From Ensifer adhaerens (GTDB lineage: Bacteria; Pseudomonadota; Alphaproteobacteria; Rhizobiales; Rhizobiaceae), in assembly GCF_001270265.1 (NCBI RefSeq), contig NZ_LGAP01000049.1:1-32167 (forward strand): a DNA stretch of 32,167 nt. Reading direction: 5' to 3'. Both the position numbers and the translations under genes were made by a program. Below, piece after piece: positions 1 through 32,167 of this stretch; positions within the stretch are counted from its first letter, which is position 1, and each line of letters opens with the position of its first letter. A model generated the notes under the pieces. The model was not told the DNA's origin, did not search any database, and saw only the letters and a list, made by a program, of their open reading frames with translations.

Positions 1-75
1 GCGCATGCGAGCCTTCACGTCGCGCAACGATGATGCCCAAAGCTCAAGCGTCGTCTCGATTGATGCACCTGCCAT
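1..75 (-). CDS. IS701-type transposase, 5' fragment (runs off the window)
   Basis: Reading the minus strand from an ATG at 75 gives an open frame that begins MAGASIETTLELWASSLRD and leaves the window still open at base 1. I recognise this start as the N-terminus of the IS701/IS4-like DDE transposases common in Rhizobiales. A good ribosome binding site (GGAGG, plus-strand complement near 82-86) precedes the ATG. Only about 25 residues are visible, so no catalytic residue can be checked and an intact element cannot be claimed. The end of the insertion sequence should lie between 76 and 133. A short inverted repeat (GATCATA at 111-117 and TATGATC at 124-130) is there, but I cannot prove it is the terminus. 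Confidence 0.6.
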   Translation of the reverse strand, partial: MAGASIETTLELWASSLRDVKARMR

Positions 76-133
76 CCATGACCTCCGAATCATGGAGACC
101 CATAGATTCAGATCATAGATAAATATGATCGCG

Positions 134-200
134 GTAGGGACGCCCATTACTGAGCGCCCCCCGCACAGATCCGAGCGAGCGGCATTCCCGCACTCGGCTC
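134..200 (-). ncRNA. Group II intron domains V and VI
   Basis: On the minus strand, 200-166 begins GAGCCGAGTGCGGG and ends CTCGGATCTG. This folds into the domain V hairpin, with the AGC catalytic triad near its base and a GGAAT-type loop. Bases about 161-134 form a second hairpin (GGGGCGC pairing with GCGTCCC) that matches domain VI, which carries the branch-point A, and the intron ends in CCCTAC. The lengths and order are those of active introns. Confidence 0.88.
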
Positions 201-1676
201 CTACCGCGGGTGTGTGACGGCAAAACGCAATTGTGGCCATGGATGAAGAATCCGAGCTCTGGGGAGCCAGTGATCGGTGAGCCCTGTTACGCGATCCCAG
301 GTTAGGCCGCTCCGCTGGCTGCGCCGCCGAAGGGCACGCCTCCAGAGATCGGTTATGTAGAACCGAAACGCATTTAGGGCTCGGCCGTTAGTCGGGACCG
401 CGAAGTACGCAAAGTGCCCAGTCACCACCTGCTTCAGCCATCTCCCCTGTTCGGGGATCGGGCTGTGCATTCGACGCCGCAGCTCCGCCTTGATCTCCCG
501 AAGTTTGGTCCGCATGCGATCCCGTCGCGTCTTCCGTTGAAGCAGGAAGTTCCCACGGCGTGATTTTCCACAAATGAACGTAAACCCCAGGAAATCGAAG
601 GTCTCCGGTTTTCCGACCCCGCGCTTCTTGCGGTTGGCCGCTGCACGGCGACCAAACTCAATCAGGCGGGTCTTGTCCGGATGGAGCGACAGCATGAACT
701 CCTCAAGCCTCGCACGCATCGCATCGAGGAAACGACGAGCGTCGTCCTCATGCTCAAAGCCGACCACCACATCGTCCGCGTAGCGCACGATGATCATGTC
801 GCCGGTGGCCTCGCACCGTCTCCAGCGCTTGGCCCAGAGGTCGAGAACGTAGTGCAGGTAGATGTTGCCGAGGAGCGGTGAGATTACCGAGCCCTGACCC
901 GTGCCCCTGTCATCGACGATCACGACTCCGTCTTCGAGGATGCCCGCCTTCAGCCATTTCTGGATCAGACGAATGATGCGCTTGTCGCCGACCCGATGCT
1001 CCAGGAAGCGGACCAGCCATTCCTGGCTGACCGCTCCAAAGAAGTTTTGGATGTCGGCATCCATGATCCAGTTCACTCTCCGCTCGCTGATCGCGACGGA
1101 CAAGGCATCCAACGCATCGTGCGGCCCCCGTCCGGGTCGGAACCCGTACGAGAGACCGCAGAAGTCACCTTCATAAATCGCGTTGAGTACCATGACCGTT
1201 GCACCCTGGACGATTTTATCTTCGAGGGCTGCGATCGCCAGCGGCCGCTGCTTTCCATCCGCCTTCGGTATGTACGTCCGGCGAGATGGTTGCGGTCGGT
1301 ACGCTCCCCTGTGGACTCGTGCTTGCAGATCCCTGAGCCGAGGCTCAAGGTCTGCCTCGTAGTCCTGCCATGTCATGCCGTCCACGCCAGCGGCAGCTTT
1401 GCGCCTGAGCGCGTAGAATGCCGTCCGAAGTGCATCGACATTGATGTGGTGGAGAAGTGCGGTGAACCGTTCCTTTTTCTTTAGCCTTGCGACTTTCCGT
1501 ACGCGATCCAGCGACTGGGACATGCGCGCCCGGCTCTGTGTCCGGTGAATGCGTTGCTGTTCCGCGTTCCCCTTGGTCCCCGGCCTTGGCTCCACCAACT
1601 CCGCTACCGGTCGCCCGGTTTTGTTCGTCGGCTTCAAAGCTACTATGCCGAAGTCAGACTTCTCCGTGTCGTGCAT
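201..1676 (-). CDS. ltrA: Group II intron reverse transcriptase/maturase
   Basis: Intron-encoded protein of 491 aa that helps the intron RNA fold and splice and reverse-transcribes it at target sites. The N-terminal third carries the fingers-domain signature AAGVDGMTW and the block YIPKADGKQRPLAIAALED. The polymerase site RYADDVVVGF, with the catalytic YADD, is near residue 300. QGSVISPLLGNIYL lies upstream and FDFLGFTF downstream, as in the family. The C-terminus is a maturase (domain X) region ending in HPWPQLRFAVTHPR. I see no HNH endonuclease domain after it, so mobility would rely on nicked or replicating DNA (inference). The stop codon at 201-203 directly abuts domain V, so the frame fills the end of domain IV. 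No frameshift or truncation is visible. Confidence 0.96.
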   Translation of the reverse strand: MHDTEKSDFGIVALKPTNKTGRPVAELVEPRPGTKGNAEQQRIHRTQSRARMSQSLDRVRKVARLKKKERFTALLHHINVDALRTAFYALRRKAAAGVDGMTWQDYEADLEPRLRDLQARVHRGAYRPQPSRRTYIPKADGKQRPLAIAALEDKIVQGATVMVLNAIYEGDFCGLSYGFRPGRGPHDALDALSVAISERRVNWIMDADIQNFFGAVSQEWLVRFLEHRVGDKRIIRLIQKWLKAGILEDGVVIVDDRGTGQGSVISPLLGNIYLHYVLDLWAKRWRRCEATGDMIIVRYADDVVVGFEHEDDARRFLDAMRARLEEFMLSLHPDKTRLIEFGRRAAANRKKRGVGKPETFDFLGFTFICGKSRRGNFLLQRKTRRDRMRTKLREIKAELRRRMHSPIPEQGRWLKQVVTGHFAYFAVPTNGRALNAFRFYITDLWRRALRRRSQRSGLTWDRVTGLTDHWLPRARILHPWPQLRFAVTHPR

Positions 1677-1852
1677 CAGCGGCTACGGCTCCTCGCCTTC
1701 CCGCTGCGAACCATGCGTCCCAAAAGGGGTCATGGCTGACCCGGAGATCTCCCGGTTCCCGTACAAGGAGCTTCCATACATGCCAGGGTCTGCGACCACG
1801 CCGGGCCAGACGGATGCTTGCGATTGCGCACCCGCCCGTGTCGCCTTCCGCT

Positions 1853-1858
1853 CAGTTG
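1853..1858 (-). other. EBS1 of the group II intron (pairs with IBS1 at 2040-2045)
   Basis: Minus-strand CAACTG lies about 182 bases from the intron 5' end and is perfectly complementary to the six bases of the 5' exon next to the splice site (CAGTTG, 2045-2040). This is the expected exon-recognition pairing. The pairing is seen in the sequence; the role is inferred from the general architecture of group II introns. Confidence 0.75.
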
Positions 1859-2064
1859 ACGGCGTCGGCGCCCGGGAAAACACTCTTTCGCGGCTCAATG
1901 GCTGGCCTGTATGCTCCCCTACCGACGCTTCGCCCACACCCTCGCGGATGCCTGCGCACGGCTCGGGGCCGATGTGGCTCGCTATGCCTTCATCGTAATG
2001 GACTTGCACCATCTACTCCTTGCCGGTCTCCCGGCGCACCAACTGTAATGCTAGGAGACTACCA

Positions 2065-2262
2065 ATGAAGATCATTACCGCCGCAGTGGCATCCCTCACC
2101 ATGGCGGGTTCTGCCTTCGCTGCTGTACCGTCGACGTCCGACGAGAGGCGGCCATCAATTAAGGTCAAGCAGCTCGAATTGGCAGCAGGCCGCAACCGTG
2201 CGGGTCAAGTGACGACCAGCAAGAATTCGAACGAGCCCTCGAACGGCAGGACCTTTCGCTGA
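2065..2262 (+). CDS. Small exported protein of unknown function (65 aa)
   Basis: Starts with MKIITAAVASLTMAGSAFA, a clear Sec signal peptide (one Lys, hydrophobic core, small residues before a probable cut after residue 19). The remaining ~46 residues are hydrophilic and rich in Ser, Asn, Arg and Lys. I chose the ATG at 2065 because GGAG (2054-2057) is at the right distance and the signal peptide begins there; an upstream ATG at 2020 would lie inside the intron and lack these. A perfect hairpin (2281-2298) follows the stop. The group II intron in antisense lies immediately upstream, so the native promoter may have been displaced. I do not recognise the family. Confidence 0.7.
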   Translation: MKIITAAVASLTMAGSAFAAVPSTSDERRPSIKVKQLELAAGRNRAGQVTTSKNSNEPSNGRTFR

Positions 2263-2280
2263 TCCAACGTAACGTAAGAA

Positions 2281-2298
2281 GGGCGGCTTCGGCCGCCC
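2281..2298 (+). terminator. Hairpin downstream of the small exported protein
   Basis: GGGCGGC-TTCG-GCCGCCC is a perfect 7-bp stem closed by a stable UUCG tetraloop, starting 18 bases after the stop at 2262. No U-run follows, so it may act as an mRNA 3' stabiliser or as a weak terminator. Confidence 0.6.
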
Positions 2299-2375
2299 TC
2301 AATGTGCCCCACTCGCGGGAACCAAGGCCTTCGCCGGGTGTTGCTGTAGAACGCAACGAACACTGAGAATGCCTA

Positions 2376-2498
2376 ATGCGTATAGTCGTCATCGCAATTG
2401 TCGCCTCGATCATGAGCATCCTTGCTTTCAAGTATGCCGATGGCGAGTTCGGCAACGCCGCGGTCATGGCGACAGCAGCAGAACTCTCGGAAGAGTAG
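2376..2498 (+). CDS. Possible 40-aa membrane or exported peptide
   Basis: An ATG at 2376 opens 40 codons: a hydrophobic start (MRIVVIAIVASIMSILAF), then a short polar tail ending MATAAELSEE. It looks like a single membrane helix or signal peptide with an acidic tail. The ribosome binding site is weak (GAGA at 2364-2367). No homologue is recognised. It lies between the hairpin at 2281-2298 and the methyltransferase gene at 2770, on the same strand as both neighbours. Length and signal-like start are the only evidence, so it may be chance. Confidence 0.35.
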   Translation: MRIVVIAIVASIMSILAFKYADGEFGNAAVMATAAELSEE

Positions 2499-2652
2499 CC
2501 TACAGGCTTCACAGAGAAATCTAGGCAATATGCGGCTATGGCGGGAGGGGGGGGTGTCCTCCCTAAGGCCCGACGGGGGTTTCTCTCCTCGGGCGCTCGC
2601 CGCTGGAAATCCGGGAACCCAAACGAAAGTCGAGCAAGCCCGCATCTTGAAC

Positions 2653-2667
2653 CTCTAGTCACTAGAG
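2653..2667. promoter_or_regulatory. Perfect 15-bp palindrome upstream of the methyltransferase gene
   Basis: CTCTAGT-C-ACTAGAG has 7-bp arms around one central base, about 100 bases before the ATG at 2770. CTAG-containing sequence is scarce in GC-rich genomes, so it is a plausible operator, but no regulator is known. Confidence 0.3.
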
Positions 2668-2769
2668 ATTGCAGAGTACCGCAATGCTTCGCCGATGGGC
2701 AGGCGGCGACCGCATGGGACCGCCTGCCCGGCAAGCGTCGTCCTGTCATTCACTCGCCCCGAGGTTCCG

Positions 2770-3363
2770 ATGCTTACCACTCTTCCCGCCGCCCTGATGC
2801 TCGTGGTCGGCTTCTCCACGCTGGCGCTGGCGATCCTCCGTCGCCGGCAGTCCGGACATTCGCCCGTGGTGCTGACCTATGGCGACGATGCGGAAGGCTT
2901 TGCCGGCCGGCTCTTTCGGGCCATCGTGGCGGCGCTGGTGGTTCATCTGCTGGCGGTTGCCACCCTTCCCGCATCCGTCGATGCCACCGTTGGCCGTATC
3001 CCGGTACTCGACACGCCGCTCATTGCCGCAATCGGTCTCGCACTGATGGCGCTCGGTGGCGGCTTGACGATGCTGTCGCAATGGGCGATGCGAAGTTCCT
3101 GGAAGATCGGCATACCCGAGGAACAGGACGCGCCCCTTGTCACCTCCGGCCTCTACGCTTTCTCGCGCAACCCGATCTATGTCGGCATGGTCATGGCGCT
3201 GATCGGCACCATGCTCGCGGTGCCCAACGTTATCTCGGTGGCACTTGCGCTTTCCGCCTGGATCTCGATCTCCTACCAGATCCGCATGGAGGAATCTCAT
3301 CTCTCCCGCGCCTTTGGCGAGGCGTATGGCGCCTATTGCAAGCGCGTCCGCCGGTGGGCCTGA
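2770..3363 (+). CDS. Isoprenylcysteine/phospholipid methyltransferase-like membrane protein
   Basis: Integral membrane protein of 197 aa with about five hydrophobic segments. The C-terminal half has the hallmark of the ICMT/PEMT family: [18 protein letters not shown] followed by an EE-containing end ([25 protein letters not shown]), the SAM-binding face in this family. Bacterial members methylate lipids or small hydrophobic acceptors; the acceptor here cannot be told. The ATG at 2770 is preferred over one at 2695 because GAGG (2761-2764) precedes it and the hydrophobic N-terminus ([15 protein letters not shown]) starts there. It converges on the next gene, with only 14 bases between the stops. 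Confidence 0.85.
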
Positions 3364-3377
3364 CGGATACCTGGCCC

Positions 3378-4820
3378 TCAGGCAGCGACGCTCTCAGCGT
3401 CGGCCGAACTGAACGAGGGGCCCCGGCGGATCAGGAAGACGGCTGAAAGACCGGCAACAACGCTAGACAAACCAAGCACGAGGAAGGAGGTCACCGAAAT
3501 CGGCACGACCTTCCACAGGATGTCTTCATTCAAGCTATGTGCCATCCCACCTCCGACGAGAAAGGCTGAGAGCGAGAGGGTGACCACTGCGACACTCGAT
3601 CGGACGGCTCTGTTCTTGAGAATGTGATCGAGCAGCATTGTCATCAAAGCCACGACCGCCCAGAGCCGGTAGTTCAAAAGCCATGTCTCGGCGGCGCCGA
3701 CCTGCATACCGCTGTCGAGGAACCGCTGCGGCGCGCTGCCAAGCATGTATGCGGCCGCGGCGAAAAGACCGTGAGAAAGCGCCGCAGCAGCCGGTGCGGC
3801 AAAGCCGGCGATCAGCAAGCCGCGCATCAATCCCCGCACCGAGGTAGCCTGTTGCGTGCTCTGCTCGCCGAGGCCGCGGCGATCGGGAAACCAGATCACG
3901 GTGCAGATGGCAGCTGACAGGGCGCCAACAAGGCCACCGAAAGGCAATAGAAGCGCCTGATTGCTGACGGTATCATCTGCATAGTCAAACAGAAGCGTGA
4001 ATATCGCACCGACGTGCAAGCCGACGAAAAAGGCGACAAGCCAGGCCGAACAGCGTGAACGATTGGATACGAGCGCAAGAACCAGCGCGGCGCTGATCGC
4101 CGCGGCGTAAGTGCCACCGTAGTAGTATCTTAACACTGCCCACAGCAGTTTCGGTGCACCGAGAGCGGTTTCCGGACTGAAGATCATCTCCAGAAATATC
4201 AGCGGGACGATAACGACCACGGGGCCAACGAGAACAGAGAGCCAGAAATAGTGTTCTTCCGCCCGCAGTTGGCGACTGCGAAGGAGCGCGCGCTCGTGCG
4301 GAGCAACCGGCGAGAGCACCGAAGCAGTCGTTGCCCCCGGTTCGCCAACAGCGCTATTGCGTTCTTGGTCCCGCCCCTCGCGTAGGAGCCATAGCCCCAA
4401 GGTCGCACCAGCCATTAGCGCACCAACTCCAGCGAGCACCTGGAGACGGGATGCCAAAAAGTTGTGAGTCAGCACTGGATAGGGCACGGCATATCCACCC
4501 GGGTCCCAGCTCGCAAAATACATGGTCAGAACGTAGACGCCAATCAGGCCGGCAACCGCGGCGAAACCACACCCACTGGAAAGCGCCAGCAACTGCCAGG
4601 CGCTGCGAACAGATCGGCTGAACGCGATCGTCAACCGCGCCGCAACCATCGCCGGGAAAATACTAAGGAAAGGAGCAACAAGCTCGATACGGCAGCGCTC
4701 AGCCGATGTCGCGAGGTAGTAGACAGCAACACAGAGCGCCACCAGCGCTGCCGTCGTCCAGGCTGCAAAGGTAAGATAGTCCCTTTCAAGGCGCCTGCGC
4801 CAATCGTCACCAACCTGCAT
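3378..4820 (-). CDS. Polytopic membrane protein of unknown function (480 aa)
   Basis: Not recognised. About 11-12 hydrophobic helices are visible. The first follows a charged cytoplasmic start (MQVGDDWRRRLERDYLTF), and a charged loop of roughly 35-40 residues (near residues 155-195, containing HERALLRSRQLRAEEH) divides the protein into an N-terminal group of about four helices and a larger C-terminal group. No transporter, kinase or protease motif was seen. The ATG at 4820 is preferred over one at 4910 because GGGAGGAC lies just before it (4824-4831) and the extra 30 residues are polar and unlike a membrane-protein start. It is downstream of the broken EamA gene on the same strand. A permease or sensor-like membrane component are equally possible. 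Confidence 0.7.
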   Translation of the reverse strand: MQVGDDWRRRLERDYLTFAAWTTAALVALCVAVYYLATSAERCRIELVAPFLSIFPAMVAARLTIAFSRSVRSAWQLLALSSGCGFAAVAGLIGVYVLTMYFASWDPGGYAVPYPVLTHNFLASRLQVLAGVGALMAGATLGLWLLREGRDQERNSAVGEPGATTASVLSPVAPHERALLRSRQLRAEEHYFWLSVLVGPVVVIVPLIFLEMIFSPETALGAPKLLWAVLRYYYGGTYAAAISAALVLALVSNRSRCSAWLVAFFVGLHVGAIFTLLFDYADDTVSNQALLLPFGGLVGALSAAICTVIWFPDRRGLGEQSTQQATSVRGLMRGLLIAGFAAPAAAALSHGLFAAAAYMLGSAPQRFLDSGMQVGAAETWLLNYRLWAVVALMTMLLDHILKNRAVRSSVAVVTLSLSAFLVGGGMAHSLNEDILWKVVPISVTSFLVLGLSSVVAGLSAVFLIRRGPSFSSADAESVAA

Positions 4821-4884
4821 GCCGTCCTCCCACTTGCCGCAACCATTTCGTGTATCGGGATTACGGCTTGTTTGAGGCGAACAT

Positions 4885-5301
4885 TCAGGGAACAAATTCG
4901 CGTTCGGCACACCGCCAGCAGCAGCGCCCCGGCAGCGATAAAACGGCGCCGAGCCAGTTCATCAGGTTGAGCTTTTCGCCCAGAAACAGCACGCCGGAGA
5001 TGGCGACCATGACGATTGACAGCTTGTCGATCGGCGCCACCCGCGCCGCATCGCCGAGCTTCAAGGCGCGGAAATAGGCAAGCCAGGAGGCGCCGGTGGC
5101 AAGGCCGGAGAGCGCCTGGAATAGCCAGGTACGCCCCGGGATTTCCGAGGGTTTCTGCCACTGGCCGGTGGCCGCGACGATGCCCGTAAGCACGAAGAGG
5201 ATGACGACGGTGCGGATGAGCGTGGCGAAGTCGGAGTTGATCTGGGCAACCCCGACCTTGGCGAACACCGCCGTCAAGGCAGCGAAGGCGGCCGAAACCA
5301 A
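4885..5301 (-). pseudogene. EamA/DMT-family transporter remnant (truncated and frameshifted)
   Basis: Encodes most of a one-domain (about 140 aa) EamA protein of the drug/metabolite transporter superfamily. LSGLATGASWLAYFRALKLG and APIDKLSIVMVAISGVLFLG are clear family blocks. It is broken in two ways. After MNWLGAV the expected ending IAAGALLLAV is found in another frame, which implies a one-base loss in the A-run near 4938-4943; the present frame instead ends ...EREFVP. The first few residues of the usual start (a hydrophobic MSWIFWALL-like segment) are replaced, and the frame runs straight into a palindromic repeat (5319-5357), with only a TTG at 5301 and no ribosome binding site. A sequencing error could explain the frameshift but not the missing start. 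Confidence 0.7.
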
Positions 5302-5318
5302 GCAGAGTTCAAAGTGCT

Positions 5319-5357
5319 ACAGCGGCCTTTGCGCGTCCAAGGACGCGCGGCGCTGTA
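5319..5357 (-). repeat. Palindromic repeat family A, copy 1
   Basis: A near-palindrome starting ACAGCGGCCTTTGCGCGTCC and ending GGACGCGCGGCGCTGTA, in reverse orientation relative to the copies at 14755, 14934 and 15677. It sits between cobO and the broken EamA gene and could end cobO transcription. It resembles the short mosaic intergenic palindromes of Sinorhizobium. Confidence 0.8.
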
Positions 5358-5376
5358 GACTGCCAGCTCTGGCTCA

Positions 5377-6021
5377 TCAGAACTCGACGCCCTTCTGGGC
5401 CTTGATGCCGGAGCGGAACGGATGCTTGATCAGTTCCATCTCGGTCACCAGGTCGGCGGCCTCTATCAGGTCTTCCTTGGCGTTGCGGCCGGTCAGCACC
5501 ACATGGGTCATGTGCGGCTTTTCTTCCTTCAGGAAGCGCACGACTTCGGCAACGTCGATATAATCGTAGCGCAGCGCGATGTTGATCTCGTCGAGCAGCA
5601 CCATCGAATTGCGCTCGTCGCGGATCAGTTCCTTGGCTTTCTCCCAGGCTTTTTCCGCCATCGCCACGTCGCGGGCGCGGTCCTGCGTTTCCCAGGTAAA
5701 ACCTTCGCCGAGCGTATAGAACTGGCAGACGTCGCCGAAATGCTTCTCGATCAGGTCGCGCTCGCCGGTTTCCCAGGCGCCCTTGATGAACTGCACGACG
5801 GCGCAAGGCATGCCATGGGCGATATGGCGGAAGATCATGCCGAAGCCGGCCGTCGACTTGCCCTTGCCCTTGCCGGTGTTGACGATGATCAGACCCTTTT
5901 CATCGGTCTTGGTCGCCATGATCTTTTCGCGCGCCGTCTTCTTCTTCGCCATCTTCATGGCATGGCGCGCATCGTCCTTCTCGGCAACGCCCTCACCCGT
6001 GTTGGCCACATCTTCGCTCAT
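5377..6021 (-). CDS. cobO: Cob(I)yrinic acid a,c-diamide adenosyltransferase
   Basis: Transfers the 5'-deoxyadenosyl group of ATP to the reduced cobalt of cobyrinic acid a,c-diamide, forming the Co-C bond; cytoplasmic. The 214-aa protein has the family P-loop NTGKGKGKSTAGFG at about residues 48-61, followed by VVQFIKGAW, FTWETQD, LLDEIN and the C-terminal KHPFRSGIKAQKGVEF, all typical of CobO/BtuR. The first ~40 residues are polar and Lys-rich, as in rhizobial orthologues. The ATG at 6021 has AGGAG at 6028-6032. It is the last intact gene of the cobP-cobW-cobN-cobO series, 122 bases after cobN, and CobN makes the cobalt-corrin that CobO's substrate derives from. Control is expected from the riboswitch at 11741-12165. 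Confidence 0.97.
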   Translation of the reverse strand: MSEDVANTGEGVAEKDDARHAMKMAKKKTAREKIMATKTDEKGLIIVNTGKGKGKSTAGFGMIFRHIAHGMPCAVVQFIKGAWETGERDLIEKHFGDVCQFYTLGEGFTWETQDRARDVAMAEKAWEKAKELIRDERNSMVLLDEINIALRYDYIDVAEVVRFLKEEKPHMTHVVLTGRNAKEDLIEAADLVTEMELIKHPFRSGIKAQKGVEF

Positions 6022-6058
6022 GACATTTCTCCTCAATCCTATGATTCTATCGCGGGAT

Positions 6059-6078
6059 GCGGGCGTAATACCGCCCGC
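6059..6078 (-). other. Hairpin in the cobN-cobO junction
   Basis: GCGGGCG (6059-6065) and CGCCCGC (6072-6078) form a perfect 7-bp stem with a 6-base loop. It lies between the repeat at 6088-6145 and the cobO ribosome binding site and could affect mRNA processing. Confidence 0.45.
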
Positions 6079-6087
6079 GATCTCATT

Positions 6088-6145
6088 CTTTGCACTTGCG
6101 CAACTCCGGACGGAAAGCCGTTTCACGCTTTCCCGGAAGGTGCTC
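6088..6145 (-). repeat. Palindromic repeat family B, copy 1 (over the cobN stop)
   Basis: On the minus strand this reads GAGCACCTTCCGGGAAAGCG, then GGCTTTCCGTCCGGAGTTGC and GCAAGTGCAAAGA. It matches the repeat at 26994-27093 in its first half. It overlaps the cobN stop codon region (6144-6146). Confidence 0.65.
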
Positions 6146-9100
6146 ATTCATTTCCTGCGCGAAGCCGCGTCGCGGCCTTTGTCTGGCCGCTCAGTTCAAA
6201 TCGCGCCGAGTTCGAGCGCGGGGTCCAGAGATTGCGGTCGATCGCCTCCAGCAGCCGCTCGGAAAGCTCGGCGAGTGCCGCCGGGTTCTTGTCGCGCAGG
6301 AAGCTCGACACCCGCTCGTCGACGATGAAGGCCTGGTAGGCAGCCTCGAAATGATGGTCGCGCACCGCACCGGTGGTCGCGGCAAAGGCAAACATGTAGT
6401 CGACCGTCGCGGCAATCTCGAAGGCGCCCTTGTAACCGTGGCGCATGACGCCATCGATCCACTTCGGATTGACGACGCGCGCCCGCACCACGCGGCCGAT
6501 CTCCTCTTCCAGCGAGCGAATGACGGGCTTTTCCGGCCTGGAGTGGTCGTTGTGGTAGATTGCCGGCCGGGCGCCGCTCAGGTGCTGGGCGGCAAGGCTC
6601 ATGCCGCCTTCGAACTGGTAGTAGTCGTCGCTGTCGAGCAGGTCGTGCTCGCGATTGTCTTGGTTCTGCACCACCGCCTCGATCGTGCGCAGCCGCTCCT
6701 CGAACAGGTCGCGCTCGGCCTTGCCCTCCTCGCCGGCGCCATAGGCATAGGCGCCCCAGGTGAGATAGGCGTCGGCGAGATCGGCTTGGCTGTCCCAGCC
6801 CTTCTCGTCGATCAGCGCCTGCAGGCCGGCACCATAGGCTCCAGGCTTGGCGCCGAAGACGCGGTAGGAGGCGCGGCGTGCAGCTTCCTGTGCCTCAACA
6901 CCGGCCGCTTCCAGCCGCTGCGTCTCGGCGCGCATACGCGCGGCGATCATGTTGTCGGCATCGTCTTCCTCAAGCGCGCCGACGGCGCGGATCGCCTTGT
7001 CGAACAGCGCGATCTGATCCGGGAAGGCATCGCGGAAGAAGCCGGAAATGCGCAGCGTCACGTCGACACGCGGCCGCCCGAGCAGCGCCAGCGGCACGAT
7101 TTCGTAGCCCATCACCCGGCGCGAGATCATGCCCCAGCCCGGCTTGGTGCCGATCAGCCCCAGCGCCCGGGCGATATCGTCACCGCCGGTGCGCATGTTC
7201 GCCGTGCCCCAGGCCGTCAGACCGAAGGAAGACGGCCACTCGCCGTGATCCTGCAGATAGCGGCGGATCAGAAGCTCGGCGGATTTCTTGCCGAGTTCGT
7301 AGGCCGCCGGTGTCGGTACCGAACGGCTGTCGACGGAGTAGAAATTGCGGCCGGTCGGCAGCACATCGGGACGGCCGCGGGTCGGCGCGCCGGAAGGCCC
7401 TGGCGCCACGAAGCGGCCATCGAGACCGGGGAGAAAGCCGGTCATTTCGGCAGCGCCGGAATTGACGATCGATGGCTTCAGTCGCGCCTCGATCTCGCTA
7501 AGCACGGCGCTGGTGGCGGACCAGCCCTCGGGCGCCGGCGCCTCCCCGCAAACGAAGGCCGCTGCCAGCAGCTCAATGCGCTCGACCGTATCGCCGGCCG
7601 CGCGCCACGGCGCGTCGGAGATTTCGGCAAGTAGATCTGGGCGTGCGCAAGCCCAGGGATCGGACATCACACAATCGAGCGGGTCGAAGCCGAGCCCGGC
7701 ATCCGTGGCGATCGCCCGCTGCAGGCTCTGGTCGCCGCCTTCGCCAAGGCCACGTGGCACGCGCGCCAGCGCCACCGTCAGGTCGGTTAACAGTCGCCCC
7801 TCCGGCGCAACGCCAAAAATGTGCAGGCCATCGCGGATCTGCATTTCCTTGAGGTCGCAGAGATAGGCGTCGAGCTTTTCCAGCGCCTTGTCGTCGCTGT
7901 CGCCCTTGTCGATGCCGGCGTCGTGATCGAGGCCGATGTCGCGCACGAGGTCGAGGATCTGCCGGCTCAAGAGCCTGAGCCGGCGCGGATCGCCGCCGGC
8001 CGCGTCGTAATATTCGTCAACCAGCGCTTCCAGGTCCTTGAGCGGCCCATAGGATTCCGCCCGGGTCAGTGGCGGGGTCAGATGGTCGATGATGACGGCA
8101 CTGGTGCGGCGCTTGGCCTGCGTGCCTTCGCCGGGATCGTTGACGATGAAGGGATAGACATGCGGCAGCGGCCCAAAAATCACCTCGGGATAACAGGTCT
8201 CCGAAAGCGCTAAGGCCTTGCCGGGCAGCCATTCGAGATTGCCGTGTTTGCCCATGTGCACGATGGCCTGCGCTCCGAACTGATTGCGCAGGAAGGCATA
8301 GAAGGCGAGATAGCCGTGCGGCGGCACCAGATCCGGCGAGTGGTAGCTTTCCTTCGGATCGATGTTGTAGCCGCGCGCCGGCTGGATGCCGACGACGACC
8401 TCGCCGAAGCGGGCGAGCGGCAGCGCGAAGGCGCCGTCGAGGAAGAACGGATCGGTTTCCGGCGCACCCCAGCGGTCGCTGATCTCATCCTGAATCTGTT
8501 TCGGAAGTGAATCGAAGAACGCTTTGTAATCGCTGAGTGAAATGACTTCACGGATCTCGCGGTCACGGCTCGCCGCATTGGTCGGCCCGGCCATGAGAAA
8601 GCGGATCAGCGCGTCGCCATCCTCAGGCACGTCGGCAATGGGATAGCCTTCGCTGGCCATGGAGCGCAGCACTTCGACGGTGCCCGCCGGCGTATCGAGC
8701 CCGACGCCGTTGCCGAGCCTGCCGTCGCGGTTGGGATAATTGGCCATGACGATGGCGATACGGCGCTCGGCCGGCCTGGCGCGGCGCAGCTTCGCCCAAT
8801 TGACCGCAAGCCTTGCGGCAAACCGAACGCGGTCGGAAAGCGGATCATGGCCGACGATATTGGCTTCCACCTTGGGATCGTAGATCGAGGCTGCCTTGAA
8901 GGAGACAGCGCGCGCAAGGATGCGGCCATCGACCTCCGGCAGGGCGACGTTCATGGCGAGGTCGCGTGCCATCAGCCCTTGCGGCGATGCCTGCCACTGC
9001 TCCCGCGACGAGCCGGAAAAAATCACCTGCAGCACCGGCGCGCCGGTCGACTCCAGCACCGTCGGCTGCCGGTCGGCACCGGGAGAAGAGACAGCAAAGC

Positions 9101-9920
9101 CGGTGGCGTTCATCACCACATCGGGCGCGGCTTCCGCGAAGACCGATTGCAGCGTGCCGACCGAAACGGCATCCTTGAGACTGGAGACGAACAGCGGCAG
9201 CACACGCATGCCTTCTGCAGCCAGCGCATCGATCAGCGCTTCGACCGGCCGCGTCTCGCCGCTCTGGACTAGGGCGCGATAGAAACAGATCCCGACGGTC
9301 GGGGGTTCGAATCCCTCCTCCGCTACCACACCCCCTTGAACGCACCGCAGCCATTCCCGGACGCCGATGACGCCGGCGCCCGGCCACCAGATGCCGGCCT
9401 TCAGCAGCGGCTTTGCCGGCTGCGGCTTCTCAGCGCCCGAGATCAGCGCCTCGGCATAGTCGAGGAACAGCCCGGCATTGTCGGCGCCGCCTTCGGTGAA
9501 ATAGGCCCAGAGGCGCTGGCGGTCGTCGGCCTCAACCGTCGAAAACGGCTCGAGGCCGGGATCCGGCTTGTCGTCGCCAGGCAGCACCGCGATCTGGAAA
9601 CGGTGAGTGACGGCGGCGGCATGCAACGCTTCCAGCACATAACGGAAATAGCTGGCGCCACCGAGCGGCCGGACCACGATGAGCTTCGCATGCCGTGCCG
9701 TGCGCTCGACATAGGTGTCGACCGACATCGGGTGCATGAGGTTCATCAGACTGGCGATGCGCAGGCTCGCCCCGTCGTTGCGGCGACCATGGGCCGCCGC
9801 GATCGAGGAAAGCTCGGTGTCGGCGGCAGACAGGAAAAGCACGTCGGCCGGCGTTTGCCCCAGGTCGATCGCCTCGTTGCCGTCGGCGATCGTTCCCTTC
9901 TGGGCGAGAAGCAGATGCAT
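6144..9920 (-). CDS. cobN: Cobaltochelatase subunit CobN
   Basis: Large subunit (1258 aa) of the aerobic, ATP-dependent cobaltochelatase CobNST, which inserts cobalt into hydrogenobyrinic acid a,c-diamide in the cytoplasm. It starts MHLLLAQKGTIADGNEAIDL, like CobN of the classical cobalamin producer 'Pseudomonas denitrificans'. Family blocks include VGICFYRALVQSGETRPVEA followed by LPLFVSSLKD, MANYPNRDGRLGNGVGLDTP, VHMGKHGNLEWLPGKALALS, NDPGEGTQAKRRTSAVIIDH and, near the end, NPKWIDGVMRHGYKGAFEIA. The frame is intact. Odd feature: at about residues 198-208 the codons for VAEEGFEPP are the antisense of a tRNA 3' end (9297-9328). The partner subunits CobS and CobT are not in this window. It lies 71 bases after cobW; both junctions carry family B repeats. 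Confidence 0.98.
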   Translation of the reverse strand: MHLLLAQKGTIADGNEAIDLGQTPADVLFLSAADTELSSIAAAHGRRNDGASLRIASLMNLMHPMSVDTYVERTARHAKLIVVRPLGGASYFRYVLEALHAAAVTHRFQIAVLPGDDKPDPGLEPFSTVEADDRQRLWAYFTEGGADNAGLFLDYAEALISGAEKPQPAKPLLKAGIWWPGAGVIGVREWLRCVQGGVVAEEGFEPPTVGICFYRALVQSGETRPVEALIDALAAEGMRVLPLFVSSLKDAVSVGTLQSVFAEAAPDVVMNATGFAVSSPGADRQPTVLESTGAPVLQVIFSGSSREQWQASPQGLMARDLAMNVALPEVDGRILARAVSFKAASIYDPKVEANIVGHDPLSDRVRFAARLAVNWAKLRRARPAERRIAIVMANYPNRDGRLGNGVGLDTPAGTVEVLRSMASEGYPIADVPEDGDALIRFLMAGPTNAASRDREIREVISLSDYKAFFDSLPKQIQDEISDRWGAPETDPFFLDGAFALPLARFGEVVVGIQPARGYNIDPKESYHSPDLVPPHGYLAFYAFLRNQFGAQAIVHMGKHGNLEWLPGKALALSETCYPEVIFGPLPHVYPFIVNDPGEGTQAKRRTSAVIIDHLTPPLTRAESYGPLKDLEALVDEYYDAAGGDPRRLRLLSRQILDLVRDIGLDHDAGIDKGDSDDKALEKLDAYLCDLKEMQIRDGLHIFGVAPEGRLLTDLTVALARVPRGLGEGGDQSLQRAIATDAGLGFDPLDCVMSDPWACARPDLLAEISDAPWRAAGDTVERIELLAAAFVCGEAPAPEGWSATSAVLSEIEARLKPSIVNSGAAEMTGFLPGLDGRFVAPGPSGAPTRGRPDVLPTGRNFYSVDSRSVPTPAAYELGKKSAELLIRRYLQDHGEWPSSFGLTAWGTANMRTGGDDIARALGLIGTKPGWGMISRRVMGYEIVPLALLGRPRVDVTLRISGFFRDAFPDQIALFDKAIRAVGALEEDDADNMIAARMRAETQRLEAAGVEAQEAARRASYRVFGAKPGAYGAGLQALIDEKGWDSQADLADAYLTWGAYAYGAGEEGKAERDLFEERLRTIEAVVQNQDNREHDLLDSDDYYQFEGGMSLAAQHLSGARPAIYHNDHSRPEKPVIRSLEEEIGRVVRARVVNPKWIDGVMRHGYKGAFEIAATVDYMFAFAATTGAVRDHHFEAAYQAFIVDERVSSFLRDKNPAALAELSERLLEAIDRNLWTPRSNSARFELSGQTKAATRLRAGNE
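9297..9328 (+). other. tRNA 3'-end-like sequence inside cobN (antisense)
   Basis: On the plus strand GGTCGGGGGTTCGAATCCCT and then CCTCCGCTACCA reproduce the T-arm (stem GGGGG/CCCTC with loop TTCGAAT), a 3' acceptor strand and CCA. No matching 5' acceptor, D-arm or anticodon stem is found upstream, so it is not a tRNA gene. It may be a relic or an att-like sequence, or chance. Confidence 0.5.
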
Positions 9921-9936
9921 TGTTCTGTCCGTTCAG

Positions 9937-9977
9937 GCAATTCCAGGAAAAGTGTGAAGCGGTTTTCCTGGAATTGC
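9937..9977 (+). repeat. Palindromic repeat family B, copy 2 (cobW-cobN junction)
   Basis: Perfect 15-bp inverted arms, GCAATTCCAGGAAAA (9937-9951) and TTTTCCTGGAATTGC (9963-9977), enclose an 11-base loop. The inner part AGGAAAAGTG...GCGGTTTTCC matches the copy at 26994-27093. Confidence 0.75.
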
Positions 9978-9991
9978 GTTGCTTCAAGGAG

Positions 9992-11056
9992 TTAGGCGAG
10001 CGCAGTGATGGCCGCGCGCACCGCAGCTTCATCCATGTCGTGCAAGCCGATGACGACGAGGCGTGTGCCGCGCTTTTCGCCGTTCGCCCAGGCACGGTCG
10101 TAATACTGGTCGATGCGGGCGCCAACGGCCTGGATCAGGAGCCGCATCGGCTTGCCCGGTACATCGGCAAAGCCCTTGAGCCGCAGCACGTCATGCTTTG
10201 ATATCACGCCCTTGAGGCGATCGATGAAGGCGGCCGGATCGGCGATGGCGCCGAGCTCGACGACGAAGCTGTCGAATTCGTCGTGGTCATGCTCCTCGCC
10301 GGCCTCGTGCTCCATCTCGTGATGAGACTTGCGGTTGGCGATATCGCTTTCCGTGCCGACGCCGAGGCCGAGCAGGATGGCAGCGGCCACTTCGCCGTTC
10401 TTTGCCTCGATCATCGTCGGCTTGCGGCTGGTGCGCGAAGAAACCTCGTCGCGCACGGCCTTCAGGCCGGACGCATCGATCAGGTCGGTCTTGTTGAGCA
10501 CGATCAGGTCGGCGGCGGTCAGCTGGTCCTCGAACAGTTCCTCGATCGGGCTTTCGTGATCGAGATTGTCGTCCTCGACGCGCAGCGCATCGACCTTGTC
10601 ATGGTCGTCGGCAAATCGGCCGGCGGCGACAGCAGCACTGTCGACCACCGTCACAACGCCATCGACGGTCACCTCACTGCGGATATCCGGCCAGTTGAAG
10701 GCGGCGATCAGCGGCTGCGGCAGCGCCAGACCCGAGGTTTCGATGATGATGTGATCGGGGCGATTTTCGCGCTCGAGCAGCTTGGTCATGGTCGGGATGA
10801 AATCATCGGCAACCGTGCAGCAGATGCAGCCATTGGTGAGCTCGATGATGTCGTCCTCCGAGCAGGCTTCCGCGCCGCAGCCCTTCAGCACGTCGCCGTC
10901 GACGCCGAGATCGCCGAACTCGTTGATAATCAGCGCGATGCGCTTGCCATCGGCGTTCTGCAGCAGATTGCGGATCATCGTCGTCTTGCCGGCGCCGAGG
11001 AAGCCGGTGATGACGGTTGCCGGGATCTTGCCGTGGTTGGCTCTCGCAGTGGTCAT
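9992..11056 (-). CDS. cobW: CobW: COG0523 GTPase / cobalt chaperone-like protein
   Basis: G3E-family GTPase (354 aa) required for cobalamin synthesis and thought to deliver cobalt to the chelatase. The P-loop ITGFLGAGKTT is at about residues 16-26, the metal-binding CxCC motif (GCICC) at 76-80, ETSGLALPQP further on, and the G4 motif NKTD in the middle. A His/Glu/Asp-rich segment (HHEMEHEAGEEHDHDEFDSF) around residues 245-265 probably binds metal. The C-terminal CobW_C domain is present (VLRLKGFADVPGKPMRLLIQ). The ATG at 11056 lies 3 bases after the cobP stop, so the two genes are translationally coupled. cobN follows directly, consistent with a metal-handling role for the chelatase. Confidence 0.97.
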   Translation of the reverse strand: MTTARANHGKIPATVITGFLGAGKTTMIRNLLQNADGKRIALIINEFGDLGVDGDVLKGCGAEACSEDDIIELTNGCICCTVADDFIPTMTKLLERENRPDHIIIETSGLALPQPLIAAFNWPDIRSEVTVDGVVTVVDSAAVAAGRFADDHDKVDALRVEDDNLDHESPIEELFEDQLTAADLIVLNKTDLIDASGLKAVRDEVSSRTSRKPTMIEAKNGEVAAAILLGLGVGTESDIANRKSHHEMEHEAGEEHDHDEFDSFVVELGAIADPAAFIDRLKGVISKHDVLRLKGFADVPGKPMRLLIQAVGARIDQYYDRAWANGEKRGTRLVVIGLHDMDEAAVRAAITALA

Positions 11057-11059
11057 GGA

Positions 11060-11584
11060 TCAACCCTTCATTTTCAGCGGCAATCCGGCCGCGACAAAGT
11101 AAACTTCCGCGGATTTCTCCGCAACGATCTGGTGAAGCCGACCGGCATGGTCGCGGAAATCGCGGGCCATGCGGTTCTCGGGCACGATGCCGAGGCCGAC
11201 TTCGTTGGAAACAAGGATGAGGCGCGCCCGCGCCTCAGGCAGAAAGGCGGCAAGGGCAGCGAACTCCGCCGCCATGTCGCGTCCTTCCATCATCAGGTTG
11301 GTGACCCACAGCGTCAGGCAGTCGACGAGCACCACGCGGTTCTCGTCATCGATGTGTGCGAGCAGCGAAACGAGATCGAGCGGTTCTTCATGCGTCGTCC
11401 AGCCTTCGCTGCGCCTTGCCCGGTGATGGTCGATGCGGTCTCGCATCTCGTCATCCCAGGCACGGCCGGTGGCGACATAGTGCATGTTTAGCCCCGAGGC
11501 TTCGACAAGCCTTTCGGAAAAGCTGGATTTGCCGGAACGGGCGCCGCCGAGGACCAGAACCGGCCCCGCATTGGGATTGCTCAT
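11060..11584 (-). CDS. cobP: Bifunctional adenosylcobinamide kinase / adenosylcobinamide-phosphate guanylyltransferase
   Basis: CobP (CobU in enteric bacteria), 174 aa, phosphorylates adenosylcobinamide and then transfers GMP from GTP to give AdoCbi-GDP, the activated form for nucleotide-loop assembly. The P-loop [13 protein letters not shown] is at about residues 12-24. [20 protein letters not shown] carries the His residues used for guanylylation, and [13 protein letters not shown] and [20 protein letters not shown] are diagnostic. It is the first gene after the cobalamin riboswitch and therefore the direct regulated target. The ATG at 11584 is accepted by alignment of the P-loop position with the family; its ribosome binding site is not strong. 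Confidence 0.97.
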
Positions 11585-11740
11585 GGGTGTTGCGGCCTCA
11601 CTACGCCACGAGGGGCAGATTTGTGCAGCAACAGGATTTCACCGCGCCACAGGCGCGTTCGGGAAACGGTCGATGAGCCAAGACAACCTCCGTGATGGCG
11701 TGGGAAGCGGGCTTCCCTTCGGGCGGAATGCCCCTGTCGG

Positions 11741-12165
11741 ACGGCAGGTCTCCTGGCTCACGGCGTCACGAGCCCATTGCATCGTGCCCCGCGCAAAAAC
11801 GCGAAAACCGATGCCTGGGCCCGAACGGCCCGCCTCACCTTCCCGGCGCTTTCCGGTGCCACAGCGAACCTTTGCGCGTCGTCTCCGACGCGCGGCGCTG
11901 TGGGCGGTTTCGTGAAAGGCGGACGATTCGTAGAAGAAGAGGCGTCCAACCCGGCTGATCACGAAGCCACGCCAGTGGCTTTTCCGACTGATTTCCAAAC
12001 CACCTTGATTGCCCCATGCAATCGAAAGGAAGCCGGCCTTCAGCCCGATGGCGAACCCTGACCGTTCTACAGTCGCGGGGTCGGCTGCGATAGGGATGCC
12101 CGATTTGGGTCCATCCGTCACATTCCCAATTATTCCCCCGCATCGCCACGATCCGGGGAAACCAT
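11741..12165 (-). promoter_or_regulatory. Cobalamin riboswitch (expanded) controlling cobP-cobW-cobN-cobO
   Basis: The leader RNA contains the canonical cobalamin aptamer blocks in order: GGGAATAATTGGGAATGTGA near 12140-12120, GCAGCCGACCCCGCGACTGT ending at 12069, GCCACTGGCG near 11979-11970, CGCCGGGAAGG at 11848-11838 and the B12-box GAGCCAGGAGACCTGCC ending at 11743. CTGGCG (11975-11970) pairs with CGCCGG (11848-11843) to close an arm. Adenosylcobalamin binding is expected to block expression of the downstream genes. The aptamer is much longer than usual because this arm encloses 121 bases, including a family A palindrome (11861-11901). A good promoter sits just upstream (12177-12205). The region from 11740 to 11585 is the expression platform. 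Confidence 0.95.
11861..11901 (-). repeat. Palindromic repeat family A, copy 2 (inside the riboswitch arm)
   Basis: On the transcript it runs from ACAGCGCCGCGCGTC to GACGCGCAAAGGTTCGCTGT, 41 bases, matching the repeats at 5319, 14755, 14934 and 15677. It forms its own hairpin and lies within the loop of the arm closed by 11970-11975 and 11843-11848, away from the core motifs. Confidence 0.85.
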
Positions 12166-12176
12166 CCAACATCCGA

Positions 12177-12205
12177 TGATTAGGAAGCGGGCGTCGCAAA
12201 GTCAA
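12177..12205 (-). promoter_or_regulatory. Probable sigma-70-type promoter of the cob operon
   Basis: On the minus strand TTGACT (12205-12200) and TAATCA (12182-12177) are separated by exactly 17 bases. Transcription would start near 12170, immediately before the riboswitch aptamer, which fits well. Confidence 0.65.
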
Positions 12206-12471
12206 TCGATGCGTGCGACACGCCACCCATCGAGATGCGGCACGCGACAATTCGCCAGCATTGGGTCGCAAATGCCACCAATCGCCGTCGAAGCGCAAAG
12301 GCAGCCTTGGCCGAGAAGCGGCCGCTGATCGCTGCGGGCACGGAGAGATTTCCCGCGAAACGAACTCGCGCTTACGCAACGGTTCCTCCGCAACAAACAA
12401 ACCTTATTTTAGCAATGGCGGATATTGCGATAAAGTAACCGCCAAAGTGGTTTCGATTATCCGGAAGGCAA
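12206..12471. other. Divergent intergenic region between the cob leader and the cyclase gene
   Basis: No convincing gene. The part near the cyclase (12400-12470) is less GC-rich (ACCTTATTTTAGCAATGGCG) and probably holds its promoter, but I cannot name clear -35/-10 boxes. The cob promoter marks the left edge. Confidence 0.4.
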
Positions 12472-14700
12472 ATGGAACGCAGGCTCGCCGCCGTGATGAT
12501 TGCCGACGTCTCCGGCTATGGACTACTCACCCAAGCCGACGAGGAGGGTACTTGCGCGCGGTTTCAGGCCGATCTGCACGACCTGTTCGAACAAAGGATC
12601 GCCGCGCATCGCGGGCGGTTGATCAAGACCATGGGCGACGGCTTACTGGTCGAGTTCCACAGTGTCGTCGAGGCGGTCCGCTGTGCGGTGGAGGTGCAGC
12701 GCGCGAAGTCCGAGAGCCGCGGCGTCGATGAGCGCCGGCTGGAATTCCGTATCGGCATCAATCTCGGCGACGTTATCGTTGAGGGCGACGACATCCAAGG
12801 CGATGGTGTCATCATCGCCGAGCGCCTGCAGAGCCTGGCCGAACCCGGCGGGATAGTCATCTCTGGCACCGCTTACGATCAAGTTGAGAAGCACCTTGAC
12901 GTCGGTTTCGTCTATCTCGGCGAACAGCGCCTGAAGCACATCGAAAAGCCGGTGCGGACCTACCGCCTCTGGCTGGACAAATCTCGCCCCGACGGCGCAA
13001 CCGTGACGGGACGCCGCATAAGACGCCGGGCAGCGCTCGCAACGTTTGCTGTGGTGCTCGGCGTCGCTGGCGGTGTGGCTTGGTGGCGGCCATGGGAGCC
13101 GGCCGTGGAAGCAGCCACGAGCCAACGCTCGGACCTGAGCCCGCCGGATAGGCCGTCGATCGCAGTGGTCCCTTTTGCCAACGTGAGCGACGATCCCAAG
13201 CAGGAGTATTTCGCCGACGGCATGACCGACGGCCTTGTCACCGAGCTGGCCCAGGTGTCCGGTTTGTTTGTCATCGCGCGCAACTCGACCTTCGCCTACA
13301 AGGGTAAGGCGGTGACGCCCAGGCAAGTGTCCGAGGAACTCGGTGTCAGATATGTCCTCGAAGGCAGTGTTCAACGCGCCGGAGAGCAACTCCGCATCAA
13401 TGCCCAGCTCATCGACTCGATCAGCGGAGGACACGTTTGGGCCGGAAAGTTCGACGGTTCACTCGCCGATGTCTTTGCGCTGCAAGACGAGGTGACGCGC
13501 GGGATTGCCGATGCTCTCGCACTTCGGCTGAATCCCGACGAGCAGATGGCCTTTGGGCGCAAGGAAACGACGGTCCCGGCGGCGTTCGATGCGTTCCTGC
13601 GCGGCTGGGAGCATCACCGACGCACGACTCCCGAAGACTTCGCAAAGGCGGTGCCCTATTTCGAGCAGGCGATTGCGCTCGATCCTGCGTATGGCCGCGC
13701 TTACGGAGCGGCGGCCATGGTCTACGCACGCATCTACCTGTGGCGTTGGCACTACCAATTGGGTATCTCGCGGTTCGAAGCGAGAGCCAAGGCGACGCAG
13801 TTTCTGCGGACCGCACCGAAGCACAAAACGGCGCTGGCCCATCAGGCGGCCGGACTCCTGTCCGTAGCCGACTGGCAGCACCCCTCGGCGCTCGCCGACC
13901 TCAAGGAAGCCATCACGCTCGAACCCGGAGATTCCTGGAGCTACGCGCTGATGGCATTCGTCCTCACCTCCGCCGGCCGCCCGGTGGAGGCCATGCCCTA
14001 TATCCGCACTGCAATCCGCCTCGACCCGCACTCCCCGTCGTTCTTCATCTACGTCCTCGGATTGACGGAGTTCAGCCTGCAGAATTTCGAGGCGGCAGCG
14101 GCGGCCGCGAAGAGCAGCATCAAACTCAATCCTCAGCATGACGGTTCCTTCCTGCTTCTTGCCGCGGCCTGCGGGCACCTCGGTCGCCGAGCGGAAGCCG
14201 AGGCCGCAGTCGCCCGTTTCAACGCACTTCAAGTCGGACGCGGTGGAATTGCGGCCACCATCTCAACCTCCCCGCCGCTGGACCTTGCGAGGCCGGAGGA
14301 CAGCGCTCGGTTCTACCAGGGGCTCCGCCTGGCGGGTGTGCCTGAGACTTTGACGAGCAACGACTTCGGCAGCAGGAACAAGCTGACAGCCGGCGAAGTC
14401 CGTTCGCTGTTCCTGGGACATCGGCTGCGTGGACGTGTGTTGGACTCAGGCGAGGAACACGAGGCTGTCATTTCAGCTGAGGGCATAGCCACCCTGTCGG
14501 GAGGCTGGGCCTCCATGGGTGGTGGTCGCATGGCCGACGTCGAGATCAGATTTGAGGGAGACGAGGTTTGCTTCCTGTGGCGCAAAACCACGAACCTCTG
14601 CGGCGTGGTGCTACGAAACCCCGGCGGACTTGGCGCCAAGGAAAATGAGTTCATATGGCATCACGGGGACAGGGCTTTCACGTTCTCGCAGGTGCGGTGA
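12472..14700 (+). CDS. Class III adenylate/guanylate cyclase-like protein with TolB-like and TPR domains
   Basis: A 742-aa protein of a type abundant in rhizobia. Residues 1-165 form a class III cyclase domain: metal-binding Asp12 (MIADVSGYG) and Asp56 (KTMGDGLLVEF), then GINLGDVIVEGDDIQGDG. A membrane helix (AALATFAVVLGVAGGVAWW) lies at 187-205. From about 228 a TolB-like domain follows (IAVVPFANVSDDPKQEYFAD, VLEGSVQRAGEQLRINAQLI), then TPR repeats. The usual Asn of the VNxAAR motif is Ile here (GDGVIIAERLQS, residue 114), while Arg118 is kept, so cyclase activity may be reduced or lost. GGAAGG (12461-12466) precedes the ATG. The C-terminal ~110 residues end in an EFIWHHGDRAFTFSQVR region. 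Stimulus and output are unknown. Confidence 0.93.
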   Translation: MERRLAAVMIADVSGYGLLTQADEEGTCARFQADLHDLFEQRIAAHRGRLIKTMGDGLLVEFHSVVEAVRCAVEVQRAKSESRGVDERRLEFRIGINLGDVIVEGDDIQGDGVIIAERLQSLAEPGGIVISGTAYDQVEKHLDVGFVYLGEQRLKHIEKPVRTYRLWLDKSRPDGATVTGRRIRRRAALATFAVVLGVAGGVAWWRPWEPAVEAATSQRSDLSPPDRPSIAVVPFANVSDDPKQEYFADGMTDGLVTELAQVSGLFVIARNSTFAYKGKAVTPRQVSEELGVRYVLEGSVQRAGEQLRINAQLIDSISGGHVWAGKFDGSLADVFALQDEVTRGIADALALRLNPDEQMAFGRKETTVPAAFDAFLRGWEHHRRTTPEDFAKAVPYFEQAIALDPAYGRAYGAAAMVYARIYLWRWHYQLGISRFEARAKATQFLRTAPKHKTALAHQAAGLLSVADWQHPSALADLKEAITLEPGDSWSYALMAFVLTSAGRPVEAMPYIRTAIRLDPHSPSFFIYVLGLTEFSLQNFEAAAAAAKSSIKLNPQHDGSFLLLAAACGHLGRRAEAEAAVARFNALQVGRGGIAATISTSPPLDLARPEDSARFYQGLRLAGVPETLTSNDFGSRNKLTAGEVRSLFLGHRLRGRVLDSGEEHEAVISAEGIATLSGGWASMGGGRMADVEIRFEGDEVCFLWRKTTNLCGVVLRNPGGLGAKENEFIWHHGDRAFTFSQVR

Positions 14701-14754
14701 GCCCCCTTGAGCATTGTCCTCTCAAGCGCCTGCAACCGCTTCGGGCCAAAAACG

Positions 14755-14833
14755 ACAGCGCCGCGCGCCTTATCAGACGCGCAAAGGTCGCTGTAACACC
14801 CCTAGATCGGCTAGGATTTAAGGAACCATGCAG
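14755..14833 (+). repeat. Palindromic repeat family A, copy 3
   Basis: Starts ACAGCGCCGCGCGCCTTATC, continues AGACGCGCAAAGGTCGCTGT and ends in a tail with GGATTTAAGGAACCATGCAG that resembles the tails at 14990-15025 and 15740-15777. It fills part of the gap between the cyclase and methyltransferase genes. Confidence 0.8.
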
Positions 14834-14933
14834 TCGCGCCGGCCACATTTGGTGCCGAATGGCACAATTTTCCGGTTTTCATTTGCTCCGGCAGGACGCG
14901 GTGCAGAACCCTTGAGCGACGCTACAGCGCCAC

Positions 14934-15025
14934 GCGTCAAGTATGACGCGCTAAGGACGCTGCACTCTTTAAACTCGCTGCATAATTCTCTCCTTCAATC
15001 GATTCCGATTTAAGGAATTATGCAG
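14934..15025 (+). repeat. Palindromic repeat family A, copy 4 (long form)
   Basis: Head: ACAGCGCCACGCGTCAAGTA, then TGACGCGCTAAGGACGCTGC. Tail: CTGCATAATTCTCTCCTTCA, then ATCGATTCCGATTTAAGGAA and TTATGCAG. The tail is nearly identical to that of copy 5 and forms an inverted pair (CTGCATAATT / AATTATGCAG). It ends 6 bases before the methyltransferase stop on the opposite strand. Confidence 0.9.
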
Positions 15026-15030
15026 TCGCG

Positions 15031-15657
15031 CTACCGCGCCACCCGTTGCAGCACGCTGAACTGAAAGGCCTGGGTGGAGCCCCAGGGGGTCGTGTGCATA
15101 TGCCGGCGCTCCTCCACAAGCCGGAAGGACGGTCCGATGAGGCCGGCAAGCATCGCCGGGTCGTAGCGCATGACCGGCAAGCCGCTGCACCGTTCGGGGC
15201 CATCGGGCGCGAAGGTGGCGATGATGGCATGGCCGCCCGGCTTCACCGCCGCTTGGAGCCGGTCGATATAGGCGGCGCGATCGTCCGGCTCGATCAGGAA
15301 ATGAAAGGCAGCGCGATCATGCCAGAGGTCATAGGATCGGGTGGGTTTCCACTCGGTCACGTCGGCGGCGATCCATTCCACCTCGTCGCCGCGCGGGCCG
15401 AGCCGCGCCTTGGCGGCATCAAGCGCGGCGGGAGATAGATCGAGCACGGTGATCGCGCGCATGCCCTCGCCGAGCAGCGCATCGACAAGGCGGGACGCAC
15501 CGCCGCCGATGTCGATCAGCGACGAAGCCGCAATCGCCGTGCGGCCCCGGATGAGATCGAGCGAGACGCTGGGCGTATCCTCGAACCAGCTTACGCCCGC
15601 CTCGCCTTTCGACGCATAGGCGTCGTCCCAGTGGGTCCGTCCGTTTTCGTCGCGCAT
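15031..15657 (-). CDS. Class I SAM-dependent methyltransferase (substrate unknown)
   Basis: A 208-aa soluble protein with a Rossmann-type methyltransferase fold. SAM-binding motif I is SLIDIGGGASRLVDALL (about residues 45-61), followed by the acidic motif II ITVLDLSPAALDAAKARLG and WIAADVTEWKP. The N-terminus (THWDDAYASKGEAGVSWFED) is typical of the small bacterial methyltransferases that also include thiopurine or tellurite methyltransferase-like proteins, so a small-molecule acceptor is likely but not shown. The ATG at 15657 has GGCAGG upstream; a farther ATG at 15693 falls inside a repeat and is rejected. The gene is bracketed by long family A repeats at 14934-15025 and 15677-15777. Confidence 0.9.
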   Translation of the reverse strand: MRDENGRTHWDDAYASKGEAGVSWFEDTPSVSLDLIRGRTAIAASSLIDIGGGASRLVDALLGEGMRAITVLDLSPAALDAAKARLGPRGDEVEWIAADVTEWKPTRSYDLWHDRAAFHFLIEPDDRAAYIDRLQAAVKPGGHAIIATFAPDGPERCSGLPVMRYDPAMLAGLIGPSFRLVEERRHMHTTPWGSTQAFQFSVLQRVAR

Positions 15658-15676
15658 CAGGACGCCTGCCTTCCCT

Positions 15677-15777
15677 ACAGTGCCGCGCGTCAAAGATGAC
15701 GCAACAGAAGCTGTAACACTTTAAATTTGCTGCATAATTTTATCCTTGCATCGATTCCGATATAAGGAATTAGGCAG
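15677..15777 (+). repeat. Palindromic repeat family A, copy 5 (long form)
   Basis: Head ACAGTGCCGCGCGTCAAAGA; tail CTGCATAATTTTATCCTTGC, then ATCGATTCCGATATAAGGAA and TTAGGCAG. It has the same orientation as copy 4 and lies immediately upstream of the methyltransferase, so together they are direct repeats flanking that gene. Confidence 0.9.
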
Positions 15778-15883
15778 TGCAGCGGATGCGGATTTTTCCG
15801 CACGGCCTCGCGCTTTTGCGACATTCTACGGCGCGCCACGCACCGGTTTCAACCGCGACCCGGCTCAATGATGAAATATCGCA

Positions 15884-17353
15884 CTACCGGCCGAGCAGTC
15901 CGTCCAACCACTTCCGATCAAGCACGGCTTCGAGTTCGGCCGCGACATCGTCCAGCGCCGTATCGACCGACTGGCGATAGTTGCCGATACCGCCCTCGAT
16001 GCCGAAGCTTTTAAGCAGGGCGGCGCGATAGGCGTCACTGGAAAACAGCCCGTGCAGGTAGGTGCCCATCACCCGGCCATCGGTCGAAAGGGCGCCGTCA
16101 GCGCGACCGTCGATGCGGCCACCGATGCGGACCGACGGCCGGTCGCAGTCAGCGCCTGTGGTCTTTCCCAGATGGATCTCGTAGCCTTCAAGCGCCACAT
16201 CGTGTTCCAGCGACCAGGCCCGGCTGTTACGCAGGGTCTTTTCCGGCGCCATCTCGGTTTCGACGTCGAGCAGTCCGAGCCCCGCGATTTCCCGTTCGCT
16301 GCCCTCGATGCCGAGCGGATCGGTGACGCGCGCGCCCAGCATCTGGTAGCCGCCGCAGATGCCGATCACCCGGCCGCCGCGCCGCACATGGCGCCTGAGA
16401 TCCTCGTCCCAACCCTGGACCTTGAAATCCTTGAGATCGCCGATGGTCGATTTCGAGCCGGGGATGACGACGAGCGCGGCATCGGCGGGGATCGGGCTGC
16501 CTGGCTTGACGAAGACGAGATCGACCTCCGGTTCGGCCGCGAGTGGATCGAGATCGTCGAAATTGGCAATTCTCGACAGCACCGGCACGGCGATCTTGAG
16601 CGCCCGCCCTTCGCCGCGCGCCAGCTTTTCAAGCACGACCGAATCCTCGGCCGGCAACCGCCCGGCCGCCTTCAGCCACGGTACCACGCCGAAACAGGGC
16701 CAACCGGTGTAGCGGCCGATAGCGGCGATGCCGTCGTCGAACAGCGTGACGTCACCACGGAACTTGTTGATCAGATAACCCGACACCATGCGTCGATCCT
16801 CGTCGGGCAGGATCGCGTGGGTCCCCACCAGCGAGGCGATGACGCCGCCGCGGTCGATATCGCCGACGAGGACAACAGGCACTTCGGCGCGCGTCGCAAA
16901 ACCCATATTGGCGATGTCGCCCGCCCTCAGATTGATTTCGGCCGGCGAACCGGCACCCTCAACCACGACGAGATCGGCGCCGGCTGAAATCTGCTCGAAG
17001 CTTTCCATCACAGCGCCGAGCAGCTTCGGCTTCAGCGCCTGATACTCCCGCCCCCTGGCCTGACCGGCAACCTTGCCCTGCACGACGATCTGGCTGCCGA
17101 CATCCGACTGCGGCTTCAAGAGCACCGGGTTCATGTGCACCGAAGACGGCACGCGGGCGGCCAGCGCCTGCAGCCATTGTGCCCGGCCGATTTCGCCGCC
17201 GTCATCCGACACGGCGGCATTGTTCGACATGTTCTGCGGCTTGAACGGCCTGACCTTCAACCCGCGATTGGAGGCGAGCCGGCAGAGGCCCGCCACCAAT
17301 ACCGATTTTCCGACATCCGAGCCGGTTCCCTGCAGCATGATCTTGCGTGTCAT
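15884..17353 (-). CDS. cobQ: Cobyric acid synthase (glutamine-hydrolysing)
   Basis: CobQ, 489 aa, amidates the b, d, e and g carboxylates of adenosylcobyrinic acid a,c-diamide using glutamine and ATP. The N-terminal dethiobiotin-synthetase-like ATPase domain opens with [20 protein letters not shown] (about residues 5-24), followed by [27 protein letters not shown] and [18 protein letters not shown]. The C-terminal class I glutamine amidotransferase domain has [10 protein letters not shown] (nucleophile region, about residue 332), GYEIHLG and GTYLHGLF (catalytic His near 433). The ATG at 17353 is chosen because the family starts at this conserved MxxGTxSDVGKS block; an upstream extension to 17518 has no family resemblance. 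It is separated from the cobP operon by the cyclase and methyltransferase genes and no riboswitch is visible in front of it. Confidence 0.97.
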
Positions 17354-17603
17354 GTGGCCACCGGTAACACCGAATTGATCGCCGGCAAAGAGCTGTTTTG
17401 ACACGATTTCGCCGCATTTGCGGCGCGTCGATGACAGTCTGTTTCGGTCGCTTATCGAGCTTGTCGAGTTTCTCTCCGAAACCAGCGTAAATGCGACATC
17501 CTGTGACGAGTTTGGCATTCAGTTTCGCGAGGCGCGAGCCTATATCAGCGCCACCGAAACCCACACCGGACAACAGACGTCCGGCCTCTCAAGGTCCATG
17601 TCC

Positions 17604-17747
17604 ATGCTGTACATTTTCAGCAAAGCAAATTTCGTTCAGATCGCCTGGAATTCCAAGGCACTGGCCGGCCAGTCGCGCGTTCGCAACGTCGTTCTCGACG
17701 CTCCCTTCGGACCGCTCGGCTTCATCCGCACGTCCAACGTCGGCTGA
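17604..17747 (+). CDS. Small protein of unknown function (47-49 aa)
   Basis: Starts MLYIFSKANFVQIAWNSKAL (or two residues earlier, ATG at 17598) and ends DAPFGPLGFIRTSNVG. AAGG at 17591-17594 fits the ATG at 17604. It is aromatic- and Asn-rich with no membrane helix. A strong intrinsic terminator (17821-17850) follows on the same strand, which supports a real short transcript. It is divergent from cobQ. I do not recognise the family. Confidence 0.5.
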   Translation: MLYIFSKANFVQIAWNSKALAGQSRVRNVVLDAPFGPLGFIRTSNVG

Positions 17748-17820
17748 CCCACTCGGCCCGCGGATCGGGCCCCTATCGGCCACGGCTTTGCATTCCAGCA
17801 GCCAACGCCTTCTCCTCCAG

Positions 17821-17850
17821 CCGTCTCCCCTCGTGGAGGCGGTTTTTTTT
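17821..17850 (+). terminator. Rho-independent terminator after the small ORF
   Basis: CCGTCTCC and GGAGGCGG form an 8-bp stem with a 6-base loop, directly followed by eight T residues. This is the clearest intrinsic terminator in the window. Confidence 0.92.
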
Positions 17851-18455
17851 CGCCGGATGACCAGGAAAACGCGGGCTGTAAACGCGAAAACCGCATCGAC
17901 CTCCTATCGAGGGATGCGGCTTCCAAAAAACGCTGGTCACTCCGGAAAAACACACCGAAGGCTCGCTCAAACCCGGGACGCACTACCTTGATCCGGGCCG
18001 GCGGCAGTTTCCCGCCGCGCAACAACAATTAGCCGGACATCGTTACCGGATGGTTATCGAGGATTTAACGAAAGATGAATCGCGGCTTTTTTTGAGTTTT
18101 TTTCGCGACATATACGGAAAGTACCGGTGCCGCATTCACGACAGGAAAAGTCCTGATTGCAACAGATCAAAAATGAGCATTGCGGCGACCGCTATATTTT
18201 GCGGCACTAATTGTCGCAAATGCTGAAATTTGGGACCTCCGAAGCCAAAAAAATCTCCATCTGTCATGTCGCAGACAGACGCCGCGGCCAGCCAGGCTCG
18301 GCCGTTTTCCGATTCAAGAGGTTGATTTCCCAACGAGAATACTTAGGCTTGCAACGCGGTACAGAGGAGATCCGGCCGGCGACAGGGTTCCGCGGTCAGG
18401 ACCAGAACAAACTCCCAGACCGCCGCAGTAGGGGCTACCCTTGGCTTGTCTTATG
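17851..18455. other. Long gene-poor region upstream of the betaine transporter
   Basis: No credible protein gene. It contains a strong hairpin at 17891-17919 (CCGCATC...GATGCGG with an inner CCTC/GAGG), A/T-rich runs around 18080-18110, and an imperfect inverted repeat between about 18176 and 18225 (GAGCATTGCGGCGACC against TTGTCGCAAATGCTG). The transporter promoter is probably here, but I could not place it. Confidence 0.45.
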
Positions 18456-18555
18456 CCGAACCCCAGGCTGCTCATTTGGTTCGGGTGACCGGGATGCACG
18501 ATGTCCCGATGACGCCCGTTGGAACGTTGGCTGCAGTTAAAGACTGGGAGGTCTT
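18456..18555 (+). promoter_or_regulatory. Structured leader of the transporter operon
   Basis: Three hairpins in succession: CCGAACC (18456-18462) with GGTTCGG (18478-18484); CGGG (18482-18485) with CCCG (18515-18518), enclosing CGGGA/TCCCG; and AAGAC/GTCTT (18540-18555), whose loop and 3' flank hold the ribosome binding site GGGAGG. The first two share bases 18482-18484 and so exclude each other. A regulatory role is inference. Confidence 0.4.
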
Positions 18556-18560
18556 GCAAC

Positions 18561-19559
18561 ATGAAGAAACTCCTCGCTTCCACCATTCTCGCCGCGGGTC
18601 TTTACGCCCTGGCGGGTTCCGCGCAGGCCGCGGAATGCGGTGAAGTCAGCATTGCCGAGATGAACTGGGCGTCTGCGGGCGTTGCCGCTCACGTGGACAA
18701 GTTCATTCTGGAAAACGGGTACGGTTGCACCGTGACGCTGGTCACCGGCGACACCATGCCCACCTTTGCCTCCATGAACGAAAAGGCCCAGCCGGACATG
18801 GCGCCGGAACTGTGGGTCAACGCCGTTCGCACGCCGCTCGACGCGGCCATCAAGGAAGGCCGGCTGATCGAGGCCGCCAAGATCCTCAGCGAAGGCGGCG
18901 TCGAAGGCTGGTGGATCCCGAAATTCCTCGCCGATGCCAACCCCGACATCAAGACGGTGCAGGACGCGCTCAAGCACCCGGACCTGTTCCCGGCACCGGA
19001 AGATCCGTCCAAGGCCGCCATTCACAATTGCCCGTCGGGCTGGAACTGCCAGGTTTCGACCGCCAACCTCTACAAGGCGATCGATGCTGAAAAGCTCGGA
19101 TTCCAGCTGATCGACACGGGTTCTGCGGCCGGCCTCGACGGCTCGATCGCCAATGCCTTTGCCAAGAAGACCGGCTGGCTCGGTTACTACTGGGCGCCGA
19201 CCGCCATCCTCGGCAAGTACGAGATGACCCGCCTCTCCTTCGGCGTCGATCACGACAAGAAGGAATGGGACGCCTGCTCGGCCGTTCCGGATTGCCCGAG
19301 CCCCAAGGTCAATTCCTACCCGGTCTCTGACGTCTTCACTGTCGTGACCAAGTCCTTCGCCGAAAAGGCCGGCGTCGCCATGGACTATGTCAAGGCGCGC
19401 AAATGGGACAACGGCACCGTCAACAAGGTTCTCGCCTGGATGGATGAGAACCAGGGCACGAACGAGGATGCGGCAAAGCACTTCCTCGCGGAGTTCCCCG
19501 ACATGTGGACCCAGTGGGTCGCACCCGACGTGGCCGAAAAGGTCAAGGCCGCGCTCTGA
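18561..19559 (+). CDS. Quaternary-amine (glycine/proline betaine type) ABC transporter, substrate-binding protein
   Basis: Periplasmic OpuAC-type binding protein, 332 aa. A Sec signal peptide (MKKLLASTILAAGLYALAGS, cut near AQA-AEC at residues 23-24) is followed by MNWASAGVAAHVDKFIL, APELWVNAVRTPLDAAIKEG, EGWWIPKFL and GYYWAPTAILGKYEM; the Trp residues of such motifs form the aromatic box for trimethylammonium groups in this family. Cys pairs (HNCPSGWNC, DACSAVPDC) suggest disulfides. It differs clearly from rhizobial ChoX, so glycine betaine or proline betaine is more likely than choline as ligand (inference). The ribosome binding site GGGAGG is at 18546-18551. It is the first gene of the operon with the permease and ATPase, separated from them by a stable hairpin. 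Confidence 0.92.
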   Translation: MKKLLASTILAAGLYALAGSAQAAECGEVSIAEMNWASAGVAAHVDKFILENGYGCTVTLVTGDTMPTFASMNEKAQPDMAPELWVNAVRTPLDAAIKEGRLIEAAKILSEGGVEGWWIPKFLADANPDIKTVQDALKHPDLFPAPEDPSKAAIHNCPSGWNCQVSTANLYKAIDAEKLGFQLIDTGSAAGLDGSIANAFAKKTGWLGYYWAPTAILGKYEMTRLSFGVDHDKKEWDACSAVPDCPSPKVNSYPVSDVFTVVTKSFAEKAGVAMDYVKARKWDNGTVNKVLAWMDENQGTNEDAAKHFLAEFPDMWTQWVAPDVAEKVKAAL

Positions 19560-19571
19560 TTCTGGGCTGAT

Positions 19572-19608
19572 GATGCAGGCGCCCGCATGAAAAGCGGTCG
19601 CCTGCATC
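19572..19608 (+). other. Stable intergenic hairpin between binding protein and permease genes
   Basis: GATGCAGGCG pairs perfectly with CGCCTGCATC, and CCGC with GCGG inside, around an ATGAAAA loop. No T-run follows. Such hairpins after a binding-protein gene typically protect the upstream mRNA and allow more binding protein than membrane components. Confidence 0.75.
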
Positions 19609-19834
19609 GGCGTCTTCGCCCGCCGGAAAGATTGCCGGACGTGGCGACCGATGCTCCGGGCGACGAACGGGCTCAGTTCGCGTCGCATTCAGTAAAGCGG
19701 GCGTCACGTTCCGCTGTCACATTCCTCACGCCGGGACCCAAAGAGGTCACCCGCTAAGTCTGCGCAAGGATCGGCAAGACCGGTCTGAAAACGCAGTCGG
19801 CGTCATAAAACTTCAGGCCAAGAAGGGGAAAAAT

Positions 19835-20746
19835 ATGGCATCCATCTGCAGTGTCTTGCCAGCGTTGCTCTGCAAGTTCCCTGCCATTGACGACGGAACG
19901 ATCCGCCTGGCTCGCAAGACCATCGACGATGGTTTCAAAGGTTTCGTCCGCTCCTATGGCGACGCCATCGACACGGTCGTGCAGCCGCTTCAATGGTTTT
20001 TGAACTATCTCGAAAGCCTGTTCGTCGGTTCGCCGTGGATCGTCATCCTCGTGCTCATGGTGGCTGTCGTCTATCTCGGCAGCCGCAACGTCAACATCAC
20101 GATCGGCACGGCGCTGTCGATGATCGCCATCGGCCTCGTCGGCCTGTGGAACGACACGATGATCACGCTGGCGATGGTCACCGTCTGCACGCTGATCTCG
20201 ATCCTGATCGGCATTCCGATCGGCATTCTGATGGCCCGATCGGACCGGGTGCAGTCGATCGTCAATCCGGTGCTCGACGTGATGCAGACGATGCCGAGCT
20301 TCGTCTACCTGATCCCGGTGGTGATGATTTTCGGCATCGGCAAGGTTCCGGGCCTGATCGCCGTTGTCATCTATGCCGTGCCGCCGATGATCCGGCTCAC
20401 CAATCTCGGCATTCGCCTCGTCGACCAGGAAGTGCTGGAAGCCGCCGACGCCTTTGGCTCTTCGGCCTGGCAGAAGCTCAAGAACGTGCAGATGCCGCTG
20501 GCGCTGCCCACCATCATGGCCGGCATCAACCAGACCATCATGATGTCGCTGGCGATGGTCGTCGTCGCATCGATGATCGGCGTCGGAGGCCTCGGCAAGA
20601 ACGTGCTGCAGGCGATCGCCAACCAGTTCTTCACCGTCGGTTTCCTCAACGGCTTCGCCCTTGTCGGTATCGCCATCATTTTCGACCGTACCAGCCAGGC
20701 CTTCGGCAGGCGGCTGCAGAAGCATTCGGAGGTTATCCATGGCTAG
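19835..20746 (+). CDS. Betaine-type ABC transporter, permease
   Basis: ProW-like inner-membrane permease of 303 aa. A polar/amphipathic N-terminus of about 65 residues precedes roughly six to seven membrane helices (WIVILVLMVAVVYLG, LISILIGIPIGILMA, FVYLIPVVMIFGIG and others). The EAA loop that docks the ATPase is EAADAFGSSAWQKLKNVQMP. It lies 275 bases after the binding protein, beyond a stable hairpin; AAGGGGAA (19823-19830) precedes the ATG. The stop overlaps the ATPase start by 8 bases (20739-20746), so the two are translationally coupled. Confidence 0.93.
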   Translation: MASICSVLPALLCKFPAIDDGTIRLARKTIDDGFKGFVRSYGDAIDTVVQPLQWFLNYLESLFVGSPWIVILVLMVAVVYLGSRNVNITIGTALSMIAIGLVGLWNDTMITLAMVTVCTLISILIGIPIGILMARSDRVQSIVNPVLDVMQTMPSFVYLIPVVMIFGIGKVPGLIAVVIYAVPPMIRLTNLGIRLVDQEVLEAADAFGSSAWQKLKNVQMPLALPTIMAGINQTIMMSLAMVVVASMIGVGGLGKNVLQAIANQFFTVGFLNGFALVGIAIIFDRTSQAFGRRLQKHSEVIHG

Positions 20747-21785
20747 TCACGCGATCGAGGTGAAAAACCTCTACAAGATCTTCGGCCCCAATGGCGGCGA
20801 CTATGTCGATGCGGTCAAGCGGGGCCTGGGCAAGGCGGAACTCAACGAGAAACACGGCCACGTGCTCGGTCTGCAGGACATCAACATCTCGATGCCGGCC
20901 GGCGGCGTGATGGTGGTCATGGGGCTGTCGGGTTCGGGCAAGTCGACGCTGATCCGCCACATCAACCGGCTGATCGACCCGACCGCCGGCGAAGTCCTCT
21001 ATGACGGCGTCGACGTCTGCAAGATGAGCGACAACGACCTGCGCGAATTCCGCCGCCACAAGACGGCGATGGTGTTCCAGAAATTCGCCCTTTTGCCGCA
21101 CCGGACCGTTCTCGACAACACCGTCTACGGCCTGGAGATCCAGGGCGTCGGCAAGGCGGAAAGCGAAAAGCGCGCGCGCGGCTGGATCGAGCGTGTCGGC
21201 CTCAAGGGCTTCGAGAACCATTATCCGAACCAGCTTTCCGGCGGCATGCAGCAGCGCGTCGGACTAGCCCGGGCACTCACCAACGATGCCGACATCCTGT
21301 TGATGGACGAAGCCTATTCGGCGCTCGATCCGCTGATCCGCGTCGACATGCAGAGCGTGCTTCTCGACCTGCAGAAGGAGTTGAAGAAGACCGTCGTCTT
21401 CATCACCCACGATCTCGACGAGGCGCTCAGGCTCGGCGACAAGATCGCCATCCTGCGCGATGGCCGGGTCGTGCAGCAGGGAACGGGCCAGCAGATCGTG
21501 CTGTCGCCGGCCGACGACTACATCACCGCCTTCGTCAAGGAAGTGAACCGCGGGCGCGTCATCAATGTCGAGACGATCATGCGGCCGTTTTCCGGCAACC
21601 CGGAAGGCCTGCCGCTAACGATGGGCACGGTGCTGGAATCGGCAGCCCGCGCCATGACCGGCGCCCACGTCAACGCGGCCCATGTCGTCGACGAGAACGG
21701 CCGCCCGATCGGCGCGCTCGACCTGCCGACGATCATCTCGGCCATGGTGACGCCCACCAGCCACGAGGACAAGAGAGCCGCGTAA
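20739..21785 (+). CDS. Betaine-type ABC transporter, ATP-binding protein
   Basis: ProV/OpuAA-like ATPase, 348 aa, energising import. Walker A is MGLSGSGKST (about residues 66-75), the Q-loop MVFQKFALLPHRTVLDN, the signature LSGGMQQRVGLARAL, Walker B ILLMDEAYSALDPLIR and the switch His in VVFITHDLDEA. The start at 20739 inside the permease gene is favoured by GGAGG (20728-20732). About 100 residues follow the ATPase core and contain CBS-like segments (NAAHVVDENGRPIGALDLPT), which in OpuA-type transporters respond to ionic strength or nucleotides. Whether that control works here is inference. It is the last gene of the operon. Confidence 0.95.
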   Translation: MASHAIEVKNLYKIFGPNGGDYVDAVKRGLGKAELNEKHGHVLGLQDINISMPAGGVMVVMGLSGSGKSTLIRHINRLIDPTAGEVLYDGVDVCKMSDNDLREFRRHKTAMVFQKFALLPHRTVLDNTVYGLEIQGVGKAESEKRARGWIERVGLKGFENHYPNQLSGGMQQRVGLARALTNDADILLMDEAYSALDPLIRVDMQSVLLDLQKELKKTVVFITHDLDEALRLGDKIAILRDGRVVQQGTGQQIVLSPADDYITAFVKEVNRGRVINVETIMRPFSGNPEGLPLTMGTVLESAARAMTGAHVNAAHVVDENGRPIGALDLPTIISAMVTPTSHEDKRAA

Positions 21786-21813
21786 GCCAGGCCCACGGCC
21801 GGCAACATCACGG

Positions 21814-21853
21814 GCGCCCGGCATTTCCTCCTGGAGGAGGAATTGCCGGGCGC
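21814..21853 (+). terminator. Long hairpin after the transporter operon
   Basis: GCGCCCGGCATTTCCTCCT and AGGAGGAATTGCCGGGCGC form an approximately 19-bp stem with one mismatch and a 2-base loop, 28 bases after the ATPase stop, in the space towards the oppositely oriented carboxypeptidase gene. There is no T-run, but the stem is long enough to end or protect both transcripts. Confidence 0.7.
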
Positions 21854-21978
21854 TCGTCGCATTTCAGGCGCGGTCGGATCGTCTGGAGTGGTCGCCGCGG
21901 AAGAGGAGGCGCTTGTTGTCGGCAACCACGCGAGCGCGCGTCAGCCTCGCATGGACCGAAATCGTGCTACCGCGTTGG

Positions 21979-22845
21979 TCAGTTGGTCTTCGTCGTTCCA
22001 GCCGCAGCCGGCTCGACGGTGCTTGCGGACGAAAGCGTGTCGCTCGCGGCCGGGAAGTATTTGTCGAGCAGGCCCATCATCTGGTTGTCGCGCTTTTCGG
22101 CGGTCTCGCCGCCCATGACGACGCCGACGAGGCGTTTGCCGTCGCGTGTCGCCGAGGTGACGACGTTGTAGCCCGATGCGGTGGTGTAGCCGGTCTTGAT
22201 GCCGTCCGCTCCGGCATAGCGGTTCATCACGTTGTTGTGGCCGCGAAGCTTCATGCCCCGGAATTCGATCGTGCGGTTCGAAAACAGCGCGAACTCTTCC
22301 GGGAAGTCGCGCATGAGGGCAATGCCGAGCGTCGCCATGTCGCGTGCGGTCGTCACCTGCTCCGGGTCGGGCAGGCCGTTGGCATTCTTGAACACGGTGC
22401 TGGCCATGCCGAGCTGGTGCGCCTTCCCGGTCATCACCTTGGCAAAACCCGCTTCCGTGCCGGCCAGTTGTTCGCCAATGGCAACGGCAGCATCATTGGC
22501 CGACAGCACGATCATGCCCATGACCGCTTCGCGGACGGAAACAGTGCGGCCGACGCCGACGGCCAGCTTGAAGGGCTCCTTGCCATTGGCATTTTCCGAC
22601 ATGGTCAGCCGTTGATCCCAGGTCAGCGTGCCGTTCTGAAGCGCCTCGAACGCCAGATAGAGCGTCATCATCTTGGTCAGCGACGCGGGATAGTTGAGCA
22701 CATCAGCATTGTCGGCCTCGAGAACCGTGCCGGTCTGCGCGTCGAGAACCACGTGAGCCTTGCCGGCGAAAGCGTAGGACGCACCGCCGAGCAACAGACC
22801 GAGTGAAACCGCCGCCGACGCGAGTGTCCGGATAGTGAAATGCAT
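21979..22845 (-). CDS. D-alanyl-D-alanine carboxypeptidase (serine-type, low-molecular-mass PBP)
   Basis: Peptidoglycan enzyme (288 aa) that trims the terminal D-Ala of stem peptides in the periplasm. The signal peptide is MHFTIRTLASAAVSLGLLLG...YAFA (cut near residue 27). All three active-site motifs are intact: SLTK (55-58, nucleophile Ser55), SAN (115-117) and KTG (217-219). It is shorter than classical DacA/DacC because it lacks the C-terminal beta-domain and amphipathic anchor; it ends in a short Ala/Thr-rich tail (EPAAAGTTKTN), so it is probably soluble. It stands alone, convergent with the transporter operon. Confidence 0.95.
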   Translation of the reverse strand: MHFTIRTLASAAVSLGLLLGGASYAFAGKAHVVLDAQTGTVLEADNADVLNYPASLTKMMTLYLAFEALQNGTLTWDQRLTMSENANGKEPFKLAVGVGRTVSVREAVMGMIVLSANDAAVAIGEQLAGTEAGFAKVMTGKAHQLGMASTVFKNANGLPDPEQVTTARDMATLGIALMRDFPEEFALFSNRTIEFRGMKLRGHNNVMNRYAGADGIKTGYTTASGYNVVTSATRDGKRLVGVVMGGETAEKRDNQMMGLLDKYFPAASDTLSSASTVEPAAAGTTKTN

Positions 22846-23046
22846 GATGTTCTTCTCGTTTGAGGCTATCGATCAGCGCGCGATATTCGCGGGCAAGCTG
22901 GCGACTACATGACTGCGGCCTTTTACAGCGATCGCAAGCGAGCCGCAATCGCCCACAGGCTGCGGCTTTTCGTCGTGAGCACCCGCCGCGCTGCGGCCAC
23001 AATGGCTTCAGCAGACAATGGGGCTTCCGCCCAAGATCAAGCTTTT

Positions 23047-24162
23047 CTAACCGTTGCGCGGCGCGACCGCCCTTGCCCCGAAAGGCCAGCCCGACAGAAA
23101 CGGTCTCTCGATAAAACGATAGGTCAGACACGAGACAGCCAGCACCCCCGCCATCGCGACGAGCGTCACCAGCGTCCCAAACCCTTGGCCGAGCGTCAGA
23201 ACCGTGTCCCCATCGGAAGCGACATGGGTCGGAAGCTTCAAGCCGAAGCGCAGACCCTGGGTGACCACCCAACCGACAATGGAATGGGTCAGGTACACGC
23301 TGTAGCTGATGGTGCCCAGCCAGACGAAGAACGGCCATTCGAGAAAACGGCGCAGACCGGCGTGCTCCTGCAGGTTGGCAACGGCCACCACCGCCAACGC
23401 GAAAAGAGGTGGCAGGAGGATCTCTGCACGGCTACCGCCGAGACCCCAGATTGCCGAAGCGACGAGCACCAGCGCCGCCGCAGCCGTCGGTGTTGCCGCT
23501 TTTTGGGGAAACCGGACGTTGAGCGACGCGGCCCACGCCCCCAGGAAAAACGAAAAAATGCAGCGGATGATCGCAAACACCGGATCGGTTTCGAGCCGCC
23601 CTCCCTCCAATGCGAGCAGGATGATGGCGGCGCCACTCGCCAGAACAAGGCACCACCGCATGCGTAGCCGCAGGGGGCCCATGGCCAAGGCGAAGATCAG
23701 ATAGGTCCAGAATTCGACAGAGATGGACCAGCTCGGGATATTGAACCCGAGCTCCGGCAAAACCACGCCCTGTAGCAGAAAGAGGTTGGCAAGGAATGCC
23801 TTTGCATCGGACACGACGAAGGCAGGGTTGTTGGAAACGATGCCGGTCTTCTGTTCAAAGACGTATTTGAGACACTCTATGCCGAGGAAAACCAGCAGCG
23901 TGAACAGGTGAAGCGGATAGAGGCGCCAGAACCGCCGGCGCTGGAAGCTTGCCAGATCCGCGGGGCTCGACAATCTGTTGGCATAATTGAGAGCGATGAC
24001 GAAGCCGCTGAGCACGAAGAAGAAGTCGACCATAAGGTAGCCGTGCCGGATGAAGGCGTTTTCGCTCAGCAGGCTGCCGTAACGGAAATGGTGCAGAACA
24101 ACGGCAAGGGCTGCGAACCCGCGCAAGGATTCGAGCGCCAGAAATTTGGGTTTCTTCGCCAT
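23047..24162 (-). CDS. Acyltransferase-3 family membrane protein (OafA/YrhL-like)
   Basis: About 371 aa and ten membrane helices. It begins MAKKPKFLALESLRGFAALA, the typical AT3 start in which the LRG block is followed by the catalytic His region VVLHHFRYG, then YLMVDFFFVLSGFVIALNYA and FQRRRFWRLYPLHLFTLLVF. Such proteins transfer acetyl, succinyl or similar groups onto extracellular sugars. I chose the ATG at 24162 (GGAG at 24172-24175); one at 24201 is possible, and longer starts to 24378 lack family similarity. It is divergent from the O-antigen-ligase-like gene, suggesting a small surface-polysaccharide locus. The acceptor is unknown. Confidence 0.9.
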   Translation of the reverse strand: MAKKPKFLALESLRGFAALAVVLHHFRYGSLLSENAFIRHGYLMVDFFFVLSGFVIALNYANRLSSPADLASFQRRRFWRLYPLHLFTLLVFLGIECLKYVFEQKTGIVSNNPAFVVSDAKAFLANLFLLQGVVLPELGFNIPSWSISVEFWTYLIFALAMGPLRLRMRWCLVLASGAAIILLALEGGRLETDPVFAIIRCIFSFFLGAWAASLNVRFPQKAATPTAAAALVLVASAIWGLGGSRAEILLPPLFALAVVAVANLQEHAGLRRFLEWPFFVWLGTISYSVYLTHSIVGWVVTQGLRFGLKLPTHVASDGDTVLTLGQGFGTLVTLVAMAGVLAVSCLTYRFIERPFLSGWPFGARAVAPRNG

Positions 24163-24543
24163 TGGGGAGAATGCTCCATCCCTGACAGCTTCCGCCGCCA
24201 TTTCATCTCGCTGCGCCCGAAGTTTGGATTTTCTGCTTCGAAGGAGGCAGGCTCCGCAAGGACAGTCGTGCGGCAGTTTCGCCCGGGAAGGCTTAAAATC
24301 CGGTAATGAGCATCCGGCGCAACTCGGAAGGGATTGGGCACCGCTTGTCGGGGCAAGGCAAAATCGCCGGTTTTGCAAAAAGATGCCGGATCTGGCCGAT
24401 GCCTCGTTTCATTCGACCTTAACCCAATTGCGCCATCCTCTAAGCCAGGTCCCGGCCCGCTCCGTGCGGTGCCGACAGGGACTGCGAAACAGGAGGCGGC
24501 GTCGTGTCGGCGGCGTCCTCGCCTCAGCAATCTCGGCGCCCTC
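24163..24543. other. Intergenic region between two divergent surface-polysaccharide genes
   Basis: No separate gene. An open frame runs through it into the downstream gene, but its composition (Arg/Pro/Gly rich) is not like a protein start. A small hairpin GCAAAA/TTTTGC lies at 24358-24376. Promoters for both neighbours are expected here. Confidence 0.35.
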
Positions 24544-25893
24544 ATGCAACGGATCCCCGCCACGGCAGACTTTCCTACGCGACGGCATCAGGTGCCGGCG
24601 CGGTTAAGCTACGACGCCGGGCTCGCACAGCTGACGCGTCATCTGGCTTCGCTTCTGTCCGGTCTCGGGCTTTTCCTCATGGTCTTCACGCTCATGCCCT
24701 TTCAGGGCGCCATGGAGACCGATCCGAGTGCCGCCAACGACGGCAACATCATCAACCAGGTCGGCTACCTCGTGCTCGGCGCGGTCTACCTGTTCGCGAT
24801 GCTGCTCGTCGTCGACAAACGGGTTCTGGCGCGGCTCGTCTCGCCGGCCTGGGCGGTGATCTTCGCCATCGCCTACTTCTCCTGCCTGCAGTCCTACGAT
24901 CCGGCGGCCTCCGCCCGCGGCCTGACGCTCAGCCTCGTGGCGATGATCATGGTGGCAGGCGTGCTGGTGCTGCCGCGCAGCGAGGAGGATTTCGTTCATG
25001 CCGGGGCCAATGCCATCCTGCTCCTCATCCTGATCGACTATGCGGCGCTCATCGTGGCGCCGGACCTGGCCATTCACTCGGCGGCCGGCGGCGAACCCTG
25101 GCATGCCGGCTTCTGGCGCGGCCATCTGCTGCACAAGAACGTCTCGGCGCCGGTATTTTCGATCCTGTGCATGTTCGGCATCTACTGCCTGCGCTCCGGC
25201 GCCACGCTTCGCGGCTGGGCGATCACCCTGCTCGCCGCAAATTTCGTGCTGCACACCGGCTCCAAGACCACCATCGGCTTCCTGCCGATCGCCATCACGC
25301 TGGTGCTTGCCGGACGCGTCGTTCGCAGTCCCGGTCTGATGATCGTCGCCCACCTCGCCATGTCGGTGTTGATCTTCGGGCTGACGCTCGGCACGATCTA
25401 TTCCGACGCCCTGCTCTCAGTCACCAAGGCGATCATCGACGACCCCACCTTCACCGGCCGCGACGACATCTGGAAGTTTGCCAGCGAAAGCATTGCCGAG
25501 CACCCGTGGTTCGGCCAGGGCTATTCCAGCTTCTGGCTCTCGCCTGTCATCATGGGGCTCGAGGCCAATTTCGAAGCGAACTGGGACGTGCGCGGCATCG
25601 TCGCCGGCCACAACAGCTATCTCGACGCCGCGCTGACGTTCGGCCTGCCGGGCGGCATCCTCATGAGCCTGCTTCTCTTCGTCAAACCACTCTTCGACTA
25701 CATCAGCGCCTCGCGCCGGCCGGAGGGGCGTGCGTTTGCCGACTTCTGCGTCATGGTCGTCATCTTCATGACCTACAACGCCATGCTCGAAAGCTTCTTC
25801 CTCAACCGCGCCGACCCGATGTGGCTGCTGACGGCGCTTGCCATCTTCGGGCTCGGTCTTGCCGGGCGCATGGGCCTGCGCCGCCAACAATAG
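24544..25893 (+). CDS. O-antigen ligase / exopolysaccharide polymerase-like membrane protein (Wzy_C)
   Basis: About 449 aa with ten or more membrane helices. The Wzy_C signature is in the large periplasmic loop and the helix after it: GRDDIWKFASESIAEHPWFG, then GHNSYLDAALTFGLPGGILM. The HNxYL block is characteristic of WaaL/ExoQ-type enzymes that join or polymerise surface sugars at the outer face of the inner membrane. The start is uncertain: the ATG at 24544 has a poor ribosome binding site, and an in-frame ATG at 24334 would add 70 unlikely residues. The first hydrophobic segment (LASLLSGLGLFLMVFTLMPF) begins at about residue 35. Confidence 0.87.
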   Translation: MQRIPATADFPTRRHQVPARLSYDAGLAQLTRHLASLLSGLGLFLMVFTLMPFQGAMETDPSAANDGNIINQVGYLVLGAVYLFAMLLVVDKRVLARLVSPAWAVIFAIAYFSCLQSYDPAASARGLTLSLVAMIMVAGVLVLPRSEEDFVHAGANAILLLILIDYAALIVAPDLAIHSAAGGEPWHAGFWRGHLLHKNVSAPVFSILCMFGIYCLRSGATLRGWAITLLAANFVLHTGSKTTIGFLPIAITLVLAGRVVRSPGLMIVAHLAMSVLIFGLTLGTIYSDALLSVTKAIIDDPTFTGRDDIWKFASESIAEHPWFGQGYSSFWLSPVIMGLEANFEANWDVRGIVAGHNSYLDAALTFGLPGGILMSLLLFVKPLFDYISASRRPEGRAFADFCVMVVIFMTYNAMLESFFLNRADPMWLLTALAIFGLGLAGRMGLRRQQ

Positions 25894-25926
25894 TCGCGGG
25901 CCGATCGCGCGAATGCTTGCAAAGAC

Positions 25927-25942
25927 ATAAAGATATCTTTAT
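25927..25942. promoter_or_regulatory. Palindromic operator upstream of bmt
   Basis: ATAAAGATATCTTTAT is a perfect 16-bp palindrome, 34 bases before the bmt ATG. It stands out as AT-rich in a GC-rich region. It resembles sites proposed for the ArsR-type SAM/SAH-responsive regulators of methionine-cycle genes in Alphaproteobacteria; that assignment is from memory and unverified. Confidence 0.7.
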
Positions 25943-25976
25943 ATCTCACTGCATTCATTCTAGCCGGGAAAAGCCG

Positions 25977-26993
25977 ATGACCCTTGCCGCCAATGTTCTC
26001 TCCGACCTCATCGCCGAAAAGGGCGTACTTCTTGCCGATGGCGCCACGGGAACCTCGCTGTTTGCGATGGGCCTGGAAGCCGGCGAAGCGCCGGAAATCT
26101 GGAACGAGACCAGGCCGGAGAACATCACCAAGCTGCATCAGGACTTCGTCGATGCCGGCGCCGACATCATCCTGACCAATTCCTTCGGCGGCACCCGCCA
26201 TCGCCTGAAGCTGCACCACGCCCAGGACCGCGTGCACGAACTCAACAGGCGCGCCGCCGAAATCGCCCGCGCCGTCGCTGACAAGGCGCCGCGCAAGGTC
26301 ATCACCGCCGGCTCCGTCGGCCCGACCGGCGAGCTGCTGATCCCGCTCGGCGCGCTGTCCTACGAGGATGCCGTCTCGGCTTTCGTCGAACAGATCGAGG
26401 GCCTGAAGGCCGGCGGCGCCGAAGTCGCCTGGATCGAGACCATGTCCTCGCCGGACGAGATCCGCGCCGCCGCCGAAGCCGCCGCCAAGGTTGGCCTGCC
26501 CTACGTTTATACCGGCTCCTTCGACACCGCCGGCAAGACCATGATGGGCCTGCATCCCAAGGACATCCACGATGTCGCCAAGGACCTGGGCGATGGCCCG
26601 GTCGCCGTCGGCGCCAATTGCGGCGTCGGCGCGTCCGACATCCTGTCTTCCCTGCTCGACATGACCTCGGCAAACCCCGAGGCAACCGTGATCGTCAAGG
26701 GCAATTGCGGCATTCCGGAATTCCGCGGCTCCGAGATCCACTACTCCGGCACACCGCCCCTGATGGCGGAATATGCGCGGCTGGCAGCCGACGCCGGCGC
26801 TAAGATCATCGGCGGCTGCTGCGGCACCACCTGCGGGCACCTGGCCGCCATGCGGGTTGCGCTCGACGAGCATTCGCTGCGCGACCGCCCGACGCTCGAC
26901 CTGATCATCGAAAGGATCGGCCCATTGCGCAACAAGACGGCCAACGAAGGTCCGTCGGCACCAGCCCGCGAACGGCGCAGCCGCCGCGGCTGA
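25977..26993 (+). CDS. bmt: Betaine-homocysteine S-methyltransferase
   Basis: A 338-aa homocysteine S-methyltransferase-domain enzyme that moves a methyl group from glycine betaine to homocysteine, giving methionine and dimethylglycine without cobalamin. The TIM-barrel domain begins LLADGATGTSLFAMGLEAGE. The three zinc ligands are visible: Cys215 (GANCGVG) and Cys281-Cys282 (GGCCGTT). Other blocks include ILTNSFGG and AGSVGPTGELL. MetH-like cobalamin-binding domains are absent. The end is a basic tail (RERRSRRG). It pairs with the betaine transporter 4 kb upstream. The palindrome at 25927-25942 suggests repression when methionine-cycle products are high. A terminator follows at 27123-27158. 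Confidence 0.95.
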   Translation: MTLAANVLSDLIAEKGVLLADGATGTSLFAMGLEAGEAPEIWNETRPENITKLHQDFVDAGADIILTNSFGGTRHRLKLHHAQDRVHELNRRAAEIARAVADKAPRKVITAGSVGPTGELLIPLGALSYEDAVSAFVEQIEGLKAGGAEVAWIETMSSPDEIRAAAEAAAKVGLPYVYTGSFDTAGKTMMGLHPKDIHDVAKDLGDGPVAVGANCGVGASDILSSLLDMTSANPEATVIVKGNCGIPEFRGSEIHYSGTPPLMAEYARLAADAGAKIIGGCCGTTCGHLAAMRVALDEHSLRDRPTLDLIIERIGPLRNKTANEGPSAPARERRSRRG

Positions 26994-27093
26994 GAGCATT
27001 TCCAGGAAAAGTGCGCAACGGTTTTCCGTCAGGAAATGCGTCGAAACAAAGAGATAGAGCGTTTCTGCGACACCGTCTAAACCGGACACGCTC
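26994..27093 (+). repeat. Palindromic repeat family B, copy 3
   Basis: GAGCATTTCCAGGAAAAGTG, then GGTTTTCCGTCAGGAAATGC and AACAAAGAGATAGAGCGTTT. It is the long form and starts directly after the bmt stop. It matches 31904-32006 (inverted) along about 100 bases. Confidence 0.85.
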
Positions 27094-27122
27094 GAAGGCA
27101 CGCAAGATCGACAAGAATAAAG

Positions 27123-27158
27123 CGCTCCGGCATCACCTGATCCGGAGCGTTTTCGTTT
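27123..27158 (+). terminator. Terminator after bmt
   Basis: CGCTCCGG (27123-27130) and CCGGAGCG (27142-27149) form an 8-bp stem with an 11-base loop, followed by TTTTCGTTT. Confidence 0.85.
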
Positions 27159-27193
27159 GTGGCGTTCCGGCGCGGCTGCGCGGAAGTCCTGTT

Positions 27194-29197
27194 CTATCGA
27201 GGAACGCCCGCTGACGGCGTCTGAGGCGCATGCAAGCCGGCAAGGTCGTAGGCTGCGACGGGCAGCATGCGTTCGGAAAGCAGATCGCGGTCGGCCGCAT
27301 CGGTGAAGATCCGGTAGAAATCGAACGAGCGGCCCATCTGCCGTGAGCCCTGCGCCGAGAAATGACCATGGTCCTCGAACAGGGCGACACCCTTGTCCTC
27401 GACCTTGCAGCTATCCTCGTCGCAGAGATAGCCCATGAAGCTGACGACCGGATATTCGTCAGCGATGTCGGCAAGCACCGACAGCATGTCCTTGTCGTTG
27501 GTCTTCACATCCCGCAGCGGCAGTTCGCAACGCTCGATCGGATCTCCGAGAAGCCGCGCGCGCGCCACGCAAAGCCCGGTGTCACGACCGTTCCGCGGCG
27601 GCGCCGCGACGAAGACGGTTTCAAAGCCGTTCGCCTCCAGCCAGGCGAGCGTCGCGCGGAAATTGTCGGTGAGCGTCTTGATCTCCGACGGCATCTCCCG
27701 CGTGCCGCCGACAAGCACCTTGTCTTCGGTCAGGTACTGGTTGAGCGGCGACGACAGCACGACATAGCGGATCGACTTGTTGGCGAGCAGGAACCGCTTG
27801 ACCTCGGCATTGTGCTCGGCGCAGGCGAGCGGCCATTCCCGCCCCAGCCGGGGAACCACAGGTGCAAGATCGAAAAACGGTCCGCAGTTGGTCTTCGTCA
27901 GCTGCACCAGCTTCACATCGGGCTTCGATGCGATGATGCCGTCGACGAGGTGGCGGGCATAGGAGTCGCCCCAAACGGCGATTTCGGGCGAGCGGCTGGT
28001 GGCGCATTTGAGGTCGACGACCGCATCGCATTCCTTGCTGATGCCGACGCTGGGCTCGGTCATGCGCGCGAGTTCCCGATTGCGCGAGGCGAACCCGTCG
28101 GTCCCGTCGAAACCGAAACCGACGGCCAGCGCCACCGCACCCGCCGCCAGCGTTGCCCCGAAAACGGCACCGCGACCGACCTTCCCGCGCTGACGGAACG
28201 GTTGCTCGACGAAGCGCCAGCTAAGAGTGGCAAGCGCGATGCATAGCACGATCAGGCCGACGTAGCCCGCGGGCGGGATCTCATCGATCGCCCGCAGCCG
28301 GGCAAAAGCGAAGACCGGCTGATGCCAGAGATAGAGGCTGTAGCTGATCAGCCCGATCGCCACCAGCGGCCGGACCGAAAGCAGCTTGCCGACCAGCGTA
28401 TCGCGACGGCCAAAGGCCAGCACCAGCGCGGTTCCAAGCACGACCGGCACGGTCGCCCACCCGGGATAGGCGGGGGACTGCTCGACAAGAACATAACTTG
28501 CGACGATCGCGAGCAACCCAACGCCGGCCAGCAGTTCGCGCCGGCCCTTGGCGACCGGCAGCCGGTCCACCCCGCCGAGTGCCAGAACGGCACCGGCGCC
28601 GAGCTCCCAGAAGCGGCTCGGCAGCAGATAGAAGTTCGCGGCCGGGTCGACGAAGGCCAGCACCTGCGCCGCAGCAAAGCTGAGGAAGATGCTGGCGACG
28701 ACCACCTTCAGCACCGTCGCCGTCGAAAACCGCCGCAGCGCCAGCAACAGCAGCGGGAAGATGACGTAGAATTGTTCTTCAACGGCCAGGGACCAGGTGT
28801 GCAGAAGCGGCATCAGTTCGGTCGACGGCTCGAAATACCCGGTCTGGTCCCAGAAGAGAAAATTCGAGGCAAACAGGTTTACGGCATAGAGGCTCTTGCC
28901 GAAACTGTTGAGTTCCTGCGGCAGCATCCACATGACAGCAAAGGGAATGCAGACGGCGCAGACGAGCAGCAGGGCCGGCGCCAGCCGGCGGGCGCGGCGC
29001 TCATAGAACGATACGATGCTGAAGCTGCCCTCGCGGATTTCGCGATGAATGATCGAGGTGATCAGAAAGCCGCTGATGACGAAGAAAACGTCGACACCGG
29101 CAAAACCACCACCGAGAAACCCAAAGCCAGCATGGAAGAGCAATACGGGCACGACAGCGAGCGCGCGCAGTCCATCGATTTCAGTTCTGTAGTGCAT
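27194..29197 (-). CDS. Acyltransferase-3 protein with C-terminal SGNH domain (OafA type)
   Basis: 667 aa in two parts. Residues 1 to about 345 form an AT3 membrane domain with ten helices, starting EIDGLRALAVVPVLLFHAGF, then GGFAGVDVFFVISGFLITSI and FYERRARRLAPALL. Residues from about 375 to 667 form a periplasmic SGNH domain: WGDSYARHL (Ser near 412), APPRNGRD and the DHGHFS dyad (about 609-612). Fusions of this kind O-acetylate lipopolysaccharide, capsule or peptidoglycan-like glycans, with the SGNH part completing transfer to the sugar outside the membrane. ATG at 29197. It converges with bmt and is the second acyltransferase-3 gene in 7 kb. Confidence 0.93.
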   Translation of the reverse strand: MHYRTEIDGLRALAVVPVLLFHAGFGFLGGGFAGVDVFFVISGFLITSIIHREIREGSFSIVSFYERRARRLAPALLLVCAVCIPFAVMWMLPQELNSFGKSLYAVNLFASNFLFWDQTGYFEPSTELMPLLHTWSLAVEEQFYVIFPLLLLALRRFSTATVLKVVVASIFLSFAAAQVLAFVDPAANFYLLPSRFWELGAGAVLALGGVDRLPVAKGRRELLAGVGLLAIVASYVLVEQSPAYPGWATVPVVLGTALVLAFGRRDTLVGKLLSVRPLVAIGLISYSLYLWHQPVFAFARLRAIDEIPPAGYVGLIVLCIALATLSWRFVEQPFRQRGKVGRGAVFGATLAAGAVALAVGFGFDGTDGFASRNRELARMTEPSVGISKECDAVVDLKCATSRSPEIAVWGDSYARHLVDGIIASKPDVKLVQLTKTNCGPFFDLAPVVPRLGREWPLACAEHNAEVKRFLLANKSIRYVVLSSPLNQYLTEDKVLVGGTREMPSEIKTLTDNFRATLAWLEANGFETVFVAAPPRNGRDTGLCVARARLLGDPIERCELPLRDVKTNDKDMLSVLADIADEYPVVSFMGYLCDEDSCKVEDKGVALFEDHGHFSAQGSRQMGRSFDFYRIFTDAADRDLLSERMLPVAAYDLAGLHAPQTPSAGVPR

Positions 29198-29341
29198 ATA
29201 GGAAAAGCGCCTAGGTGGGCCGGTTGGTTAACATGACCTTACTTAGGCAGCCATCGGACGCACCAATATATCCACATATATGCGCATTCTAAGGCATGCC
29301 CATATCGTGCCGTGCTGCGCCCGTGCCCCAGTGGTCTTTCA

Positions 29342-29359
29342 GGGGGCACGAATGCCCCC
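29342..29359 (-). terminator. Hairpin after the aminotransferase gene
   Basis: GGGGGCA and TGCCCCC form a perfect 7-bp stem; on the minus strand the loop is TTCG. It lies 6 bases beyond the aminotransferase stop. No clear U-run. Confidence 0.6.
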
Positions 29360-29364
29360 GGAAA

Positions 29365-30519
29365 TCAGGCGCTGCGCTTGACGCCACTGTCGGCCCGAAG
29401 ATGCTGCCGCCAGGCCTCCAGCCCGACCTCGATGTCCCTGCGGCCAAAGCCGACGCGGAAACGATCCTGGGCGACCGGCAACAGGTCCGACACGAACAGG
29501 CTCGATGGCAGCAGCAGCACGCCGGACTCCTCGACCAGACGACGGCAATGGGTCTCGACCCCATCAGCCCCGAGATAGCGGGCAAAACCGACGCAGCCGC
29601 CATCCGGTTCGCGCCATTCGTAGAGATTGGGGAACGCGGCAAAGAAGGCCCCGAGCTTTTCGAGGTTGGCGGCGCAAAGCGCGCGATTGCGATCAAGCAG
29701 ATGCTCGCGCGCCTTGAGCGCGATGGTCGCCAGAACCTCGGACGGGCGCGAATTGCAGATCGACAGGTAGTGCTTCATCTTCTCCATGCGCTCGAGCACC
29801 GCATGATCACGGCAGGCGATCCAGCCGATGCGCAAGCCCGGAAGGCCATAGGCCTTGGACATGACGTTAAGCGAGATGCCGCGTTCGAACAGCTCGGCCG
29901 CCTGCGGCAGTCTCAGTGCCGGGTCACGTTCCAGCCCGCGATAGACCTCGTCGCTGAAAAGGTGAATGCCGCGTTCGGCGCAGAGCTCGGCCAGCGCCTT
30001 GAAGGTCTGCTGATCGGCGATCGAGCCCGTCGGGTTGTTGGGAAAGTTGACGGCTATCATTTTTGTGTTCGGCTTCAGCGCCGCGCGCACGTCGACGATA
30101 TCAAGCCGCCAGTTGTTTTCGGGGCGCAGCGGCACGCCGGTCACCGAGGCGGCGATCGTCACCGGCAGCGTTTCCATCGACTGGTAGTTGGGTACCGTTA
30201 CGATCGCATGATCCTGAGGACCGAGCAGCGCCAGCATGGCGCAGTAAAGCCCCTCCTCCGCCCCGGCAAAGCAGAGAATGTCAGCAGCCGAAAGCCCCTG
30301 ATAGGTGGACGCAATCGCCGAGCGCAATGCCGGCGCGCCGTAGGTTTCGGTATAACCGAGCGTCAGCTTGTCCCAGGCTTCGCGGTCCGCGTCGTCGGCC
30401 AGTGCCAGCAGTTCGCTCATGGCGATGGTTTCGCTGTCGCTTGCCGTCATATGATGACGCGCCTTGAACTCCCAACGGGAGAAATGCATTTCGAGGCGGA
30501 AGTCTGGCAAGGTGGTCAT
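29365..30519 (-). CDS. Class I/II aminotransferase (PLP-dependent)
   Basis: Fold-type I PLP enzyme, 384 aa. The PLP lysine is in MSKAYGLPGLRIGW (Lys222 by position). NFPNNPTGSI (cofactor-binding Asn), DEVYRGL (Asp on the pyridine N) and the C-terminal Arg-containing RFRVGFGRR are present. The N-terminus (MTTLPDFRLEMHFSRWEFKA) and the LGYTETYGAPALRSAIA segment resemble the subgroup that includes capreomycidine-synthase-like enzymes, so an arginine-derived or other amino-acid substrate is possible but unproven. It lies 57 bases downstream of a YheO/DauR-type regulator on the same strand and is probably controlled with it. Confidence 0.92.
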   Translation of the reverse strand: MTTLPDFRLEMHFSRWEFKARHHMTASDSETIAMSELLALADDADREAWDKLTLGYTETYGAPALRSAIASTYQGLSAADILCFAGAEEGLYCAMLALLGPQDHAIVTVPNYQSMETLPVTIAASVTGVPLRPENNWRLDIVDVRAALKPNTKMIAVNFPNNPTGSIADQQTFKALAELCAERGIHLFSDEVYRGLERDPALRLPQAAELFERGISLNVMSKAYGLPGLRIGWIACRDHAVLERMEKMKHYLSICNSRPSEVLATIALKAREHLLDRNRALCAANLEKLGAFFAAFPNLYEWREPDGGCVGFARYLGADGVETHCRRLVEESGVLLLPSSLFVSDLLPVAQDRFRVGFGRRDIEVGLEAWRQHLRADSGVKRSA

Positions 30520-30576
30520 ATCGGATCCTCCACTCGCGGCGTCCGGCGGACGGCGAAATCGATGTCTTCGTCGTGA

Positions 30577-31212
30577 TCAGGAAGCGTCGCTACGGGCGGC
30601 GGCGAGATAGTTGTAGATCGAGGCGCGCGAGGTGCCGATCAGGCTGGCGAGATGGTCGACAGCGTTGCGGGTCTTGAACAGGCCGCGCTCTTCAAGGGCT
30701 GCCACCAGCGCCACGCGGTCTGTCCGCTTCAGCGCTGCAAGCGCCAGCCCTCGCTCCTTCAACCAGTCATGCAGCGACGCGTTGATCTCCTCGCGCCAGT
30801 CGCGCGAAAACAGCGCCTGCGGCCGCGGTTGCTCAGCGCCGGCAAAGGCGGAAAGCAGCTTCACGGCATTGTCGATCATCGAGACGTCGAGATTGACGCA
30901 CAGCAGGCCCGCCGCGTCGCCCTTGGCATCGCGAAGCACCGCCGAGACGGACTTGATGCGACGGCCGTCGGCGCCGGTCTTCTCGTAGGGCCCGAGCACG
31001 CTTTCCGCGCCCGAAACCGTGCCGAACTCTTCCTCGATCAGCGAATCCTCGCCGACCGCACGGCCGGAGGAAGCATTCCAGATGCCGACGACGGTTCCGT
31101 GCCTGAGGTCATGCAGCACGACCTCCGCATGCGGATAGAGCAAGGCGCTGATGGCGGCGGCCGAAGGCGCATGCATGGCAATGTCGAAGGCGATGGCGGG
31201 TTCGATGTTCAT
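30577..31212 (-). CDS. YheO/DauR-like transcriptional regulator (PAS-like + HTH)
   Basis: A 211-aa regulator. The N-terminal YheO-like PAS domain spans about residues 20-125 (LYPHAEVVLHDLRHGTVVGI, SVSAVLRDAKGDAAGLLCVN) and should bind a small ligand. The C-terminal HTH_22 domain is VALVAALEERGLFKTRNAVD followed by IGTSRASIYNYLAAARSD. The family includes DauR, which controls D-arginine use; this plus the linked aminotransferase suggests amino-acid catabolism, as inference. I start at ATG 31212 because the PAS domain begins soon after; a start at 31272 would include AT-rich promoter-like DNA. Paired direct repeats upstream (31233-31262) could be its own operator. Confidence 0.88.
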   Translation of the reverse strand: MNIEPAIAFDIAMHAPSAAAISALLYPHAEVVLHDLRHGTVVGIWNASSGRAVGEDSLIEEEFGTVSGAESVLGPYEKTGADGRRIKSVSAVLRDAKGDAAGLLCVNLDVSMIDNAVKLLSAFAGAEQPRPQALFSRDWREEINASLHDWLKERGLALAALKRTDRVALVAALEERGLFKTRNAVDHLASLIGTSRASIYNYLAAARSDAS

Positions 31213-31232
31213 GTCATTGCAATGATCGATTC

Positions 31233-31262
31233 TAGATTTTTTGTCAATATTAGATATTTTGT
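31233..31262. promoter_or_regulatory. Direct repeats in the regulator's promoter region
   Basis: TAGATTTTTTGT (31233-31244) and TAGATATTTTGT (31251-31262) are direct repeats differing at one base with an 18-bp period, in an AT-rich island 21-50 bases upstream of the regulator start. A minus-strand TTGACA overlaps them (31245-31240). Confidence 0.5.
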
Positions 31263-31347
31263 AGAGCACCAAGTATGCACCGATGCTTGCGTACCCTGTC
31301 GGCCTGACCTATCCCGAATGAAACGAGATTCGCCTGGAGACACTGAC

Positions 31348-31695
31348 ATGAACGCCGGACCCGCTTCCTTTCCCGATAAGGACACCGTTGCCGACAAGCT
31401 TTCGGCATTTGGCGAAGCGGATCAGGCCTTTGTCCGACTGCTGATGGAAAATCCCGAGCAGGACGATCGGTTGCTGGAAGGGCTTTACCGCTATCTCGAT
31501 ATCGCCTCCGAAGCGCGCTTCCTCAACTCGCTGAAGCTCGACAAGCTCGGACAATGGCTCGGCAACGCGGCACCCGCCCGGCTGCAGATGCGCCTGATGG
31601 AAGCCGCCCGCGCGAGCCAGCATCCGGCCTACCAGGCGTTCAGAACCGGCCTGACGAAATCCGGCGGCCTCGAGCGTGCCTTTCCCAAGGCTTGA
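31348..31695 (+). CDS. Small soluble protein of unknown function (115 aa)
   Basis: Begins MNAGPASFPDKDTVADKLSA and looks wholly alpha-helical and soluble, with charged amphipathic stretches such as LLMENPEQDDRLLEGLYRYL and LGNAAPARLQMRLMEAARAS. No signal peptide, membrane helix, Cys cluster or DNA-binding motif. GGAGA at 31336-31340 precedes the ATG. It is divergent from the regulator gene, so the AT-rich region between them may serve both. I do not recognise the family. Confidence 0.75.
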   Translation: MNAGPASFPDKDTVADKLSAFGEADQAFVRLLMENPEQDDRLLEGLYRYLDIASEARFLNSLKLDKLGQWLGNAAPARLQMRLMEAARASQHPAYQAFRTGLTKSGGLERAFPKA

Positions 31696-31733
31696 GTTCT
31701 AGGCGTTAGGCGGGGACCAGCCCCTCACCCTAA

Positions 31734-31759
31734 CCCTCTCCCCGCTTGCGGGGAGAGGG
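31734..31759 (+). repeat. GC-rich palindromic repeat family C, copy 1
   Basis: CCCTCTCCCCGC-TT-GCGGGGAGAGGG is a perfect 12-bp stem, preceded by CCCCTCACCCTAA. This is a common proteobacterial intergenic repeat type and may end transcription of the preceding gene. Confidence 0.8.
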
Positions 31760-31903
31760 GACTTGCCACGCGATAGGTCTTCGCCGGGCCGGCCCACTGT
31801 CACCGCTATTCCTGGCGCTTCGGTGATAAGAAGTCTTTCCTCAGCGCTCTGCCCCGCACTTGAACGTTGCCCGACGCTCCGGGCATTGCAGCTTCAATCG
31901 TAT

Positions 31904-32006
31904 TCTAGTGCGTTCCCGCTTTAGGCTGCGTCGAAGAAGCGTTCTAACTCTTTGTTTTTACGCATTCCCTGGTGGAAGACCGCTTCGCACTTTTCCTGGA
32001 GATGCT
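31904..32006 (-). repeat. Palindromic repeat family B, copy 4
   Basis: On the minus strand it reads AGCATCTCCAGGAAAAGTGC, then GAAGCGGTCTTCCACCAGGG and AATGCGTAAAAACAAAGAGT, matching copy 3 along its length but inverted relative to it. Confidence 0.85.
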
Positions 32007-32046
32007 TTAGATTTCAAGGGAACGAAAGCGTTGCCAAGCGTTCCCT

Positions 32047-32066
32047 TCTCCCCGCAAGCGGGGAGA
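32047..32066 (-). repeat. GC-rich palindromic repeat family C, copy 2 (partial)
   Basis: TCTCCCCGC-AA-GCGGGGAGA forms a 9-bp stem with an AA loop, in the orientation opposite to copy 1. It lies next to the IS110-type transposase end. Confidence 0.7.
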
Positions 32067-32082
32067 GCGACTGTCTTGTGGG

Positions 32083-32167
32083 TCAAGCGTTTTGCCATGG
32101 TTTGCGGTCCCGGATGATGGCGTTGAGGATGGTGAGCAGCTTTCGCATGGTTGCGACGATGGCGACG
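32083..32167 (-). CDS. IS110-family transposase, 3' fragment (runs off the window)
   Basis: The minus strand from the window end to a TGA at 32085-32083 encodes 27 residues ending MRKLLTILNAIIRDRKPWQN and a final A. This is the typical C-terminus of IS110/IS116/IS902-family (DEDD) transposases (RKLLxIxNAxxRDxxPW). The catalytic domain lies outside the window, so it cannot be judged as intact. Confidence 0.75.
   Translation of the reverse strand, partial: VAIVATMRKLLTILNAIIRDRKPWQNA

Follow-up and report, generated by a model that had tools for sequence, protein, structure and literature searches.

Extra segments in riboswitches are a known kind of feature, described as "variable insertions" in the accessible part of PMC2258182, and the excerpted text of PMC2229807 places Rickettsia palindromic elements inside tmRNA and M1 RNA. 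A MITE review calls MITEs that form riboswitches conceivable and mentions possible T-box motifs in pneumococcal BOX elements (PMC10969869, in excerpt). For rhizobia, the available portions of PMC2245857 and PMC2573895 name palindromic elements of meliloti and list, for S. meliloti, a B12 riboswitch ahead of cobP. Among the titles and abstract openings of the open-licence literature, we recognised no earlier report of a mobile repeat inside a metabolite riboswitch. Work on the Rickettsia palindromic elements is said to include that of Ogata et al. from 2002, and the primary paper on RIME elements is reportedly that of Osteras et al. from 1995.

Here we describe a cobalamin riboswitch of the soil bacterium Ensifer adhaerens that contains, in one of its side arms, a copy of a palindromic repeat dispersed over the genome (Table 1). 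It lies in a window of 32,167 nucleotides, and "the window" always means this whole stretch of analysed DNA. As in the Rickettsia case, as far as the excerpt cited above covers it, a mobile palindrome sits in a structured RNA and is apparently tolerated; unlike there, the element is a different one, its host RNA is a riboswitch that senses a metabolite, and a single genus contains alleles both with and without it. Compared to the variable insertions of PMC2258182 (again in its accessible part), the donor of one insertion is identified here, the insertion is polymorphic at the level of a genus, and its site was hit repeatedly.

Table 1. Features of the cobP riboswitch locus and other copies of the dispersed repeat in the window.
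Feature	Position	Strand	Basis
cobW (PF02492, PF07683)	9992..11056	-	domain matches
cobP (CobU family, PF02283)	11060..11584	-	E = 4.1e-63
26-codon leader ORF, TTG start, between riboswitch and cobP	11601..11681	-	ORF reading
GGAGG ribosome-binding-site-like motif, downstream of aptamer	11687..11691	-	sequence
Cobalamin (AdoCbl-type) riboswitch aptamer, upstream of cobP	11741..12181	-	RF00174 partial match, orthologue alignment, core motifs
B12 box GAGCCAGGAGACCTGCC	11743..11759	-	sequence; identical in 16/16 orthologues
Side arm closed by CTGGCG/CGCCGG, containing the insert	11843..11975	-	sequence; helices and covariation in 56 insert-free arms
Insert, 51 nt, first palindrome of the dispersed repeat, on riboswitch strand	11855..11905	-	comparison of 16 orthologues, R1; ends placed to within a few nt
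Apical hairpin of the arm, GGACG-CCTCTTCTTCTACGAAT-CGTCC	11921..11947	-	alignment of arms
Other repeat copy	5311..5357	-	R1, 67.9 bits
Other repeat copy	14754..14802	+	R1, 59.0 bits
Other repeat copy	14923..14970	+	R1, 52.5 bits
Other, diverged repeat copy	15676..15722	+	R1, 35.8 bits

The riboswitch precedes the B12 gene cobP, which is followed by cobW. Core motifs, B12 box, and place upstream of cobP are like those of the RF00174 cobalamin riboswitch, but unlike it, the window locus has an arm enlarged by a mobile repeat and scores below the gathering cut-off of the model (28.1 bits against 31.5), with a match confined to 12033-12181 because the model puts the 3′ half too early. The insert-free orthologue L014 was aligned over the full model (402 nt, 51.0 bits), as was otherwise only L023 (49.7 bits), which is also insert-free, and the cut-off was reached by 7 of the 16 orthologues of the genus. 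Since three further insert-free orthologues (L011, L013, and L021) fall below it as well, RF00174 is defeated by the long side arms and not by the insert alone. All 16 orthologues, L014 and L023 included, share GACCCCGCGACTGTAGAACGGT, AAAAGCCACTGG, CCGGGAAGG, and GAGCCAGGAGACCTGCC as core motifs, letter for letter and in the right order, in agreement with the first-pass annotation of this DNA, which had described core motifs and B12 box as unchanged. The other six cobalamin riboswitches in the genome of the window contain no repeat detectable with R1, the covariance model of the repeat introduced below. Elsewhere in the window, there are group II intron matches to RF02005 (1786-2006, 181.5 bits) and to RF00029 (128-202 on the minus strand, 40.1 bits and thus barely above the cut-off of 40).

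Between the aptamer and cobP, the GGAGG motif and the start of the TTG-initiated leader ORF are kept in 16/16 loci of the genus. The last 4 nt of the leader ORF overlap the start of cobP at L095, L208, and L217. Six loci from other genera use this leader start for an ORF of 57-59 amino acids, the one tested being CbtB. The leader ORF upstream of cobP may be a coupled leader ORF and is perhaps a remnant of cbtB.

R1 represents the first palindrome of the repeat and was built from 29 copies elsewhere in the genome of the window, with the riboswitch copy excluded. It matches the riboswitch copy at 11853-11902 on the minus strand (49.8 bits, E = 2.6e-15) along with the copies that begin at 5311, 14754, 14923, and 15676, as expected from the earlier proposal that the arm holds a repeat with four other copies in the window; the remaining R1 matches there are the same palindromes on the opposite strand and one at 7879-7908 (E = 0.034). 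Genome-wide, the core pattern of the repeat has 66 exact matches versus 0 for a reversed control pattern, and R1 has at least 150 matches. Of seven genomes searched with R1, five gave at least 150 scored matches each, G010 gave 50, and G158 gave 4. Copies in the genome of the window mostly consist of two palindromes over about 106 positions and form a mosaic, with the layout TACAGCGCCGCGCGTC-loop-GACGCGCAAAGG-CGCTGTA, a short spacer, and then a CTGCAT...ATGCAG palindrome. The repeat looks similar to the rhizobial RIME or the AB and C palindromes and may belong with them. Like RIME-like elements of rhizobia, it is a two-palindrome mosaic with many intergenic copies, but unlike this two-palindrome pattern, the riboswitch copy of the window comprises the first palindrome only. 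The same holds across the genus, where matches of the riboswitch copies are confined to positions 1-52 of the 106-position profile and the second palindrome is absent; R1 recognises nine of the ten genus inserts at E ≤ 7.6e-5 and that of G003 at 1.4e-3.

Outside the riboswitch, 30 of the 66 exact-pattern copies were fetched and 20 examined with Rfam; 0 of these 20 loci had a match over the repeat at gathering score, a score that would also miss the cobP riboswitch, and one tRNA was found about 1 kb from a repeat. The copy at 5311 is common to 4 of the 16 genomes of the genus (that of the window, G012, G003, and G013), where it stands directly after ATGAGCCAGAGCTGGCAG; the remaining 12 genomes have the flanks of this site about 11-16 nt apart, and the copy thus appears to have been inserted at the beginning of a gene in these four. 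For the copies at 14754, 14923, and 15676, matches in the same gene gaps of G002 and G012 are candidate counterparts.

Orthologous riboswitches were found by BLAST in all 16 genomes of the genus set, which includes that of the window. Ten of them carry an insert of 49-53 nt at a single site, and six lack it with matching flanks. Accordingly, the distance between the apical GTCC and CCGGGAAGG, which defines the 3′ side of the arm, is 23 nt in G001, G004, G007, G011, G014, and G015 and 72-76 nt in the window, G002, G003, G005, G006, G008, G009, G010, G012, and G013, with hardly any variation in the 5′ side, at 33-34 nt, or in the loop block, at 24 nt. The insert is therefore an insertion and not an ancestral part of the riboswitch, and with an empty site in 6/16 congeners and an unchanged core, the idea that the repeat entered a structured regulator is borne out. 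All ten inserts have the loop TCGGARAYGAC in common, and the loop of the window insert is found in none of the other 65 exact-pattern copies of its genome, suggesting a single insertion origin. The ends vary more than the loop (CCACAG in 6/10), and the insert of G005 is missing 4 nt near its 3′ end. Each side is flanked by a 3-nt ACC/ACY, which is compatible with a target-site duplication without forming a clear one.

The arm that received the insert was already long. The first-pass annotation had it closed by CTGGCG (11975-11970) and CGCCGG (11848-11843, minus strand) around 121 bases, which is exact in the sequence, but its assumption that such an arm normally has a short loop failed: about 70 nt are still enclosed in the six insert-free congeners (33 nt of 5′ side, 24 nt of loop block, and 23 nt of 3′ side), and the arm is of similar length in other genera. 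An insert replacing a short loop is thus excluded, given the long arm of all relatives measured. Likewise, the expectation that strains without the repeat combine identical flanks with a short loop held for the flanks, which match in 6/16, and not for the loop. Covariation was tested on 56 of 87 distinct insert-free arms from the genus of the window, Sinorhizobium, genus g123, and eight other genera. Covariation supports the closing stem and a second helix: 96.6% of cells are paired, 11 of 23 pairs show changes in both partners, and such double changes number 106 cells, compared to a mean of 35.8 after shuffling. The structure itself came from this alignment, which biases the test towards it. 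The covariation score is 0.246 compared to 0.112 after shuffling (0/500 shuffles as high) and to at most 0.066 with partners slid. Little covariation signal comes from the apical hairpin, which is nearly invariant, partly by construction in genomes found by pattern; the 16 genus loci were found by BLAST. The long arm with its two covarying helices is ancestral. In this arm, the insert occupies a linker flanked by the 3′ strands of the second helix and of the closing stem; this linker is unpaired in folds and predicted to span 4-5 nt in L011, L013, L022, L023, and L217. With the closing stem held, all ten inserts are predicted to form a hairpin of their own beside the second helix, at most 0.3 kcal/mol above the free optimum in 6/10 and 2.2-4.1 kcal/mol above it in 4/10; the insert is hence predicted to turn an internal loop into a three-way junction.

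Arms were counted in 108 genomes, comprising the 16 of the window's genus, 33 of Sinorhizobium (g62), 41 of g123, and 18 of eight other genera. Beyond the genus, the search relied on the exact arm-loop pattern, which detected riboswitches in 37/394 genomes of the family, 41/63 of g123, and 33/33 of Sinorhizobium, so that the invariance of the loop is partly by construction and riboswitches with diverged loops were missed. L101 and L102 (genus g113), without the CACTG and GGGAAGG anchors, were excluded from the counts; by eye, a stretch resembling a hairpin and a run of T come after their arm hairpin. A linker insert is present in 12 of the 108 riboswitches. The repeat occupies the linker in 0/33 Sinorhizobium riboswitches and in 1/59 of the other genera, where 40/41 arms of g123 and 18/18 of the eight further genera have no insert. 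It had been proposed as a refuting test that relatives might share an ancestral long arm without resemblance to the genomic repeats: the arm itself is indeed ancestral, but the 51-nt insert of the window is not and matches those repeats. We give next to no credence to the related view that the repeat-like part belongs to this ancestral arm and resembles the genomic repeat by convergence of GC-rich hairpins. The length and ancestry of the arm outside the insert agree with it, but R1 matches the insert at the E-value given above although trained on other copies, and the site is empty in 6/16 congeners, 32/33 Sinorhizobium, and 58/59 other arms, which refutes it; model match and empty sites together also rule out a chance GC-rich hairpin.

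The same linker received other inserts. In G137 (L099, g123), it holds a full-length reversed copy of the repeat (E = 4.5e-21, positions 1-106), and the single Sinorhizobium insert (G476, L199) consists of 36 extra nt with a predicted hairpin. The latter is not a copy of the repeat and was also rejected as a dispersed repeat of another kind, as its 20-base core has one exact match in the genome and the other five matches carry 2-3 mismatches. Another side arm, from GGGAAGG to the B12 box, contains a diverged copy of the repeat in two Sinorhizobium riboswitches, G479/L202 (1353-1401; R1, E = 9.8e-10) and G494/L222 (1356-1401; 3.9e-8), and the same diverged match as in L202 is seen in L095 (Ensifer aridi LMR001). 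Taken together, these matches indicate that members of one repeat family entered side arms of the cobP riboswitch on at least three occasions. Over the 108 riboswitches, no long outliers occur in the P7/P8 segment, the loop block, or the 5′ side, and the 3′ side arm has lengths of 43 to 146 nt. An apparent 5′ core insertion in L219/L229 proved on reading the sequences to be an artefact of the anchor pattern. In genus g46, a search limited to the form with 45-75 nt found it in 0/148 genomes, counted whether or not they have the arm, and copies of the repeat are scarce (4 matches) in the single g46 genome scanned for it. In genus g71, a deeper search returned only the 6 arms already found. With at least 150 copies in 7.5 Mb, most of them expected to be intergenic, one copy in a leader of 440 nt is not improbable, and we therefore infer tolerance of the repeat and claim no attraction.

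Within the genus, the insert is distributed in a patchy manner. On a tree of the rpoB region (built by a quick method), both deep clades hold both states and at least 5 changes are needed, which rejects one clean gain or loss in the genus and makes loss, recombination, or both necessary. The riboswitch tree (with the insert left out) and the cobP-side tree give 5 and 6 changes, respectively, but are less firm than rpoB, since their well-supported branches alone force only 3 and 2. One riboswitch is a mosaic: the P7/P8 segment of G006 (L012) differs by 3.6-5.5% from those of G010, G005, and G002 in the other clade and its 3′ side arm by 27-28%, indicating that recombination within the cobP leader occurs.

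The insert itself changes slowly. In a comparison with fourfold-degenerate sites (10 carriers, about 81-86 cobP sites), its mean divergence between clades is 8.5% versus 25.5% at the cobP sites, and within clades, it is 7.7% versus 17.4%; other segments diverge between clades by 27.5% (P7/P8), 26.5% (3′ side arm), and 5.8% (rest of the arm that holds the insert). Window and G013 show 0 differences over 48 nt of the insert, and G012 is identical as well. Such low divergence argues for constraint or recent exchange rather than long neutral drift. At about one third of the value at the fourfold sites and in the other side segments, it would also be in line with adoption of the insert as a working part of the riboswitch, i.e., a hairpin that stabilises or tunes the arm and is kept by selection where present, as would the occurrence of the insert in 10/16 genomes compared to 4/16 for the 5311 copy, and the 94.4% of its stem cells that still pair. 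We nevertheless consider such adoption unlikely, because six congeners do without the insert, the pairing is no better than in shuffles (93.9%), 0/18 pairs changed on both sides, the outermost pair of the inner helix is broken in 4 of 9 distinct rows, and the copy of G005 is 4 nt short near its 3′ end. Furthermore, the 5311 copy, which is not in a riboswitch, is also similar in the window and G013, where about 50 nt differ by 3 substitutions and 1 indel on a count by eye, and slow change may thus be a property of the repeat itself.

It appears very improbable to us that the insert instead impairs or abolishes the function of the riboswitch and persists because little depends on control of cobP. 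When the arm is folded alone, the probability of the closing stem drops to 0.01-0.12 in 4/10 carriers (window, G012, G003, and G006), compared to 0.79-1.00 in the other six and 0.78-1.00 in six non-carriers, as a weakened switch would predict. However, this prediction is not robust: in full-length folds, the closing stem is at 0.00-0.15 in 5/6 non-carriers and at 0.44-0.80 in three carriers. Misfolding caused by the insert, seen only with the arm alone, was therefore dismissed, and since non-carriers are equally low in full-length folds, we conclude nothing on function from folding, nor on the suggestion of the first-pass annotation that the hairpin could alter folding speed or ligand response. 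The core motifs are moreover unchanged in all ten carriers, the B12 box does not differ among carriers in full-length folds, and their riboswitch branches are not visibly longer (by eye).

The most likely history, in which we have good confidence, is a single insertion of a RIME-like palindrome into a linker of the ancestral arm that left the core untouched and was followed by patchy loss or exchange. A short mobile palindrome of the rhizobial two-palindrome (RIME-like) family would have inserted once, in an ancestor within Ensifer, and landed 3′ in the long arm, in the short unpaired stretch that links its two conserved helices. Being self-complementary, the element would locally form a new side hairpin at the predicted junction and leave helices and core untouched, with all other pairing still possible. 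The switch with the insert presumably still works: as all 16 loci retain the core together with the GGAGG downstream of it, control of cobP is expected to persist, probably at translation start, and the insert would be near-neutral. Several losses or swaps of the allele by recombination would then account for its presence in 10/16 species.

Long nonconserved side hairpins of riboswitches are known, but their origin is rarely seen; here, the donor of one is identified, and the locus exemplifies an inserted mobile hairpin as one source of extra riboswitch arms. It also illustrates why profile searches miss riboswitches with long arms. A wider generalisation seems unlikely at present, namely that riboswitch arms repeatedly arise from mobile palindromes, that the geometry of helices and linkers selects the survivors, and that the Ensifer hairpin is now kept and moves between species by recombination as a module for tuning B12 control. 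Close relatives with and without the insert constitute matched natural pairs for studying whether side arms affect ligand response and folding. Finally, E. adhaerens strains are used in B12 fermentation (PMC10712150, in its accessible part), and variation in the control element of cobP could matter there in practice.
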